Positions 1 through 64,000 of a stretch of DNA of 64,000 nt are shown here, piece after piece. This stretch comes from an uncultured Phascolarctobacterium sp. (GTDB lineage Bacteria; Bacillota; Negativicutes; Acidaminococcales; Acidaminococcaceae): positions 124,001-188,000 of the forward strand of contig CASDXO010000007.1 in assembly GCA_949285135.1 (NCBI GenBank), in the 5' to 3' direction. Position numbers and translations under genes: made by a program. How positions within the stretch are numbered: the stretch's first letter is position 1; the number at the start of each line of letters is the position of its first letter. The notes beneath the pieces are model-generated. The model was given only the letters and a program-made list of their open reading frames with translations, had not been told where the DNA came from and ran no database searches.

Positions 1-142
1 TATTACATAAACGTGCAATGCCTATCAGGCAGCCTATCAGGAGACCAAAGCTCACGCTTAATGCTGTAATTTCCACAGTAATGGCAGCGCCTGCCAGCAG
101 CAGGGGAAACGAATCCGCCATCAGACTAAAATTAAAATCCAT
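1..142 (-). CDS. Amino-acid ABC transporter permease, N-terminal fragment
   Basis: Only the first 47 codons are in the window; the gene runs off the left edge. The translation begins MDFNFSLMADSFPLLLAGAA and continues with a hydrophobic segment typical of the first membrane helix of HisM/GlnP-type polar amino-acid permeases. A purine-rich ribosome site (GAAGGGATG) precedes the ATG at 142. It lies 52 bp downstream of two amino-acid binding-protein genes on the same strand, which supports the call. The substrate cannot be deduced from this fragment. Confidence 0.75.
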   Translation of the reverse strand, partial: MDFNFSLMADSFPLLLAGAAITVEITALSVSFGLLIGCLIGIARLCN

Positions 143-194
143 TGTTTCCATCCCTTCTATGATGTTGGGTCATATACGAAAAAACTGTCTGGAA

Positions 195-962
195 TTATTT
201 ATCTTCACCAAACCAGGTTTTATAAATTTTATCAAATGCACCGTTCTTTTTCAGTTCTGCCATGGCTTTATTAATTTCAGCAGCCAGCTTGGCATTGTCT
301 TTTTTTACTGCAATGCCATAATCTTCTGCTTCCATTTTCTCGCCTACAGTCTTGGCAGATTCGCTGCCGCCCTGCTGCAGATAGTAAGCCACAACCGGAG
401 CATCGTTAATAACTGCATCAGCACCGCCGTTTTTCAGTTCCAGAGAAGCCTCACTCTGAGTATTAAAAGCAGTAACCTGAGCTCCCGGAACAGAACGGGA
501 TTTCTTTTCACCGGTAGTACCAATCTGGCAGGCAATACGTTTGCCTTCAAGGTCTTTCAGTGTCTTAATATCATTATTATCCTTATTTACCATAATGATC
601 AGCCCGGAAGTATAATACGGATCAGAAAACTCTACAACCTTTTTGCGTTCATCAGTAATGCTCATACCGGCAATGGCAACATCAATGTTACCGGCATTCA
701 GAGCAGGAATCAGAGCGTCAAAACCCATGTTCTGTACTTCTACCTTATAGCCCATCTGTTTGCCTATGGCACGGATTAAGTCAATATCAAAACCGGTAAA
801 CTCCTTGCTGCCTTCTTTCTGAAATTCAAACGGCGCAAAGCTCGGTTCAGTGCCAACACGCAGCACTTTTTCTGCTGCTTCCTTCTTTTCGCCGCCACAA
901 CCCGCCAACAGCATCGCGCAGGCAGTCATTACCATCATTACCAACATCAGAATTTTTTTCAT
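195..962 (-). CDS. Amino-acid ABC transporter substrate-binding lipoprotein (copy 1)
   Basis: A 255-residue extracytoplasmic solute-binding protein of family 3 (SBP_bac_3), which delivers a polar amino acid to an ABC permease. A lipoprotein signal peptide ends in the lipobox LAGC near residue 22. The mature part has family hallmarks: VGTEPSFAPFEF near the start, GFDIDLIRAI, and AGMSITDERKK. The ribosome site GAGGGGGATTAGTA precedes the ATG. It is about three-quarters identical by eye to the gene immediately upstream, so the two look like a tandem duplication. The permease fragment follows 52 bp downstream. Substrate specificity is not readable from sequence. Confidence 0.92.
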   Translation of the reverse strand: MKKILMLVMMVMTACAMLLAGCGGEKKEAAEKVLRVGTEPSFAPFEFQKEGSKEFTGFDIDLIRAIGKQMGYKVEVQNMGFDALIPALNAGNIDVAIAGMSITDERKKVVEFSDPYYTSGLIIMVNKDNNDIKTLKDLEGKRIACQIGTTGEKKSRSVPGAQVTAFNTQSEASLELKNGGADAVINDAPVVAYYLQQGGSESAKTVGEKMEAEDYGIAVKKDNAKLAAEINKAMAELKKNGAFDKIYKTWFGEDK

Positions 963-1004
963 TACTAATCCCCCTCATTACTATAAATCTTATAAAATAA
1001 ATAC

Positions 1005-1037
1005 GGAGCACAGGCTATTTCCAGCGCATTGTGCCCC
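1005..1037 (-). promoter_or_regulatory. Intercistronic hairpin after binding-protein gene
   Basis: Eight-base-pair inverted repeat (GGAGCACA with TGTGCCCC, one G-U pair in RNA) in the 94-bp gap between the two binding-protein genes. There is no clear U-run, so it is more likely a partial terminator or mRNA-stabilising hairpin than a full terminator. Confidence 0.5.
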
Positions 1038-1056
1038 GCAAGCAAAACCCGAAAAA

Positions 1057-1827
1057 TTATTTTTTCACTTCGCCAAACCAAGTTTTATAGATTTTATCAT
1101 ATTCACCGTTCTTTTTCAGTTCGGCAAGAGCTTTGTTAATATCAGCAGCCAGTTTGTCATTACCTTTCTTAACAGCAAGACCATACTGTTCAGCTTCCAT
1201 AACTTCGCCAACTGTCTTGGCAGTCTTATTGCCGCCCTGGGCCAGATAATAACCTACAACTGGACTGTCGTTGATAACTGCGTCTACACCATGATTGGTA
1301 AGCTCCATAGCAGCTTCTGTATTGGTATTAAATGCTGTTACCTTCGCACCGGCAACACTTCTTGCTTTGCCTTCGCCGGTAGTACCGATCTGGCAGGCAA
1401 TGCGTTTGCCTTCAAGATCTTTCAGACTCTTGATATCATTATTATCTTTATTCACCATGATAATCAGGCCGGAAGTATAATACGGTTCAGAGAAAGTAAC
1501 TGCCTGTTTACGTTCATCAGTAATGCTCATACCTGCAGCTACAACATCAATATTGCCTGCATTTAAAGCCGGAATCAAAGCATCGAAACCCATATTCTGG
1601 ATTTCAACCTTATAACCCATCTGTTTGCCTACAGCACGAATAAGATCCATATCGAAGCCATCGTATTCCTTGCTGCCTTCCTTTTGGAATTCAAACGGAG
1701 CAAAGGTAGGTTCCGTACCAACACGCAGCACTTTTTCAGCTGCTTCCTTCTTATCTCCGCCACAGCCTGCAACCAGCAGCGCAGCTGCTGCCATCAAAGC
1801 CATGATCATAATTAGTATTCTTTTCAC
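1057..1827 (-). CDS. Amino-acid ABC transporter substrate-binding lipoprotein (copy 2)
   Basis: A 256-residue SBP_bac_3 lipoprotein, first gene of the operon. The start is taken as the GTG at 1827: GAAGGGAG lies 9 nt upstream, and the protein then begins with a normal signal peptide and a VAGC lipobox. Starting further upstream would add a charged stretch before the signal peptide. The mature protein shares nearly all motifs with copy 1 (VGTEPTFAPFEF, GFDMDLIRAV, AGMSITDERKQ, YKTWFGE at the end). Two paralogues sharing one permease could widen substrate range; this is inference. Confidence 0.92.
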   Translation of the reverse strand: MKRILIMIMALMAAAALLVAGCGGDKKEAAEKVLRVGTEPTFAPFEFQKEGSKEYDGFDMDLIRAVGKQMGYKVEIQNMGFDALIPALNAGNIDVVAAGMSITDERKQAVTFSEPYYTSGLIIMVNKDNNDIKSLKDLEGKRIACQIGTTGEGKARSVAGAKVTAFNTNTEAAMELTNHGVDAVINDSPVVGYYLAQGGNKTAKTVGEVMEAEQYGLAVKKGNDKLAADINKALAELKKNGEYDKIYKTWFGEVKK

Positions 1828-1881
1828 TTCATACAGCTCCCTTCTTTTTTTAAACACTAATCCTGCATAAAATTTACATTT

Positions 1882-1910
1882 ATTATATAACTATTTATTT
1901 GAAACAGCAA
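1882..1910 (-). promoter_or_regulatory. Promoter of the amino-acid ABC operon
   Basis: On the minus strand, TTGCTG and TATAAT are separated by exactly 17 nt. The -10 box lies about 55 nt upstream of the GTG start at 1827. It is downstream of the structured element at 1954-2163, so that element is not part of this operon's leader. Confidence 0.6.
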
Positions 1911-1953
1911 TATAAAATCCATGTATTTTTTTGAATATTTTCTTCGCAAGATT

Positions 1954-2163
1954 ATGCAGTCCAGCTGACCTGGTCTTCGCCCCCACACTCGCCTGCTGGG
2001 AGGTTCGCTCCTAAGCTTACGCGCTCCCCACTACTGCTCCTCTCGCTTTTTGCGGCAGGACTTACTCCTAAGCTGCACCGTGCTCACAGCCACTTTGGGC
2101 TGCTTACGTGGATCGTTTTGCCTGCAACTGGCATCGACTTGCAACCACAGACCTGAACTGCAT
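1954..2163 (-). ncRNA. Candidate independent structured RNA, about 210 nt
   Basis: A clearly more GC-rich block inside an A/T-rich intergenic gap of over 400 bp. On the minus strand its two ends pair as an 11-bp stem (ATGCAGTTCAG with CTGGACTGCAT), continued inward by GGTCT with AGACC. Inside are further small hairpins such as CAGCC/GGCTG, AGGA/TCCT and CGC-AAAAA-GCG, and two copies of AGCTTAGGAG. A sigma-A promoter (see 2169-2197) predicts transcription starting at the first base of the closing stem. There is no convincing open frame. I could not match it to a known family. 6S RNA shares the size and paired ends, but the fold looks multi-branched rather than rod-like, and no clear U-run terminator follows. 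Confidence 0.55.
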
Positions 2164-2168
2164 TCCTA

Positions 2169-2197
2169 ATTATATTCCTTTAGAAATTTTTGCGCAA
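2169..2197 (-). promoter_or_regulatory. Promoter of the candidate RNA
   Basis: Minus-strand TTGCGC and TATAAT with a 17-nt spacer. The predicted start is near 2162-2163, exactly where the closing stem of the RNA element begins. This coincidence is the main reason for calling the element a separate gene. Confidence 0.55.
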
Positions 2198-2204
2198 GCC
2201 GCTA

Positions 2205-2233
2205 TTTAATATTTGACAAGAAAGTGATATACT
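2205..2233 (+). promoter_or_regulatory. Probable extended -10 promoter of the HD-GYP gene
   Basis: Plus-strand TGATATACT is an extended -10 (TG-N-TATACT) with a weak TTTAAT 17 nt upstream. The predicted start near 2240 lies 3' of the in-frame TTG at 2235, which favours the ATG at 2265 as start codon. Confidence 0.4.
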
Positions 2234-2264
2234 ATTGACACCACTTCTGAACGGACGGATTTTT

Positions 2265-2888
2265 ATGATTGCCATACCTCAATGTCTTGATTTCGCTGAT
2301 GATGATCTGACCAGAGAAATCTGCGACTTTTACCTGAAAATTTTAGAACGCAAAAACAAAGACCTGTATCTGCACAGTCAGCAGGTTGCCAACTACTCAG
2401 CCAGTACGGCCGCAAAATTAGGCTTGCCGTATTCTGAAGTTGCAACTGTTAAAACGGCTGCTTTGCTTCACGATATTGGTCATCTTTCTGTGCCCAATTT
2501 AATCCTGTATAAAGTTCCTTTCCTTACCACCCGGGAGCTTTCCATTTACAAACGTCACTGCATCGCTGGTGCAAGTATGCTGGAAAACATTCCTGAATTC
2601 AACAGCATCATCGAAATCATTAAAGCACATCATGAACAGTGGGATGGAAAAGGATATCCCAAACGTCTGAAAGGACAGAATATTCCTTTGGGGGCACGCA
2701 TTATCGCCGTTGCCAATTATTACGACAGATTTCTTAACCCCTGCACGCAGCACTGGCAGAAAACTCACGATGACGCTATTATCGAACTGAAAAATAAAGC
2801 AGGACTTGATTTCGACCCTGCGGTAGTCAAAGCTTTTATTGAATCTGTTGTCCCTCAATCTCCCGTACAATTAAAAAATAAGCTCTGA
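2265..2888 (+). CDS. Stand-alone HD-GYP domain protein
   Basis: A 207-residue cytoplasmic protein that is essentially one HD-GYP domain, the metal-dependent phosphohydrolase type that degrades cyclic di-GMP. The HD motif appears as LLHDIGH in the first half, followed by a conserved HHE-x-WDGKGYP segment carrying the GYP signature, then GARIIAVANYYDR. Both hallmark motifs are intact, so activity is plausible. There is no attached receiver, PAS or membrane sensor domain, which is unusual because most HD-GYP proteins have one. No GGDEF or EAL gene is present in the window. The ATG at 2265 was preferred over an upstream TTG because the promoter overlaps the latter. Confidence 0.85.
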   Translation: MIAIPQCLDFADDDLTREICDFYLKILERKNKDLYLHSQQVANYSASTAAKLGLPYSEVATVKTAALLHDIGHLSVPNLILYKVPFLTTRELSIYKRHCIAGASMLENIPEFNSIIEIIKAHHEQWDGKGYPKRLKGQNIPLGARIIAVANYYDRFLNPCTQHWQKTHDDAIIELKNKAGLDFDPAVVKAFIESVVPQSPVQLKNKL

Positions 2889-2924
2889 AAAACATAGTGA
2901 ATTATAATCACGATTTTCAGAGCT
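2880..2924 (+). terminator. Terminator of the HD-GYP gene
   Basis: AGCTCTGAAAA pairs with TTTTCAGAGCT around a loop with its own short GTGA/TCAC helix, followed by TTTTTATTTTTT. It overlaps the stop codon. Confidence 0.7.
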
Positions 2925-2956
2925 TTTTATTTTTTATCTTAAAATTATACCGAAAT

Positions 2957-2988
2957 ACAAAAAAGCACTCCAATTTAACTGGAGTGCT
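2957..2988 (-). terminator. Terminator of the tRNA cluster
   Basis: Minus-strand AGCACTCCA and TGGAGTGCT form a short-loop hairpin followed by TTTTTT, just beyond the last tRNA. Confidence 0.8.
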
Positions 2989-2996
2989 GAATTTCG

Positions 2997-3072
2997 TGGT
3001 GGGCGCTAACGGGATCGAACCGCTGACATTCTGCTTGTAAGGCAGACGCTCTCCCAGCTGAGCTAAGCGCCC
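2997..3072 (-). tRNA. tRNA-Val (UAC)
   Basis: A 76-nt cloverleaf starting GGGCGCTTAGCTCAGC and ending GCGCCCACCA with the CCA encoded. The anticodon loop CTTACAA gives anticodon UAC, reading GUA and other valine codons. The T-loop GGTTCGATCC is intact. Confidence 0.96.
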
Positions 3073-3075
3073 GAA

Positions 3076-3150
3076 TGGTGACCGGTGGGGGAATCGAACC
3101 CCCGATACCGCCGTGAAAGGGCGGTGTCTTAACCGCTTGACCAACCGGCC
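3076..3150 (-). tRNA. tRNA-Glu (UUC)
   Basis: A 75-nt cloverleaf from GGCCGGTTGGTCAAGC to CCGGTCACCA with CCA encoded. The anticodon loop carries UUC for glutamate. It sits 3 nt from tRNA-Val in the same cluster. Confidence 0.96.
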
Positions 3151-3153
3151 AGG

Positions 3154-3229
3154 TGGCTCCCCGAGTAGGACTCGAACCTACGACGCCCTGATTAACAGTC
3201 AGGTGTTCTACCGGCTGAACTATCGGGGA
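3154..3229 (-). tRNA. tRNA-Asn (GUU)
   Basis: A 76-nt cloverleaf from TCCCCGATAGTTCAGC to CGGGGAGCCA with CCA encoded. The anticodon loop CTGTTAA gives GUU for asparagine. It is the first of the three-gene tRNA cluster Asn-Glu-Val. Confidence 0.96.
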
Positions 3230-3324
3230 ATTTTTTGTGGTGTTTTGTATTGCTCAACATCACGAATGTTATTATATATATTTTTTACCTTATTGTCAAC
3301 ACTTTTTTTGCATTTTTTCTTTTT

Positions 3325-3786
3325 TTATTCTGCCAGTACTTTTACTACTATTTTTTGTACCTTTTCAGGCTGTTTCTGACTGCAGCCGGGGCGATGCAGC
3401 TCCCATGGAAAGAAAATGGCAAAATCGCCTGCTGTAAGATTTACGCAGTCCTTTTCTTCTGCTGCCGCATAAAAAAGCAAATCCTCTGCTGAACGGTCTT
3501 CACTTACAATATGCTTTGCATCTTTTGGCATATACCATATAGTCTCGCTGCCACTGCCCAAAAACTGCACATCAATATAAGCATTATGACTCTCCGGTTT
3601 CTTTTGCTCCCTGGGTTCAGTTACATAAGTATTCACGCGCACAAATACATTGCGGCCGTCAATTTCATATTCGCCGTTGCCGATAGCAGAAAAATCAGTT
3701 GTTTCTATATACCGCAAAGCCGTACGCAGTCTTTCATTAACATAAGGAAGAACTTTCGCTATATCCTTTTTATTGCCGCTAATCAT
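3325..3786 (-). CDS. YhcH/YjgK/YiaL family protein
   Basis: A 153-residue cupin-like protein of the YhcH/YjgK/YiaL family (DUF386). Family members are linked to sialic acid or other sugar-acid catabolism and often work as anomer-processing accessory proteins. The family core is visible as ESHNAYIDVQFLGSGSE, with later FFPWELHRPG carrying the conserved histidine. The ATG at 3786 is chosen because AAGGTGA lies 6 nt upstream. No sugar-catabolic genes are adjacent here, so its substrate is unknown. Confidence 0.85.
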   Translation of the reverse strand: MISGNKKDIAKVLPYVNERLRTALRYIETTDFSAIGNGEYEIDGRNVFVRVNTYVTEPREQKKPESHNAYIDVQFLGSGSETIWYMPKDAKHIVSEDRSAEDLLFYAAAEEKDCVNLTAGDFAIFFPWELHRPGCSQKQPEKVQKIVVKVLAE

Positions 3787-3915
3787 ATAAATCACCTTTT
3801 CTTCAAATAGATTTTTATATTATATTCTACATTGGCAAAAAATAACCTGCCAGCCTTTACAAAAGCCGGGCAGCATAATAAAATTACTATATAAATTTTT
3901 AAAATGAGGTACAAA

Positions 3916-5472
3916 ATGAGCTATTTAAATGTTACTGATGTATCCCACTCCTTTGGCGGTCGTCAGATTCTGGAAAATGTTTCTTTTAAACTGCTGCGTG
4001 GCGAACATGTGGGCCTTGTCGGTGCCAACGGCGAAGGCAAATCAACCTTTTTAAATATTGTTACCGGCCACCTGCAGCCTGACGAAGGCAAGGTTGAATG
4101 GCCCGGACGCGTTACTGTTGGTTATCTTGACCAGCAAAGTACTCTTGAACAGGGCATGACCATCCGTGAGGTATTGCGCACAGCTTTTAACGATATGTAT
4201 GCTATGGAACAGCAGATGCTTGATCTGTACGACAAAATGGGTGACGCTACCCCTGAAGAACTTGATAAAATGATGAACACTGTCGGTGAAATCCAGTCTG
4301 AACTTGAACACAGCGGCTTTTACTCTTTGGACAGTAAGATAGAAGAAGTAGCCAATGGACTCGGCCTTGGCAGCATAGGTCTGGACAGAGATGTTGCGGA
4401 GCTTTCCGGCGGTCAGCGCAGTAAAGTACTTTTAACCAAGCTGCTGCTGCAAAATTCATCCATTCTGTTACTGGACGAACCTACCAACTACCTGGACGTA
4501 GAACATATCGAATGGCTGACAAAATTTTTGCAGAATTATGAACACGCCTTTATCCTGATATCTCACGATATACCTTTCCTTAACAAGGTAGTAAACGTTA
4601 TTTATCATCTGGAAAACTGTGAACTGACACGCTACAGCGGCAACTATGACAAATTCCAGGAAATGTACGCTATCTACAAGGCACAGAAAGAAAGCGCCTA
4701 TGAACGTCAGCAGCAGGAGGTAGCAAAACTGGAAGACTTTATTGCCCGTAATAAAGCAAGAGTAGCCACTACCAATATGGCAAAAAGCCGTCAGCGTAAA
4801 CTTGACAAAATGGAAATGATTGAAAAACCACGTGAGAAAATCAAACCTACCTTTAAGTTCCGCGAAGCACGCACGCCCAGCCGCTTTATTGTCGAAGCAA
4901 AAGACCTCGTACTCGGATATGATACCCCACTGACACGCCCCGTAACATTCAATCTGGAACGCGGTCAGAAAATAGCCATCCGGGGTGTAAACGGTCTCGG
5001 TAAAACGACTTTACTGAAAACTATCCTCGGCATCATTCCTCCCTTCAGCGGCAGTGTTGAACTGGGCGAATTCCTTGAACCAGGCTATTTCGAGCAGGAA
5101 GAACGTGAGAAAAATGAAAACACAGCTCTGGAAGACGTCTGGAATGAATATCCCGGTCTGACCAATTACGAAGTTCGCGCCGCTTTGGCAGCCTGCGGCC
5201 TTACCAATGAGCATATTACCAGTAAGGTATTTGTATTAAGCGGCGGTGAAGCAGCAAAAGTACGCCTGTGCAAACTGATGCTCAGGGATATAAACTGGCT
5301 GGTTCTGGACGAACCTACTAATCATCTTGATGTTGACGCCAAAGAAGAGCTGAAAAAAGCTATCAGAGAGTTTAAGGGCAGTGTACTTCTGGTTTCCCAT
5401 GAGCCAGAATTTTACGAAGACCTTGTTGACAAAGTCTGGAATATCGAAGACTGGACCACAAAGATAATTTAA
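3916..5472 (+). CDS. ABC-F family ATPase (translation factor type)
   Basis: A 518-residue soluble protein with two ABC ATPase cassettes and no membrane segments, the ABC-F architecture of ribosome-associated factors such as YbiT/YkpA. First cassette: Walker A GANGEGKST, signature LSGGQ, Walker B ILLLDEPTN. The charged linker of roughly 75 residues (about 240-315) contains the family-typical NKARVATTNMAKSRQRKLDKM. Second cassette: GVNGLGKTT, LSGGEAAKVRL, LVLDEPTNHLD. It lacks the long C-terminal coiled coil of Uup, unlike the second ABC-F at 58462. The ATG at 3916 follows TGAGGTACAAA and replaces an ATG 12 nt upstream that has no ribosome site. Resistance or housekeeping role cannot be told apart by sequence. 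Confidence 0.9.
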   Translation: MSYLNVTDVSHSFGGRQILENVSFKLLRGEHVGLVGANGEGKSTFLNIVTGHLQPDEGKVEWPGRVTVGYLDQQSTLEQGMTIREVLRTAFNDMYAMEQQMLDLYDKMGDATPEELDKMMNTVGEIQSELEHSGFYSLDSKIEEVANGLGLGSIGLDRDVAELSGGQRSKVLLTKLLLQNSSILLLDEPTNYLDVEHIEWLTKFLQNYEHAFILISHDIPFLNKVVNVIYHLENCELTRYSGNYDKFQEMYAIYKAQKESAYERQQQEVAKLEDFIARNKARVATTNMAKSRQRKLDKMEMIEKPREKIKPTFKFREARTPSRFIVEAKDLVLGYDTPLTRPVTFNLERGQKIAIRGVNGLGKTTLLKTILGIIPPFSGSVELGEFLEPGYFEQEEREKNENTALEDVWNEYPGLTNYEVRAALAACGLTNEHITSKVFVLSGGEAAKVRLCKLMLRDINWLVLDEPTNHLDVDAKEELKKAIREFKGSVLLVSHEPEFYEDLVDKVWNIEDWTTKII

Positions 5473-5481
5473 TACATAAGC

Positions 5482-5518
5482 AAAAAACTGCTGAGAGTTT
5501 GCTCTCAGCAGTTTTTTT
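5482..5518 (+). terminator. Bidirectional terminator between ABC-F and superoxide reductase genes
   Basis: CTGCTGAGAG and CTCTCAGCAG hairpin with an A-run before and a T-run after, so it can serve both converging genes. Confidence 0.85.
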
Positions 5519-5536
5519 ACCACTAAAATTCAGTTT

Positions 5537-5917
5537 TTAAGCTTTTGCCATCCAAAGACCATGCAGATTGCAATATGCGTAAGCAGCTACAGGTTTATCA
5601 TCTACCAGAGCAAATTTAACTTCCGGTGCTTCACCTGCGTGAAGAACTTTGCGCTGGCCCCCTTTTTCAGTTTCCAGATATACCCAGGTAATCAGATGTG
5701 CTTCCGTCATCGGATGTGGAGCACTGCCGATTTTTACTGTTACCAGATTACCGTCTACGCTGATAACCGGCACATGTTTCTCCTGTGCTGCATCTGTAGT
5801 ATTGGGCACCAGTTCAGTCATTTTTTCACCACAGCACATCATCGGCACTTTGGCATCAAAAACCATTCCTACGATATTACCGCAATGTTTGCAGATAAAA
5901 AATTTCCTTTCAGCCAT
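5537..5917 (-). CDS. Desulfoferrodoxin-type superoxide reductase
   Basis: A 126-residue protein that reduces superoxide to peroxide without making oxygen, typical of anaerobes. The N-terminal desulforedoxin-like domain has CKHCG and a later CC pair for the structural Fe(Cys)4 site. The catalytic domain has EKHVPVI, HPMTEAHLI and the C-terminal CNLHGLW, providing the His and Cys ligands of the active iron. The ATG at 5917 is preceded by AGGAGTGAGAAAA; a GTG 9 nt upstream is too close to that site. It is monocistronic, between its promoter and the bidirectional terminator. Confidence 0.94.
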   Translation of the reverse strand: MAERKFFICKHCGNIVGMVFDAKVPMMCCGEKMTELVPNTTDAAQEKHVPVISVDGNLVTVKIGSAPHPMTEAHLITWVYLETEKGGQRKVLHAGEAPEVKFALVDDKPVAAYAYCNLHGLWMAKA

Positions 5918-5961
5918 TTTTCTCACTCCTGTTTATATATTTGCATCTTACCACTACACTA

Positions 5962-5990
5962 ATTATACCTTACTTTATATCAAACACCAA
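5962..5990 (-). promoter_or_regulatory. Promoter of the superoxide reductase gene
   Basis: Minus-strand TTGGTG and TATAAT separated by 17 nt, about 45 nt upstream of the start codon. Confidence 0.55.
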
Positions 5991-6000
5991 GAATTTAAAC

Positions 6001-6645
6001 TTATTCCGATTTAATTCTTTTGGGATAAAGTTTAAAAAGATCTGTTTTTTCCTCCGACATAAACTGATACCCAGGAGCAAGTTCTTCCGCACGCTTGCGC
6101 GCATTTTCCAGGTCATGGAATACATCCCATTTGCATTCTACAAGCCGCTTGCCGAACTGACGCAGCAAAAATGCCGGATGATAAGTAGCAATACAGTCAA
6201 AACCCTGTTTCGTTCTGAACCACTGCCCTCTGTCTCTGGTAATGCGCATATCCGGATTACCCAGATAATGCAGCGCTACACCACCCAGCGCCACGATAAC
6301 CTTAGGCTGCAAGATTTCCAGTTCCTTATCCAGCCAGATTTTGGCACAAAAGTCTGCTTCAGCGATATCAGGAGTCCTGTTGCCTTTAGGTCGACATTTG
6401 ATTACATTGGTGGTCAGTACTCTGTCACGTGTCATCTTGGCTGCCCAGAGAGCTTTATCAAGCAGTTGCCCTGACGGGCCGATAAGCGGGCAGCCATATT
6501 CATCCTCCACGCCTCCGGGCCCTTCACCGACAAACACTATCGGACTCCGGGGATTGCCAAACCAACCAACCGGCGCCAAAGCATCACCCCTCAGTTTACA
6601 GCTGTTGCACTGCTGTAATTGCAGCCCCAATTCCTGCAAATCCAT
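6001..6645 (-). CDS. Uracil-DNA glycosylase, family 4
   Basis: A 214-residue Fe-S uracil-DNA glycosylase that removes uracil from DNA for base-excision repair. It shows the N-terminal CNSCKLR pair and further cysteines in IKCRPKGNRTP and in DFCAKIW for the 4Fe-4S cluster. The substrate motif is GEGPG, and the C-terminal motif is TYHPAFLLR. GEGPG is the family 4 form rather than the GLAPA of family 5. It starts 11 nt after the lipase stop codon, and its AGGAGGTAATACA ribosome site overlaps the lipase end, so the two are co-transcribed. Confidence 0.9.
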   Translation of the reverse strand: MDLQELGLQLQQCNSCKLRGDALAPVGWFGNPRSPIVFVGEGPGGVEDEYGCPLIGPSGQLLDKALWAAKMTRDRVLTTNVIKCRPKGNRTPDIAEADFCAKIWLDKELEILQPKVIVALGGVALHYLGNPDMRITRDRGQWFRTKQGFDCIATYHPAFLLRQFGKRLVECKWDVFHDLENARKRAEELAPGYQFMSEEKTDLFKLYPKRIKSE

Positions 6646-6656
6646 TGTATTACCTC

Positions 6657-8036
6657 CTATAAACCGCTCAAAGTCATCTGATATTCAGTAACAACGAAAG
6701 GCAAATGTTTTTCCAGCTCGCTGCGCGCCTGCAAAATACTTTCGCCGGCTGCCTGAATATTACCAGAAGCAGGGTCTACTTTTTTAGCAAAAGTACTGAT
6801 ACTCATCAGTCTTCCGTCTGCAGCAAAAAGCGCCTGATTAAGAGCTATATACCAGTATCCTTTATCCGGGGGCCTGTTGCCGTCAATACCACAGATAATA
6901 ACGTACTCTGCTCCGGCATCCTGGCTCAGCCGCATAATATCACTGTGGGTATATTTGCTTTTATCGTCCAGAGATTTCTCCAATACAATATACGACGGCA
7001 GCATCATTTTGTATTCGTTAATCAGCAGTCTCTTCATATCAGGTACATACTTCATTTTTCTGATACCCGGCGAACTGTTTATCCATAATGCTACCATGGG
7101 TATTCCTTCTGTAATTTTTTTATCTGGCAATGGCTTTACCAGACCAGCAGCTGCAGCCTTATCAAAAGTTTTGAAATATTCACTGACGCTGTGGTCAAAA
7201 TACATGGCTATATCATGTTGAAAATTACTCATTTTCATGGAAAGATGGTATTTATAATTATACCCAAACTGCTTATAGCCACCGAATACCGTCTGTAAGC
7301 TGCCTGGAACCGGGTCGGCAGTATTGGTTATACGCATCAGGTCAATTTTGTCCCCATATTTTTCAGCAAAAGCATCATTACCTACAGCAGGAGCACCAAA
7401 AGTAATAACAACAAACTTATCTTTGGGCACGCCAAGGCTTACCAGTCTTTCTCCGAGCAGAGTTGCTGCCGCACCGCCGAGACTATGTCCTGTCAGAATA
7501 AGATAAGCGTCAGGATCATCATATACTTCGCGGAAGATACCTTTAAAATTTCTGTTTTCGTCAATAACAGAAGCCATCAGCATAGTATCAGTATAGCTGA
7601 TAAACCCTTCATGTACCGCAGGTGTCCCTTCAGGCATATTTTCCTGCGGCTGTGCCGGAATTACGCCATCTTTATAAGGTACCTGCCTTGTCTGCAGATT
7701 GATGCGCCAGTCGCCCTTATCCGCACTGCCGCGGAAGGTTACCAGATAAATATGTTTATTAATATCAGGAAAATAATTATGTGCCAGAGAAAAATTAGCA
7801 GCCACATTGCCACTGCTTTCATGGTAAGGCATGATCTGCCAGCCATAGTCACGCAGATAGCTGAATTCAGAAGAATTTTCCGGTCTGTAGATACCGGCAC
7901 AGGAAGCAGCTGCAATAGAGATAAAATAAGAATGATTATATTCTTCCTGTAAATTTTTTGGAGCTGCTGCTTTGGCAATACCAGCACAATTGCCAAACAG
8001 GCACAACAAACATAAAATCAGCAAAATCTTGCGCAT
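6657..8036 (-). CDS. Secreted class 3 lipase with an extra C-terminal domain
   Basis: A 459-residue exported hydrolase. The start at 8036 gives a clean signal peptide (MRKILLILCLLCLFG) and has GGAGG 8 nt upstream. The alpha/beta-hydrolase part spans about residues 30-290, with the nucleophile in GHSLGG (Ser about 185), an Asp in NTADPVPG (about 241) and a His in YFDHS (about 282), matching fungal-type class 3 lipases. From about 300 there is a second domain of roughly 150 residues, with AEYVIICGIDG and an SISTFAKKVDP segment. It looks faintly like the N-terminal fold of CsgG/TolB-type envelope proteins. That resemblance is weak and is inference. Confidence 0.82.
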   Translation of the reverse strand: MRKILLILCLLCLFGNCAGIAKAAAPKNLQEEYNHSYFISIAAASCAGIYRPENSSEFSYLRDYGWQIMPYHESSGNVAANFSLAHNYFPDINKHIYLVTFRGSADKGDWRINLQTRQVPYKDGVIPAQPQENMPEGTPAVHEGFISYTDTMLMASVIDENRNFKGIFREVYDDPDAYLILTGHSLGGAAATLLGERLVSLGVPKDKFVVITFGAPAVGNDAFAEKYGDKIDLMRITNTADPVPGSLQTVFGGYKQFGYNYKYHLSMKMSNFQHDIAMYFDHSVSEYFKTFDKAAAAGLVKPLPDKKITEGIPMVALWINSSPGIRKMKYVPDMKRLLINEYKMMLPSYIVLEKSLDDKSKYTHSDIMRLSQDAGAEYVIICGIDGNRPPDKGYWYIALNQALFAADGRLMSISTFAKKVDPASGNIQAAGESILQARSELEKHLPFVVTEYQMTLSGL

Positions 8037-8066
8037 ACTGCATCCTCCATAATAAATGATAAATTT

Positions 8067-8095
8067 ATTATAAGATACTTTTGCCAAAATTACAA
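8067..8095 (-). promoter_or_regulatory. Promoter of the lipase-glycosylase operon
   Basis: Minus-strand TTGTAA and TATAAT with a 17-nt spacer, about 30 nt upstream of the lipase start. Confidence 0.55.
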
Positions 8096-8133
8096 AGTGT
8101 TGCCATGAATAATACTACACAGATATCAAAACA

Positions 8134-8163
8134 AAAAACGGGACAGATATCCGTCCCGTTTTC
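8134..8163 (-). terminator. Terminator of the sugar ABC operon
   Basis: ACGGGAC and GTCCCGT hairpin with an 8-nt loop, followed on the minus strand by TTTTTTGTTTTG. It directly follows the small ORF at 8164-8223. Confidence 0.8.
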
Positions 8164-8223
8164 TTAATTCCATATATATTGCAGTAAAAGCCAGCCTGCA
8201 AGCAGTATTCCTACGGGCAGCAT
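8164..8223 (-). CDS. Possible 19-residue hydrophobic peptide
   Basis: An ATG frame encoding MLPVGILLAGWLLLQYIWN then TAA. It starts 12 nt after the isomerase stop, and the sequence AAGGCGGTGATGA upstream differs by one base from a perfect anti-SD match (AAGGAGGTGAT). The peptide is one hydrophobic helix, the size class of KdpF- or CydX-like subunits. A terminator follows immediately, so it would be the last cistron of the ABC transporter operon. No homologue is recognised. A chance frame of this length is possible, and the ribosome site is the main support. Confidence 0.45.
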   Translation of the reverse strand: MLPVGILLAGWLLLQYIWN

Positions 8224-8235
8224 TTCATCACCGCC

Positions 8236-9012
8236 TTATGCTTCACTTTTCTTTGCTTCCAATCTGTACTGTCTGCGCAGATTACTGATATGTTCTTCCA
8301 GCTCTGCTGCCGACGCAAAGCCACAGCTATATTCAAAAACCTGCACGGATTTCGGTGCAAACTTTTTAACTGCAGAAAAATAACCCTTCCAATCAATATT
8401 TCCCTCGCCAACCGGCAGGTGAGCATCCGCATCGCCATTATTATCATGTACATGGCAGCCAATTAGTCTTCCCTGCAAAGATTCTATAACAGAAGGAAGT
8501 GCCCAGCCATTGACATGTGCATGTCCGGTATCAAGCAAAGCATAGGCATCAGGAAAAATATCAAACAAAGCCACATACTCATGTAAATCAAACAGGATAT
8601 TTCCCTTGGTGCGCAGACCTACATTCTCTATGGTCAGCCGCACACCGTAACTTTTGGCAAGGCTGAGCAGCTGACGTAATCTTTTAATAACTAAAGCCTG
8701 CACTTTTTCTCTGTCACCCTGCCATGTTTCATTGGTATGCACGACTACAAACTCAGCTTTACTCTTCTGCGCATAAGCAAAAGTTTTTCCAAAAACTTTA
8801 TCATAATTAGTCTGATTCTTATCAGCAAGATTGACGGCCACACAGGGAGCGTGGATGGAAAAACTGCGTGCTCCCCAGCTGGCAGTCTCCTCGTTCCAAT
8901 AATAATCTTTTCCGAATTCATAAAAAAATTCTATCCCGTATTCACTGCTTAAATCCCGCAGCGGATATTTCTGAAAGCCGGGAAACAGCAAATCACTTAC
9001 AGAAAAACGCAT
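8236..9012 (-). CDS. Sugar phosphate isomerase/epimerase-like TIM barrel protein
   Basis: A 258-residue protein of the AP-endonuclease 2/xylose isomerase-like TIM barrel superfamily. Metal and active-site landmarks are present: HAPC, VVHTN, TIENVG, LLDTGHAHVNG and CHVHDNNGDADAHLPVGEG followed by DW. Members include sugar-phosphate isomerases, epimerases and myo-inositol enzymes. The position, 5 nt after a sugar-type ABC ATPase, suggests that it processes the imported compound. The exact reaction is not predictable. Confidence 0.8.
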   Translation of the reverse strand: MRFSVSDLLFPGFQKYPLRDLSSEYGIEFFYEFGKDYYWNEETASWGARSFSIHAPCVAVNLADKNQTNYDKVFGKTFAYAQKSKAEFVVVHTNETWQGDREKVQALVIKRLRQLLSLAKSYGVRLTIENVGLRTKGNILFDLHEYVALFDIFPDAYALLDTGHAHVNGWALPSVIESLQGRLIGCHVHDNNGDADAHLPVGEGNIDWKGYFSAVKKFAPKSVQVFEYSCGFASAAELEEHISNLRRQYRLEAKKSEA

Positions 9013-9017
9013 TTATC

Positions 9018-10094
9018 TTACCTCACATAACCAATATTTATGCCCGTAGCAGCGTCAAACAGATTAACACTGCTCCAGTCAAAATCAAAACCTCTGACAG
9101 CCTGCAGCTCAAGCTTGGGATCACTGGCCTGGATAAAGAAGCTTTCGCCGCTGCCCAGACGCAGACTGGCAGTTTTCAGATTACCTGTATTTTCCATAAA
9201 TTCTACCTGCCCTTTAATCATGGCACTGTCAAATTTAGGAATACATGCTTCAGGACGCAGCCCAAACAACAGCTCTTTTCTGTAACCGATAATGCGGCAC
9301 CATGTTTCCGGTACATCCAGACAGCATTTGCCCACTGCCAGTTTTTTATTATCAAAGTACCCTTTAATAATATTCATAGCCGGAGAACCGATAAAGGATG
9401 CTACAAAGGTATTAGCCGGATGATGATAAATATTTTCAGGCGTATCAATCTGCTGCAGCGCACCTTTATTCATTACGGCAATCCTGTCAGCCACTGTCAT
9501 TGCTTCAATCTGGTCATGGGTAACATAAATCATGGTCGGCTTAAACATTTCATGCAGTTTTACCAGCTCCGTCCTTGCTTTCTGGCGCAGCTGCGCATCC
9601 AGATTAGACAGCGGCTCATCCAGCAAAAAGTAGGGGGAGTGCTTTACAATAGCGCGGCAGAGTGCTACCCTTTGCTTCTGACCGCCGCTCAGTTCATGTG
9701 TCTTTTTATGTTCATAGCCTTTAAGATGCAAAATTTCCAAAGCGGCTTCCGTTCTTGTGCGAATTTCTTCTTCCGGCAGCTTTTGCAGCTGCAAACCGAA
9801 AGTAATATTATCCCAGACACTAAGATGCGGAAAGAGTGCATAGCTTTGAAAAACCATGGCGATATTGCGTTCTCCCGGCGGCAAGTCATTAACTACCTTG
9901 CCGTTCATATAAAGCTCGCCGCCGCTTATTTCTTCAAAGCCGGCAATCATTCTGAGCGTAGTGGTCTTGCCGCAGCCCGACGGCCCTAACAATATCAGCC
10001 GCTCACCTTCACGGATTTCCAGATTCAAATCTTCAATAACGGCAGTCTTACCATAGGATTTATTTACATGTGAAAAAACAATACTGTTTTGCAT
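9018..10094 (-). CDS. Sugar/glycerol-phosphate ABC transporter ATPase (MalK/UgpC type)
   Basis: A 358-residue ATPase that powers the importer. It has Walker A GPSGCGKTT, the Q-loop VFQSYALFPHLSV, signature [11 protein letters not shown] and Walker B YFLLDEPLSNLDAQLR. About 120 residues follow, forming the OB-type regulatory domain of the MalK/UgpC/MsmK group (LLFGLRPEA motif). It overlaps the upstream permease stop by one base (TAATG) and is translationally coupled to it. The substrate class is inferred from subfamily only. Confidence 0.9.
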   Translation of the reverse strand: MQNSIVFSHVNKSYGKTAVIEDLNLEIREGERLILLGPSGCGKTTTLRMIAGFEEISGGELYMNGKVVNDLPPGERNIAMVFQSYALFPHLSVWDNITFGLQLQKLPEEEIRTRTEAALEILHLKGYEHKKTHELSGGQKQRVALCRAIVKHSPYFLLDEPLSNLDAQLRQKARTELVKLHEMFKPTMIYVTHDQIEAMTVADRIAVMNKGALQQIDTPENIYHHPANTFVASFIGSPAMNIIKGYFDNKKLAVGKCCLDVPETWCRIIGYRKELLFGLRPEACIPKFDSAMIKGQVEFMENTGNLKTASLRLGSGESFFIQASDPKLELQAVRGFDFDWSSVNLFDAATGINIGYVR

Positions 10095-10921
10095 TAACCT
10101 TTAACCCCCGATTGCATAAATGTATTGATGATAAACTTCTGACAGAAACAGTATAAAAGCAGCGGCGGCAGGCTCGTCAAAGTAGCAACTGCCATGGCGA
10201 TGCCCCACTCACTGCCGCCTTCGGCACTGATAAACATCTGCAGTGCCAGCGGCAAAGTATAATTATCCTTATCCTGTAATATAAGGAGCGGCCAAAAATA
10301 CTCATTCCATGAGTTAATAAAAAACAGAATGGAAATTGCCAGTACAGACGGTTTAATCAGCGGCAAAATAACTTTCCACAAAATCTGGTGCGGAAGGGCT
10401 CCGTCTAAAATGGCCGCTTCCAGCAGCGGCTTCGGAATACTGCGCATGGTCTGACGCATCAGAAAGACCCCCATACCGTCAACCAGACATGGCAGGATAA
10501 CGCCCCAGGGCGTATCAAGTAAATCTAATCTGGCCATCATCAGATAATTAGGCATGATAAGGACAGTTATAGGAATAAAAAAGGTCAGCAGCATACCGTT
10601 AAAAACAGTTTCCTTATATTTAAAATCATAATAAACAAAAGCGAACGCTGCCAAAACACTGGTCGCTGCCTTGCAGACAGTAACTACTGCCGCAATGAAG
10701 AAAGTATTCCAAATATACGTCAGCAGCGGAAAGCTTTCCAATACCGACAGGTAATTATTAAAAGTAGGCGGCCAGGGCAGCGGATTAAGCGTAGACTCAA
10801 ACACCTGATTCAAATCTTTAAAAGAAGTGGAAATCATGAACAAAATAGGCCACAGCATTAAAAATACCGCTGCTACAAGCAGCACATGCCAGATTAATTC
10901 TTTGCTAAAATCAGTTTTCAT
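10094..10921 (-). CDS. Sugar-type ABC permease, second subunit (UgpE/MalG type)
   Basis: A 275-residue inner-membrane protein with about six helices. The cytoplasmic EAA loop, which contacts the ATPase, reads EAAILDGALPHQILWKVILP. The ATG at 10921 overlaps the end of the preceding permease by 11 nt; an earlier in-frame ATG at 10957 would overlap more and lacks a better ribosome site. The C-terminal KFIINTFMQSGVKG tail is characteristic of MalG-like subunits. Confidence 0.9.
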   Translation of the reverse strand: MKTDFSKELIWHVLLVAAVFLMLWPILFMISTSFKDLNQVFESTLNPLPWPPTFNNYLSVLESFPLLTYIWNTFFIAAVVTVCKAATSVLAAFAFVYYDFKYKETVFNGMLLTFFIPITVLIMPNYLMMARLDLLDTPWGVILPCLVDGMGVFLMRQTMRSIPKPLLEAAILDGALPHQILWKVILPLIKPSVLAISILFFINSWNEYFWPLLILQDKDNYTLPLALQMFISAEGGSEWGIAMAVATLTSLPPLLLYCFCQKFIINTFMQSGVKG

Positions 10922-11789
10922 AATATACTTTTTTCTCCAGATATTTATTTTTGACATACAGGAATACCAGATAGCATACCATGGTTATAACCGCATAAGC
11001 AGCAGACTTGCCTGTCTGGAAGAAGGTAAAAGCGTACTGATAAATAATGTACACCAGATTGGAGCTGCCCTGATCCGGCCCGCCCTGCGTCAGCATATTG
11101 ACAGGCACCAGCACATACTGCAGACCAAATACTACGGTTATGGTAAATACATAAATCGCTGTTGACGAAGTCATGGGCAGGATAATTTTTTTAAAGATAA
11201 CCCAGTTAGACGCATTTTCCAGTTTAGCCGCTTCAATCATTTCACGCGGCACTGCTACCATAGCCGCCAGCATAATAATCAGATTATAGCCAAAAACTTT
11301 CCAGCCAATAATGGTACAAATAGCGAAAATAACCAGATAGTTTTCCTTAAACCAGCGCGGCGACTCCATATCGAACCAGCCCAGCACAATACTCAGCGGC
11401 CCTGCCAGCGGATTATAAATCCATAAAAACAGGATGCTTGCTACCGCCAGAGATAATGTTGAAGGTAAAAATAAAGCAGAACGATAAAAAGCTGTCCACC
11501 TGTGAACCAGGTGTCCTAACACGAAGGAATAAATATAGGGCAGTACAAAATTAAGTACCAGCATAATCCCCACAAATAAAACCGTATTTAACAATATTTT
11601 CAGTAACTCGGCACTGGCAAAAAGGTCAGTAAAATTTTCAATACCAACAAATTTCATGGTCGGGCTGACCATATTCCAAGAAAAAAAGCTCAGATAAATA
11701 TTTTGCAGCAGCGGCCAATAGAAAAAAATCAGAAATAATGCGGCTGCCGGAAAGATATATAACAAAGCTTCTCTGCTGTTTTTACTCAT
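10911..11789 (-). CDS. Sugar-type ABC permease, first subunit (UgpA/MalF type)
   Basis: A 292-residue inner-membrane protein with about six helices, pairing with the UgpE-like subunit to form the channel. The EAA loop is seen as EAAKLENASNWVIFKKIILP. The start at 11789 has AAAGGAG upstream. The motif TQGGPDQGSSNLVYIIYQ is typical of UgpA-like permeases. Confidence 0.9.
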   Translation of the reverse strand: MSKNSREALLYIFPAAALFLIFFYWPLLQNIYLSFFSWNMVSPTMKFVGIENFTDLFASAELLKILLNTVLFVGIMLVLNFVLPYIYSFVLGHLVHRWTAFYRSALFLPSTLSLAVASILFLWIYNPLAGPLSIVLGWFDMESPRWFKENYLVIFAICTIIGWKVFGYNLIIMLAAMVAVPREMIEAAKLENASNWVIFKKIILPMTSSTAIYVFTITVVFGLQYVLVPVNMLTQGGPDQGSSNLVYIIYQYAFTFFQTGKSAAYAVITMVCYLVFLYVKNKYLEKKVYYEN

Positions 11790-11818
11790 AGAAAACTCCT
11801 TTGAACACTTAGATAAAT

Positions 11819-11841
11819 AATGCCGCCTTAACAGCGGCATT
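11819..11841 (-). promoter_or_regulatory. Intercistronic hairpin after binding-protein gene
   Basis: AATGCCGC and GCGGCATT form a perfect 8-bp stem with a 7-nt loop, between the binding-protein stop and the first permease. There is no long U-run, so it probably lets part of transcription continue and protects the upstream mRNA end. Confidence 0.6.
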
Positions 11842-11858
11842 ATCAGAATTTATGCAAT

Positions 11859-13157
11859 TTACAGCAAGTTATTGATTTTTTCCGCAGTTTGATGCAGAGC
11901 ATCTGCAGCACTTTGCTTGCCACTGAGAATGATATCACGGGCATCAATCAGCAGCTGTTCAGCCTGCAAACCATTAGCACCTGGGAAGCTTGCCCATTTT
12001 ACAACTTTAGGCATCATGGCCAGGGCTGTCTGGATATTTTTATTTTCATCAACAATCTTCTTAAATCCCTTGGGGTCTTCGGCAACACCTTTACGCGGCG
12101 GCAGATAACCGGTACCGGTACTCCATTTTGCCAGTGCTTCAGGAGATTCCAGATATTTGATAAATTCAACAGCCGCTTTTTCCTTTTCCTTATCCTTGGA
12201 GAAAATCATCAGGAAGTTGCCGCCAGCCGGAACCTTAAGCTCTTTGCCTTCAAATACAGGGAACGGAGCAGCTTTTACAGGGAATTTAGCACTCTTTTCA
12301 AAATTGGCGCGTTTACCGATAGTGGTGCAAACCATGCCCAGTTTACCGCTCAGATATGCCTGGAAACCTTCTTCATTGGTTGCATGCAGACCGCTGCCGT
12401 CTTTAACCATATCAGCAATTACTTGATAAGCTTCTGCAGCTTCCGGAGTATCAAAAGCAGCCACAGTTTTGCCGTCAACTTTTTTCAGCATGGCGCCACC
12501 ATTAGATTCAATCAAAGCCTGCTGAGTCCAGTTATCAGCATATTCCTGCATGAAGAAGCCCATATTACCGGTTTTTTCTTTGATAACCTTCGCAGCTTCT
12601 GCAACTTCTTTCCAGTTTTTAGGCGGGTTTTCCGGATCAAGTCCTGCGGCAGCAAAGATTTCCGGGTTGTAATAAAGTACCGGTACACTTACAGAATAAG
12701 GTAAACCAATCTGTTTGCCATCGTCGGTCTGTGCCAGCTCCAACACGTTAGGCAGGAAATTATCTTGCATAAACTTAGGATCTCCCGCCTGCTTGAAAGC
12801 ATCGTTCAAATCAGTATATTTAAAATTTTCTGCTGCATAGTTCAGATAAGAGTAACCCATCTGCACTACATCAGGATTTTTTCCGGACGCTATGGCAGCC
12901 TGCAGATTCTGAGTCAGCCCTTTGTACATGTCCGGGTTATATTTGGCAACAACTTCGATATTGGGATGGGTCTTGTTAAAATCAGCAACAAGTTCCTTTA
13001 CTGTAGCACCGCCAAAACTTTCAGCAGCAACATGCCAGTATTCAATCTGCACCTTTTTACCGGAATCAGCCTGTTTGCTTTCGTTTCCGCAGCCAGTAAG
13101 AGCAGCCACAGCCAGCAAAGATACCATTGCTCCGGCTAACATTTTTTTCAAATTCAT
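11859..13157 (-). CDS. Sugar-type ABC transporter substrate-binding lipoprotein (UgpB type)
   Basis: A 432-residue family 1 solute-binding protein. The start at 13157 has GGAGG nearby and yields a lipoprotein signal with lipobox LTGC at about residue 22. The mature part begins IEYWHVAAESFGG and contains ADFNKTHPNIEV, the binding-fold entry seen in UgpB/MalE-like proteins. It is the first gene of an operon with two permeases, an ATPase and an isomerase-like enzyme. Candidate ligands are a sugar, sugar phosphate ester or polyol; sequence alone does not decide. Confidence 0.9.
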   Translation of the reverse strand: MNLKKMLAGAMVSLLAVAALTGCGNESKQADSGKKVQIEYWHVAAESFGGATVKELVADFNKTHPNIEVVAKYNPDMYKGLTQNLQAAIASGKNPDVVQMGYSYLNYAAENFKYTDLNDAFKQAGDPKFMQDNFLPNVLELAQTDDGKQIGLPYSVSVPVLYYNPEIFAAAGLDPENPPKNWKEVAEAAKVIKEKTGNMGFFMQEYADNWTQQALIESNGGAMLKKVDGKTVAAFDTPEAAEAYQVIADMVKDGSGLHATNEEGFQAYLSGKLGMVCTTIGKRANFEKSAKFPVKAAPFPVFEGKELKVPAGGNFLMIFSKDKEKEKAAVEFIKYLESPEALAKWSTGTGYLPPRKGVAEDPKGFKKIVDENKNIQTALAMMPKVVKWASFPGANGLQAEQLLIDARDIILSGKQSAADALHQTAEKINNLL

Positions 13158-13248
13158 ACACAATTCCTCCATTAATATTTTACTTTTGAACTTGTTATTA
13201 TTGTACTCAGGCAATGTAAAATCTGCTGCATACCTTTGTAAAATGCAC

Positions 13249-13282
13249 GTAAAAAAGGCACTTCCTTTTGGAAGTGCCTTTT
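13249..13282 (-). terminator. Terminator of the cold-shock gene
   Basis: AAGGCACTTCC and GGAAGTGCCTT form a perfect 11-bp stem with a 4-nt loop, with TTTTTT after it on the minus strand. Confidence 0.9.
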
Positions 13283-13328
13283 CAGGTTCATTAACAATAT
13301 AAAATTAAACGTTTAAATTCTATATGTA

Positions 13329-13526
13329 TTACAGACGAACAACGTTAGTAGCCTGTTCGCCGCGATCACCTTGTACAACATCAAATTCTACAGTCTGACC
13401 TTCTTCAAGAGTTCTGTAGCCGTCAGCCTGGATAGCAGTGAAATGTACGAATACATCGCCGCCGTCTTCACGTTCGATAAAGCCATAACCTTTTTCTGCA
13501 TTAAACCATTTTACTTTGCCAGTCAT
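13329..13526 (-). CDS. Cold-shock protein (CspA family)
   Basis: A 65-residue single-domain nucleic-acid chaperone. RNP1 and RNP2 are seen as KGYGFIE and VFVHFTAI. The ATG at 13526 has AGGAGG 11 nt upstream; the open frame extends further 5' without a good start. The gene has its own promoter and a leader hairpin, and a strong terminator follows. Confidence 0.96.
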
Positions 13527-13540
13527 ATTTCTGGGCCTCC

Positions 13541-13577
13541 TAAAAAATAAAACTTGAACTGCTTCTTCAAACAAGTT
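13541..13577 (-). promoter_or_regulatory. Terminator-like hairpin in the cold-shock leader
   Basis: On the minus strand AACTTG and CAAGTT form an A/U-rich stem with a 15-nt loop, followed by TTATTTTTT, all between the predicted transcript start and the AGGAGG site. It could be an attenuator, a temperature-sensitive leader fold, or the terminator of the upstream gene. Confidence 0.4.
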
Positions 13578-13586
13578 CACTTGTTT

Positions 13587-13615
13587 ATTATATCCTATAA
13601 CAATTATAAAAGCAA
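13587..13615 (-). promoter_or_regulatory. Promoter of the cold-shock gene
   Basis: TTGCTT and TATAAT with a 17-nt spacer on the minus strand, overlapping the end of the GIY-YIG gene. It predicts a leader of roughly 55 nt. Confidence 0.65.
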
Positions 13616-13897
13616 TGAATTTTCTAAATCTTGCAAATTCTGTCTTTTGGCATCCTGCTGCTGGCATAAAAGCAATTTTTCACTGCGCTTCAACTGCTTA
13701 ATGGCATATTCCCGTTTTAAAGCACTGGCTTTATCCGGCAACTCCTCTCTGTACACCAGTTCCAAAGGTCCACGCCCTCTGGTATATTTGGCACCTTTCC
13801 CCTTCTGATGCATTTTCAGACGATGCTGCAGGTCGTCTGTCCAGCCCGTATATAAGCTTCCATCTTTACAACGCAGCATATATACGAATGCAGACAC
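13604..13897 (-). CDS. GIY-YIG domain protein (YhbQ/UPF0213 family)
   Basis: A 97-residue protein consisting of one small GIY-YIG nuclease domain. The motif is present as [16 protein letters not shown], with a following R in LQHRLKMH and a later [13 protein letters not shown]. This family is widespread and its physiological role is unclear. The GTG start at 13897 follows the cyclophilin stop directly and uses GAGGTGG upstream, so the genes are coupled. Confidence 0.88.
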
Positions 13898-14368
13898 TTA
13901 TTTTACCACCTCAACCTTTTCCATGATAACAGGATCTTTCGGACGATCACGGAAATCAGTAGGAACAACGCCAATCAGACGTACTACTTCCATACCTTCG
14001 ACAATGCGTCCGAAAACAGCATGATGTCCGTCCAGCCATGGAGTAGGAGCCAATGTAATGAAAAACTGACTGCCGCCGGTGTTGGGACCTGCATTAGCCA
14101 TGGAAAGGATGCCTTCATCATCATGTTTCAGTCCTTCACCAAATTCGTCTTTAATTTTATAGCCTGGGCCACCCATACCGGTACCGGTCGGATCGCCACC
14201 CTGAATCATAAAGTCTTCGATAACACGGTGGAAGATAACGCCGTCATAAAAGCCTTTTTCTGTCAGCTCAATAAAATTCTTAGTGGTCAGCGGAGCTTTA
14301 TCCTCAAACATTTCTGCCACAAAGACACCTTTATTAGTGGTAAATCTTATTTTTCTGTTTTCACTCAT
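13898..14368 (-). CDS. Cyclophilin-type peptidyl-prolyl cis-trans isomerase
   Basis: A 156-residue cytoplasmic PPIase that catalyses proline isomerisation during folding. Catalytic-site landmarks are [33 protein letters not shown] and [10 protein letters not shown]. No signal peptide is present. AGGAGG lies upstream of the ATG. It is co-transcribed with the GIY-YIG gene. Confidence 0.95.
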
Positions 14369-14407
14369 GGTACATAGCCTCCTGAATATATTTTTTATTC
14401 TGTAAAA

Positions 14408-15286
14408 TTATTTGATTTTCTTCTGCAGCAAGTCAACAAAAAGATAGCAGCCGCACCCAATAGCCGCCATAAAAGCAGGCATTAACGCCAATGCCTGGGC
14501 ATCTCCATGGAAATAGGGCATAAAGAAACCAATAAACAGGAACATGCCCTGTGCCACCTGCAGTCTGCGTGAACTGATGCGCTTACCGCTCTTATCTGCC
14601 TTAAACTGCGTAAAAGCTGCCACACGTATTTCCGGTAAAAACAAAATGAACGTAAGACACATAATATAAACATAAATAACTGAAAGTACCGGAGCCGCAC
14701 TGTCATAATTAGCCACAGCTGCACCGGCCATTGCTACACCTGCAAGATACAGGCTGCGGAAATAACCGCCGGTTATCTGGCTCTCCACAGCATATACTGC
14801 ACCTGTCATTAACGGATACAGCCATGCACCGTCAATACCTAACCAGACAGCTGAACCAATAATGATAACATTATCACCGATACGATGACGGTCACCGGAG
14901 GTACGGTTTAACATGCGCAATACAAAAAGCAGCCACAACATAACAAGGATATTGCCCTCGCCCAAATACAGTGAAGCAATAAGCGTCAGACCGCCGCCGA
15001 CGATACCGCCCAGTTTTCTGTCCGGGTCAAGTTCCTGCGCTATCATGAAAGAAAACAGAAATCCCAGTGCTGCACCAATGCCTGCCATAGCGGCATCATA
15101 CGAGGGCACGCCTTCTATTGTTTTCCAGATAGTTACAGCAACTGCCGAAAGTATTGTACATAGCATGGCAATCCTTGTCACACCATCATACAAATCAATG
15201 GGGCGTCCCAGTCCAAGATACTGACTGGCGCCAACAAGTTCCGGCTTAGGCTGGTCGCCGGCATATTTGTTACCTTTTTTTGACAT
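14408..15286 (-). CDS. Integral membrane protein of unknown function
   Basis: A 292-residue protein with about eight predicted hydrophobic helices and short loops, starting with a charged cytoplasmic tail (MSKKGNKYAGDQPKPELVGA). There are no cofactor motifs, Walker motifs or transporter signatures I recognise. Glycine-rich helix contacts such as GGIVGGG and the paired acidic/basic loop ELDPDRK are visible. It is 39 nt upstream of the cyclophilin gene on the same strand and has a normal ribosome site (AAGGGATGATAAG). A transport or envelope role would be a guess. Confidence 0.7.
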   Translation of the reverse strand: MSKKGNKYAGDQPKPELVGASQYLGLGRPIDLYDGVTRIAMLCTILSAVAVTIWKTIEGVPSYDAAMAGIGAALGFLFSFMIAQELDPDRKLGGIVGGGLTLIASLYLGEGNILVMLWLLFVLRMLNRTSGDRHRIGDNVIIIGSAVWLGIDGAWLYPLMTGAVYAVESQITGGYFRSLYLAGVAMAGAAVANYDSAAPVLSVIYVYIMCLTFILFLPEIRVAAFTQFKADKSGKRISSRRLQVAQGMFLFIGFFMPYFHGDAQALALMPAFMAAIGCGCYLFVDLLQKKIK

Positions 15287-15342
15287 CTTATCATCCCTTA
15301 TTCAAAATTTATTATCTTTTCTATTATACCATAAATTATGCC

Positions 15343-15370
15343 ATAAAAAACAGGCGGTATTCACCGCCTG
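15343..15370 (-). terminator. Terminator of the M20 peptidase gene
   Basis: CAGGCGGT and ACCGCCTG stem with a 4-nt loop, followed by TTTTTTATGG on the minus strand. Confidence 0.88.
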
Positions 15371-15377
15371 CTAAAAA

Positions 15378-16604
15378 TCAGAATACTTTTGTCAGTTCTG
15401 CCAGAGTAAGAGCAAAAGCTGCTGTTCTGGGAACTGCCGTTTTTAAATCTACAGACTCATGATCCGTATGCTCATCATAGTTTTCTACACCCAGAGCATC
15501 CAGCGTAGGAATGTATTTGGCCGTTCTGTTGCCGTCAGTCAGACCACCGGCCACCCATTCGGAAACCTCGCCGTTAAATTCATCCTTAACAATCTTTTTA
15601 TAGACATCTACCATTTTCTGCACCTGTGGCGTCTTTTCCATAGGCCCGGTAACGATACCGCCGCTCACTTTCACACTGGTACCATCGATAACGATTTTAT
15701 TTTCCAGCGCTTTAATTGCAGCATCCAGACGCTGCTGCTCAGCTACGGAGAAACAACGTACATTTACTTCACAGTATGCATCACCGGGAATAACGCTGAT
15801 TTTATCATTGGCAGAACCTATAACACCGACATTAACAGTATTTTGCGGGATAAACTGGCCTGCATCAACAATACCGCGCGCTTTTAATGCTTCAGCAGTA
15901 AAATCTTCCGGTTTGCCCGGCATGGGGCTTGCCAGCTTATGCAGCTCAGTAATCGTATAAGCAAGCTGATGAATTGCATTGGCACAATGCTGTGAAGCAT
16001 TGCCGTGATGCCCGCCAATGCCGGTAACCTCAATACGGTATTTGGCATTGCCTTTGCGCTGCGTTACAATACCCCAGTTAGGACGGGCAACATCCATAAT
16101 GATAGCAAAATCTGACTGCTGAGAAAGTTCTGCCACAATAGCTTCCGCAGTTTTTGAACCGCCTTCTTCTTCACCGTTGGTATAGTAAATGATTTCCTTG
16201 AAGTCATCAAAGCCCGCCGCCTTCAATGCCTGCAAGCCATAAATAACTTCTACTACCGTTGCTTTATCATCACCTACACCCGGTCCCCATGCAAAGCCGT
16301 TTTCATCAAGACGGAAGGGACGTTTTGCCGCTTCGCCACGATTAAAAACTGTATCTACATGGGCAACCAAAAGCACGGTAAGTTTGCCTTTGCCTTCCAG
16401 TCTGGAAATAAGGTGGCAGGCGCGATCATTATATCTGAATTCAGTAACAGCACCAAGCGCCTCCATTTTTTCAGCAACAAACTTGTTGGCTGCCTCAGTA
16501 CCTTCCCTGTCACCGTTACCGGAATCAATATTGGTCAAAATTTCTAAATCTCTGACATAATCATCATAATGCTCAGCCAAATAATTTTTAATGAATTCTT
16601 TCAT
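15378..16604 (-). CDS. M20 family metallopeptidase (glutamate carboxypeptidase-like)
   Basis: A 408-residue zinc aminoacylase/carboxypeptidase. Metal-binding landmarks are AHVDTVF, GPGVGDDKA, the catalytic TNGEEEGG, and HTDHESVD near the C-terminus. A dimerisation domain lies between about residues 180 and 290 (GIGGHHGNAS). No signal peptide is visible from the start at 16604, chosen because AAGGGAG precedes it. Closest family by pattern is CPG2/ArgE-like; likely substrates are N-acyl amino acids or peptides with C-terminal glutamate. Confidence 0.88.
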   Translation of the reverse strand: MKEFIKNYLAEHYDDYVRDLEILTNIDSGNGDREGTEAANKFVAEKMEALGAVTEFRYNDRACHLISRLEGKGKLTVLLVAHVDTVFNRGEAAKRPFRLDENGFAWGPGVGDDKATVVEVIYGLQALKAAGFDDFKEIIYYTNGEEEGGSKTAEAIVAELSQQSDFAIIMDVARPNWGIVTQRKGNAKYRIEVTGIGGHHGNASQHCANAIHQLAYTITELHKLASPMPGKPEDFTAEALKARGIVDAGQFIPQNTVNVGVIGSANDKISVIPGDAYCEVNVRCFSVAEQQRLDAAIKALENKIVIDGTSVKVSGGIVTGPMEKTPQVQKMVDVYKKIVKDEFNGEVSEWVAGGLTDGNRTAKYIPTLDALGVENYDEHTDHESVDLKTAVPRTAAFALTLAELTKVF

Positions 16605-16719
16605 GCAGTGTACTCCCTTCTTAAACAAAAATATTAACAAGCACAGTAATAATATACTTCTGTAAGCACGGCAGTTTTTCCTGCTGCATGGAATAATGTA
16701 ATTATTTTCAAGTCAGACT

Positions 16720-18399
16720 TTATCTTTCTGCTCTGTTGATAGCACAAATAATACCCAGTAAAGCTGCTACGTTAATATTAGCATGGATACCGGCACCGAA
16801 AATATGTCCTCCGTCCGGTTTCTTCAGTTCAATGTAGCAGATGCCCAGTGCATCACTGCCACGGGAAATGGCATGTTCATGGTAATTGACAAATTCATAA
16901 CCAACAATACCTACACCATTCAACGCCTGGAAGAAAGAGTCGATAGGGCCGTTACCAATACCGACGATAGTCTTTTCCCCATCCGGTGTCATAAGAGCAC
17001 CCTCAAAACGGCTGTGCACGCTGCCGTCCGCATCATTAAGCTCCGTAAAGCGGTGACGCAGCAGGCGGTATCTTCCTGTAAAATCAATATATTCACGCTG
17101 GAACAGTGCTACAATCTGCTCACTGCTGAGCTCATCGCCATAATCATCGGCCGCTGCCTTAACGATATTGCCAAACTCCGGATGCATCTCCTTGGGAAGA
17201 TTATACCCCATAGCATGCTGTAGTACATATGCTGCACCACCCTTGCCAGACTGACTGTTGATACGGATTACAGGCTCATATTCCCTGTGCAGGTCTGCCG
17301 GATTAATTGGCAGATAGGGCACTTCCCACCACGGAGTACCGCTGTTTTCCATATATTCATAGCCTTTCCTGATAGCATCCTGATGAGAGCCGGAAAAAGC
17401 AGTGAAAGCAAGCTCACCTGCATACGGCTGACGCTCCGGCACTTTCATGCGGGTGCAGCTTTCATAAATCTTCTTGATATCCAGAATATTGGAAAAATCA
17501 AGCTGTGGATCAATACCCTGAGTAAACATGTTCAACGCTACCGTAACAATATCAAGGTTGCCGGTACGTTCACCATTGCCAAACAAAGTACCTTCAATAC
17601 GCTCCGCACCTGCCAAGAGCGCCAGCTCTGCCGAAGCTACGCCGGTGCCGCGGTCGTTGTGAGGATGGATACTGATAATAGCCGCTTCTCTGTTATGCAT
17701 ATGTCTGCAGAAGTATTCAATCTGATCCGCATAGGTATTTGGCGTAGACATTTCTACTGTAGAGGGCAGATTGAGGATAATCGGGTTTTCTTTAGTTGCA
17801 CCCATTGCCTCCATGACTGCTTCACAAATACGTATGGAAAAATCAATTTCTGTTCCAGTAAAACTTTCCGGAGAATACTCATATCTGATATTCATGCCGC
17901 TGCGGGCAGTTTCTTCTTCCGTCAGCTGGCGTATCAGTTTTGCTCCATTGACAGCGATGTCGATGATGCCGTCCATATCCTTGCCAAATACTACTTTACG
18001 CTGCAATGTTGATGTTGAATTATAAAAATGAATAATTACGTTTTTGGCACCACGCACAGCATCAAAGGTCTTGCGAATCAGTTCTTCTCTGGCCTGCACC
18101 AGCACCTGTACGGTAACGTCATCGGGAATATGGCCGTCTTCAATCAAAGTACGCAAAATCTCATATTCTGTTTCCGAAGCCGATGGAAAACCAACTTCGA
18201 TTTCCTTAAAGCCGCAGCTGACAAGAGTATGGAAAAATTTTAATTTTTCTTCAATACCCATGGGCGTAACCAGAGCCTGATTACCATCACGCAAATCAAC
18301 GCTGCACCAGATGGGCGCTTTTTCAATAACTTTTTCCGGCCACTGACGGTCAGGCAATTTTACGGGATTAAAAGGAACATACTGTTTAGCAAATTTCAT
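16720..18399 (-). CDS. leuA: 2-isopropylmalate synthase
   Basis: A 559-residue enzyme condensing acetyl-CoA and 2-oxoisovalerate, the first committed step of leucine synthesis. The catalytic barrel opens with SVDLRDGNQALVTPM and includes the metal ligands in SIHPHNDRGTGVA and GTLFGNGERTGNLD. The C-terminal third forms the leucine-binding regulatory domain, so this is the long, feedback-inhibited form close to that of actinobacteria and some Firmicutes. The ATG at 18399 has CGGAGG upstream. Control is by the T-box leader directly upstream. The other leu genes are not in the window. Confidence 0.95.
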   Translation of the reverse strand: MKFAKQYVPFNPVKLPDRQWPEKVIEKAPIWCSVDLRDGNQALVTPMGIEEKLKFFHTLVSCGFKEIEVGFPSASETEYEILRTLIEDGHIPDDVTVQVLVQAREELIRKTFDAVRGAKNVIIHFYNSTSTLQRKVVFGKDMDGIIDIAVNGAKLIRQLTEEETARSGMNIRYEYSPESFTGTEIDFSIRICEAVMEAMGATKENPIILNLPSTVEMSTPNTYADQIEYFCRHMHNREAAIISIHPHNDRGTGVASAELALLAGAERIEGTLFGNGERTGNLDIVTVALNMFTQGIDPQLDFSNILDIKKIYESCTRMKVPERQPYAGELAFTAFSGSHQDAIRKGYEYMENSGTPWWEVPYLPINPADLHREYEPVIRINSQSGKGGAAYVLQHAMGYNLPKEMHPEFGNIVKAAADDYGDELSSEQIVALFQREYIDFTGRYRLLRHRFTELNDADGSVHSRFEGALMTPDGEKTIVGIGNGPIDSFFQALNGVGIVGYEFVNYHEHAISRGSDALGICYIELKKPDGGHIFGAGIHANINVAALLGIICAINRAER

Positions 18400-18419
18400 A
18401 AGCTTCCTCCGTATCTGGG

Positions 18420-18700
18420 GCAATAAAAAACCCGCCCCAATATTTTTCATATTAGGGGCGGGGAATAAACCACGCTGTACCACCCTATTTCAGCTGCCGC
18501 ACAGCAGCCCTCTCAACCTCCAACAAGGCTTAAGCCAGTAACGCGGCCAGACGTTCTGCCCTACCTGTCAGGCAGACGACTCAGGGATGAGTATACATAT
18601 GTACTCCGGCGTTGCCTTGCACCACCCGGCAACTCTCTGCAGCCTTCTGAACATATCTTCTTCCCTTCAATGTCTTTCAGGTGAATAAATTCAGTTGATG
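18420..18700 (-). promoter_or_regulatory. Leucine T-box riboswitch leader of leuA
   Basis: A tRNA-sensing leader. The T-box sequence GGGTGGTACAGCGTGG lies at 18470-18485; its TGGT bulge matches the A73-CCA end of tRNA-Leu. The terminator CCCCGCCCC/GGGGCGGG plus T-run follows at about 18422-18463. In Stem I the specifier loop reads ACTCATCCCTGAG, placing a CTC leucine codon at 18589-18591, next to the conserved AGAGAG and GGTGCAAGG segments. When uncharged tRNA-Leu binds, the antiterminator would form and leuA would be transcribed. Confidence 0.93.
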
Positions 18701-18706
18701 TATATT

Positions 18707-18736
18707 ATTATAACAACAAAATGTAAAATTCGTCAA
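18707..18736 (-). promoter_or_regulatory. Promoter of leuA
   Basis: TTGACG and TATAAT with an 18-nt spacer on the minus strand, just upstream of the T-box leader. Confidence 0.75.
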
Positions 18737-18768
18737 ATATTATTTTCTTATTGTTTTAAAACTGTAAA

Positions 18769-18802
18769 GAGTTTTAAAATTCAGTCAATATAAAAACTCT
18801 CT
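18769..18802 (-). terminator. Weak possible terminator of the EFR1-type gene
   Basis: AGAGTTTT and AAAACTCT form an A/U-rich 8-bp hairpin with a long loop after the gene's stop codon. It is weak because of low GC content. Confidence 0.35.
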
Positions 18803-18810
18803 TGCTTTAT

Positions 18811-19563
18811 TTAAGAAAAACATTCAATAGCACGCGGCGAACTGAAATTACTTTCCAGCCAGGCAGCAATTTTGGTATTATCAAAACTTCTTGCACCGGT
18901 ACGGCAGTATTTCACGCAGCGCATACAGCTGATACAGATTTTATCATCACAGGCAAGCGTTACTGCATCAATAGCCTGCACAGGGCACAAAGCAGCACAG
19001 GTTCCGCACATATTGCACTGCTTCAGCTGCAACGTTTTGGGCACCATCACGGGTGCTTTAATTTCCGGAGCAGGGTTTCCAGGTAACTGCAGCTTTTCTG
19101 TTTTACCTTGCTGCAGTTTGGCAGCTATTCTGTCAGCAAATTCTGCCAGAACGCTTGCATCAGCATCATTGGGTCTGTTGCTGCCCAGCACATCAGAAAA
19201 AATATGCGGAATGACTACAGCGGCTGCGCCAATCACTTTAAAGCCCTGCGCTTCCAGAAGTGACTGCATCTGCGCCAGCGTATCATCGTAATGACGATTG
19301 CCGTAACATGCAAGCAATACGCAAGGCGTATCATGTCCCTGTAAATTACGCCATAAACCGCTTACCTGCGGCATCTGTCCCGCATAAACGGGGTTAGCGA
19401 CGATAACCAGTTCATCCGCCTCAAAAACAAGCTGCTTTGTTCTCTGCTGCGGCAAGGTATTATCTACCAGCACAGTATCAATAAAATTTTCCGCAAAACG
19501 CTGTACTGCCAGCTTCGTTCCTCCCGTAGGACTGAAATACACTGCAGTAACTTTATTCTTCAT
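18811..19563 (-). CDS. EFR1-type flavodoxin-ferredoxin fusion protein
   Basis: A 250-residue protein with an N-terminal flavodoxin-like domain (YFSPTGGTKLAV phosphate loop) and a C-terminal pair of 4Fe-4S motifs, CNMCGTCAALCP and CISCMRCVKYC. This architecture fits the EFR1 family of electron-transfer proteins of anaerobes, whose redox partners are mostly unknown. It overlaps the preceding CBS-domain gene by 11 nt, so the two are translationally coupled. Confidence 0.88.
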   Translation of the reverse strand: MKNKVTAVYFSPTGGTKLAVQRFAENFIDTVLVDNTLPQQRTKQLVFEADELVIVANPVYAGQMPQVSGLWRNLQGHDTPCVLLACYGNRHYDDTLAQMQSLLEAQGFKVIGAAAVVIPHIFSDVLGSNRPNDADASVLAEFADRIAAKLQQGKTEKLQLPGNPAPEIKAPVMVPKTLQLKQCNMCGTCAALCPVQAIDAVTLACDDKICISCMRCVKYCRTGARSFDNTKIAAWLESNFSSPRAIECFS

Positions 19564-20893
19564 CTTCCTGCGCCTCCCTGGCTTCTTCTGTTTTGCTCAC
19601 CATAATTTTATCAACGCGTGCTCCGTCCATATCGACTACTTCCATAAGCAATCCTGAACAGCTTACCTTATCACCAGTCTTGGGAATATAGCCTAAAATG
19701 GCAACGACCAGTCCGCCTACAGTATTGTAAGCTTCCTTAGTATTCTCAACCATGTTCTCATCCAGTCCAAAATACTCGCTGAAATCATTGATGGAAAGCA
19801 GACCGTCCACCAGCCAGCTGTTATTGTCGCGCTGAGTAATCTGCGGTTCATACTCCTCATCAAAAGAAGGTACATCACCCAGCAGATGTTCAACAACATC
19901 TCTAAACGTTACCATACCTGCCAGCGAACCAAATTCATCAACGACAAGCGCAACCTTGATGCGTTCTTCCTTAAACATATTCAAAAGATTCTGTGTACGC
20001 ATATTTTCAGGCACATACAGCGGCTGCTGCACAGCTTCCTGAACAGAGTATTTGTTGTTTTTAAGCCTCTGCAATAAAAAACGTTTGGTGTAGATGATGC
20101 CCAGCACATGGTCAAGATCATCGTCTGCTACGACAAAGCAGGAATATCTTTTCTCAGTAATCTGAGCCAGATGACTTTTTTCATCATCCTTAATATCCAG
20201 CCAGCTAATCTTGGTACGCGGCGTCATAATCTCACGTACTCGTAAATCATCCAGTTCAAAAGCATTTTCAATAATTTTCTGCTCATCCGGATTGAATACG
20301 CCGCTGGCAGTACCCTGCTTAATCAGCAGCTTCACTTCATCCTCCGTTACTGGCGGTTCCTGGCTTGCCTTGCCCATCCCCAGCATTTTCAGGAGATATT
20401 TAGTTGAATAACTTAACAGCAGCGTTAATGGTTTGAATACCTTGACCAATATTTTTATCAAAGCAGCAAACCCGGTAATCATTCTTTCCGGTTCACTGAT
20501 AGCGATACGCTTGGGTATAAGCTCACCTAAAATAATACTCAGATACGTAACTATTGCAACAATCAGGCCGTAAGCCAACGGTCCGGCATACTTATCCAGC
20601 ACAGGTATATGATGAAAAACCACAGCCAAAGGAGCAGCCAGCGCTGCACCACTGTACACACCCGTACCAATACCGACCAGCGTTATGCCAATTTGCACAG
20701 TAGACAAAAATTCTGTCGGATCATCCACCAGCTTTAAAATATAACCTGCCTTTTTATTGCCTTCTCCCAGCATCTGTTCCAATCTCGTCTTACGTGAAGA
20801 AACCAGCGCCATCTCCAGCATTGCAAGAATGCCATTGGCTCCTATAAGTATTAAAACAACAATTAACTCTTCAAGATACCCGAAAGGGTCCAT
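19553..20893 (-). CDS. CorC/HlyC-type CBS-domain membrane protein (CNNM family)
   Basis: A 446-residue protein with an N-terminal DUF21 membrane domain of about four helices (residues 1-190), a CBS pair (MTPRTKISWLDI and the later RIKVALVVDEFG) and a C-terminal CorC_HlyC domain (WLVDGLLSINDFSEYF). Relatives are called hemolysins historically, but known members act in Mg2+/Co2+ export or resistance. The gene follows the P-type ATPase by 29 nt, which suggests a cation-homeostasis operon. Confidence 0.9.
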   Translation of the reverse strand: MDPFGYLEELIVVLILIGANGILAMLEMALVSSRKTRLEQMLGEGNKKAGYILKLVDDPTEFLSTVQIGITLVGIGTGVYSGAALAAPLAVVFHHIPVLDKYAGPLAYGLIVAIVTYLSIILGELIPKRIAISEPERMITGFAALIKILVKVFKPLTLLLSYSTKYLLKMLGMGKASQEPPVTEDEVKLLIKQGTASGVFNPDEQKIIENAFELDDLRVREIMTPRTKISWLDIKDDEKSHLAQITEKRYSCFVVADDDLDHVLGIIYTKRFLLQRLKNNKYSVQEAVQQPLYVPENMRTQNLLNMFKEERIKVALVVDEFGSLAGMVTFRDVVEHLLGDVPSFDEEYEPQITQRDNNSWLVDGLLSINDFSEYFGLDENMVENTKEAYNTVGGLVVAILGYIPKTGDKVSCSGLLMEVVDMDGARVDKIMVSKTEEAREAQEDEE

Positions 20894-20922
20894 AAAATCA
20901 CTCTCACATTTCTTTTGTAATA

Positions 20923-23568
20923 TTACTGTTCAGTTTGCTCGCCGCGTCCCAGCAGCTTGCAGCAGGCTTTACGCAGCAGGTCCACTACTATGATGGACAG
21001 GGCAAAGACGGCAACAACCATCCATTCCCTGGCTGTTAAAGGCGCTGTACGTAAAATACGCCCACCTATATAGGTCAGCAGAACCTGAATGACCACGATA
21101 AGAGCCATAACATGAAGAAAGCCCTTATTCAGACTGATATTTTCCAGCAAATTCAGGCCTGTCACACGAACGTTGAAACCATTAGCTACCGCCATCAGAA
21201 TGTATGCGCAGAAAAATCCCGTATATGTATAAATATGATCCGGGGCATCGCGGAATAAATGATCTACCCAGCTGCTTTTGTAGAATGCTACTGCCACAAT
21301 CGTCATATAAATACCACCCAGACAAATTGTAGAAAGCATCTTTTTGCTGACAATAGCTGCACCACGATCCTTAGGACGTTCCGCCAGATATTTTTCCAGA
21401 GCAGGCTCACCGCCAAAGGCTAATGCAGCCAATGTATCCATAATCAGATTAATCCACAGAATCTGTGTAATAGTAAGCGGCTTATCGATGCCAATAAACG
21501 GAGCAATAAAATTGATAGCCACCGCTGAAAAATTAATAGTCAGCTGAAAAACAATAAATTTGCAAATAGAATTATAAATCGTTCGTCCATACAGAATAGC
21601 TTTCTTGATACTGAGAAAATTATCCTCAAGAATAACTATATCTCCTGCTTCCTTGGCTACTTCTGTCCCGCTGCCCATAGCAAAGCCTACATCTGCTTTT
21701 TTCAGCGCCGGCGAGTCATTAACCCCGTCACCAGTCATACCCACCACCAGATTCAGTTCCTGTGACAATCTTACCAGACGTGATTTGTCCATGGGTAATG
21801 CTCTTGCTACAACTCTCAGCTTAGGCAATTGCAATTTTACCTCAGTGTCGCTCATGGCCGCCAGCTCTGCAGAAGTCCAGACCAATTCATCCGGATGACG
21901 CAGCAGTCCCGCGTCTTTGGCAATTGCCACTGCCGTTTCTTTGCGGTCGCCTGTAATCATAACGACCTGTACACCGGCTCCCTGTACAGCAGCGATAGCT
22001 TCAACAGCTTCGGGGCGTACATCATCGCGAATACCTACGATGCCAATCAGTGTCAGTCCCTGCTCAGGCAGCGCATCATCAGCAGAACCTTCATAACTGC
22101 ACAAAGCCAGCATGCGGATAGCATCTCCTGCCAGCTGTACCATTCTTTCATCCAACGCTGCTTTCATCGCTTCGGTCAGTTGTTGTCTGCACCCGTGCTC
22201 ATCCCAGTAATACCCTGTCTGCAGAATCAGCTTTTCCGGTGCTCCTTTAATCAGGCAATAAGTTACTCCTGCATTTTCCACCATTGCCCAGGAATATTTA
22301 TCTGCGCTGTTAAATGGTACAAACCGCAGCCGCCGCACTTCGCCCTCCATCCTGTAAGCACCTATATATTTACTCAAGGCCATTTCGGTCATATTACCGC
22401 CGATAATCTTACCTTCAGTTACAGAAGCGGAAGTATTGAGTACTACATTTTGATATGTCAGTGCCCGGATTTTTTCCGGCAGCTGCGAAAAATCTGTCAG
22501 CTCATACATATCACCGGTAATAAACCTTACTACTTCCAGTTTACCTTTCGTAATGGTACCTGTCTTATCAGTAAACAGCATATTCAGGCTGCCTGCTGTC
22601 TCAATACCGGCAAGTTTGCGCACCAGCACGTTATCATTCAGCATCTTACGCATATTCAGTGAAGATACTATGGCAATCATCAGCGGCAAACCTTCAGGCA
22701 CTGCCATGACGATAATAATTATAGCCAGGATAACTGCCTGCACCAGATCTCCCAAAACAGCCGTCATGTTATTAAGATAAGCAGATAAGCCGCCTGCCAG
22801 CAGCATTTTATGCAGCATAACCGCAACGGCTATCAGCACGCCGCCAGCATACCCAAACTTACTGATGCTCCTTGCCAACCCTTTAAGTTTAAGCTTCAGC
22901 GGACTGTCGCGCTCATCATCTTTAAGCTCCTGGGTAAGCTGTCCGTACACTGAAGCATCACCAATCTTAACCGCCTGCATGATGCCGTTGCCTTCGACAA
23001 CGACACTGCCGCGGAACAATCTGTATTCATCCAGAAAGTCTGTCTCAGCCTCATTCCATTGATAACCCTCAGAAGCCGGCAGTTTATGAGCTTCTTCACT
23101 TTCGCCGTTTAACGCAGCCTGATCAAGCTTAACATCGCCTTCCAGCAAAATTCCGTCCACAGGCACCTTGTCCCCAGCTTCCAGAATTACAGCATCACCG
23201 GTAACAATATCGTCGATATGTATTTCTGCCGGCTCACCATTACGCCACACCTTGCAGCGAATTCGGCTGGCTTCCTCCTGCAGTTTCTGAAAAGCATTCT
23301 CATTGCTGTACTCAGAATAAGTGGCTACAAAAGTAGCAAGGATAATAGCCAGAAAAATACCTGCGGTCTCAATCCAGTCGCCATGCCCCATATAAACAAA
23401 AACGACATTGACCAGTAAAGCTAAAATCAAGATGCGGATAATCGGGTCTTGAAAATTATCCCACAGCTTGTCCCAAAAAGTTTCCCTCGGTGGCTGGGAC
23501 AAAGCATTATTACCGTACTTTGCAAGGGCTTCATTTACCTGCTGATCATTAAGACCGTATTTTTTCAA
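20923..23568 (-). CDS. Calcium-type P-type ATPase
   Basis: An 881-residue cation pump of the P2 (SERCA/PMCA) group that would export Ca2+ using ATP. Visible elements are the cation N-terminal region, the TGE-type actuator (LNGESEEAHK), the membrane motif VPEGLPL, the phosphorylation site DKTGTITKGK, and the hinge TGDGVNDSPALKKADVG. The C-terminal membrane domain has NLIMDTLAALAFG, typical of Ca2+ pumps. The start is a TTG at 23568 preceded by GGGGAGGTATCG; no ATG fits. Cation specificity is inferred from the group. Confidence 0.92.
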   Translation of the reverse strand: MKKYGLNDQQVNEALAKYGNNALSQPPRETFWDKLWDNFQDPIIRILILALLVNVVFVYMGHGDWIETAGIFLAIILATFVATYSEYSNENAFQKLQEEASRIRCKVWRNGEPAEIHIDDIVTGDAVILEAGDKVPVDGILLEGDVKLDQAALNGESEEAHKLPASEGYQWNEAETDFLDEYRLFRGSVVVEGNGIMQAVKIGDASVYGQLTQELKDDERDSPLKLKLKGLARSISKFGYAGGVLIAVAVMLHKMLLAGGLSAYLNNMTAVLGDLVQAVILAIIIIVMAVPEGLPLMIAIVSSLNMRKMLNDNVLVRKLAGIETAGSLNMLFTDKTGTITKGKLEVVRFITGDMYELTDFSQLPEKIRALTYQNVVLNTSASVTEGKIIGGNMTEMALSKYIGAYRMEGEVRRLRFVPFNSADKYSWAMVENAGVTYCLIKGAPEKLILQTGYYWDEHGCRQQLTEAMKAALDERMVQLAGDAIRMLALCSYEGSADDALPEQGLTLIGIVGIRDDVRPEAVEAIAAVQGAGVQVVMITGDRKETAVAIAKDAGLLRHPDELVWTSAELAAMSDTEVKLQLPKLRVVARALPMDKSRLVRLSQELNLVVGMTGDGVNDSPALKKADVGFAMGSGTEVAKEAGDIVILEDNFLSIKKAILYGRTIYNSICKFIVFQLTINFSAVAINFIAPFIGIDKPLTITQILWINLIMDTLAALAFGGEPALEKYLAERPKDRGAAIVSKKMLSTICLGGIYMTIVAVAFYKSSWVDHLFRDAPDHIYTYTGFFCAYILMAVANGFNVRVTGLNLLENISLNKGFLHVMALIVVIQVLLTYIGGRILRTAPLTAREWMVVAVFALSIIVVDLLRKACCKLLGRGEQTEQ

Positions 23569-23604
23569 AACGATACCTCCCCGGTATAATTACTGACAAC
23601 AATT

Positions 23605-23635
23605 AAACAAAAGCTGTGCAGCAAAGACTGCACAG
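23605..23635 (-). terminator. Terminator of the YbjN-like gene
   Basis: GCTGTGCAG and CTGCACAGC form a 9-bp hairpin with a 6-nt loop, followed by TTTTGTTT on the minus strand, before the P-type ATPase start. Confidence 0.8.
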
Positions 23636-23644
23636 CCTAAAAGC

Positions 23645-24079
23645 TTAATTCGACCAGACAATCTTCATTATCTGCGGATATTCTTCAATAAGATGTTTAA
23701 GCACTACTTCGATTACGGCATTGACAATACCGGGTACGAATTCATCTTCAGTTGTGGGAATGCAGCTTTCAATAACGATATCACCATTACTGTTTACATA
23801 ATATTTAAACACTTTATATTTTTCATTTAATTTATTCAGATGCTCCATAACAGCAGCTCTGTTGGCTTCCTTTACCACACCGGCAGCAACGCGCACCTGC
23901 AACATAGCATAGATACTGTCATCCAAAATAACCATGGTAGGCAGATTTTGACCGCTTACTTCCATAAAGGAACGATACAAAACAGTATGTACTTCATTGC
24001 CAAGATCCTGAGCATTAAAGCAGGTAATATTATGCTCTTTCATAAATGCATTAAATTTTTCAGCTTTTTTATTCATCAT
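23645..24079 (-). CDS. YbjN-like small cytoplasmic protein
   Basis: A 144-residue protein without signal or membrane segments. The layout, with an ordered alpha/beta part reading LPTMVILDDSIYAMLQVRV followed by a helical region and YYVNSNGDIVIESCIP, resembles YbjN-type domains that share a secretion-chaperone-like fold. Biochemical function is unknown. The gene is monocistronic, with its own promoter and terminator. The call is by overall pattern, with no diagnostic residue. Confidence 0.5.
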   Translation of the reverse strand: MMNKKAEKFNAFMKEHNITCFNAQDLGNEVHTVLYRSFMEVSGQNLPTMVILDDSIYAMLQVRVAAGVVKEANRAAVMEHLNKLNEKYKVFKYYVNSNGDIVIESCIPTTEDEFVPGIVNAVIEVVLKHLIEEYPQIMKIVWSN

Positions 24080-24116
24080 TCATTATCCTTCCTGTTTACA
24101 GATATAATATATTTTT

Positions 24117-24146
24117 ATCATAGCATTAATAACTGTCTTTAGTCAA
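24117..24146 (-). promoter_or_regulatory. Promoter of the YbjN-like gene
   Basis: TTGACT and TATGAT with an 18-nt spacer on the minus strand, about 40 nt before the start codon. Confidence 0.6.
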
Positions 24147-24165
24147 AATTAAACTAATTACTAAA

Positions 24166-25353
24166 CTATCTTTCACACTGGCACTCAAGATTCTGGGCAA
24201 ATTCATAACCAAACTTCTCTGCTGTTTCCAGTTCAGCGGCCTGCGGTTTCCATTTACAGGTATATCCGTCAAACACATTGAACCCGGCTTTGTTTAAAAA
24301 TTCTTCCATATCCTTCTGTGCACCGCCTGCCCAGCCAAAAGTACCAAAAGCAGCCGCTTTTTTATGCGCCGGTTTCAGCCCTTTAACATAGGTCAGCAAC
24401 GAACCTATAGATGGCAGCATTCCGTAATTCAGCGTAGAAGAACCTACCAGAAAACCTGATGCCGTAAAAAGCTCAGCAGCAATACTGCTGTTTTCCGTGC
24501 AGCTTACCTTGAACAGCTTGACACCAACACCGGCCTTGGCAATACCTTTGGCAATAGCACGCGCTATTTTTTCCGTGCCGCCCCACATACTGTCATAGGC
24601 TACAACTATACTGCCGTCCTTTACGCCGCTGCCCCATTTTTTGTACATTTCAACAATATCACCCAGATGACTGCGCCAGATGACACCGTGCGAAGGCGCT
24701 ATCATATCAAAATCAAGTGCTCCCAGCTTTTCAACAGCCTTATCAATTAATTTGGCATAAGGCCAGAGAATATTGGCAAAATATTTTTTGGCCTCATAAT
24801 ACAGTATATCCAGCTCTACTTCGTCGTCAAAACGTCTGCTGGTAGCATAATGCTGACCAAAAGCGTCATTGGAAAAAAGGATTTTATCATAGGCACTGTA
24901 AGTAGCCATACTGTCAGGCCAGTGCAGCATGGGCATAGTGGCAAACTGCAGTGTACGTTGTCCCAGTTCCAGCGTATCACCGTCTTTAACAACGATAAAG
25001 TCAAAAATATCTCCATAATGCTGGATTGCTTCTGTCCTGCCCTGCATGGTAATAATAAATTTGGCCTTAGGACACATTTTTGCCAGTACCGGCATAGCAC
25101 CGGAATGGTCGGGTTCAACATGGTTGATAACGATATAATCTATCTGCGCCGGATCAGTAACACTGCAGATATTACTGAGAAATTCTTCAGTAAAGGGAGC
25201 CTTTACCGTATCTATCAGACAAATTTTTTCGTCCACAATCAGGTACGAATTGTAGGTTGCGCCGCGTTCCGTCTTATAACCATGAAAATCACGCACATCC
25301 CAGTCCTGAATGCTTACATCATAAATATTTTCCTTAATTTGCAAGGGTAACAC
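24166..25353 (-). CDS. Flavodiiron protein (FprA type)
   Basis: A 395-residue protein that reduces O2 (to water) or NO using a diiron centre and FMN. The beta-lactamase-like domain carries the ligands HVEPDH, the later LHWPD, SNDAFG and SHGVIWR. The C-terminal flavodoxin domain starts VVAYDSMWGGTEKIA. The GTG at 25353 is chosen because AAGGAG is 8 nt upstream; an earlier GTG overlaps the ribosome site. With the superoxide reductase at 5537 it gives a strict anaerobe two oxygen-defence routes. Confidence 0.94.
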   Translation of the reverse strand: MLPLQIKENIYDVSIQDWDVRDFHGYKTERGATYNSYLIVDEKICLIDTVKAPFTEEFLSNICSVTDPAQIDYIVINHVEPDHSGAMPVLAKMCPKAKFIITMQGRTEAIQHYGDIFDFIVVKDGDTLELGQRTLQFATMPMLHWPDSMATYSAYDKILFSNDAFGQHYATSRRFDDEVELDILYYEAKKYFANILWPYAKLIDKAVEKLGALDFDMIAPSHGVIWRSHLGDIVEMYKKWGSGVKDGSIVVAYDSMWGGTEKIARAIAKGIAKAGVGVKLFKVSCTENSSIAAELFTASGFLVGSSTLNYGMLPSIGSLLTYVKGLKPAHKKAAAFGTFGWAGGAQKDMEEFLNKAGFNVFDGYTCKWKPQAAELETAEKFGYEFAQNLECQCER

Positions 25354-25384
25354 TTTAATCACTCCTTATAGCTGTTCTTTAAGT

Positions 25385-25413
25385 ATCATAACGTATTTTA
25401 CAGGCTTTGTATA
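25385..25413 (-). promoter_or_regulatory. Possible promoter of the flavodiiron gene
   Basis: Minus-strand TATACA and TATGAT with a 17-nt spacer. The -35 box is weak. Confidence 0.4.
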
Positions 25414-25430
25414 GCATCGCCCGTGAAAAT

Positions 25431-27155
25431 CTACATAGCACTTAACGTCAGGCTCTGACTGTCTTTATCCAGTCTCAGCTGCAGCGAATGGTATTTGTTC
25501 AGCGTGCTGCGATGACCTACACTGACAATAGTTGTTTTTGGCAGCCTTTCGGCAGCAAGCAGATACATTTTTGCTTCTGTTTCTTCATCCAGTGCAGAAG
25601 TAGCCTCATCCAGAAACAGCCACACCGGCTGCTGCAAATGCGCTCTTACAAACGCCAGCCGCTGCTGCTCACCAACGGAAAGTACATGGCTCCAGTCAGC
25701 AACTATATCCAGCTTATCACGCAGATAACCAATCTGGCAGGTCTCCATTAAAGCAATCAGCTCGCTGTCACCAACCTCTTTTCCGCCTGGATACAGCAGC
25801 GCTGCGCGTAATGTTCCAAGAGGCAGATACGGTTTTTGCGGAATAAACATCAATTTATCAGGCGCAGGCATCCTTATCTTGCCGTCAACATACGGCCAAA
25901 TACCTGCAATGGCACGCAACAGCGTACTTTTACCGCTGCCGCTGACACCTTTGATAAGCACATTACTGCCCGGATGCAGCACAAATCTGATATCCCGCAG
26001 TAAGGGTGTTCCGTCCGGTAAATTTACCTGCATGGCTTCAGCTTCCACTTCCTGTGAGACAACAAAACGTTCCAGATGAAATTTTTCGGCATCAGCAGAA
26101 ACTTCATGCATATGCCTGCCAAAAAAAGTTAAACGCATAACAACTGCCTGCCACTGGGCAATACTGGTATACATATCAATAAAATATGACAACGCTCCCT
26201 GCACATTGCCAAAAGCACTGGAAACCTGCATCAGACCGCCTAAAGTAATCTCTTTGGCCAGATATCGGTTCATTGCTGCTACAAAGGGAAAAATAATGGC
26301 AATCTGTGAATACCCGGAATTAAGCCATACCAGCTGCTTCTGTTTGTTGACCAACTTCCAGAAATTATCCAAAAGCAGCGTAAAGCGTTCGCGAAAGATA
26401 CCGCTTTCCTGTTTTTCACCTCTGTAAAAAGCTACGCTTTCAGCACTTTCACGCAGGCGAATCATACTAAAACGAAAATCTGCTTCATAACGCTGCTGTA
26501 TGAAATTCAGCTTTACCAGTTTTCGGCCTACAATATGGGTAATATACGTGCCGATAATGGAATACACCAAAGCCGCCCAAAACAAATAGCCTTCTATCGC
26601 CCATTCCTGTCCGAAAGCACTGAAATGCAGCGTACCGGATAATTTATAGAGAATAAAAACAAAAGATATGAAAGTGCACAAAGACCTTAAAATCCCGACG
26701 CCAAAACTTAGCGTCATTTCAACAAACAAACGAACATCTTCACTGATACGCTGGTCAGGATTATCCGTATCTTTGCCGAACATCTGCAGCTGATAATAGG
26801 TTCTGTTTTTCATCCAGATATCGAGAAAGCGTACCGTCATCCAGCGTCGCCAGTTGAGAATCAATGTCTGCTGCAAATAGTAGGAATATACGGACAAAAT
26901 AATGTATACGGCTGCTAAACCTGAAAACCTCAGCAAACCGTCAAAAATCTTATCTGTCTGATAATTCTGCAGTGCATTATAAAAACTGTTATTCCATTCG
27001 TTGAGCAGCACCAACATATACACTATTCCAAGCGTAAGTGCAATAATAACGCCCAACAGACCAAAAGCCTTCAGTTTTTCTTCCGAAGACCAGTAGCTTT
27101 TGGTCAGATACCAGACATCCTGAAAAAACTGTTTGGTCAGAGCAAATCTGTGCAA
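25431..27155 (-). CDS. SbmA/YddA-like ABC transporter, fused permease and ATPase
   Basis: A 574-residue half-transporter. The N-terminal part to about residue 350 has five or six hydrophobic helices and the motif YYLQQTLILNWRRWMT, plus PDQRISEDVRLF, which is the signature of the ABC_membrane_2/SbmA-BacA group. The C-terminal ATPase has [20 protein letters not shown] and FLDEATSALDE. Relatives move peptides, cobalamin or long fatty acids. The start is a TTG at 27155, with AGAGGGGGGAACGG upstream; the frame runs further 5' with no ribosome site. Confidence 0.87.
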   Translation of the reverse strand: MHRFALTKQFFQDVWYLTKSYWSSEEKLKAFGLLGVIIALTLGIVYMLVLLNEWNNSFYNALQNYQTDKIFDGLLRFSGLAAVYIILSVYSYYLQQTLILNWRRWMTVRFLDIWMKNRTYYQLQMFGKDTDNPDQRISEDVRLFVEMTLSFGVGILRSLCTFISFVFILYKLSGTLHFSAFGQEWAIEGYLFWAALVYSIIGTYITHIVGRKLVKLNFIQQRYEADFRFSMIRLRESAESVAFYRGEKQESGIFRERFTLLLDNFWKLVNKQKQLVWLNSGYSQIAIIFPFVAAMNRYLAKEITLGGLMQVSSAFGNVQGALSYFIDMYTSIAQWQAVVMRLTFFGRHMHEVSADAEKFHLERFVVSQEVEAEAMQVNLPDGTPLLRDIRFVLHPGSNVLIKGVSGSGKSTLLRAIAGIWPYVDGKIRMPAPDKLMFIPQKPYLPLGTLRAALLYPGGKEVGDSELIALMETCQIGYLRDKLDIVADWSHVLSVGEQQRLAFVRAHLQQPVWLFLDEATSALDEETEAKMYLLAAERLPKTTIVSVGHRSTLNKYHSLQLRLDKDSQSLTLSAM

Positions 27156-27220
27156 ACCGTTCCCCCCTCTGTTTATTGTAATCTTATTTATTATACAATA
27201 TAAATTACGATATTTGTGTA

Positions 27221-27252
27221 AAAAAAATGCTCTGCACAAGCAGAGCATTTTT
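27221..27252 (-). terminator. Terminator of the RND pump operon
   Basis: AATGCTCTGC and GCAGAGCATT stem with an ACAA-type loop, followed by TTTTTTT on the minus strand. Confidence 0.88.
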
Positions 27253-27257
27253 AGTGA

Positions 27258-30200
27258 TTACTGTTCGGACTGTTCAGTTTTTTTCTTCCTGCTGAAGAAA
27301 CGTTCCACAACTACAAACAGAACCGGAATTAAGAATACACCCAGTAACGTATTGATAAACATACCGCCAACAACGGCATTACCCATGGAAACACGGGCAC
27401 CTGCGCCAGGACCGGTAGCAATAGCCAAAGGTACGCAGCCGAGAATGAACGCAAAGGATGTCATCAGAATAGGACGAAGACGTACACGAGCTGCTTCGAT
27501 TGCAGCATGCACAACATCCATGCCGTTTTCCATATTCATCTTGGCGTATTCGACGATAAGTATCGCATTCTTGGCAGCCAGACCAATCAGGGTAATCAGG
27601 CCTATCTGCATATATACGTCGTTATTCTGTCCACGCAGATACTGTGCCAGGAAGCAACCGAATACTGCCGTAGGAACAGACATCAGTACTGCCAGAGGAA
27701 TGGTCCAGCTTTCATAAAGTGCAGCCAGACACAGGAATACGAAAATCAGAGAAATGATGAAAATCTGAGTAGAGCGACCGCCTGCCTCAACTTCGTCACG
27801 GCTCTGGTCAACCCATTCATAAGTATATGTTGTCGGCAATACCTCTGCCGCAACTTCTTCCAGTGCAGCCATGGCCTGACCGGTAGAATAGCCATCTGCC
27901 GGGTCACCTGCAATCTTAATTGCACTGGTACCATTATAACGGGTCATAATTACAGAAGTATTTTCATTCTTTGCCTTAACCAAAGTATTCAGCGGCACCA
28001 TACTGCCTTCATTGCTGCGTACAAAGAAGAAGCGCATATCGTCAGCAGTGGTACGATGAGCAGGATCTGCCTGCATAACTACTTTCCATACACGACCGAA
28101 ACTGTTGATATCGTTTATTTCAGTACCGCCGAGGAAAGCCTGCAGCGCCGTAAATACACTTGATACCGGTACATTGAGAGATTCTGCCTTTTCACGGTCA
28201 ACCTCAAACTGATAGGTAGGCGTATTGGTATTTAAAGTAGTATAAATCATACCTATTTCAGGACGCTGACGCGCTTTGGCAAGGAACTCATTGGCACGGC
28301 TGCTCATGGTATTAACATCTTCACCGGCAAGATTCATGATGTACATACTCAAAGAACCTGTGTTGGAAGCACCGGGCAGAGAAGGCGGCTGGAATGCCAT
28401 AACCGAAGCATCAGTAATCTGTGAGCCCTCTTTCAAAATCATGGGAATAACATCCTGAATGGTGTTATCGCGCTTGTCAAAATCATCCATGGCAACAACA
28501 GCCAAGCCTGCACTGGCTTTCTGCGCATTGGACAGAATATCGACACCGCTTACAGTAAGCACATTTTTAACACCGGGAAGTTTTCTCAGTTTATCATCCA
28601 ATTCGGCCAAAATCTGCAAAGTACGATTAGCAGAAGCGCCTTCAGGCAAAGATACAGAAATAGCACTCATGCCCTGGTCTTCATTAGGTACGAAGCCTGT
28701 AGGCGTAGCTTTCGCCAAAGCACCGATACAGATTACCATGACTACCAGGCAACACAGAATAATTTTAGATTTACGGATACATTTTTCCACATTGGTAACA
28801 TATTTACTCAAAGTATTGGTAAACCATCTGTTGAAACCTGCAACCATTTTACCGATAAAGCCTTTAGGAGTTTCCTCTTCACCCTTTTTCACCAGCAGCA
28901 GTGCGCACAGTGCCGGAGTAAGAGACAAAGCAACGATAGCAGAAAGCATCATGGATACAGAAACGGTAATAGCAAACTGTTTATACAATTCACCTACGGT
29001 ACCGCCGGTAAACGCAACAGGGATAAATACCGCACTCAGTACGAAAGCAATAGCCACAACCGGGCCGGAAACCTCATTCATCGCACGATAGGTAGCTTCA
29101 CGCGGCGACATGCCGTTATCCTGAATATGATGTTCTACTGCTTCAACAACAACGATGGCGTCATCGACAACCAGACCGATGGCCAGGATCATAGCGAATG
29201 CCGTCAGGGTATTAATGGTAAAACCTAAAAGTACAAAAGATGCCAGGGTACCTACCAAAGATACAGGAACAGCCAGCAGCGGAATCAAAGTTGCACGCCA
29301 GCTGCCCAAGAAGATAAATACTACAAAGATAACCAGTACCAGAGCTTCAAAAAAGGTATGTGCAACTTTGCTTAATGATTCAGTAATGAACTGAGTATTA
29401 TCCTGAACAACGATAAGTTCCATATCACTTGGGAAACGTGTCTGAGCATCAGTCAGAACTTCCCTGATATTTGCTACTGTTTCCAGAGAGTTAGCATCAG
29501 AGGTAAGTGAAACCGGGAAAATAACGGCGTCACCACCATTCAGCTGACTGGCAACAAGGTCACTGCGGGCACCCGGTTTAATTTCGGCAATATCGCGTAA
29601 TTTCAGGTTATCACCTTTACTGGAACGGATAATAACATTGCCAAATTCTTCCGGAGTATTCAAACGACCCTGTGCGCTGGCAGAATAAGCCTTTTCCTGT
29701 TCTTCAGTCGTCGGACGGTTACCGATAGAACCTACAGGCGCCTGGATATTCTGACTTTTGATTGCACTGGAAATATCATCAACTGTTACTCCCAGCTGCG
29801 CCATCTTTTCCGGATTCAGCCAGATACGCATCGAATACTCAGGACCATATTCGTCTATTCTCGAAACGCCTTTAACACGTTTTACCGCGTCGATAAAGTT
29901 AGCGTCGGCATAAGTTCTGAGAAACATTGAGTCATAGGTCTTATTGGGAGAATACAGACCGAAATACATGATAGTCTCGGCAGATTCCTTTGAGGTAGTA
30001 ATACCGTAGCTTGTTACCTCACTCGGCATGGAGCTGTTAGCCTGAGAAACACGGTTCTGTACTTCTACAGAGCCAATATCAGCATTTTTGTCCAGGTTAA
30101 ACTGAACATTAAGTTTGTACTGACCGGAGCTGGTACTGGTAGAAGTCATATCCAGCATGTTCTCTACGCCCATTACCTTCTGCTCAATTGCCTGTGCAAC

Positions 30201-30380
30201 AGATTTTTCAACCGTGTCGGCACTGGCGCCTACATAGGTAGTATCTACGGCAATACGAGGTTTAGTTATTTGCGGGTATTGAGCGATAGGCAGGCTAAAA
30301 CCGGCAATGGTACCCAGCAAGGTAATGATAATAGCCAGCACTATCGCAAAAACCGGACGGTCAATAAAAAAACGTGCCAT
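27258..30380 (-). CDS. RND efflux pump inner-membrane subunit (AcrB/HAE1 family)
   Basis: A 1,040-residue trimeric drug/proton antiporter. It starts MARFFIDRPVFAIVLAII, the canonical AcrB-like opening, and has the proton-relay pair in GLVVDDAIVVVEA on helix 4. Twelve hydrophobic helices and two large periplasmic loops fit full length. The sequence GFVPNEDQGMSAISVSLPEG is also typical. It lies 13 nt after the membrane fusion protein gene. No outer-membrane channel gene is adjacent, so a TolC-like partner must be elsewhere. Its presence implies an outer membrane. Confidence 0.96.
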   Translation of the reverse strand: MARFFIDRPVFAIVLAIIITLLGTIAGFSLPIAQYPQITKPRIAVDTTYVGASADTVEKSVAQAIEQKVMGVENMLDMTSTSTSSGQYKLNVQFNLDKNADIGSVEVQNRVSQANSSMPSEVTSYGITTSKESAETIMYFGLYSPNKTYDSMFLRTYADANFIDAVKRVKGVSRIDEYGPEYSMRIWLNPEKMAQLGVTVDDISSAIKSQNIQAPVGSIGNRPTTEEQEKAYSASAQGRLNTPEEFGNVIIRSSKGDNLKLRDIAEIKPGARSDLVASQLNGGDAVIFPVSLTSDANSLETVANIREVLTDAQTRFPSDMELIVVQDNTQFITESLSKVAHTFFEALVLVIFVVFIFLGSWRATLIPLLAVPVSLVGTLASFVLLGFTINTLTAFAMILAIGLVVDDAIVVVEAVEHHIQDNGMSPREATYRAMNEVSGPVVAIAFVLSAVFIPVAFTGGTVGELYKQFAITVSVSMMLSAIVALSLTPALCALLLVKKGEEETPKGFIGKMVAGFNRWFTNTLSKYVTNVEKCIRKSKIILCCLVVMVICIGALAKATPTGFVPNEDQGMSAISVSLPEGASANRTLQILAELDDKLRKLPGVKNVLTVSGVDILSNAQKASAGLAVVAMDDFDKRDNTIQDVIPMILKEGSQITDASVMAFQPPSLPGASNTGSLSMYIMNLAGEDVNTMSSRANEFLAKARQRPEIGMIYTTLNTNTPTYQFEVDREKAESLNVPVSSVFTALQAFLGGTEINDINSFGRVWKVVMQADPAHRTTADDMRFFFVRSNEGSMVPLNTLVKAKNENTSVIMTRYNGTSAIKIAGDPADGYSTGQAMAALEEVAAEVLPTTYTYEWVDQSRDEVEAGGRSTQIFIISLIFVFLCLAALYESWTIPLAVLMSVPTAVFGCFLAQYLRGQNNDVYMQIGLITLIGLAAKNAILIVEYAKMNMENGMDVVHAAIEAARVRLRPILMTSFAFILGCVPLAIATGPGAGARVSMGNAVVGGMFINTLLGVFLIPVLFVVVERFFSRKKKTEQSEQ

Positions 30381-30393
30381 TTAGCCTGCCTCC

Positions 30394-31566
30394 TTATTGC
30401 TGCCCATTCTGATTTTCGGCAGTATTCAAATCTGCTTCCGTCATAGGCTCTGCTTTAACCTCACTGCCCTGACGAAGCTTGCCTGTACCTTCAACAACAA
30501 GATTTTCGCTGCCGTCCAGACCGCTTTCAACCATGTACATGCGTCCTACAACAGGACCAACAGTGATTTCTTTCATATTAACCTTATTATCGTCGCCGAT
30601 AACATAAACAAATTTTTTGTACATCAGTTCAACAACAGAACGCTGAGGAATCAGCAGAGCATTTTCTCTTATGCCGCCAATTGCCTGTACATGGGCAAAC
30701 ATGCCCGGTAAAAGTCTGCGCTGAGGATTGTCAAACAATGCTCTGATAGTCAAAGTACCGGTATTATCACTCATTCCGCGGTTTACTTCAGCAACTCTGC
30801 CTTTTAAATCATAGGTGCTGCCATCGCTGAGTATAATGGACAGATTCTCAAGGGATGCCTGTCCATTATTATCATGAGCTGCAGATAATTTCAGATATTC
30901 CGGTTCAGCAACACTAAATTTGACAAAGACAGGATTAGTATTGGAAATAGTGGCAAGAACAGTCTGTCCTGCAACAGCGTAGTTACCAACTTCCAAAGCC
31001 GTGGTGTCGATACGCCCCGTAAAAGGTGCAACCACATTGGTTTCCTGCATATCAATCTCGGCATTGCGCAGCAGGGCTTCCATAGCATTTACAGATGCCT
31101 GGGCCTGGTCACGCTGCATGATGGCGTTATCCAGGGTCTGCTTGGATACGGCAGCCTGTTCATAAAGTCTGGTATAACGTTCAGCATCCATGGAAGCGTT
31201 TGCCAAGGTTGCTCTTGCATTGGCAAGATTTGCCTGCGCATTAAGCATATTGGCCTGATAAGTGCGCGGATCAATAGAATAAAGCACCTGTCCGGCCTGT
31301 ACAGTATCACCGCCGTTAAAGAACTTGCCGGTAATCTGTCCGGAAACCTGTGATACAAGATTCATTTCCTGCTGAGCTTCAACAAACCCGGTATAATCAT
31401 ATACCAGTGGCGTATCACGTTTGATTACCTGCATGGATTTAACTGCTACTGCAGCAGACTGCGGCTGCTCCTTTTTGCCGCACCCCGCTATGCTTATCAT
31501 CAGCCCGAGAGCCAGTGCTGCCGCAACAGCCTTTTTGGCTTTGCAGGAGCCGATAAAATCAAACAT
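30394..31566 (-). CDS. RND efflux membrane fusion lipoprotein (AcrA family)
   Basis: A 390-residue periplasmic adaptor that links the pump to an outer-membrane channel. It has a signal peptide with lipobox IAGC near residue 28, lipoyl-like halves (GQITGKFFNGGDTVQAGQVL and EVGNYAVAGQTVL), a coiled-coil hairpin rich in Ala/Gln (about 100-170) and a beta-barrel region. It has a strong ribosome site (AAAAGGAGG). It is the first gene of the pump operon. Confidence 0.94.
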   Translation of the reverse strand: MFDFIGSCKAKKAVAAALALGLMISIAGCGKKEQPQSAAVAVKSMQVIKRDTPLVYDYTGFVEAQQEMNLVSQVSGQITGKFFNGGDTVQAGQVLYSIDPRTYQANMLNAQANLANARATLANASMDAERYTRLYEQAAVSKQTLDNAIMQRDQAQASVNAMEALLRNAEIDMQETNVVAPFTGRIDTTALEVGNYAVAGQTVLATISNTNPVFVKFSVAEPEYLKLSAAHDNNGQASLENLSIILSDGSTYDLKGRVAEVNRGMSDNTGTLTIRALFDNPQRRLLPGMFAHVQAIGGIRENALLIPQRSVVELMYKKFVYVIGDDNKVNMKEITVGPVVGRMYMVESGLDGSENLVVEGTGKLRQGSEVKAEPMTEADLNTAENQNGQQ

Positions 31567-31648
31567 ACAAAATCCTCCTTTTTTTGTTTTATTTAGAAAC
31601 GTAACTTCCTAACAATTAAAGATATTTAGCCAGTTTCAGAATAATATC

Positions 31649-31677
31649 ATTATAAAATACGCTTACAAGAAAAGCAA
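31649..31677 (-). promoter_or_regulatory. Promoter of the RND pump operon
   Basis: TTGCTT and TATAAT with a 17-nt spacer on the minus strand, about 80 nt upstream of the fusion-protein start. Confidence 0.65.
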
Positions 31678-31747
31678 ATACTATTTTAAAAGATTAGCGC
31701 TATTTTTCGCCAGTTTTCTAATTTTTTCTATGTTTTTCAGTTTTTGC

Positions 31748-31765
31748 TGACTGACCAGTCAGTCA
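31748..31765. promoter_or_regulatory. Perfect inverted repeat, TetR-type operator candidate
   Basis: TGACTGAC and GTCAGTCA are separated by CA, a perfect 8-bp palindrome of the form often bound by TetR/AcrR-type repressors of RND pumps. It lies about 70 bp upstream of the -35 box of the pump promoter and overlaps the stop of the preceding gene. No TetR-family gene lies in the window. Confidence 0.5.
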
Positions 31766-33015
31766 AGCCATTTTTTATCGCGTAAAAATTTATGCAAATT
31801 CCCTATAGCATAACAGGAAACTTCATCCTGACCGCATACATTAACGACCAGACACAGCCTCCTGTCGGCCAGATACCACTCTGTCGGCAATCCTTCCGTA
31901 AACTCAATTTTATCATTTGTATTCAGCAGGTTTAAAAGCGGCAGCAAATCAGGATCGTCAGTACGCAGAATGTCTTCCAGCCTGATGAAGTTCCCCGTCT
32001 GAGGATCAAGATTTACGTGATGGTGTACAAAGCTTTTTTTACCGCTGATTAGCTGGATACTGAGCAAATCTTTATCAGCTCTGAGCACATTAAAAGCTGA
32101 GTCGGCTTCTCCGCTGATAAATTTTTGCAGGTAAGCTTCATTTTCCTCTTGCAGAACCTTATTCACTTTATTCTGCAGCAACACATCATCCTTATACGCC
32201 ACTACAGGATAAGTCGCTTCGCCTCCTGGCGCCACAATTTTGCGTGGCAATACCGTATACCCTTCACCTTCACGGCCATCATTAATCGTATTTTCTTTTG
32301 CCGTATCTCCAGCAACCAATATGGTAAAACCACTGCTGTTCCATGCTCCGTCTGCATCCAGCTTCCAGACTGCACCAATATCTGCCAGAACATTTTTATC
32401 AGCAGAAATCTTCTGCACAGTCAGTACTTCCTGTCGTCCATCGTTATCTACATCCACGGCTGCAAGAGAAGTTATTTTTTCTGTATGTGCCTGTCTCCTT
32501 TCTGCAGGTATTTGCTCCAGCAAGCCGGCATCAACCTGCATGGAACTGCTGCTGCCATCACTCATGGTTACTGTCAGCCGATCTTTTTGCATTACTGCCT
32601 CTTGTACCACGCCGTAATTATCTGCCGCAGTAAATACTTCCCTGATGTCTTTATAATCCTTAAAATCAATTATCCGATATTCTGTCGGACGCTGCCAGTT
32701 ACCCTGCGCTGCTGACAATAAAAGCTGATTGCCTTCGCTGCCGACACTTACCATATCCAGCAAACAATTATAGCCACCTTTTACTGTAGGATTATAGGCG
32801 GCTTTTATCATTCCGTCTTTGTTTCTGAACAGAAGCAGCAAATTGTCAGCATAACCATTGGCTAATCTGTCTCCCCATAATTCTGCCCGTACTTCCGGAG
32901 CAGTATCCGGCACTTCTACCACGGCAAGGCATGCATTCTCAGCTGCTGCCACTGCATTCATACAAAATGATAAGGCACAAACAGCCAACAGTTGTTTTAT
33001 TTTTACGTTCATCAT
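31759..33015 (-). CDS. Secreted protein of unknown function, DUF3298-like C-terminus
   Basis: A 418-residue exported protein with a signal peptide (LLAVCALSFCMNAVAAAENA), cleaved probably after AVA. The middle has VDVDNDGRQEVLTV, an FG-GAP-like calcium-loop repeat. The last 150 residues, with FVHHHVNLDPQTGNFIRLED, resemble the DUF3298/RsiV-type domain. No catalytic residues stand out. The ATG at 33015 (next codon also ATG) is chosen, with AAAGGGA upstream but spaced widely. The gene ends about 190 bp upstream of the pump operon and shares its strand. Confidence 0.6.
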   Translation of the reverse strand: MMNVKIKQLLAVCALSFCMNAVAAAENACLAVVEVPDTAPEVRAELWGDRLANGYADNLLLLFRNKDGMIKAAYNPTVKGGYNCLLDMVSVGSEGNQLLLSAAQGNWQRPTEYRIIDFKDYKDIREVFTAADNYGVVQEAVMQKDRLTVTMSDGSSSSMQVDAGLLEQIPAERRQAHTEKITSLAAVDVDNDGRQEVLTVQKISADKNVLADIGAVWKLDADGAWNSSGFTILVAGDTAKENTINDGREGEGYTVLPRKIVAPGGEATYPVVAYKDDVLLQNKVNKVLQEENEAYLQKFISGEADSAFNVLRADKDLLSIQLISGKKSFVHHHVNLDPQTGNFIRLEDILRTDDPDLLPLLNLLNTNDKIEFTEGLPTEWYLADRRLCLVVNVCGQDEVSCYAIGNLHKFLRDKKWLD

Positions 33016-33215
33016 CACACGTTCACATCCCTTTAAAGTCACTTGTTCCATTATACCATGATAATGACCGGCAATATATACATTCTTGTTACAGATGTTA
33101 TATTTTACATTCCCGACAAAAATATTTTTGATTATTTTATCAGCATTAATGCAAAGTTACACTGAATAGTGTAGAATAATCTACAAATATTTAATTACTG
33201 GAAAGGACTGTCTTT

Positions 33216-34229
33216 ATGAAAAAACTTCTTGCTCTTCTCATGCTGCTGTGCATGGTTATAACAGCTGCAGGCTGTTCCTCTGAAAAAAAAGAGGAGCCCG
33301 CCAAGGCCACTCCTGTAAGTCTCGGCATGCTCCGCCTGACAAGCAGCGCGCCTCTTTTTATTGCCCTGGAAAAAGGTTATTTTGCTGAGGAAGGTCTGAA
33401 AATTGAACCTCAATGGTTTGATGCCGCTCACCCCATCGCCGTTGCCACTGCTTCCTCCAAAATAGATGTAGGTGCAACCGGCATAACCGCCAGTCTGTTT
33501 AATATGGCTGCCAGCGGTCAGAAACTTGCTATTGTCGCTGACAAAGGACGCGAACAGAAAGGATTTCCTTCTTCCGCCCTCCTTGTCACAACAGACAATT
33601 ATAACAACGGTATTCAAGACCTTGCTGCACTGAAAGGCAAACGTATCGGTATTACCCAAAAAGGCTCTACCTTCCATTATATGCTGGGACGCCTGCTGGA
33701 ATCACAGGGCTTGTCCCTTGATGACGTTCAGCTGGTACCGCTGAATAAATTAAGTGCCGTTATGGCTGCACTGGAAAGCAAACAGATTGATGCAGCTATT
33801 CTTAACGAGCCCAATATTACCAAAGTGGAAAAAGCTGGTTATGGTAAAACTATTGTCCAGGTCGGAGATGTCATTCCCTACCAGACTTCCGCTATTTTCT
33901 ATTCTCCGGAATTCGGCAAAAACGAAGCTGCCGGTATACGTTTCATGAAAGCCTACAGCAAAGCCTGCAATTATTATTATGATGCTGTTATCGACAAAAA
34001 AGACCAGAAGAAATTTGATGAAGTAATCGGCATCATTGCCAAATATGTCAACGCACCTGTCGAAGATATTAAGCTTGGACTGCCTTACATTGACCGTGAT
34101 GGCAAGCTGTTGAGCAGCGATATAACCACCCAGATTAACTGGTATACTGCTAACGGACTTTTAAACGGCACACTTGCAGCAGACCAGATTGTCAATAATC
34201 AGTTTCTGGAAAAAGCACTGACAAAATAA
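33216..34229 (+). CDS. ABC transporter substrate-binding lipoprotein (NMT1/SsuA type)
   Basis: A 337-residue lipoprotein with signal peptide and AAGC lipobox at about residue 20. The mature protein follows the SsuA/TauA/ThiY pattern: PLFIALEKGYFAEEGL, VGATGITASLF, and LKGKRIGITQKGSTFHY. These proteins bind sulfonates, nitrate, or thiamine precursors; which one is unclear here. The gene begins the only multi-gene plus-strand importer operon in the window. A palindrome ACACTGAATAGTGT lies near 33159-33172 upstream and might be an operator. Confidence 0.88.
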   Translation: MKKLLALLMLLCMVITAAGCSSEKKEEPAKATPVSLGMLRLTSSAPLFIALEKGYFAEEGLKIEPQWFDAAHPIAVATASSKIDVGATGITASLFNMAASGQKLAIVADKGREQKGFPSSALLVTTDNYNNGIQDLAALKGKRIGITQKGSTFHYMLGRLLESQGLSLDDVQLVPLNKLSAVMAALESKQIDAAILNEPNITKVEKAGYGKTIVQVGDVIPYQTSAIFYSPEFGKNEAAGIRFMKAYSKACNYYYDAVIDKKDQKKFDEVIGIIAKYVNAPVEDIKLGLPYIDRDGKLLSSDITTQINWYTANGLLNGTLAADQIVNNQFLEKALTK

Positions 34230-34231
34230 CT

Positions 34232-34255
34232 GAAGGGCAGAAGCTTCTGCCCTTC
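34232..34255 (+). promoter_or_regulatory. Perfect palindromic hairpin after binding-protein gene
   Basis: GAAGGGCAGA and TCTGCCCTTC form a 10-bp hairpin with an AGCT loop, then TTTATTTG, immediately before the ATPase ribosome site. It is probably a partial terminator or mRNA-processing hairpin. Confidence 0.6.
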
Positions 34256-34274
34256 TTTATTTGAGGAGAAATAT

Positions 34275-35063
34275 ATGAAATTAGTAATAGATAATATCTG
34301 TAAAAATTTTACCGGCAGGAACGGTCAAATCCTGCCCGTACTGGAAAATATCAATCTGACAGTCAGAGAACAGGAATTTATTGCTATCGTCGGCCCGTCC
34401 GGCTGCGGTAAATCCACCCTGCTGAATTTAACCGCCGGCTTGTTGGAACCTACATCCGGCAGCGTCAGATTTACTGATATCCAGCCCGGCTATCAGCCTC
34501 ATATGAGTATTGTTTTTCAGGAAACAGGCTTATTTCCCTGGCGCAGCGTTTATGACAATGTAGCTTTCGGTCTGGAAGCCAAAAACATACCGGAGGCTGA
34601 GCAGAAACAGCGCGTACAGAAATATATAGAACTGGTCGGCCTCAAAGGCTTTGAAAACGCCTATCCTCATCAATTAAGCGGCGGAATGCGTCAGCGCGCC
34701 GGTATCGCCAGAGCCATGTCCATAGAGCCTGACCTGCTGCTGATGGACGAGCCTTTTTCCGCACTGGACGCCCAGACGCGTACTATCATGCAGGAAGAAC
34801 TTGTAACACTATGGGAAAAAACCAGACTGACTACATTGTATGTTACTCATAATATTCAGGAGGCTGTCATGCTGGCAGACCGTATCGTTCTGCTGTCACG
34901 CCGCCCCGGCAGAATCAGCCAGATTATCATCGTCGATGTACCAAGAGCCGAACGCAGCCTGCCGCAGCATACGGAAAAAATAGCCGGCTACACCCGTACT
35001 ATCTGGGAGCACATCAGCAAAGACGCGCGCGCCGCTTTGATGGAGGTGGAAGAAAGTGAATGA
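34275..35063 (+). CDS. ABC transporter ATPase (SsuB/TauB type)
   Basis: A 262-residue ATPase with Walker A GPSGCGKST, Q-loop VFQETGLFPWRSV, signature LSGGMRQRAGIARAM and Walker B LLMDEPFSALD. The GMRQR signature form and the FPWRSV motif are typical of the nitrate/sulfonate/taurine importer ATPases. The ribosome site is GAGGAG. It overlaps the permease gene by 8 nt. Confidence 0.92.
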   Translation: MKLVIDNICKNFTGRNGQILPVLENINLTVREQEFIAIVGPSGCGKSTLLNLTAGLLEPTSGSVRFTDIQPGYQPHMSIVFQETGLFPWRSVYDNVAFGLEAKNIPEAEQKQRVQKYIELVGLKGFENAYPHQLSGGMRQRAGIARAMSIEPDLLLMDEPFSALDAQTRTIMQEELVTLWEKTRLTTLYVTHNIQEAVMLADRIVLLSRRPGRISQIIIVDVPRAERSLPQHTEKIAGYTRTIWEHISKDARAALMEVEESE

Positions 35064-35844
35064 ATTTGTCGTTACTAACAGAATGAAACACTGGCAGAAA
35101 ACCTATCCGCACTGGTATTCTTTATGCTTTGTCTTTCTGCTGCTGTGCCTGTGGGAAGTTATCTGCCGTTCCGGTATTATTTCCTCACTATTTCTGCCTG
35201 CACCAACACAAATTCTCAGTGCCCTGGTTACTATGACCGCAAACGGCGAAATAGCTGTCAGTCTGGCTGCCAGTCTGGTGCGCATAGGCCTCGGCTTTCT
35301 GATTGGCGCCTTCTTAGGACTTGCGGCAGGCCTCATTACCGGTACTTCTGCACTGGCAGACCGTTTATGTACACCGGTAATCAATGCGCTTTACCCCATC
35401 CCTAAAATTGCTCTGCTGCCGCTGTTTATTCTCTGGCTTGGCATTGGAGAACTTTCTAAAATCACCATTATCGCTACCGGCGTCTTTTTTCCGGTAGCCA
35501 TGAATACCTTTGCCGGTGTGAAAAATGTTGACCCATTGCTTTTAAAAGTTGCTGCCAGTTTTAACGCCAGTCGTTGGCTGACGATGAAGGCCATTATCCT
35601 TCCGAATGCTTTACCTATGATTTTCACCGGCTTGCGTCTGGCCGCCGGAACTTCACTGCTTTTGCTTGTCGCTGCAGAAATGATTGCAGCCCAGACCGGT
35701 ATTGGCGCTCTCATTCTGCATTACGGTGATTTGATGATTACTGACCGCTTAATGGCAGGCGTAATCATCCTGTCGCTTTTGGGAGTAGTTTTCAACTTCA
35801 TCTTACTGTGGTGCGAAAAGAAAGCTGTTCCCTGGAAAAATTAA
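35056..35844 (+). CDS. ABC transporter permease (SsuC/TauC type)
   Basis: A 262-residue inner-membrane permease with about six helices and the motif FLPAPTQILSAL near residue 40. The EAA-like loop appears at LLKVAASFNASRWLTMKAIILP. The GTG start at 35056 has TGGAGGTGG upstream and overlaps the ATPase end by 8 nt. It completes a three-gene importer; the terminator follows at once. Confidence 0.92.
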   Translation: MNEFVVTNRMKHWQKTYPHWYSLCFVFLLLCLWEVICRSGIISSLFLPAPTQILSALVTMTANGEIAVSLAASLVRIGLGFLIGAFLGLAAGLITGTSALADRLCTPVINALYPIPKIALLPLFILWLGIGELSKITIIATGVFFPVAMNTFAGVKNVDPLLLKVAASFNASRWLTMKAIILPNALPMIFTGLRLAAGTSLLLLVAAEMIAAQTGIGALILHYGDLMITDRLMAGVIILSLLGVVFNFILLWCEKKAVPWKN

Positions 35845-35850
35845 ACAGCC

Positions 35851-35890
35851 AAAAATAAAAACAGCAGTCAAATGACTGCTGTTTTTATTT
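35851..35890 (+). terminator. Bidirectional terminator after the SsuABC-type operon
   Basis: AACAGCAGTCA and TGACTGCTGTT stem with a 2-nt loop, flanked by A- and T-runs, serving the converging Nramp operon too. Confidence 0.88.
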
Positions 35891-37155
35891 TAAAACGTTG
35901 CCAGCCCAAAGGCTTCCAAAAGCAACATAATATTAAGTGCCACTACAATAGCACCAATAACTCCTAAAGTGATTTTTAATCTGCTGCTATTGACATATTT
36001 ACCCATAACTTTTTTAGATGAAGTAAGATAGATAAGCAAACCGATAGTCAACGGCAGCTGCACACTTAGCGCCATCTGCGAATAAATCAGCCCCGTAAAC
36101 GGGTCATCAACAAAAAGAATTATCAATACTGCCAGCCAGTAAGTTATCAATACCCCATGCCATGAATGATAATCGCGTATATCGTAGCTTTCCCGGAAAA
36201 TACCGGCATAAATACTGCCGCCAGCCATACCGGCAGTAACAGTAGAAGAAATGCCTGCAAAAAGCAGCGCCACTGCAAAAATCACAGCCGCACTGCTGCC
36301 CAGTAAAGGCTCCAGCATTTCCGTAGCCTGCCCCAGATCATCAACCTGGATACCATTGGCAAAAAAGACAGCTGCCGCCATTAAAATCATAGCACTGTTA
36401 ATTGCCCAGCCAATGCCCATGGACAGAATAGTATCCAAAAATTCAAACTTCAGCTGTTTTTGGATAACTGCGTCATTTTCCAGATTCCACTGCCTGCTCT
36501 GAATAACCTCCGAATGCAAAAACAGGTTATGCGGCATTACAACCGCTCCCAGAACACTCATAATAACCAGCAGTGAACCTTGCGGCACGGACGGTGTAAC
36601 CCAGCCAGCAGCTGCTGCACCCCAATCCAAAGGCACCATGATAATTTCAACCAAAAAAGACAGGCCTATTAATGAAACAAAACCAATAATAAGATTTTCC
36701 ATCTTACTGTAGGAATTGGACCGCAACAGCCACGAGCACAATGCTGCCATCAAGATACTGCCCAGCCATAAGGGCAGCTTAAACAACAGATTAAGCGCAA
36801 TAGCACCGCCAAGTATCTCAGCCATGGACGTGGCAACGGCTGCCAGTACCCCTGAAAAAAGGAGTGGACGTGACACCCATTGAGGCAGATATTGCGTGGC
36901 TGCTTCTGACAGGCATAAGCCTGTCGCTATACCCAAATGTGCAGCATTGTGCTGCAATACAATGAGCATGATAGTAGACAAGGTCACCATCCACAACAGT
37001 ACATAACCGTATTCCGCCCCGGCAGCAAGATTTGAAGCCCAGTTACCGGGATCGATAAATCCCACTGTAATCAGCAGGCCCGGCCCCAGATAACGCAGTA
37101 ATTCTCTTGCTTTTTCACTGGTCGTATGCTTTTTCTCATATTCATGCAGATTCAT
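35890..37155 (-). CDS. Nramp-family divalent metal transporter
   Basis: A 421-residue protein with about eleven helices that imports Mn2+ or Fe2+ with protons. The metal-site motifs are intact: GFIDPGNWASN in helix 1 and VVMPHNLFLHS in helix 6 with the metal-contact methionine. The start overlaps the acetyltransferase stop by one base (TAATG), so the genes are coupled. Whether it carries Mn2+ or Fe2+ is unresolved. Confidence 0.92.
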   Translation of the reverse strand: MNLHEYEKKHTTSEKARELLRYLGPGLLITVGFIDPGNWASNLAAGAEYGYVLLWMVTLSTIMLIVLQHNAAHLGIATGLCLSEAATQYLPQWVSRPLLFSGVLAAVATSMAEILGGAIALNLLFKLPLWLGSILMAALCSWLLRSNSYSKMENLIIGFVSLIGLSFLVEIIMVPLDWGAAAAGWVTPSVPQGSLLVIMSVLGAVVMPHNLFLHSEVIQSRQWNLENDAVIQKQLKFEFLDTILSMGIGWAINSAMILMAAAVFFANGIQVDDLGQATEMLEPLLGSSAAVIFAVALLFAGISSTVTAGMAGGSIYAGIFRESYDIRDYHSWHGVLITYWLAVLIILFVDDPFTGLIYSQMALSVQLPLTIGLLIYLTSSKKVMGKYVNSSRLKITLGVIGAIVVALNIMLLLEAFGLATF

Positions 37156-37742
37156 TATTCCTCCTCATTGAATTTCTTTAACAGAGCTGCCACCTTTTCA
37201 GGATCCTGTCCACCAAACGATTGGGGCGGCTGCGGATTGTCACAATAACAGCCAATTGTTTTTTCCATCCAGACAACATCCTGCCAGGCTCCTGATTTAA
37301 AACCTGCATGATGAAAAGTTCCCACCAGCCGATAGCCTGCCCTGGCATGAAATTTTATACTTGCTTCATTGGATGCAGTTATACAGGCATAGAGATTAAT
37401 AATCCCCTGTTGCTGCAGCAACTGTTCCAAAGCATTGTACAGCCTTGCTGCAACACCTGTACCGCGCACAGCATCTGACAGATAGATAGTTACTTCCACA
37501 TCCCACTGATAAGCAGCTCTTTCAAGATAACGGTGCGCATAAGCATATCCTTCAATCCGTCCCTTCTTTTCATAAACAAGATACGGATATTCCGAAACAA
37601 TACTGCGTATTCTTGCACTAAATTCTGTCAGAGACGGAACTGCATATTCAAATGATATCGCCGTATCCGTGATAAAAGGCCGATAGACATCTAATATGGC
37701 TGCCGCATCTTCCTGACACGCCAGCCTTATCCCCTCATACAT
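37155..37742 (-). CDS. GNAT acetyltransferase, phosphinothricin-type
   Basis: A 195-residue N-acetyltransferase. The acetyl-CoA loop reads VRGTGVAARLYNAL, followed by ASNEASIKFHARAGYRLVGTFHHAGFKSG and WQDVVWMEK, the arrangement found in the Pat/Bar (YwnH/YncA) group, which acetylates amine-bearing amino-acid analogues. About 25 residues after the domain (NPQPPQSFGGQDPEKVAALL) are an unusual tail. The true substrate is unknown. Confidence 0.85.
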   Translation of the reverse strand: MYEGIRLACQEDAAAILDVYRPFITDTAISFEYAVPSLTEFSARIRSIVSEYPYLVYEKKGRIEGYAYAHRYLERAAYQWDVEVTIYLSDAVRGTGVAARLYNALEQLLQQQGIINLYACITASNEASIKFHARAGYRLVGTFHHAGFKSGAWQDVVWMEKTIGCYCDNPQPPQSFGGQDPEKVAALLKKFNEEE

Positions 37743-37759
37743 AAAATACCTCCTTACTT

Positions 37760-37787
37760 AAAACGGCTGCCATAAGGCAGCCGTTTT
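37760..37787 (-). terminator. Terminator of the DUF4127 gene
   Basis: AAAACGGCTGCC and GGCAGCCGTTTT form a perfect 12-bp stem with a 4-nt loop between the two genes. Confidence 0.8.
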
Positions 37788-37793
37788 ACTGTT

Positions 37794-39350
37794 TTATTTT
37801 TCTGCTACATAAACTTCAAACATGCGCTGCCACGGCAGTGTAAAACGATAATTTTGCACGCTGTCTCCCATCAGCGGTTCAGCCAGTTCCCTGATATCCT
37901 TTGTAATGCGTTTTTCAGCAGCTTCTGTCTGCTGTACATCAAGCCCACTGTTAGGCCAGTGCTGCGGCCAAATCAATTCCTGATAAACACGCATCCTGAC
38001 ATTAGCCTGATAAGCCCAGTCATCCAGGTACCTCACACTAAGAAGCTCATTTTTCGCACCCGGCGCGTACATATCCGTAAGCAGCCCTTGCGCAAGCGCA
38101 AACCCCAGAGAATTACCTGCAGTATTCCAGCCACTGTATGCAGCCAGCCGATATGCATTTCCATGTTCAAACAAAGTGCTTACCAGCGCGTTATCGGCAC
38201 CGTTACCATATTTAATATCAGCTACAGCTACATTTTTTCCAGCATCAAGCAAATTTTGCAGAGTCTCGGTGAATTTTTCTGTTTCCGGCGTCAGAGTATA
38301 ATCGTTAACTGCGCTGGAGGCTTCCAGTGTTACGCCGTCATAAGGTGTATTAAGTGCCAGTGTCAGCTCAGCATCTTTATTCCGTGCTACAGGAATTGCA
38401 CCGGCAGCATAAATATGATGTTTGGCACTTACTGCCACTGCATCGTCTTCATAAGAAGGAATGGTTTTTCCACCTTTGCCCGGAGCATATACAGTATTGA
38501 CAAAAGGCAAATGGTACTGCAGCCTGGTAGAGGCTCTGCTTAAAAGCAGCAAGCCAAGCTGGTCGGCGCCGGCAAAAAAGCGAATACGTTCTTTGGGCAG
38601 TTCATTGACCAGTATGTCAAGCTCTCTTGCCTCTCTGTGAGCCTGAGAATAAGTTGCCGTATCATCGCGTCCTATCAGCATATAGTCAAAATCACCGCTT
38701 TCGACACCATGCATCAAAAGCTCAGTAGCTTTGATATTGCTGTGGCGACGACTGTACATGTCCTCCAGAACATCCTTCGGAATGGCATAACGCAGTTCTG
38801 CCAGTTCTCTGACCTCTCTGCGATTTATTTCCTTGGCTTCCAGCTTATCCTCAAGCGCCCCTAACCTGAACAGCTTACTGCCCCACTGCTCATAATATGC
38901 GGGTTCTACCGGTGCTCCGCTCATTTTGGGAGAACGCATAATGGTAGTAAAGACGTAGACCAGCTTATTGCCATAATCTTTTTTCAAATCCAGCAGTTTC
39001 TGAGCACGTTCTTTGATAACCTCCGGCAGAATCTCATGGGTTCTTGATGCTACCAGTCCACCATACAGCAGTGCATCTGACGACGCTACTACAGCCAGTG
39101 ACTCCGGCATATTATCTTCCAGCCACATAAACATTTTCTCCGGATTGCCATTTTTATCAGCATCGGCAATAAATTCTCGCGGCGGTACTTTCACATCCCA
39201 GCCTGCCGCACGCATTGTCTGGACGCTGTAATCCAGACATACAGGTCTGTTATCCATAGGAATATATAAAATGGTACCTTTATTTGCAGCTGCTGCCGGC
39301 TGGCAGTACATCATTACTGCCATCAAAAACATCAGCAATACTTTTTTCAC
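37794..39350 (-). CDS. Exported DUF4127 family protein
   Basis: A 518-residue protein with a signal peptide (VLLMFLMAVMMYCQPAAAA). It matches the DUF4127 pattern: ILYIPMDNRPVCLDY at the N-terminus, DALLYGGLVASRTHE, and the later YGNGADNALVS and GWNTAGNSLGFALA. No enzymatic function is established for the family. The conserved Asp/Asn/Arg in the first block suggest metal or ligand binding, which is inference. The GTG at 39350 has GAAGGGCTTAAG upstream. Single gene between terminators. Confidence 0.85.
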   Translation of the reverse strand: MKKVLLMFLMAVMMYCQPAAAANKGTILYIPMDNRPVCLDYSVQTMRAAGWDVKVPPREFIADADKNGNPEKMFMWLEDNMPESLAVVASSDALLYGGLVASRTHEILPEVIKERAQKLLDLKKDYGNKLVYVFTTIMRSPKMSGAPVEPAYYEQWGSKLFRLGALEDKLEAKEINRREVRELAELRYAIPKDVLEDMYSRRHSNIKATELLMHGVESGDFDYMLIGRDDTATYSQAHREARELDILVNELPKERIRFFAGADQLGLLLLSRASTRLQYHLPFVNTVYAPGKGGKTIPSYEDDAVAVSAKHHIYAAGAIPVARNKDAELTLALNTPYDGVTLEASSAVNDYTLTPETEKFTETLQNLLDAGKNVAVADIKYGNGADNALVSTLFEHGNAYRLAAYSGWNTAGNSLGFALAQGLLTDMYAPGAKNELLSVRYLDDWAYQANVRMRVYQELIWPQHWPNSGLDVQQTEAAEKRITKDIRELAEPLMGDSVQNYRFTLPWQRMFEVYVAEK

Positions 39351-39373
39351 CTTAAGCCCTTCTTTCGTCAGGA

Positions 39374-39410
39374 AATAAAAAACTCTGGCTGTATAATTCT
39401 ACAGCCAGAG
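39374..39410 (-). terminator. Terminator of the second amino-acid ABC operon
   Basis: CTCTGGCTGTA and TACAGCCAGAG form an 11-bp stem, then TTTTTTATTT on the minus strand. Confidence 0.9.
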
Positions 39411-39425
39411 CATATTATCCTGCTA

Positions 39426-40169
39426 TTAATTTTGAAAACGTTTCAGGAAGTCTTTGGTACGCTGATTCTGCGGATTATTAAACAGCTCGTCAGGCGGAGC
39501 ATCTTCTGCCACAACACCCTGATCGATAAAAATAACCCTGCTGGACACATCGCGGGCAAAAGCCATTTCATGAGTTACAATCACCATGGTAAGGCCTTCC
39601 TGCGCCAAATCACGCATAACGTGCAGTACCTCTCCTACCATTTCCGGATCCAGTGCGGAAGTAGGCTCGTCCATGAGCAGCACCTCAGGTTCCAGTGCCA
39701 ATGCACGTGCAATCGCTACACGCTGTTTCTGACCGCCGGAGAGCTGATGCGGTTTGGCATTGATATAACTATCCATACCAACATGCTTCAGGTATTTAAT
39801 AGCCGTTGTCCTGGCAACTTCCTTATTTTTGCCCAGCACCTTAATTTGTCCCACCGTGCAATTCTCCAGCACGGTCATATTATTAAACAAATTGAAAGAC
39901 TGAAATACCATGCCTACTTTAGTACGATACAACGTCAGCTTTTTGAAGGCATTTTTCAGACTCTCACCGCGGTACAGTATTTCACCGCCGCTGGGCTGTT
40001 CCAGATGGTTAATGCAGCGTATCAAAGTAGACTTGCCGCTGCCGGAAGGTCCAATAATGCAGACAACATCGCCGCGATAAATATCAAAACTGATATCTTT
40101 GAGTATCTCTCTTTCACCAAAACTCTTTTTAAGACCTTTTACAGATACTAAAAGTTCCTTATTTTCCAT
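39426..40169 (-). CDS. Polar amino-acid ABC transporter ATPase (GlnQ type)
   Basis: A 247-residue ATPase with Walker [11 protein letters not shown]-loop [13 protein letters not shown], signature [12 protein letters not shown] and Walker [15 protein letters not shown]. The [16 protein letters not shown] tail is the GlnQ/HisP form. It starts 3 nt after the permease. An arginine, glutamine or glutamate system is possible; sequence does not say. Confidence 0.93.
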
Positions 40170-40172
40170 AAC

Positions 40173-40967
40173 TTAATACCGCCCTTTCTGTTTTTTCGTA
40201 GGCAGCGGTACATGCCCGCAGGGATCCATCATGGGATCATATTCCACTAACTGATAATCCTTCGGTCCATCCATCTTGCTTTCCACCCAGCGCAGCAGCC
40301 TGGAAGCAGTAAAGGTCATGATGAAATAAATTACACAGGTGATAAAGAAGATTTCAAAATACTTATAGTAAACACCCGCAGCAGATTTAGAGGCAAAATA
40401 AAGTTCAGTAACAGAGATAACATTCAATACAGAAGTATCTTTAATGTTAATAATCAGGTTATTGCCAAGCTGCGGCATAACATTACGCAACGCCTGTGGC
40501 AAAATTACGCAACGCATAATCTGGAAATGATCCATTCCGATAGCAACAGCTGCTTCTTTCTGGCCAATATCTACAGACTCAATACCTCCACGCACAGTTT
40601 CTGCCATATAAGCACCGGTATTAATGGAAACTACCAGGAAGCCGGCAAACATCGGCGACATATCAATATTAAACACACTCATAGCACCATAATAAACTAC
40701 CATTGCCTGAACAATCATAGGTGTTCCGCGGAAGATTTCCACATAGGCATCCAGCAGCCACTGCAGCGCTTTTACAACAGATTTTTTTACCTGACCGTCA
40801 TTTTCATCTAAAGGAATAGTTTGGATAATACCCACTACCAGACCAATCAGACAGCCAATAAAGGTACCAACTATAGCCAGTAACAAAGTTACTACAGCAC
40901 CTTTTATTAAAACAGTTCCATACTGATCCAGTAAAAATGCTACCCAACCAAAAAATGTTTCCGGCAT
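40173..40967 (-). CDS. Polar amino-acid ABC transporter permease (GlnP/HisM type)
   Basis: A 264-residue membrane protein. The EAA-type loop reads QKEAAVAIGMDHFQIMRCVILP, with the preceding YMAETVRGGIESV typical of this family. It has a longer hydrophilic segment near residue 55 (IPLDENDGQVKKSV) and a 30-residue polar C-terminal tail, both slightly unusual. The ATG at 40967 is preferred because AAGGTGG lies upstream with good spacing. Confidence 0.9.
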   Translation of the reverse strand: MPETFFGWVAFLLDQYGTVLIKGAVVTLLLAIVGTFIGCLIGLVVGIIQTIPLDENDGQVKKSVVKALQWLLDAYVEIFRGTPMIVQAMVVYYGAMSVFNIDMSPMFAGFLVVSINTGAYMAETVRGGIESVDIGQKEAAVAIGMDHFQIMRCVILPQALRNVMPQLGNNLIINIKDTSVLNVISVTELYFASKSAAGVYYKYFEIFFITCVIYFIMTFTASRLLRWVESKMDGPKDYQLVEYDPMMDPCGHVPLPTKKQKGRY

Positions 40968-41010
40968 AGGAGGCACCACCTTCTTTTAATCTTTTTTAAT
41001 AATACAATAA

Positions 41011-41031
41011 GGGCGGCACTACCTGCCGCCC
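41011..41031 (-). promoter_or_regulatory. Intercistronic hairpin after binding-protein gene
   Basis: GGGCGGCA and TGCCGCCC form a perfect 8-bp GC-rich stem with a 5-nt loop, 16 nt after the binding-protein stop. It lacks a U-run. Confidence 0.6.
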
Positions 41032-41047
41032 TAAAAATTACAGGCTC

Positions 41048-41893
41048 TTATTTTGCCAGAGGTTGTTTTTGAATAGCTTCATCCATAATCTTGTTGAAGT
41101 CAGCTTCGGTCATACCGCCAAGTACTTTATTCATAGCGTCAACCAGTTCTTTGTTGCCTTTTTTAACAGCAATACCGATTTCAACATCTTCTCTGGAAGT
41201 CTTGAAGCCTTTGCCTTCCGGGAAAGTAACCATTACCAATTCAGGGTTTGCATAAGCAGCAGCTTTAGCAGTCGGAATATCGGTAACGATGAGGTTGCAT
41301 TTGCCGGATTTCAGAGCAACTACCATACCGGGGACAGTATCAATTGCCGGCAGTTTGGTAACTTCAGGCACCTGGTCAATCTGATCATACCAGATAGTGT
41401 TCAGCTGAGAAGTTGCTACGGAGCCTTTCAGGTCTTCTACACTCTTGGCCTGAGCTTGCGGAGAATCTTTTTTCACCAGAGCAACTACATTTGCATAGTA
41501 GTAAGGTTTAGTAAAATCTACGGTTTCTTTACGTTTGGAGGTAATGGACATACCAGCAATAGCTGCATCAATCTTACCGCTTACAACAGCCGGAGCAAGT
41601 CCGTCCCATTCAATTTTATGAATTTGCAGTTCCGCACCCATGGAGTCAGCCAGTTTTTTAGCAATGATTACGTCATAGCCGTAAGCATATTCACTGGTAC
41701 CTTCAATTTTAACAGCGCCGCCGTCAGCAGAAGTCTGAGACCAGTTATAGGGAGCATAAGCACATTCCATACCAACCTTCAGCACTTTTTTGCCGTCAGC
41801 TTTTTTATCGCTGTCACCGCAGCCTGCAGTAACGGCAAGAGCTGCAATCATAGCACCGCATACAGCAGCTTTCAAGAATTTTTTCAAGTTCAT
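41048..41893 (-). CDS. Amino-acid ABC transporter substrate-binding lipoprotein
   Basis: A 281-residue SBP_bac_3 lipoprotein with lipobox TAGC near residue 25. Family hallmarks are VGMECAYAPYNW, YGYDVIIAKKLA and AGMSITSKRKETVDF. A polar insertion (SQTSADGGAVKIEG) precedes the GYDV motif. It is first in the operon with the permease and ATPase, and is a separate lineage from the tandem pair at 195-1827. The ATG at 41893 is preferred over an upstream GTG. Confidence 0.92.
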   Translation of the reverse strand: MNLKKFLKAAVCGAMIAALAVTAGCGDSDKKADGKKVLKVGMECAYAPYNWSQTSADGGAVKIEGTSEYAYGYDVIIAKKLADSMGAELQIHKIEWDGLAPAVVSGKIDAAIAGMSITSKRKETVDFTKPYYYANVVALVKKDSPQAQAKSVEDLKGSVATSQLNTIWYDQIDQVPEVTKLPAIDTVPGMVVALKSGKCNLIVTDIPTAKAAAYANPELVMVTFPEGKGFKTSREDVEIGIAVKKGNKELVDAMNKVLGGMTEADFNKIMDEAIQKQPLAK

Positions 41894-42071
41894 CAACAAC
41901 ACGCCTTTCCTTATTTACTGTAATAATTTCCTGCTGTCAGCCTGAAAGTAATACTTCTGCCGCGCAGTCTCCGGGAATTTTTTACCAGAATATTTATTGC
42001 GTAATACTTCAAAAGCACCAACAATAGTTAACAGCATGATGTAAGTATCATTTTTACCGATACTTTGTAAC

Positions 42072-42100
42072 ATTTTACTATAAAATAATATTCATTACAA
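42072..42100 (-). promoter_or_regulatory. Promoter of the second amino-acid ABC operon
   Basis: TTGTAA and TAAAAT with a 17-nt spacer on the minus strand. Confidence 0.5.
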
Positions 42101-42221
42101 CAAAAATATTTCATAGATTTTAGTCAAGAAAAATATGTTAATTTTGAAACATATTTTTACGAGCTTTCACCCAGTATCCACTTGTAGTTTCCAAAGCCTT
42201 AATTAAGTATCTTCAAGCAAA

Positions 42222-42247
42222 AGCACCCATACACAAGTATGGGTGCT
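42222..42247 (-). terminator. Terminator of the purine operon
   Basis: AGCACCCATAC and GTATGGGTGCT form an 11-bp stem with a 4-nt loop, followed by TTTTGCTT on the minus strand. Confidence 0.85.
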
Positions 42248-42283
42248 CCGCATATACCAAAATCACTTTAAGCCTGATAAGGG

Positions 42284-43795
42284 TTATTTTACATAGTTAT
42301 TACTGGTATTATCCTTCAGAATAACGTCATGTGCGCCGCCTTCCACAATGGAAGTTGCAGAAACAAGGGTCAGTTTGGCTTTTTCCTGCAGTTCAGGAAT
42401 ATTCAGCGCACCACAATTGCACATGGTAGAACGTACTTTGTTCAATGTCAGGGTAACATTATCTTTCAGCGGACCTGCATACGGAACATAGGAGTCAACA
42501 CCTTCCTCGAAGGAAAGTTTTGCTGCGCCGCCCATGTCATAACGCTGCCAGTTACGTGCACGGTTGGAACCTTCACCCCAGTATTCTTTCATGTAGTTAC
42601 CATTGATATTAACCTTGTTGGTCGGGCTTTCATCAAAGCGGGCAAAATAACGACCCAGCATCAAAAAGTCTGCGCCCATAGCCAGAGCCAAAGTCATATG
42701 ATAATCGTATACGATACCGCCGTCAGAGCAGATAGGCACATAAACGCCGGTTTCTTTATAGTATTCATCACGAGCTTTGGCAACCTCAATTAAAGCAGTA
42801 GCCTGACCACGGCCAATGCCCTTTTGTTCACGGGTAATGCAGATAGAACCGCCGCCGATACCTACTTTAACAAAGTCAGCGCCTGCTTCAGCCAGGAAAC
42901 GGAAGCCTTCAGCATCAACTACGTTGCCTGCACCAACCTTCACACTGTCACCGTAATGTTCGCGGATCCAGTCAAGAGTAATTTTCTGCCATGCACTGTA
43001 ACCTTCAGAAGAGTCAATGCACAATACGTCTACACCTGCATCAATAAGTGCCGGAACACGTTCTGCATAGTCGCGGGTATTGATACCGGCACCGACAACG
43101 TGACGTTTTTTGCTGTCTAAAAGTTCCAAAGGATATTCTTTATGAGAAGCATAGTCTTTACGGAATACCATGTATAACAGACGGCCTTCATCGTCCAGAA
43201 TCGGCAGAGTATTCAGTTTGTGCTCCCAGATAATGTCGTTAGCTTCCTGCAGGGAAGTATTTTTGCCGGCAACAATCATCTGATTAATCGGAGTCATGAA
43301 TTCTTTTACTTTGGTATCAAGGCTCATACGGCTTACACGATAGTCACGGCTGGTAACGATACCTTCCAGTTTACCGTTAACGGTACCGTCAGAAGTAACT
43401 GCAACAGTAGAGTGGCCGGTACGCTCCTTTAAAGCAAGGATATCGGCCAGAGTGCTGTCAGGACGGATATTGGAATCGCTGCTGACAAAACCTGCACGAT
43501 GGCTTTTTACGCGGGCAACCATTGCGGCTTCGTCCTCAATGGACTGAGAACCGTAGATAAAGGAAATGCCGCCTTCTTTAGAAAGGGCAATAGCCAGCTT
43601 TTCACCGGATACAGACTGCATGATGGCAGAAACCAGCGGAATATTCATAGTGATAGCTGAGGTTTCGCCCTTTTTGAATTTTACCAGCGGAGTACGCAGG
43701 TCAACATTAGTCGGAATGCATTTTTCAGAAGAATAACCGGGAACCAGAAGATACTCGCTAAAAGTATGTGCCGGTTCATCATAATAAAAAGCCAT
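42284..43795 (-). CDS. guaB: IMP dehydrogenase, Tritrichomonas-like type
   Basis: A 503-residue enzyme oxidising IMP to XMP with NAD+, the committed step to GMP. The catalytic loop is [13 protein letters not shown] with Cys at exactly 319, Lys at 310, and the flap RARNWQRYD with Arg418 and Tyr419. A CBS-type subdomain lies at about residues 100-220. From memory these positions match the protozoan Tritrichomonas foetus IMPDH residue for residue, without gaps. It follows purD by 39 nt with AAAGGATGATG as ribosome site and is the last gene of the purine operon. Confidence 0.95.
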
Positions 43796-43834
43796 CGTTC
43801 ATCATCCTTTTCTCAAATTTATATTTTATATATT

Positions 43835-45112
43835 TTATCTTTTTAAAGCTCTCCATGCAATATCTTTTCTGTAAAAAGCGCCGTCAAATTTAATATTTTC
43901 TACGGCTTCATAGGCACGGTCACGAGCTGCGCGGATATTATCGTCCACAGCAGTTACGCCCAGTACACGTCCGCCGGCAGTAACAATATCATTACCGGCT
44001 TTTTTAGTTCCGGCATGGAACACAACAGTATGCTCACGGGCACCTGCCTCCGACAGACCGGTAATAACCTTGCCTGTTTCATAACTTTCCGGATAACCGC
44101 CGGAAGCCATTACAACACAGACAGCTGCTTTATCGGACCAGGATACGTCAGCCTGATCAAGCGTTCCGGTTGCGCAGGCCAGCATGATATCTGCCAGATC
44201 ACTTTCCAGTAGCGGCAGTACCACCTGGGTTTCCGGATCACCGAAACGGCAGTTAAATTCTACTACCTTAATAATATCATCTTTAATCATCAGTCCGGCA
44301 TACAGGCACCCCTGATAAGGTGTACCTTCAGCAGCCATAGCAGCCACTACCGGTTTTAAAATTCTTTCCGTTGCTTTCAGACGCAGGATATCAGTCATTA
44401 CCGGCGCTGGAGCATATGTGCCCATACCGCCGGTATTAGGCCCTTTATCATTATCATAAATGCGTTTGTGATCCTGTGCAGCCAGCATGGGAACAACGGT
44501 TTTTCCATCGGTAAAAGCCAGCAGAGAAGCTTCTTCGCCTTCCATATATTCTTCCAGTACTATGCGGGCACCGGCATTACCGAATTTATGGTCAGCCATC
44601 ATCTCGTCAATAGCTTCCAGTGCTTCAGCTTCAGTCATGGCTACGACTACACCCTTACCGGCAGCCAGACCGTCAGCCTTTACTACAATAGGAGCTCCTT
44701 TTTCCTTAACATAAGCCTTGGCAGTTTCCATATCTTCACAAATCTTAAAAAATGCGGTAGGAATGTTATATTTAGCCATAAGCTCTTTGGAAAACGCCTT
44801 ACTGCCTTCCAGCTGTGCTGCAGCCTTGGAAGGCCCAAATACCGGCAAGCCGCGGCGTTTGAACACGTCCGCAATACCTGCAACCAATGTTGCTTCCGGT
44901 CCGACAACAGTCAGGTCGATGCTTTCTTCCTCTGCATAATCGGCAACCTTCTCCAGATCATCTAACTTCAAATCAATACAGCTGCATTTTTTTATCAGGC
45001 CGATGCCGGGATTGCCCGGAGCGGCGAATATTTTCTCTACTTTATCACTCTGGGCCAGCTTCCATGCCAGAGCATGTTCTCTGCCGCCACCGCCAATAAG
45101 TAATATTCTCAT
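43835..45112 (-). CDS. purD: Phosphoribosylamine-glycine ligase
   Basis: A 425-residue ATP-grasp enzyme making GAR, the second step of purine synthesis. The N-terminal GGGGREHALAWKL loop and GPEATLVAGIAD are diagnostic. ATP-grasp parts include KADGLAAGKGVVVA, EEYMEGEEASLLAFTDG and VEFNCRFGDPETQ. Full length for the family. It sits 16 nt after the purH fragment gene. Confidence 0.97.
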   Translation of the reverse strand: MRILLIGGGGREHALAWKLAQSDKVEKIFAAPGNPGIGLIKKCSCIDLKLDDLEKVADYAEEESIDLTVVGPEATLVAGIADVFKRRGLPVFGPSKAAAQLEGSKAFSKELMAKYNIPTAFFKICEDMETAKAYVKEKGAPIVVKADGLAAGKGVVVAMTEAEALEAIDEMMADHKFGNAGARIVLEEYMEGEEASLLAFTDGKTVVPMLAAQDHKRIYDNDKGPNTGGMGTYAPAPVMTDILRLKATERILKPVVAAMAAEGTPYQGCLYAGLMIKDDIIKVVEFNCRFGDPETQVVLPLLESDLADIMLACATGTLDQADVSWSDKAAVCVVMASGGYPESYETGKVITGLSEAGAREHTVVFHAGTKKAGNDIVTAGGRVLGVTAVDDNIRAARDRAYEAVENIKFDGAFYRKDIAWRALKR

Positions 45113-45128
45113 GCTTTTCCAGCCTTTC

Positions 45129-45722
45129 TTATTCAGCTAAGGATTTTTTCAGATATTCGCTGATCATTGCATCATATTCTGCAGTATGGGTAAATGCTTC
45201 CAGTGCCAGTTCCTTACGGGTTCTTGCATCAACATCGCCAGTTTCGCTGAGCATCTTCATGAGCCCTTCATAACGGCGGGGATAGGTAACAATGACAACA
45301 TCCTTGAAATTTTTCGCAGAAGCACGTACCATGGCGGGTCCGCCAATATCGATATTTTCAATGGCTTCAGCTTCGGTAACACCGGGTTTGGCAATAGTTT
45401 CACGGAAAGGATAGAGATTTACCACTACCAGATCGATAGGAGTGATGCCATGCTCAGCCAGTGCTGCCATATGCTCAGGATTGCTGCGTACGGCAAGGAT
45501 AGCACCATGAATCTTGGGATTCAGGGTCTTTACACGGCCATCCATAATTTCCGGAAAACCGGTTACATCACTTACATAGGTTACAGGGATACCTGCGTCT
45601 TTGATGGCTTTCATGGTACCGCCGGTAGAAATGATTTCTACGCCGTTTTCATGGAGGAAACGTGCCAGTTCCACAATACCAGTTTTATCAGAAACACTCA
45701 GTAACGCTCTTTTTATTTTCAT
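45129..45722 (-). CDS. purH: IMP cyclohydrolase, stand-alone PurH N-terminal domain
   Basis: A 197-residue protein corresponding only to the MGS-like IMP cyclohydrolase half of bifunctional PurH. Motifs are [31 protein letters not shown] and NLYPFRET. It ends cleanly with a normal stop and no remnant of the AICAR transformylase domain (about 320 residues) before purD. Hence it is a natural single-domain enzyme and not a truncation by frameshift, and AICAR formylation must come from another gene. The ribosome site is GAAGAGGTG. Confidence 0.93.
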
Positions 45723-45736
45723 TTATCTGCACCTCT

Positions 45737-46348
45737 TCAGTCCAATACTCTTACACGACGTCCGTTGATCTGCAGCCTGTTCTCAGACCACAGCTTCAGC
45801 GCCTCCGGCATAGCCTTATGTTCCTGCTCCAATATTCTGGCAGCCAGTGTCTCTTCGGTATCATCATCTAATACCGTCACGGCTTTTTGCAGGATGATAG
45901 GGCCGCTGTCCGTACCCTCGTCAACAAAATGCACGGTGCAGCCGGAAATTTTTACGCCATAATCCACCGCCTGTCCCTGTGCATCAAGGCCTGGGAAACT
46001 GGGCAATAAAGCCGGATGAATGTTAACAATCTTATGCTGCCATCTGTTGACAAAACTGCCGCTTAAAATTCTCATAAAGCCAGCCAGTACCACCAGCTCA
46101 CAACCCGCTGCTGCCAAAGCGTTATGAATTCTGTCTTCAAATTCTTCTTTAGAAGCACATTCTTTTCGGGCAACTACAACTGTCGGAATACCGGCATCCT
46201 CTGCACGTTTCAACGCCAGCGCATCAGCCTTGTCACTGATGACAACGGTTATTTCAAGCTGCAGATAACCGTCAGCAATACGGTCCATTATTGCCTGCAG
46301 ATTACTTCCGCGTCCGCTTACCAGTACGCCAATTTTACGCTTATTCAC
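45737..46348 (-). CDS. purN: Phosphoribosylglycinamide formyltransferase
   Basis: A 203-residue folate-dependent GAR transformylase. Key motifs are LVSGRGSNLQAIMD, the folate/catalytic block IVNIHPALLPSFPGLDA, and SGCTVHFVDEGTDSGPII. The GTG start overlaps purM by 8 nt. It transfers formyl from 10-formyl-THF, the third step. Confidence 0.96.
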   Translation of the reverse strand: MNKRKIGVLVSGRGSNLQAIMDRIADGYLQLEITVVISDKADALALKRAEDAGIPTVVVARKECASKEEFEDRIHNALAAAGCELVVLAGFMRILSGSFVNRWQHKIVNIHPALLPSFPGLDAQGQAVDYGVKISGCTVHFVDEGTDSGPIILQKAVTVLDDDTEETLAARILEQEHKAMPEALKLWSENRLQINGRRVRVLD

Positions 46349-47402
46349 CGAACACTCCGCCTTTCATGACGGTCTGACGGCTGCCGGGAACTACGCTGCC
46401 GAGTTCGTAATAAACTTCACCGGCAGCACGCAGATGTTCACGTACCGCGTCAGCTTCTTCACCGCTTACTACCAGAACCATGCCTACGCCCATGTTGAAG
46501 GTACGATACATTTCTTTCCAAGGCACATTACCCCATTCCTGCAGTTTTTTGAAAACAACAGGGACTTCCCAGGCATCAGCATTGATTTGCGCATCACAGT
46601 TTTCCGGCAGGATGCGGGGAATATTATCATAAAAACCGCCGCCTGTAATATGTACCATGCCGTGCAGGTCAAATTTTTCAATCAGGGGCAGGCAGGTTTT
46701 AGGATACAGTCTGGTAGGAGTCAGCAGCTTTTCACCTAAAGTACAGCCAAATTCTTCAATCATGGTATCCATGGTAAAGCCCATAGCTTCAAAGCAGATT
46801 TTACGTACCAAAGAATAACCATTGGAATGTACACCGCTGGAGGGCAGACCTAAAAGTACATCACCCGGCTGTACTTTTTCACCGGTAATCATCTTGCTGC
46901 GGTCAACAACACCTACACAGAAACCAGCAATATCATATTCATTCTTTGCGTAAAAGCCAGCCATTTCAGCAGTTTCACCGCCAATTAAAGCACAGCCGGA
47001 TTCCTTGCAGGCATCCGCAACGCCTTTAACAATATTGGCAACTTTCTGAGAATCAACTTTGTCAACTGCAATATAGTCCAGGAAAAACAGCGGTTCAGCA
47101 CCCTGTACCAGAATATCGTTAACACACATGGCAACAGCATCCTGACCGATAGTATCATGTTTATCGGCCATAAACGCCAGTTTCAGCTTCGTACCTACAC
47201 CATCGGTACCGGAAACCAGTACGGGTTCCTTGTATTTGCCTGTATTTAAGGCAAACAGACCGCCAAAGCCTCCCAAATCGCCAATGACTTCAGAACGATA
47301 GGTCGCGCGTACGCTGTCTTTCATCAATTCAACAGCTTTATTGCCGGCGTCAATATCCACACCGGCATCTGCATAGGTAAACTGTTTCTTTTCTTCGCTC
47401 AT
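46341..47402 (-). CDS. purM: Phosphoribosylformylglycinamidine cyclo-ligase
   Basis: A 353-residue AIR synthetase. It shows YADAGVDIDAGNKAVELMK at the N-terminus, SGTDGVGTKLKLAF, GGETAEMAGFY and GGGFYDNIPRILP. The ribosome site is AGGAGG. It is 12 nt after purF and overlaps purN by 8 nt. Confidence 0.97.
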   Translation of the reverse strand: MSEEKKQFTYADAGVDIDAGNKAVELMKDSVRATYRSEVIGDLGGFGGLFALNTGKYKEPVLVSGTDGVGTKLKLAFMADKHDTIGQDAVAMCVNDILVQGAEPLFFLDYIAVDKVDSQKVANIVKGVADACKESGCALIGGETAEMAGFYAKNEYDIAGFCVGVVDRSKMITGEKVQPGDVLLGLPSSGVHSNGYSLVRKICFEAMGFTMDTMIEEFGCTLGEKLLTPTRLYPKTCLPLIEKFDLHGMVHITGGGFYDNIPRILPENCDAQINADAWEVPVVFKKLQEWGNVPWKEMYRTFNMGVGMVLVVSGEEADAVREHLRAAGEVYYELGSVVPGSRQTVMKGGVFGE

Positions 47403-47414
47403 GACTGCCTCCTG

Positions 47415-48845
47415 TTATTCCACTGTATTTTTAGGTTCGCGGCTGATTACTTCATCAGCACCGTCGGGATATTTAGCATTAAAGCAAGCGCAGCACAATC
47501 CATCCGGCTCGATAGCGCTGATAGCACGTTTCATGCCTTCCATGGAAATATAATGCAGGCTGTCAGCGCCAATGTATTCACAGATTTCAGCTTCGCTGCA
47601 GCGTGCTGCAATCAGTTCCTTACGTTCGGAAGTATCAATACCGTAGTAGCAGGAATCGGTTACCGGAGGAGAAGTAATGCATACATGAACTTCTCTTGCT
47701 CCTGCCTCTTTCAGAAGTTTAACTATTTTACCACTGGTAGTACCACGTACAATGGAGTCGTCTACCATTACTACAGATTTGCCTTTTACTACGCTGCGCA
47801 CCGGATTGAGTTTCAAGCGAACCGCATTCTGTCTTTGCTTCTGGGTAGGCTGGATAAAGGTACGGCCAACATAACGATTCTTGGTCAAACCCTCCATAAA
47901 GGGAATACCTGCTTCCAGAGCATAGCCTACTGCTGCCGGAGTACCGGAGTCAGGTACAGAAATAACAATATCAGGATTGATATCCCTGGTTTCCTTAGCC
48001 AGCTCGCGACCCATCTGGATACGTGCACCATAAACATCCTGTTTGTCGATAATACTGTCATTACGGGCAAAATACACATATTCAAATACGCAGTGAGCTG
48101 TATGCTGCGGCATCTTATCCGGCCACATAATGCTTCTGGGCACCTGGGTAGCGCTGTCGATAACCAGCATTTCACCAGGTTTGACATCACGAATCATTTC
48201 TGCGCCCACAAGGTCAAAGGCACAAGATTCAGAAGCTACACACCAGCCTTCACTCATTTTGCCCAGGCAAAGAGGACGGAAGCCGTAAGGATCACGCACA
48301 GCGATGATTTTATCATCAGTCATAATCAGGATAGCATAAGCACCCTGAATCTGGTTAACAGCTTCTGCCACACGTTCTTCAATAGTAGCTTTACGGCTGC
48401 GGGCCAGCAGACTCAGAACCACTTCAGTATCAACAGTAGTCTGGAAGACCACGCCATCTTTAGCCAGCTGTTCACGCAGCTGCCCCGCATTGGTCAGGTT
48501 ACCGTTATGGCTCAGCGCCAGATTGCCGCCATCAAAATAAACTTTAAGCGGCTGGGTATTATAAGCCATGCTGGCACCTGTTGTAGAATAACGCACATGT
48601 CCGATAGCCATATGGCCTTTCAGTTCGGAAACTCCATCCTTAAAGACATCGGCAACAAGTCCCATGCCTTTTTTCACCTGCATATGCTGGCCGTCGGCAA
48701 CAACAATACCCGTGCTTTCCTGACCGCGGTGCTGCAAGGCATAAAGTCCCCAGTAAGTATTTAAAGCGACATCCTCGGTGTGACTGTAAATACCGAATAC
48801 GCCACATTCTTCATGCAGCTTGTCATCCTGAAAAAATTTTTCCAC
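47415..48845 (-). CDS. purF: Amidophosphoribosyltransferase
   Basis: A 476-residue enzyme that starts purine synthesis by aminating PRPP. The GTG at 48845 (with AAGGAG upstream) gives a 13-residue propeptide before the catalytic Cys in EECGVFGIYS, as in the Bacillus-type enzyme. The PRPP motif is VVMVDDSIVRGTTSGKIV. Cysteines in AHCVFEY, TDSCYYG and LCCACF fit the 4Fe-4S ligands of this type. An O2-sensitive cluster fits an anaerobe. Confidence 0.96.
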   Translation of the reverse strand: MEKFFQDDKLHEECGVFGIYSHTEDVALNTYWGLYALQHRGQESTGIVVADGQHMQVKKGMGLVADVFKDGVSELKGHMAIGHVRYSTTGASMAYNTQPLKVYFDGGNLALSHNGNLTNAGQLREQLAKDGVVFQTTVDTEVVLSLLARSRKATIEERVAEAVNQIQGAYAILIMTDDKIIAVRDPYGFRPLCLGKMSEGWCVASESCAFDLVGAEMIRDVKPGEMLVIDSATQVPRSIMWPDKMPQHTAHCVFEYVYFARNDSIIDKQDVYGARIQMGRELAKETRDINPDIVISVPDSGTPAAVGYALEAGIPFMEGLTKNRYVGRTFIQPTQKQRQNAVRLKLNPVRSVVKGKSVVMVDDSIVRGTTSGKIVKLLKEAGAREVHVCITSPPVTDSCYYGIDTSERKELIAARCSEAEICEYIGADSLHYISMEGMKRAISAIEPDGLCCACFNAKYPDGADEVISREPKNTVE

Positions 48846-48861
48846 AGTAACTCTCCTTTGC

Positions 48862-49359
48862 CTATTTACTTTCAGCACGAAGTTTAGCCAGTTTTTCGCC
48901 CTTGGCTTTTACTTCTTCCTGCATTTTAACTCTGTTGTCAGCCAGTTTTTGTACCAGCTCAGGATATTTAACAGCCAGAATCTGTACGGCAAACAAAGCT
49001 GCATTCTTCGCTCCGTTGATGGCCATGGTAGCAACGGGAATGCCAGAAGGCATCTGTACAAAACTCAGCAGCGCATCCATACCATTCAGGGGTGTGGCAT
49101 TGATAGGAATACCGATAACCGGAACAGTGGTGTAAGCTGCGATAACGCCGCCAAGATGAGCAGCAGCGCCTGCAGCGGCAATGATTACTTCCACCCCGCG
49201 GTCACGGGCACCGGCAGCAAATTCGTGTACTACGTCCGGCGTGCGGTGAGCTGATGCTACTACGACTTCTACTTCCACGCCAAATTCTTTCAGTGTTTTT
49301 TCTGCCGGCTCTAAAATAGGCCAGTCAGAATTACTGCCCATAATAATTGCTACTTTCAT
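48862..49359 (-). CDS. purE: N5-carboxyaminoimidazole ribonucleotide mutase
   Basis: A 165-residue class I PurE. It begins [11 protein letters not shown], and has ASAHRTPD and [14 protein letters not shown] typical of the family. It is the first gene of the purine operon. No purK is seen next to it, and purC, purB and purL are not in the window. The ribosome site is AAGGGAGG. Confidence 0.96.
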
Positions 49360-49390
49360 TTCAATATACCTCCCTTAAATACCCTGCATG

Positions 49391-49457
49391 TAAAAAACAA
49401 AGCCCAAGTAAATTTATTAACTTGCAGAACAGTAAATAAAAATCTATCTCGGGCTTT
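49391..49457 (-). promoter_or_regulatory. Attenuator-like hairpin in the purine operon leader
   Basis: On the minus strand AAAGCCCGAG pairs with CTTGGGCTTT, followed by GTTTTTTA, giving an intrinsic-terminator shape about 30 nt upstream of purE. The 39-nt loop contains TTTATT/AATAAA, an inner pairing. It begins about 30 nt after the predicted transcript start, too near for a known purine or PRPP aptamer to fit before it, so the signal sensed is unknown. Confidence 0.55.
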
Positions 49458-49491
49458 AAATATCATCTGAATAATAATCTGATACACTTTA

Positions 49492-49520
49492 ATTTTACCA
49501 ATAGCCAGCGGTGGTGTCAA
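49492..49520 (-). promoter_or_regulatory. Promoter of the purine operon
   Basis: Perfect TTGACA and TAAAAT with a 17-nt spacer on the minus strand, the strongest -35 in the window. Confidence 0.78.
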
Positions 49521-49576
49521 ATAAATTGTGAACTTTTTAACACTTTTGCAGAAAAATGTTCGGAAGATGATTTTTT

Positions 49577-49610
49577 AAAGAAAAACCTGCCTGTCACAAT
49601 GACAGGCAGG
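49577..49610 (-). terminator. Terminator of clpB
   Basis: CCTGCCTGTCA and TGACAGGCAGG form a perfect 11-bp stem with a CAA-type loop, then TTTTTCTTT on the minus strand. Confidence 0.92.
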
Positions 49611-49616
49611 TAATAA

Positions 49617-52157
49617 TTATTTTATACTGATGTCAATTTTATCGTTATTCAGGATAACTTCCACATTATCACCGTTTTTTATTTCTCCGGCAACAATCTT
49701 GCGTCCCAGTAAATTTTCTACTGTATGAACAATAAGACGTTTCAGCGGTCTTGCACCGAAAGCAGGATCAAATCCTGCAGCTGCCAGATGTGCAACTGCT
49801 TCATCAGTTGCAGTCAGTTTGATTTCCAGCTGTCTGCTCAGACGTTCGGACAGTTCGCCCAAAACAAGTTTGACAATATCTTTAATCTGCTGTGCCTGCA
49901 GCGGTTTGAAGACAACTATATCATCTACCCTGTTCAGGAATTCAGGACGGAAGAAATTCATCAGCATTTTCTGAATCTCTTCTCTTTCCATGCTGCCCTG
50001 GTGCTTCATAATCTCGCTGCTGCCCAGATTACTGGTCATAATAATCAGAGTGTTTTTAAAATCTACGCTGCGGCCCTGACCGTCAGTCAGACGACCGTCA
50101 TCCAATACCTGCAGCAGTACATTAAATACGTCGGCATGAGCTTTTTCGATTTCATCCAGCAAAATAACGCTGTAAGGATGACGTCGTACAGCCTCAGTCA
50201 GCTGACCGCCTTCATCATAACCTACATAGCCGGGAGGCGCACCAATCAGACGGGAAACCGTGTGTTTCTCCATATATTCACTCATATCGATACGCACCAT
50301 ATTGCGTTCATCATCAAAAAGAACTTCAGCCAAAGTCTTGGCCAGCTCAGTTTTGCCAACGCCGGTGGGCCCGAGGAAGATAAAGGAACCGATAGGACGA
50401 TTAGGATCTTTAATACCGGCACGGGCACGAATGACAGCTTCGCTGACTGCTTTTACTGCCTCGTCCTGTCCGATGACTCTCTGATGCAGGATTTCTTCCA
50501 GATGCACCAGCTTATCGCGTTCGCCGCTGCCCAGTCTGGAAACCGGAATACCGGTCCAGGTGCTGACAACCTTGGCAATATCTTCTTCATCTACTTCTTC
50601 TTTCAGCAGAACATTTTCATTGCCTTCTTTGTCTTTAACGGAAAGGGCAGCCAGCTCTTTCTGCAAAGCAGGCAGGCGTCCATATTTCAGCTCTGCCAGT
50701 TTATTCAGGTCATAGCTGTGTTCAGCCTGTTCCATTTCCTGTTTAACGGCATCAATTTCCTTTTTGACTTCACGAACACGGGCAATGGAAGCTTTTTCAG
50801 CATCCCAGCGTTTCACAAGTTCGTCGTTTTCCTTACGAAGTTTTGCCAGTTCTTCCTCAATCTTAGCCTGACGCTCTTTGGACTGGTCATCATCTTCCTT
50901 GCTCAAAGCCTGCGCTTCAATTTCCAGCTGCAGAATGCGGCGCTTACTTTCGTCCAGCTCCGTAGGCAGCGAATCAATCTCAGTACGAAGACGTGCAGCA
51001 GCTTCATCTACGAGATCAATAGCCTTATCCGGCAGGAATCTGTCGTTAATATAACGATTGGACAGTACTGCCGCAGCAACCAAGGCCGCATCTTTAATCC
51101 GCACGCCATGATGTACTTCATAACGTTCTCTCAAGCCACGCAGGATGGAAATAGTATCTTCTACGCCTGGCTGTTTTACCAATACCGGCTGGAAACGGCG
51201 CTCCAGGGCACTGTCTTTTTCAATATATTTGCGATATTCATTCAAAGTAGTTGCACCAATGCAGCGCAGTTCGCCTCTTGCCAGCATAGGTTTGAGAATA
51301 TTGCCTGCGTCCATGGCACCTTCTGCTGCGCCTGCTCCTACAACGGTGTGCAGCTCATCAATAAACATGATAATCTGTCCGGCACTGTCAGAAACGGCTT
51401 TCAGTACTTTTTTCAGACGTTCCTCAAACTCACCGCGGAATTTAGCACCAGCTACTAATGCCGCCAAATCAAGAGCATATAAAGTCTTATTTTTCAGGCT
51501 TTCCGGCACATCTCCGGCTACGATGCGTCGAGCCAGTCCTTCTACAATGGCAGTCTTACCAACACCAGGTTCGCCTATGAGTACCGGATTATTTTTCTTT
51601 CTGCGGGACAGAATTTCTACTACACGGCGAATTTCTTCGTCACGACCAATAACCGGATCAAGTTTGCCTTCCCTGGCTTTAGCCGTCAAATCCTGACCAT
51701 ATTTTTCCAAAGTTTTCTTTGTTTCTTCATCGGCAGCACTGTTTTGATACTGCATATAGGCTGCCTCTGCCTTTTTACGGTCGATACCGTATTTTTTAAA
51801 CAGAGCAACAACATCGCTGTCGCCATCACTTATAATAGTAGCAACCAGCTGACCAATATTTACTTCACTGCCGCTTTGACCCAAAAGGGCCATTACACGG
51901 GCAAAGCCCGTTCCCATCATCAGCTGACGGTCCTGACCTTTGACACCGGGAATCTTGCTTACCAGCGCTTTTGCATCTCTGGTAAAATCATCTGCATTGA
52001 CCTTTAAGCCCTGCAGTAAAAATTTAAAGAAACCGTCGCTGCCGCACAAAGCTGCCACTACATGAGCAGTAGTCAATTCCTGATGATAATTCATCACGGC
52101 CTGCTGCTGCGCTGCTTCTAAAATGGATTTTACTTCTTCACTGTAGCGTTCTTCCAT
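49617..52157 (-). CDS. clpB: ATP-dependent chaperone ClpB
   Basis: An 846-residue disaggregase that works with DnaK. The N-terminal Clp_N repeat occupies about residues 1-145. AAA1 has [18 protein letters not shown]2 has [15 protein letters not shown], and the coiled-coil M-domain lies at about 400-525. [15 protein letters not shown] and [25 protein letters not shown] are present. The ATG at 52157 has AGGAGG upstream. It is monocistronic with a heat-shock-like promoter region. Confidence 0.97.
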
Positions 52158-52255
52158 TATCGCTACACCTCCTCTATCTCTTGTCAACTATAAAATAAAT
52201 ATCTTTATTTTGCTTTTTATGGTCTGAGAAAGCCTGTGCCGCTTCCGTAAGTCTT

Positions 52256-52290
52256 ATTATAACAGCAAAAGTCAAAAAGTCAAACATTTT
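52256..52290 (-). promoter_or_regulatory. clpB promoter with tandem GTCAAA repeats
   Basis: Minus-strand TTGACT and TATAAT with a 16-nt spacer. On the plus strand the -35 area reads AGTCAAAAAGTCAAA, two GTCAAA units 8 nt apart. CtsR operators are GTCAAA direct repeats with about 10-nt period, so this could be a non-canonical CtsR site. Confidence 0.45.
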
Positions 52291-52321
52291 TATTTGATTT
52301 TTGCGAATTTTTCTTATTGCA

Positions 52322-52349
52322 TTGACAACATGATATAAGTGTGTAAAAA
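52322..52349 (+). promoter_or_regulatory. Possible promoter of the lrgA/lrgB-type pair
   Basis: TTGACA and TAAAAA with a 16-nt spacer on the plus strand, about 50 nt before the first gene. Confidence 0.4.
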
Positions 52350-52397
52350 TGTAGCTATTCTTTTTTATTTCATTATTTATTTAAAGAGGGTCTTAAT

Positions 52398-52772
52398 ATG
52401 TCATCACAATCACTGCTGCATGGTCTTGCCATTCTGCTTTTTCTGCAATGGATAAGCACGCTGATAATCTCTTTCCTGCAAATACCTTTTCCGCCTGCCT
52501 TGCTTGGCATGCTGCTGCTTACGCTGCTGCTCGGCACCGGTATAATCCATATCTCCTATATTGAAGATATCTGTAATCTGCTCATTGAAAAAATGGGCAT
52601 GCTGTTTTTACCTGCAGGTGTCAGCATGCTGCTTTATCTGGACGTTATTAAAGCAGAATTTTCTGCTATCGCCCTGACCATCATTATCAGCAGTTTTGCA
52701 GTACTTCTGGCAACTTCACTGTTTTTGGAATTTATTTTAAAAAGACAGACAAAAAAAGGAGGTAAATCCTGA
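52398..52772 (+). CDS. CidA/LrgA family holin-like protein
   Basis: A 124-residue membrane protein with about four helices and short loops. It has FLQWISTLIISFLQIPFP and the PALLGMLLLTLLL segment typical of the CidA/LrgA family. The family is linked to murein hydrolase export or to pyruvate/glycolate transport. It overlaps the LrgB-type gene by one base and must be co-expressed. Divergent from clpB. Confidence 0.9.
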   Translation: MSSQSLLHGLAILLFLQWISTLIISFLQIPFPPALLGMLLLTLLLGTGIIHISYIEDICNLLIEKMGMLFLPAGVSMLLYLDVIKAEFSAIALTIIISSFAVLLATSLFLEFILKRQTKKGGKS

Positions 52773-53485
52773 TGTTTCCCGACCTTTTATTAAATTCTCC
52801 TCTCTTTGGTATCGGACTTACAATCATCGTTTACTGCGTATGTGAAATTATTGTAGAACGCCTTGAACTGAACATCGTCCCACCTTTTGTACTGGCCTGC
52901 CCGCTGATCATTGGCCTGCTGTTATTTAATCCGCAAATCAAATATGAACAATATGCCGCAGGCGGTAATTTCATCAATTTTATGCTGGGACCAGCCACTA
53001 TTGCGCTGGCACTGCCACTGATTCGTAACCGCAAAATTATTAAACAACATGCCGGTATTATGCTCGGCGGTATCACGATTGCTACTCTCACAGCGATTAT
53101 TTCCATTTATATCTGCGGCAGACTTTTCGGCACCAGCGAACAGGTACTGTTATCCTTACTACCAAAATCAGTAACCACGCCAATCGCCATTGAAATTTCT
53201 CATACCATAGGAGGTATTCCTCCTCTGACAGCAGCCGCTGTTATCTTTACCGGCATGCTGGGAGCAACCTTTAATCACAAGATTCTCAGTCTGTTCGGTA
53301 TTAAGAACGATTTGGCAGCCGGTCTTGCCATCGGTGCATCCAGTCATGGCCTCGGTACCAGTGTCTGTGCCAGTGTCAGTCCAGTACAGCTGGCTATCGG
53401 CGGTGTAGCTATTGCGCTTACCGGTATTTCCACTTCTATTCTGGCGCCTTTATTACTGCCTCTGCTGAAAAGCATTTTCGGTTGA
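52772..53485 (+). CDS. LrgB/CidB family membrane protein
   Basis: A 237-residue protein with about seven helices and family signatures LPKSVTTPIAIEISHTIGG and GASSHGLGTSVC. Its start (AAAAGGAGGTAAATCCTG-ATG) overlaps the partner stop. Together with the LrgA-type protein it probably forms one transport or lysis-control complex. Physiological substrate unproven. Confidence 0.92.
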   Translation: MFPDLLLNSPLFGIGLTIIVYCVCEIIVERLELNIVPPFVLACPLIIGLLLFNPQIKYEQYAAGGNFINFMLGPATIALALPLIRNRKIIKQHAGIMLGGITIATLTAIISIYICGRLFGTSEQVLLSLLPKSVTTPIAIEISHTIGGIPPLTAAAVIFTGMLGATFNHKILSLFGIKNDLAAGLAIGASSHGLGTSVCASVSPVQLAIGGVAIALTGISTSILAPLLLPLLKSIFG

Positions 53486-53506
53486 TAAAAAAGCTATACA
53501 TACAAA

Positions 53507-53542
53507 GAAAAGGAAGATGAACATTATGTTCATCTTCCTTTT
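53507..53542. terminator. Bidirectional terminator between lrgB-type and 53550 genes
   Basis: AAAGGAAGATGAAC and GTTCATCTTCCTTT form a 14-bp stem with a 5-nt loop between converging genes, with A- and T-tracts on both sides. Confidence 0.9.
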
Positions 53543-53549
53543 TTGCTTT

Positions 53550-53810
53550 TTATAAGTGCTGGATGGCACCGCGCAGCTCTGTAAAAACTACTGCTGTCTT
53601 ATCCGCAGGATAAACCTTGCAGGGCAATGCTTTCAAATCTTCGGGACGCCAGCCCTTTTTTTCTGCTGCCAGCTTTTCCACCGCCTGTTCCAGACTGTCT
53701 GCCAGTACAATGGCAATAGCATCAAGATAAAATTCACTGTTCACACATGGTTCTTCAATCATACTGTGACTATGGTAAGTCTTATTATGTCGCCAAACAT
53801 AAACATTCAT
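53550..53810 (-). CDS. Small protein of unknown function in the methionine operon
   Basis: An 86-residue soluble protein. It starts MNVYVWRHNKTYHSHSMIEE and ends with VFTELRGAIQHL; the middle has a helical DAIAIVLADSLEQAVEKLAAE stretch. Histidines at the N-terminus (RHN, HSH) might bind metal, which is only a guess. It is 25 nt after metH, has AGGAGG upstream, and ends at the operon terminator. I do not recognise the family. Confidence 0.7.
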   Translation of the reverse strand: MNVYVWRHNKTYHSHSMIEEPCVNSEFYLDAIAIVLADSLEQAVEKLAAEKKGWRPEDLKALPCKVYPADKTAVVFTELRGAIQHL

Positions 53811-53835
53811 CCTGCAGCACCTCCTGCCTCATCTT

Positions 53836-56193
53836 TCAGACCAAAATTTTATTGGCATAATTTACTGCACTTACTGCATTGGGTGCATATCCGTCTGCAC
53901 CTATGGAAGCAGCATATTCTTCCGTAAGCACGGCGCCGCCTACCAGGACACGGCAATCAGAAACTCTGCGCAGCTCCCTGATGGTCGCTTCCATGGCGCT
54001 GACAGTCGTCGTCATCAGTGCAGATAAGCCAACCAGTTTGGCTTTATGCTCCACTGCAGCCTGCACAATGCGTTCTGCCGGAACATCTTTGCCCAGGTCG
54101 ATAACCCTGTAGCCATAATTTTCCAGCAGCACTTTAACAATATTCTTGCCTATATCATGAATATCTCCGTGCACTGTCGCTATTATTATTACTTCGCCGT
54201 TGCTGCTGCCGCTTCCTCCCACAGCCTCGCGAATAACGTCAAAAGCAGCCTTGGCAGCATCAGCGCTCATTAAAAGCTGCGGCAGGAACATGGTCTTCTT
54301 TTCAAAACCATCACCCACATAATCCAGAGCAGGTATCATATATTTATTAATGACTTCCAGCGGAGCTTCCGTCTGCAGCGCCGCAGCAGCAGCTTTGGCA
54401 CTTTCTCCGGCAAGCCCGCGTACAATTGCATCATAGAGATTCATCTCACTCAGCACAAAAGCTGCAGTTTTTGGTGCATCTGCATATCTGGTCACATATT
54501 CCTTACAGCCTTCGTCAAGACCCATCAAAGCTCTGTAACCAAAATAAACATCCATCATCACTTTGCTCTGCGGGTTGATGATGCCGCAAGAAAGCCCGGC
54601 CTGCAGCGCCATAGCAAAAAAGGCACCATTGACAGCATCACGTCCCGGCAAACCGAAAGAAATATTGGAAACACCCATAACCGTAGCAATGTTTCTTCCA
54701 TGCATTTCGCTGATTATCTGCAGCGCCGCCTGCGCATTGCCGCTGCCGGTACTGATAGTCATTGCCAGAGGATCAACAAGAATATTTTTTGCTTCAATAC
54801 CATATTCTGCTGCCTTCCGGATAATTTTTTCCGCTACAGCAATGCGTTCTGCCGCTGTTATCCCGATACCATCATCATCCAGAGTCAGTGCAACCAGTAC
54901 AGCACCATATTTTTTCGCCAGCGGCAGCACCTTTTCCAAACTTTCTCTCTTACCGCTGACCGAATTTAGCAGCGGTCTGCCATTATACAGGCGCAATGCT
55001 TTTTCCATGGCTGCGTAATTAGAAGTATCTATCTGCAGCGGCGTATCCGTCACTGCCTGCAAAGCCAGTACAGCTCTGGCAGCCATTTCCGTCTCATCTA
55101 CCCCGGCAGCCCCCACATTAACATCCAGTATATGCGCACCAGCGTTTATCTGTTCCAAACCCAGTCTGCAGACATAATCAAGATTTCCCTGCTGCAAAGC
55201 TTCCTTTAAGCGCGGTTTACCCGTTGGATTAATACGTTCGCCGATAATGACAGGCTCCCGCCCTATCTCAACCACTTTGCCATAAGAAGATACAGCGGTC
55301 AGAGTGCATTTTCTCCGTCCACCAGCAGGCAGATTATGACATTTATCCGTCAACGCTCTGATATGCTGCGGCGTAGTTCCGCAGCAACCACCGGCAATAC
55401 TTACTCCCTGGCAGACAAGTTCATACATTAAATCGGCAAATTCTTCCGGCCCCACATCAAAGCATGTTTTACCCTCGCGCTCTACCGGCAGTCCTGCATT
55501 GGGATTAAATACCAACGGCAGCTCAGTATAGCGCAACAGCTGCGGCATGATACGCAGCATCTGGGCAGGACCCAAACCACAGTTACAGCCGATAGCATCT
55601 GCACCCAGCCCCTCCAGCATCAATGCAGCAGCTGCTGCATCGCCGCCGGTCAGCAGCTTGCCGTTTTCGTCGAAGGTCATTGTTACCACGACCGGCAAAT
55701 CACTGTTTTCCTTAGCAGCCAAAAGCGCCGCCTTGGCTTCATAGGTGTCGCTCATGGTCTCAATCAGAATCAGATCTGCCCCTGCATCACGTCCGCAGCG
55801 CACAATTTCAGCATAAATATCTACCGCTTCCTCAAACGGAAGGTCTCCATAAGGAGCCAGCAACTTGCCTGTAGGCCCTAAATCTAAAGCGACAAAGGCT
55901 TTTTCCCTGCCGTCGCAGGCTGCTTTTGCATTCCTTACTGCCGCGCCTACTACTTCTTCAGTTTTAATATCAGTACCGGCAAATTTCAGTCTGTTGGCGC
56001 CAAAAGTATTGGTCTTAATAATATTAGCCCCGGCATCCAGATAAGCTTCATGTACCCTTTGAATAATATCTGCATGACTGAAATTCCACAGCTCCGGCAA
56101 TTCACCCGGCTGCAGCCCCTGTGCCTGCAGCATAGTACCCATAGCACCATCAAAAAACAACAATTCTTTTCCCAGTAAACTTTTAAATTCCAT
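53836..56193 (-). CDS. metH: Cobalamin-dependent methionine synthase lacking the activation domain
   Basis: A 785-residue enzyme transferring methyl from 5-methyl-THF to homocysteine through cobalamin. Domains in order: homocysteine-binding (about 1-290) with GCNCGLGP and GGCCGTTP as zinc thiolates, pterin-binding (about 310-570) with GERINPTGK and LDVNVGAAG, and B12-binding (about 575-785) with VHGDIHDIGKNI, the cobalt-ligating His. E. coli MetH has a further C-terminal activation domain of about 330 residues, absent here and supplied by the adjacent gene. The start follows the activation gene directly. Confidence 0.94.
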   Translation of the reverse strand: MEFKSLLGKELLFFDGAMGTMLQAQGLQPGELPELWNFSHADIIQRVHEAYLDAGANIIKTNTFGANRLKFAGTDIKTEEVVGAAVRNAKAACDGREKAFVALDLGPTGKLLAPYGDLPFEEAVDIYAEIVRCGRDAGADLILIETMSDTYEAKAALLAAKENSDLPVVVTMTFDENGKLLTGGDAAAAALMLEGLGADAIGCNCGLGPAQMLRIMPQLLRYTELPLVFNPNAGLPVEREGKTCFDVGPEEFADLMYELVCQGVSIAGGCCGTTPQHIRALTDKCHNLPAGGRRKCTLTAVSSYGKVVEIGREPVIIGERINPTGKPRLKEALQQGNLDYVCRLGLEQINAGAHILDVNVGAAGVDETEMAARAVLALQAVTDTPLQIDTSNYAAMEKALRLYNGRPLLNSVSGKRESLEKVLPLAKKYGAVLVALTLDDDGIGITAAERIAVAEKIIRKAAEYGIEAKNILVDPLAMTISTGSGNAQAALQIISEMHGRNIATVMGVSNISFGLPGRDAVNGAFFAMALQAGLSCGIINPQSKVMMDVYFGYRALMGLDEGCKEYVTRYADAPKTAAFVLSEMNLYDAIVRGLAGESAKAAAAALQTEAPLEVINKYMIPALDYVGDGFEKKTMFLPQLLMSADAAKAAFDVIREAVGGSGSSNGEVIIIATVHGDIHDIGKNIVKVLLENYGYRVIDLGKDVPAERIVQAAVEHKAKLVGLSALMTTTVSAMEATIRELRRVSDCRVLVGGAVLTEEYAASIGADGYAPNAVSAVNYANKILV

Positions 56194-56195
56194 CT

Positions 56196-56819
56196 CTATT
56201 CCTCTCTGAACGGGCAGTTAATATTACCGCAGTTCATACATTTATTCCATTCACATACGGCATCTGCTGCAAGCCCTATGATCGCCGTAACCGATTTTGT
56301 CGGTGCCATCATCATACCGTCCGTCAGTGTCAGACCGATTTTCCTGCCGCAGTCAAGCATGTCAAACAGCTTACGCTGTTCTTCCAGTGCCCAATCACCA
56401 TATCCCGGTGAAAAGCGCGGACGCTGCGCCAGAGTTCCAACATCGACATGACTCTGCACTTCGTCACAATAACTTTCAATCAAAGCAGCAGCAACAGCCT
56501 GGGCTGCAGCCCCTTCTGCTACGCTTGTTAATGCCAGACGCCTTACGGCGATATCCACCTTACTGCCCAATGTTGCCGCTAAAAGCAGTACCTCGCTGCA
56601 GCCATGCAGGTGACGAGCCAAATCGGCCGACAGCAGTTTTACGCCATTTGCCAGTCTTACGCCGTCAGCCTCAACGCGGCATGTGCAGCGTTTCAGCACA
56701 TGCCGCGCCTGCACTTCATTGCGCAGCTTCAGATACACCATATCTGCTAAAACTCCGGCAGCAGTGTCGTTCTTTTGTGCTCCCAGGTAGCGCAGTGCTT
56801 CCTCACGTCTGTATTTCAT
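56196..56819 (-). CDS. Methionine synthase activation-domain subunit
   Basis: A 207-residue protein equivalent to the SAM-binding reactivation domain of MetH. RFSPGYGDWALEEQ and LTDGMMMAPTKSVTAIIGL match that domain's SAM-binding region. It ends with CMNCGNINCPF, a Cys-rich tail not found in E. coli MetH and possibly metal-binding. It lies between metF (4-nt ATGA overlap) and metH, so the MetH enzyme is split in two subunits. Reductive remethylation of cob(II)alamin is its predicted job. Confidence 0.88.
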   Translation of the reverse strand: MKYRREEALRYLGAQKNDTAAGVLADMVYLKLRNEVQARHVLKRCTCRVEADGVRLANGVKLLSADLARHLHGCSEVLLLAATLGSKVDIAVRRLALTSVAEGAAAQAVAAALIESYCDEVQSHVDVGTLAQRPRFSPGYGDWALEEQRKLFDMLDCGRKIGLTLTDGMMMAPTKSVTAIIGLAADAVCEWNKCMNCGNINCPFREE

Positions 56820-57670
56820 TTCGTTATCTCCGAAAGATTGCGCATGATACCACCGATAATTTCCGGTTTATTCATAGTATAAATATGTACATTAGTAAAG
56901 CCGTTAGCCACAAGGTCAATAATCTGCCCCGTAGCATAAGCAATCCCCGCCTGTTTCAGTGCTTCAGGCTTATCGGCAAATTTCTCCACAATTGCACGGA
57001 ACTGCGGCGGCAATTTGGTATCACTCAGCTGACAGATACGCGTTATTTGTTTGGCATTGGTTACAGGCATAATACCGGGAACTACAGGTACATTGATTCC
57101 GGCAGAAAGCAGACGGAACATATAGTTATATAGTACATTGTTATCAAAAATCATCTGTGTAACAAGAAAGTCTACGCCTGCATCAATCTTATATTTAGTA
57201 TTTTCTATATCTTTATCCAGCGCTCCGGCTTCCGGATGGCCTTCCGGATAAGCCGCCCCGCCAACACAAAAATCTCCCTGCAGCTTGATAAAAGCAGCCA
57301 GATCACTGGCATGATGGAACTCGCCCACCTCACTGCCCTGCGGCAAATCTCCGCGCAGCGCCAGAATATTTTCAATACCGCCACTTTTCAAATCCATGAG
57401 GACATCCATAATCTTTGCTGCATCGGACTGCACACAGGTAAGATGTGCCAGCGCAGGGATGCCGTTAGCCTGTACAGCTCGCGCCACCGCAGCCGTATGA
57501 CCTACCGTTGAGCCGCCTGCGCCATAGGTTACGCTCATATATGCAGGCTGTACGTCTGCTATCTTGTTTACTATTTCTAATGCGTTCTGCAGCTCCGTGC
57601 CCTGTTTAGGCGGAAATAATTCGCAGGAAATACATATTTTTTCACTTCTAAGTAAATCAATTATTTTCAT
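56816..57670 (-). CDS. metF: Methylenetetrahydrofolate reductase
   Basis: A 284-residue flavoenzyme making 5-methyl-THF for MetH. Family blocks ISCELFPPK, SVTYGAGGST, LAHLTCVQSD, LALRGDLPQG and FLVTQMIFDN are all present. The start has GAGGG upstream. First gene of the methionine operon, overlapping the activation subunit by 4 nt. Confidence 0.96.
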   Translation of the reverse strand: MKIIDLLRSEKICISCELFPPKQGTELQNALEIVNKIADVQPAYMSVTYGAGGSTVGHTAAVARAVQANGIPALAHLTCVQSDAAKIMDVLMDLKSGGIENILALRGDLPQGSEVGEFHHASDLAAFIKLQGDFCVGGAAYPEGHPEAGALDKDIENTKYKIDAGVDFLVTQMIFDNNVLYNYMFRLLSAGINVPVVPGIMPVTNAKQITRICQLSDTKLPPQFRAIVEKFADKPEALKQAGIAYATGQIIDLVANGFTNVHIYTMNKPEIIGGIMRNLSEITK

Positions 57671-57702
57671 CTTTCACCCTCATTTTTTAAACATTTCTGA
57701 TT

Positions 57703-57731
57703 ATTTTATAAAAAATGTTCAGCAAAAGCAA
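57703..57731 (-). promoter_or_regulatory. Promoter of the methionine operon
   Basis: TTGCTT and TAAAAT with a 17-nt spacer on the minus strand, about 35 nt from the metF start. No SAM or B12 riboswitch fits in the short leader. Confidence 0.6.
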
Positions 57732-57783
57732 ATTATTTTCTTTGCGTAACTTATAAATGTTCACAGCTGATAAGAATGTTACA

Positions 57784-57814
57784 AAAATAAAACGCCCGCC
57801 AATTGACGGACGTT
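57784..57814 (-). terminator. Terminator of the tRNA-Ser gene
   Basis: AACGTCCGTC and GGCGGGCGTT (minus strand, G-U pairs allowed) with an AATT loop, followed by TTATTTTTG. Confidence 0.8.
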
Positions 57815-57824
57815 AATTTTTCAC

Positions 57825-57915
57825 TGGCGGAGACGGTGGGATTCGAACCCACGTGCCGCGCAAACGGCAAACTGATTTCGAGTCAGCCTCGTTATGACCA
57901 CTTCGATACGTCTCC
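57825..57915 (-). tRNA. tRNA-Ser (CGA)
   Basis: A 91-nt class II tRNA, GGAGACGTATCGAAGTGG to CCGTCTCCGCCA with CCA encoded. The anticodon loop CTCGAAA gives CGA (reads UCG). The long variable arm (TTGCCGTTTGCGCGGCA) confirms a serine tRNA. Confidence 0.95.
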
Positions 57916-57937
57916 TTATTTATTTGTAACATTTTTA

Positions 57938-58462
57938 TTATACAGGATTATCCTCATTTTGCAAAGATACAGAAGCTAATAATTCCTGCTGTTTCTTTTT
58001 TGCCTCTTTATTTTCCTGTCGACGGCGACGAAAAAAGTTTCGCATCACGGAGGCGCATTCTTCCTCACAAATACCGCCGAGGACTTCTACCTGGTGGTTA
58101 AGACTGGCATTAGTAAGAATATTAAAGATAGATTCTACCCCGCCAGCTTTAACATCCGGACAGCCGTACACAACACGGTCAATACGACTGTTGACGATAG
58201 CGCCGCTGCACATGGAACAGGGCTCCACCGTTACATAAAGCGTGCAGCCGCTGAGGCGCCATCGCTGCAGTCTGAAACAGGCTGCACGTATTGCCAGTAT
58301 TTCAGCATGAGCTGTCGCATCCGGCAGCATCTCCCGCTGATTATGTGCCGCAGCGATAACTTCACCGTCACATACCAGCACCGCCCCTATAGGTATTTCA
58401 CCCAGTGCAGCTGCTTTTTTAGCCTGTACTAAAGCCAGCTGCATATAATCGTGATCACTCAT
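57938..58462 (-). CDS. tadA: tRNA-specific adenosine deaminase
   Basis: A 174-residue deaminase converting the wobble A34 of tRNA-Arg to inosine. The zinc motif is TAHAEILAI together with VEPCSMCSGAI. Family features IPIGAVLV and NQREMLPDATAHAE support TadA over other deaminases. The ATG at 58462 sits 7 nt from GAGGA and overlaps the ABC-F stop. The C-terminal tail of about 30 charged residues is a little longer than usual. Confidence 0.95.
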   Translation of the reverse strand: MSDHDYMQLALVQAKKAAALGEIPIGAVLVCDGEVIAAAHNQREMLPDATAHAEILAIRAACFRLQRWRLSGCTLYVTVEPCSMCSGAIVNSRIDRVVYGCPDVKAGGVESIFNILTNASLNHQVEVLGGICEEECASVMRNFFRRRRQENKEAKKKQQELLASVSLQNEDNPV

Positions 58463-60378
58463 CATGCTTCCTCTGCAGCCTCCATCAGCAACTCCCATTT
58501 TTCCATAAGTTCTGCTATCTTCTGCTCATAGGCATCATGTTCAGCTGCCATTGCCGCACTGTGCGCCGGGTCTTCATGATTGGCAGGGTCTGCCATCTGC
58601 GCTTCCAGCAGCTTCATCATGGCTTCCTGCTCACGTATGCTCAGTTCTACCCTGGGCAGCAGTTTTGCAGCTTCTTCCGGGCTGTAACGCGGTTTTCTGT
58701 CAACAGTTTTAGTCTGCACCTGGGGCTGCACGACATCCTTCTTCTCCACATCAGTCTGCACTGCAGCAGCTTCTGCCTTTATTGCGGCTGTTCTGGCTTT
58801 TTCTTCCAGATAAAAATCATAATTACCTTTATAATCTTTCAGCTCTGCGTTTTCAATCTCCCAGATTCTATCTGCCACTTCGTTAATAAAATAACGGTCA
58901 TGGCTAACTACCAGTACCGTGCCGTCAAAAGCTGTCAGGGCGGCTTCCACTGCTTCTCTGGCCATGATGTCAAGATGGTTGGTCGGTTCGTCCAGTACCA
59001 GACAGTTAGCTCCGTCCAGTACCAGCTTCAGCAGCACCAGTCTGGCTTTTTGTCCGCCGCTTAAAGTACCGATTTCCTTGAAAACATCGTCACCATGAAA
59101 CAACATGCCGCCAAGCAAAGACCTTGTCCTTTCTTCCGTAAAGCCATATTCCATAACAAAATTTTCCAGCAGCGTCTGTTTAGGCTCAAGTCTTTCATAG
59201 CTTTGTGAAAAATAGCCAATCTGCACACGATTACCAATCTTAGCCTTGCCTTTCAGTGGCTGTACTTCACCCAAAATAGTTTTCAGCAGCGTTGTCTTGC
59301 CCGTACCGTTAGCACCCAGCAGTGCCGCCTTCTCACCGCGGCGCAGCGTGATATTTATGCCCTGAGCCAACACCTTGTCGCCATAGCCGATAGTAAGGTC
59401 TTCCATAATCAGGACGCGGTCGGCACATTCTGTTGCCGCAGGCAGCCGCAGTTCAAACTCCTCGTGCCTTACCGGAGCATCCAGCCGCTCCAACCTGTTC
59501 AGCTGGGACTGACGTCCGCGAGCCATCTTGCTCTTAATACCGGCCTTAAAACGGCGGATATATGCTTCGGTGCGGGCGATATAATTCTGCTGAGCTGCAT
59601 AGGCCGCTTCCAGTGTCGCAGTCTGGATGGCTTTCTGCTCCAGATAACGGGAATAATTACCTTTGAAAGACTGCAGTCTGCCGCCCTCCATTTCCAGAAT
59701 ACGCACTGCCACATTATCCAGAAAAGCACGGTCATGGCTGACTACAAGCAGCCCGCCCTGAAATTCTCGCAGATAAGTTTCCAGCCACTGAGTCATAACT
59801 ATATCCAAATGGTTAGTCGGTTCATCCAGAATCAGAAAATCTGGGTTGCGTACCAGTGCTGCTGCCAGCATGAGGCGTGTTTTTTGTCCGCCGCTTAATG
59901 TGGCAGCATCCTGCTCCCACCAGTTTTCCGTATAACCAAGACCAATCAGCACTCTTTTGATTCTGTTTTCATACTGATACCCATCCAGATATTCATACCT
60001 TTTAGTAACATGGGTATATTCATCCATTAATGCTTCCAAAGTATCACCGGCAGCATCGCTTACTTCTGTTTCCAGCCGCTGCAGTTTTTCACGCAGATGC
60101 AGTATTTCCGGGCAGCTCTGCAGCATAAACTCCCAGATACTGCCTTTGATATCCGTAAACCCCTGCTGCACGTAACCGACGCTGATACCCTGTTCAAAAC
60201 GGATACTGCCGCTGTCTATATAAGCAGGCTCCAGCAGGCAATGCAGCAACGTCGTCTTACCGCTGCCGTTAACACCTACCAAGCCTATATGTTCTCCTTT
60301 TTCCACCATAAAGCTGACGTCCTTAAAAACCTCATGTACGCCGAAGCTTTTGGCAATTTTATCCACTACAAGCTGCAT
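58462..60378 (-). CDS. ABC-F family ATPase with C-terminal coiled coil (Uup type)
   Basis: A 638-residue soluble tandem ATPase. Cassette 1: GVNGSGKTT, LSGGQKTRLML, FLILDEPTNHLD. Cassette 2: GANGTGKTT, LSGGQKARLVL, LVLDEPTNHLD. The linker between cassettes includes FKAGIKSKMARGRQSQLNRL. Residues about 545-638 are acidic and helical, with two predicted coiled-coil segments, as in Uup-like proteins. It binds the ribosome in known homologues. Start at 60378 with GAGGG upstream. Confidence 0.9.
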   Translation of the reverse strand: MQLVVDKIAKSFGVHEVFKDVSFMVEKGEHIGLVGVNGSGKTTLLHCLLEPAYIDSGSIRFEQGISVGYVQQGFTDIKGSIWEFMLQSCPEILHLREKLQRLETEVSDAAGDTLEALMDEYTHVTKRYEYLDGYQYENRIKRVLIGLGYTENWWEQDAATLSGGQKTRLMLAAALVRNPDFLILDEPTNHLDIVMTQWLETYLREFQGGLLVVSHDRAFLDNVAVRILEMEGGRLQSFKGNYSRYLEQKAIQTATLEAAYAAQQNYIARTEAYIRRFKAGIKSKMARGRQSQLNRLERLDAPVRHEEFELRLPAATECADRVLIMEDLTIGYGDKVLAQGINITLRRGEKAALLGANGTGKTTLLKTILGEVQPLKGKAKIGNRVQIGYFSQSYERLEPKQTLLENFVMEYGFTEERTRSLLGGMLFHGDDVFKEIGTLSGGQKARLVLLKLVLDGANCLVLDEPTNHLDIMAREAVEAALTAFDGTVLVVSHDRYFINEVADRIWEIENAELKDYKGNYDFYLEEKARTAAIKAEAAAVQTDVEKKDVVQPQVQTKTVDRKPRYSPEEAAKLLPRVELSIREQEAMMKLLEAQMADPANHEDPAHSAAMAAEHDAYEQKIAELMEKWELLMEAAEEA

Positions 60379-60414
60379 ATTTCTACCCTCTGCAAAATTT
60401 ATTTCTAAAACAGT

Positions 60415-60443
60415 ATTGTAGCAAAAAAACTCCACAAAAGCAA
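60415..60443 (-). promoter_or_regulatory. Promoter of the ABC-F and tadA operon
   Basis: TTGCTT and TACAAT with a 17-nt spacer on the minus strand, overlapping the U-run side of the galE terminator. Confidence 0.6.
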
Positions 60444-60471
60444 AAGACTGCCTGCACAGCAGACAGTCTTT
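60443..60471 (-). terminator. Terminator of the UDP-sugar operon
   Basis: AAAGACTGTCTGC and GCAGGCAGTCTTT form a 13-bp stem with a 3-nt loop, just after galE. Confidence 0.85.
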
Positions 60472-60476
60472 ATTTT

Positions 60477-61466
60477 TTATCCTTCGTATCCGTGCGGATG
60501 CTGTTTGTGCCAGTTCCAGGCGGTAGCCATTACTTCTTCCACACTGCTGTGCTCCGGCTGCCAGCCAAGCTCCTGCCTGATTTTTGCCGAAGATGCAATA
60601 AGTACTGCCGGATCGCCGGCACGACGTGCTTCTTCCACTACGGTAAAATCAACGCCGGTAATCTTTTTGGCGCTGTCGATAATCTGACGCACACTGAAAC
60701 CGTTTTCGCTGCCCAGATTATAGACACGGCTCGCACCGCCTTTAAGCAGATGCTGCAACGCCAACACATGCGCTTTTGCCAGATCGCAGACATGAATATA
60801 ATCACGCACGCAAGTACCGTCAGCAGTCGGATAATCGGTACCAAACACTGCAACCTGACGACGCACGCCCTGAGCCGTCTTTAACACCAACGGAATCAGA
60901 TGGCTTTCAGGATTGTGATCCTCGCCGATATTACCGGCCAGCGAAGCTCCTGCAGCATTAAAATAACGCAATGCCACATACTTCATTTCATAGGCCCTAT
61001 CATAATCGGCCAGCATATTTTCAATCATCAGTTTACTGCGTCCGTAAACATTAGTAGGCAATAACTTACTGTCCTCACAGATAGGTACCTGCTCCGGCTC
61101 GCCATAGACTGCTGCTGTAGAAGAAAATACCATTCTGTCCACGCCGGCACCACGCATTGCTTCCAAAAGATGCAGCGTGCCTTCCACATTATTAAAATAA
61201 TACTTAGCCGGATTCTCCATGGACTCGCCTACCAAACTGCTGGCAGCAAAATGCATTACTGCATCAATGAAAAACTGTTCCATAATGTGACGTGCAAAAG
61301 CTACGTCATGGATATCTCCTTCTACCAGCTGAACATCTTCCGGCACAGCAGCTGCATGCCCCGTAGAAAGATTATCATAAACAATAGGCGTAAAGCCGCT
61401 TTTTTTCAGCTCTTCCACTACATGGGAACCAATATAGCCGGCACCGCCTGTAACAAGTATGTTCAT
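60477..61466 (-). CDS. galE: UDP-glucose 4-epimerase
   Basis: A 329-residue short-chain dehydrogenase-type epimerase interconverting UDP-glucose and UDP-galactose. NAD motif VTGGAGYIGSH, catalytic SSTAAVYGEPE and the YGRSKLMIE Tyr-x3-Lys are visible. TCVRDYIHVCDLA and RRAGDPA support GalE. It follows galU by 20 nt. Confidence 0.94.
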   Translation of the reverse strand: MNILVTGGAGYIGSHVVEELKKSGFTPIVYDNLSTGHAAAVPEDVQLVEGDIHDVAFARHIMEQFFIDAVMHFAASSLVGESMENPAKYYFNNVEGTLHLLEAMRGAGVDRMVFSSTAAVYGEPEQVPICEDSKLLPTNVYGRSKLMIENMLADYDRAYEMKYVALRYFNAAGASLAGNIGEDHNPESHLIPLVLKTAQGVRRQVAVFGTDYPTADGTCVRDYIHVCDLAKAHVLALQHLLKGGASRVYNLGSENGFSVRQIIDSAKKITGVDFTVVEEARRAGDPAVLIASSAKIRQELGWQPEHSSVEEVMATAWNWHKQHPHGYEG

Positions 61467-61486
61467 CTTAACGCCTCTTTATCAAA

Positions 61487-62371
61487 TTATTTGTTGCTTT
61501 CCTTATCGACAATATTCTGCAGATAAGCAAGGAATTTATCACGGAGATCCGTACGTTTCAGAGCCATTTCTACCGTTGCTTCGAGGAATCCCTGCTTATC
61601 ACCTACATCGTAACGACGACCCTCGAAATTATAAGCATACATAGGCTGCTCTTTAGCCAGCACTTTCAAGGCATCCGTCAGCTGGATTTCATTGCCGCGT
61701 CCGGGAGCCGTATGCTCCAAAATTGGAAAAATTTCCGGGTTAATGACATAGCGTCCCAGTACGGCCAGCCGCGACGGCGCTTCTTCTTTCTTTGGTTTTT
61801 CCACCATATCCTGCACCGTAAAAGTACGTTTTTCGCCGGTCGGCTGAGATGCCACGATACCATAGGCAGATACCTTATCCTGCGGCACTTCCTGTACTCC
61901 CAGCACACTCGCACCGGTACGTTCATAAACATCAATCAGCTGCTTTAGAGCAGGTACTCTGCTGTCTACCACGTCATCACCTAAAAGCACGGCAAAAGGC
62001 TCGTCACCAATGAATTGCTGCGCGCATAAAATAGCATGGCCCAAGCCGCGCGGCTCTTTCTGGCGGATATAATGGATACGGATATCAGAAATTTTTCTGA
62101 CCATTTCCAGCTCATGCTCTTTATGAGCAGCTTCCAGATTAAGCTCCAGTTCTATGCTGCGGTCAAAATGGTCTTCAATAGCTCGTTTGCTGCGTCCGGT
62201 AATAATCAAAATATCTTCAATACCGGAAGCCAGTGCCTCCTCAATAATGTATTGAATAGTCGGTTTATCAACTATGGGCAGCATTTCCTTCGGTGTAGCC
62301 TTAGTTGCCGGCAAAAAACGAGTTCCAAGACCTGCAGCCGGAATAACTGCCTTACGAACTTTCTTAATCAT
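61487..62371 (-). CDS. galU: UTP-glucose-1-phosphate uridylyltransferase
   Basis: A 294-residue enzyme making UDP-glucose. Nucleotide-binding motif AGLGTRFLPATKATPKEMLP and IQYIIEEALASGIEDI are diagnostic; KEPRGLGHAILCAQ and VEKPKKEEAPS are also seen. The start at 62371 follows a short ATG-AAT-AAA-TGA frame that overlaps its leader. Middle gene of the operon. Confidence 0.96.
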   Translation of the reverse strand: MIKKVRKAVIPAAGLGTRFLPATKATPKEMLPIVDKPTIQYIIEEALASGIEDILIITGRSKRAIEDHFDRSIELELNLEAAHKEHELEMVRKISDIRIHYIRQKEPRGLGHAILCAQQFIGDEPFAVLLGDDVVDSRVPALKQLIDVYERTGASVLGVQEVPQDKVSAYGIVASQPTGEKRTFTVQDMVEKPKKEEAPSRLAVLGRYVINPEIFPILEHTAPGRGNEIQLTDALKVLAKEQPMYAYNFEGRRYDVGDKQGFLEATVEMALKRTDLRDKFLAYLQNIVDKESNK

Positions 62372-62395
62372 TTATTCATCAATACTCCTTCAATT

Positions 62396-63766
62396 TTATG
62401 CTTCTTCGCCGCCGATAACGGACAGTATTTCTGCTGTTTTTGCTGCCAGCAGCTCTTTGTTGCCTTTTGTTTCCACATTAAGTCGCATTACCGGCTCCGT
62501 ATTGGAAGTTCTGACATTAAAGCGCCAGTCTTCATAGGCTACGCTCAGACCATCCATATGATCCTGCTGCCCGTCAGCATATCTGCGTCCCAGTTCTGCC
62601 AAAATTTCCGGAGCATTATCAACTTTCCTGTTAATCTCGCCACTGCAGGGGAATAATGTTACTCTTTCTTCTACCAGCTCCGAAAGTTTTTTGCCGCTGC
62701 GGCACATAAGCTCCGTTACCAAAAGCCAGGGAATCATGCCGCTGTCACAATAGGAAAAATCGCGGAAATAATGGTGAGCAGACATCTCTCCGCCATATAA
62801 GACGCCATTGGCACGCATACATTCTTTCATAAAGGCGTGACCGCTCTTACAGCGCACCGGCACACCGCCATCACGCTGCAAAATAGCTTCTGTATTCCAA
62901 GTCAGCCGTGGATCGTACATAATCTTTGCGCCCGGTTCTTTTTTAAGGAAAGCTTCGGCCAGCAGTCCTACGATATAATAACCCTCAATAAATTCAGCTT
63001 TTTCGTCAAATAAAAAGCATCTGTCAAAATCACCGTCCCAAGCAATACCAAGGTCGGCTTTTTCCCTGCGTACCACCTCTGCCGTTGCTTCGCGATTGGG
63101 CAGCAGCAAAGGATTGGGCACACCATTAGGAAAACTGCCGTCCGGTATTTCATTGATGGTCACAAATTCAAAGGGCAAATGCTTTGCCAGTTCCTGCAGT
63201 ATCGGTCCGGCTCCGCCATTACCTGGATTAGCCACAATCTTCATGGGCTTCAGCGCTGTTGTATCCACATAAGTCAGCAAATGTTCGATATAGGCAGGCA
63301 CAATATCAATTTTTTCTGCTGCACCCATAGTCTTACCTGCTACCAGACAATGAGTAAAATTAGCGGCCGCTGCCATTTCCCCAATTTCTTTGAGGCCGGT
63401 ATCGCCGGATACGGGACGTGCTCCTTTACGTACCAGTTTCATACCATTATATTCCTTAGGATTATGGCTGGCAGTAACCATGATGCCGCCATCAGCATCA
63501 AGATGCGCTGTGGCAAAATAAATCATCTCCGTACCACACTGCCCGATATCAAGTACTTTAGTTCCACCATGACGCAGTCCTTCCGTCAGTGCATCCACAA
63601 GGCTGCGCCCACTGAGGCGGATATCGTGTCCCACAACTACAGTTTCTGCCGCAAACATGGCAGAAAAAATACGGCCCACCCTGTAAGCTAATTCTTCATT
63701 AACTTCTTCCGGATATACGCCGCGTACGTCATAGGCTTTAAAGGCTTTATTTGTTATCTCCATCAT
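62396..63766 (-). CDS. Phosphomannomutase/phosphoglucomutase
   Basis: A 456-residue alpha-D-phosphohexomutase. The catalytic phosphoserine loop is seen as TASHNPKEYNGMK, the metal loop as WDGDFDRCF, the sugar loop as GGEMSAHHYF and the phosphate-binding loop as RTSNTEPVMRLNVE. The domain order is normal. The ATG at 63766 has AAGGGAG upstream. With GalU and GalE it makes UDP-glucose and UDP-galactose. Both mannose and glucose phosphates could be substrates (ManB/AlgC-like). Confidence 0.93.
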   Translation of the reverse strand: MMEITNKAFKAYDVRGVYPEEVNEELAYRVGRIFSAMFAAETVVVGHDIRLSGRSLVDALTEGLRHGGTKVLDIGQCGTEMIYFATAHLDADGGIMVTASHNPKEYNGMKLVRKGARPVSGDTGLKEIGEMAAAANFTHCLVAGKTMGAAEKIDIVPAYIEHLLTYVDTTALKPMKIVANPGNGGAGPILQELAKHLPFEFVTINEIPDGSFPNGVPNPLLLPNREATAEVVRREKADLGIAWDGDFDRCFLFDEKAEFIEGYYIVGLLAEAFLKKEPGAKIMYDPRLTWNTEAILQRDGGVPVRCKSGHAFMKECMRANGVLYGGEMSAHHYFRDFSYCDSGMIPWLLVTELMCRSGKKLSELVEERVTLFPCSGEINRKVDNAPEILAELGRRYADGQQDHMDGLSVAYEDWRFNVRTSNTEPVMRLNVETKGNKELLAAKTAEILSVIGGEEA

Positions 63767-63836
63767 TTTAACGCTCCCTTGCATACTAAATAAGCTTCCG
63801 ACTAAACTGTTAATTATGTTATTATTCGCGCAGAAA

Positions 63837-63870
63837 AGAAAAAATCCTGCCTGAGCCCATACTCAGGCAG
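63837..63870 (-). terminator. Terminator of the partial gene at the right edge
   Basis: CTGCCTGAG and CTCAGGCAG stem with a 6-nt loop, followed by GATTTTTTC on the minus strand. Confidence 0.82.
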
Positions 63871-63878
63871 AATCCAGC

Positions 63879-64000
63879 TCAAATTTTATAATCTATTGCT
63901 GCCAGCACTCTTTCTGCAGCACCTCCCAGGTACCAACGCACCACTGTAAAAAATGGTACCGTCCTGCCTGCCGCATCCGGCAACAGCAGGGTTTCTGCCA
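63879..64000 (-). CDS. C-terminal fragment of an unrecognised protein
   Basis: Only the last 39 codons and the TGA are inside the window. The tail includes PDAAGRTVPFFTVVRWYL and ends RVLAAIDYKI. There is no recognisable motif. The gene continues beyond the right edge. A terminator immediately follows its stop codon, which supports a real end of gene. Confidence 0.55.
   Translation of the reverse strand, partial: AETLLLPDAAGRTVPFFTVVRWYLGGAAERVLAAIDYKI

What the first reader, a model, noticed from the sequence alone, without database searches (positions are those of the whole stretch)
1954..2197. Candidate new structured RNA gene with its own promoter
Seen directly: an unusually GC-rich 210-nt block lies between divergent A/T-rich regions. 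Its ends pair as an 11-bp stem on the minus strand, and a TTGCGC-17 nt-TATAAT promoter predicts a start at the first base of that stem. The neighbouring genes have their own promoters (1882-1910 and 2205-2233), so it belongs to neither. Two AGCTTAGGAG copies sit in the interior. Inference: an independent ncRNA of unknown type. 6S RNA has comparable size and paired ends, but a rod-shaped fold did not come out by hand.
Basis: partly seen in the sequence, partly recalled or inferred. Interest (0 to 1): 0.75.

Follow-up and report, generated by a model that had tools for sequence, protein, structure and literature searches.

The report
A known RNA: raiA/ModT, not new
The block is a clear member of an already described bacterial RNA family (raiA RNA, also called ModT), here in a gut Phascolarctobacterium relative that lacks both spore genes and the cyclic-di-GMP enzymes through which this RNA was linked to its effects elsewhere.

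Summary
Window 1956-2161, minus strand, is a full-length raiA RNA (Rfam RF03072; ModT in C. difficile): 199.6 bits against a gathering score of 101.3, model positions 1-209. It is single copy in its genome. It is found in 56 of 59 family genomes above the cut-off; the three misses or partials lie at contig ends. P1, P5, P8 and the pk-1 pairing covary strongly (22 pairs with two-sided changes, 94.7% of cells paired). A TTGC-type promoter just upstream is kept in 29 of 36 relatives. Literature describes an abundant, trans-acting RNA that sets the exit from exponential growth; its molecular activity is unknown. Two things make this copy mildly interesting. Its genome has no Spo0A, GGDEF, EAL or PilZ domain, so the sporulation and c-di-GMP effects reported in clostridia cannot be its universal job. 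And in this family the RNA sits divergently beside an HD-GYP-like gene in 54 of 54 assessable genomes, which may be mere synteny.

The parts
1956..2161 (-). raiA RNA (RF03072, ModT), full length, 5' end at 2161
   Evidence: cmscan 199.6 bits, E 2.8e-51 (window), model 1-209 of 209; covariation on 30 Negativicutes sequences
2150..2163 (-). 5' strand of closing helix P1 (11 uninterrupted bp counting two extra A-U/U-A pairs outside the Rfam model)
   Evidence: sequence; P1 pairs have two-sided changes at 9 of 12 positions
1954..1967 (-). 3' strand of closing helix P1
   Evidence: as above
2123..2129 (-). P3 loop AGTTGCA, 5' side of pseudoknot pk-1
   Evidence: pairs 33-39 with 85-91 of the RNA, 98.6% of cells paired, two pairs with two-sided changes; pk-1 described in PMC11751092
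2071..2077 (-). pk-loop TGCAGCT, 3' side of pseudoknot pk-1; overlaps first AGCTTAGGAG copy
2065..2074 (-). AGCTTAGGAG copy 1 (pk-loop)
   Evidence: alignment
2008..2017 (-). AGCTTAGGAG copy 2 (P8 3' side and following internal loop)
   Evidence: alignment
2169..2174 (-). -10 element TATAAT of the raiA RNA promoter
   Evidence: exact TATAAT in 32 of 36 relatives near the same place
2192..2197 (-). -35 element TTGCGC of the raiA RNA promoter
   Evidence: TTGC with a -10 at 16-18 nt spacing in 29 of 36 relatives
2265..2888 (+). HD-GYP-like metal-dependent phosphohydrolase gene, divergent neighbour
   Evidence: Pfam HD_5 2.1e-38; PDB matches to 3'3'-cGAMP and c-di-GMP phosphodiesterases; adjacent in 54 of 57 family genomes with the RNA
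1057..1828 (-). downstream gene: amino-acid-type solute-binding protein, first gene of an ABC transporter operon that leads to the raiA protein gene outside the window
   Evidence: Pfam SBP_bac_3; synteny
195..962 (-). second solute-binding protein of the same operon
   Evidence: Pfam SBP_bac_3

Best explanation
This is the single raiA RNA (ModT) gene of a Phascolarctobacterium-like bacterium (Acidaminococcaceae, Negativicutes). It is transcribed on the minus strand from its own housekeeping-type promoter and folds into the compact, pseudoknot-centred structure of the family. It most likely acts in trans as an abundant, stable RNA, probably within a ribonucleoprotein, that helps time the change from exponential growth to stationary phase. 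Identity, structure and promoter rest on results here. The trans action, abundance and growth-phase role are carried over from experiments in clostridia. The molecular activity (RNP scaffold, ribozyme or ligand sensor) is not known for any member; an RNP or RNA-processing role is my guess. In this host the role cannot run through sporulation or through GGDEF-made c-di-GMP, because those genes were not found.
For: Rfam hit at almost twice the gathering score over the whole model. Single copy. Present in 37 of 41 relatives (36 above the cut-off) and 57 of 59 family genomes (56 above it), none of 14 control genomes. Covariation: 22 of 54 pairs with two-sided changes, 167 such cells against a shuffled mean of 48, 94.7% of cells paired against 30-46% for slid structures. 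Promoter conserved. Downstream ABC operon then raiA protein gene on the same strand, as in much of the class. Trans complementation, abundance, sigma-A promoter and growth-phase phenotype in C. difficile: PMC11706538. 3D structure with pk-1/pk-2 for the C. acetobutylicum member: PMC11751092.
Against: No transcript data for this organism. No intrinsic terminator was found after the RNA in this locus, so the 3' end may need processing or read-through. Function is inferred from distant relatives whose known downstream targets (Spo0A-dependent sporulation, the GGDEF protein DccA) are absent here.
Confidence: 0.9

Rival explanations
1. It is a cis-acting leader (riboswitch-like, as Rfam's type label 'Cis-reg; riboswitch' implies) that controls the amino-acid ABC transporter and raiA protein genes downstream on the same strand.
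For: The transporter operon follows the RNA on the same strand in 28 of 34 assessable Negativicutes; in several relatives (G004, G006, G012, G018) the gene starts about 31-72 nt after the RNA with no terminator and no clear promoter between.
Against: Here the transporter gene has its own TTGCTG-17-TATAAT promoter between it and the RNA. In other relatives the RNA is followed by an intrinsic terminator (G002, G003, G005, G010, G014, G027). The downstream gene differs (zinc-ribbon gene in the spore-forming families; PTS antiterminator in C. difficile, PMC11706538). Mutants are complemented in trans in two species (PMC11706538).
Confidence: 0.07
2. It is a 6S-like RNA that binds RNA polymerase.
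Against: No 6S match with Rfam even at E up to 10; pseudoknotted multi-branch fold with strong covariation instead of a rod.
Confidence: 0.01
3. A GC-rich spacer or mobile repeat whose pairing is chance.
For: Single-sequence folding energy is no better than shuffles (z -0.12).
Against: Conserved in essentially every family genome with heavy compensatory change; single copy.
Confidence: 0.01

Closest known systems
raiA RNA (Rfam RF03072), ModT of Clostridioides difficile (PMC11706538)
   Same: Full-length match, modelled helices, pk-1, own sigma-A type promoter, raised G+C against the surroundings.
   Different: Host lacks Spo0A, GGDEF, EAL and PilZ; downstream genes are an amino-acid ABC transporter operon and then the raiA protein gene (a PTS antiterminator in C. 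difficile); comFC not adjacent in this genome; divergent neighbour is an HD-GYP-like gene; no intrinsic terminator seen; P6 hairpin is short.
raiA RNA of Clostridium acetobutylicum (cryo-EM, PMC11751092, PDB 9CXF)
   Same: Same family architecture, including pk-1 between the P3 loop and the P5-P6 joining loop.
   Different: No structure of this member; the variable stems and loops were not compared in 3D.
6S RNA
   Same: Length near 200 nt, paired ends, housekeeping promoter.
   Different: No sequence or structure match; not a rod.

Membership tests
raiA RNA / ModT (RF03072) | Covariance-model score above the curated gathering score over the full model | tested here: met
   199.6 bits against 101.3, positions 1-209
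raiA RNA / ModT (RF03072) | Conserved secondary structure supported by covariation among homologues | tested here: met
   22 pairs with two-sided changes, 94.7% paired on a sequence-only MAFFT alignment
raiA RNA / ModT (RF03072) | Pseudoknot pk-1 (P3 loop with pk-loop) | tested here: met
   7 pairs, 98.6% of cells paired, two with two-sided changes
raiA RNA / ModT (RF03072) | Pseudoknot pk-2 and non-canonical tertiary contacts | not tested
   pk-2 has only 2 pairs; no 3D model was made
raiA RNA / ModT (RF03072) | Own housekeeping (sigma-A type) promoter | tested here: met
   TTGC plus -10 element at 16-18 nt spacing in 29 of 36 relatives; sequence evidence only
raiA RNA / ModT (RF03072) | Usual neighbours comFC (upstream) and raiA protein gene (downstream) | tested here: inconclusive
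   raiA gene 3.3 kb past the RNA's 3' end on the same strand; comFC on another contig here but near the RNA in several relatives. Not a strict requirement
raiA RNA / ModT (RF03072) | Abundant trans-acting transcript affecting growth transition | not testable with these tools
   needs RNA-seq and genetics
Riboswitch | Expression platform controlling the adjacent gene in cis | tested here: inconclusive
   no terminator found; separate downstream promoter; ribosome-site sequestration not tested
6S RNA | Match to 6S covariance models | tested here: not met
   no hit up to E 10

The most novel reading that the evidence does not exclude
In Acidaminococcaceae ModT and the divergent HD-GYP-like phosphohydrolase form a functional pair: ModT works with, or is controlled by, a signal that this enzyme breaks down, in cells that have lost GGDEF-made c-di-GMP altogether. 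The signal would have to be another nucleotide, and ModT's ancestral role would be separable from sporulation and c-di-GMP.
Probability: 0.12. Interest if true: 0.6.

Novelty: already known. Interest (0 to 1): 0.25.

Why it matters
The RNA family is known but its molecular activity is not. This host is a natural test case: a compact, non-sporulating genome with no detected GGDEF, EAL or PilZ domain still keeps a full-length, high-scoring copy. In the family, 21 of 22 good-quality genomes without a detectable GGDEF domain have the RNA; in the remaining one the contig ends where the RNA would lie. So the sporulation and c-di-GMP effects seen in clostridia are likely downstream branches, and work on such organisms could expose the core function.

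Tried and rejected
6S RNA and other Rfam families: no match. Single-sequence folding: energy no better than shuffles (z -0.12), so it neither supports nor refutes structure. The AGCTTAGGAG repeat as a functional repeat: the two copies belong to different conserved elements and agree fully only in this sequence. Cis-regulation of the transporter: see rivals. Literature on this RNA in Negativicutes: nothing held; the C. acetobutylicum genetics paper cited by others was looked for by DOI and is not held, so its claims are taken from PMC11706538 and PMC11751092. HD gene near the RNA outside the family: in Pelosinus and other Sporomusaceae-like genomes the relatives of the HD gene do not lie beside the RNA, so the pairing is specific to Acidaminococcaceae.

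Full report
Observation. The block is as described: GC 0.52-0.65 between AT-rich flanks, ends that pair over 11 bp on the minus strand, and TTGCGC-17-TATAAT whose -10 element ends 7 nt before 2161. The promoter alone would not stand out, since the generic scan misses it. It gains weight from relatives: TTGC with a -10 element at 16-18 nt spacing occurs upstream of the RNA in 29 of 36 genomes, and exact TATAAT in 32 of 36.

Identity. A scan with all Rfam families gives one hit over the block: RF03072, raiA RNA, minus strand 1956-2161, model positions 1-209 of 209, 199.6 bits against a gathering score of 101.3. The genome holds one copy. Among 41 genomes of the class (this one included) 37 have it, 36 above the cut-off. 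In the family 57 of 59 have a match, 56 above the cut-off. The three others (G011, G061, and the partial G062) lose it where the contig ends next to the HD gene that neighbours it elsewhere. None of 14 control genomes has it.

Structure. On a sequence-only alignment of 30 Negativicutes copies the Rfam structure, transferred through this copy, keeps a standard pair in 94.7% of cells. 22 of 54 pairs have two-sided changes, with 167 such cells against 48 in shuffles, and sliding the partner strand drops pairing to 30-46%. P1 carries nine two-sided pairs. The Rfam helix of columns 33-39 with 95-101 corresponds to the pk-1 interaction of the cryo-EM structure (PMC11751092) and also covaries. Single-sequence folding is uninformative.

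Organism. The adjacent HD gene product is 95% identical to one in an uncultured Phascolarctobacterium assembly, and further matches are Phascolarctobacterium, Succiniclasticum and Acidaminococcus. So this is Acidaminococcaceae.

Surroundings. Downstream on the same strand lie two amino-acid-type solute-binding proteins, a permease, an ATPase and then the raiA protein gene, just outside the window's left end. The transporter follows the RNA in 28 of 34 assessable genomes and raiA in 25 of 36; in the spore-forming families a zinc-ribbon gene comes first. comFC, a usual upstream neighbour (74% in the survey cited by PMC11706538), is near the RNA in several relatives but is on another contig here.

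HD neighbour. Divergent from the RNA is an HD_5/HD-GYP-like gene. The H...HD...H...HHE residues expected to bind metal are kept, and the Lys of HDxGK is replaced by His here and by other residues in relatives (the motif reading is from general knowledge of HD-GYP proteins). It lies beside the RNA in 54 of 57 family genomes with the RNA. In the three others (G056, G059, G067) the contig ends within about 160 bases of the RNA's 5' side, so there is no real exception. The gene on the other side of HD changes between genera (YhcH, ComFC or others), so the pair is kept longer than its surroundings. Whether this means a functional link or a shared divergent promoter region that is hard to break is open.

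Function. Published work on C. difficile shows an abundant, very stable, trans-acting RNA from a sigma-A promoter. Its loss delays entry into stationary phase, lowers sporulation through raised c-di-GMP and changes tRNA levels; protein binding in vivo is suggested (PMC11706538). The paper itself argues from non-spore-formers that the RNA serves a more general process. The present genome sharpens that: no Spo0A, no GGDEF, no EAL, no PilZ, one HD-GYP-like gene, yet a full-length, high-scoring RNA. In the family 22 of 38 good-quality genomes lack a detectable GGDEF domain; 37 of the same 38 have the RNA, the single miss (G061) being at a contig end. I therefore regard c-di-GMP and sporulation as lineage-specific branches downstream of the core activity. 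This is an inference from gene absence; very divergent domains could be missed.

3' end. Several relatives have an intrinsic terminator right after P1 (G002, G003, G005, G010, G014, G027) and others a U-rich tract directly after P1. This locus has neither, so the 3' end is expected from processing or from termination further on.

Verdict. Real, functional-looking and already classified. Interest is low as a discovery and moderate as a natural c-di-GMP-free, spore-free host for an RNA whose molecular activity is still unknown.

Noticed in passing
window 2265-2888 (+): HD-GYP-like gene, the only HD_5 gene found in a genome without GGDEF or EAL, always divergent from the raiA RNA in Acidaminococcaceae; its substrate is unclear.
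   Followed up: partly
window 18451-18679 (-): T-box leader (109.6 bits) upstream of an isopropylmalate-synthase-like ORF at 16720-18483 (named by eye, not searched); ordinary.
   Followed up: partly
window 195-1857 (-): Two tandem paralogous solute-binding proteins served by one permease and one ATPase; the number of binding-protein copies varies between one and three in relatives.
   Followed up: partly
L067 (G035), RNA at contig C40:118506-118610: A raiA RNA with about 100 nt of its interior missing but P1, both ends and promoter kept, in a genome with Spo0A: a natural deletion or an assembly error.
   Followed up: partly
G008, G009, G011, G056, G059, G061, G062, G067: Contigs often end at or beside the raiA RNA, perhaps because its similar sequence in related species breaks metagenome assemblies, as rRNA genes do.
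   Followed up: no
window 3000-3229 (-): Three tRNA genes in a cluster; ordinary.
   Followed up: no
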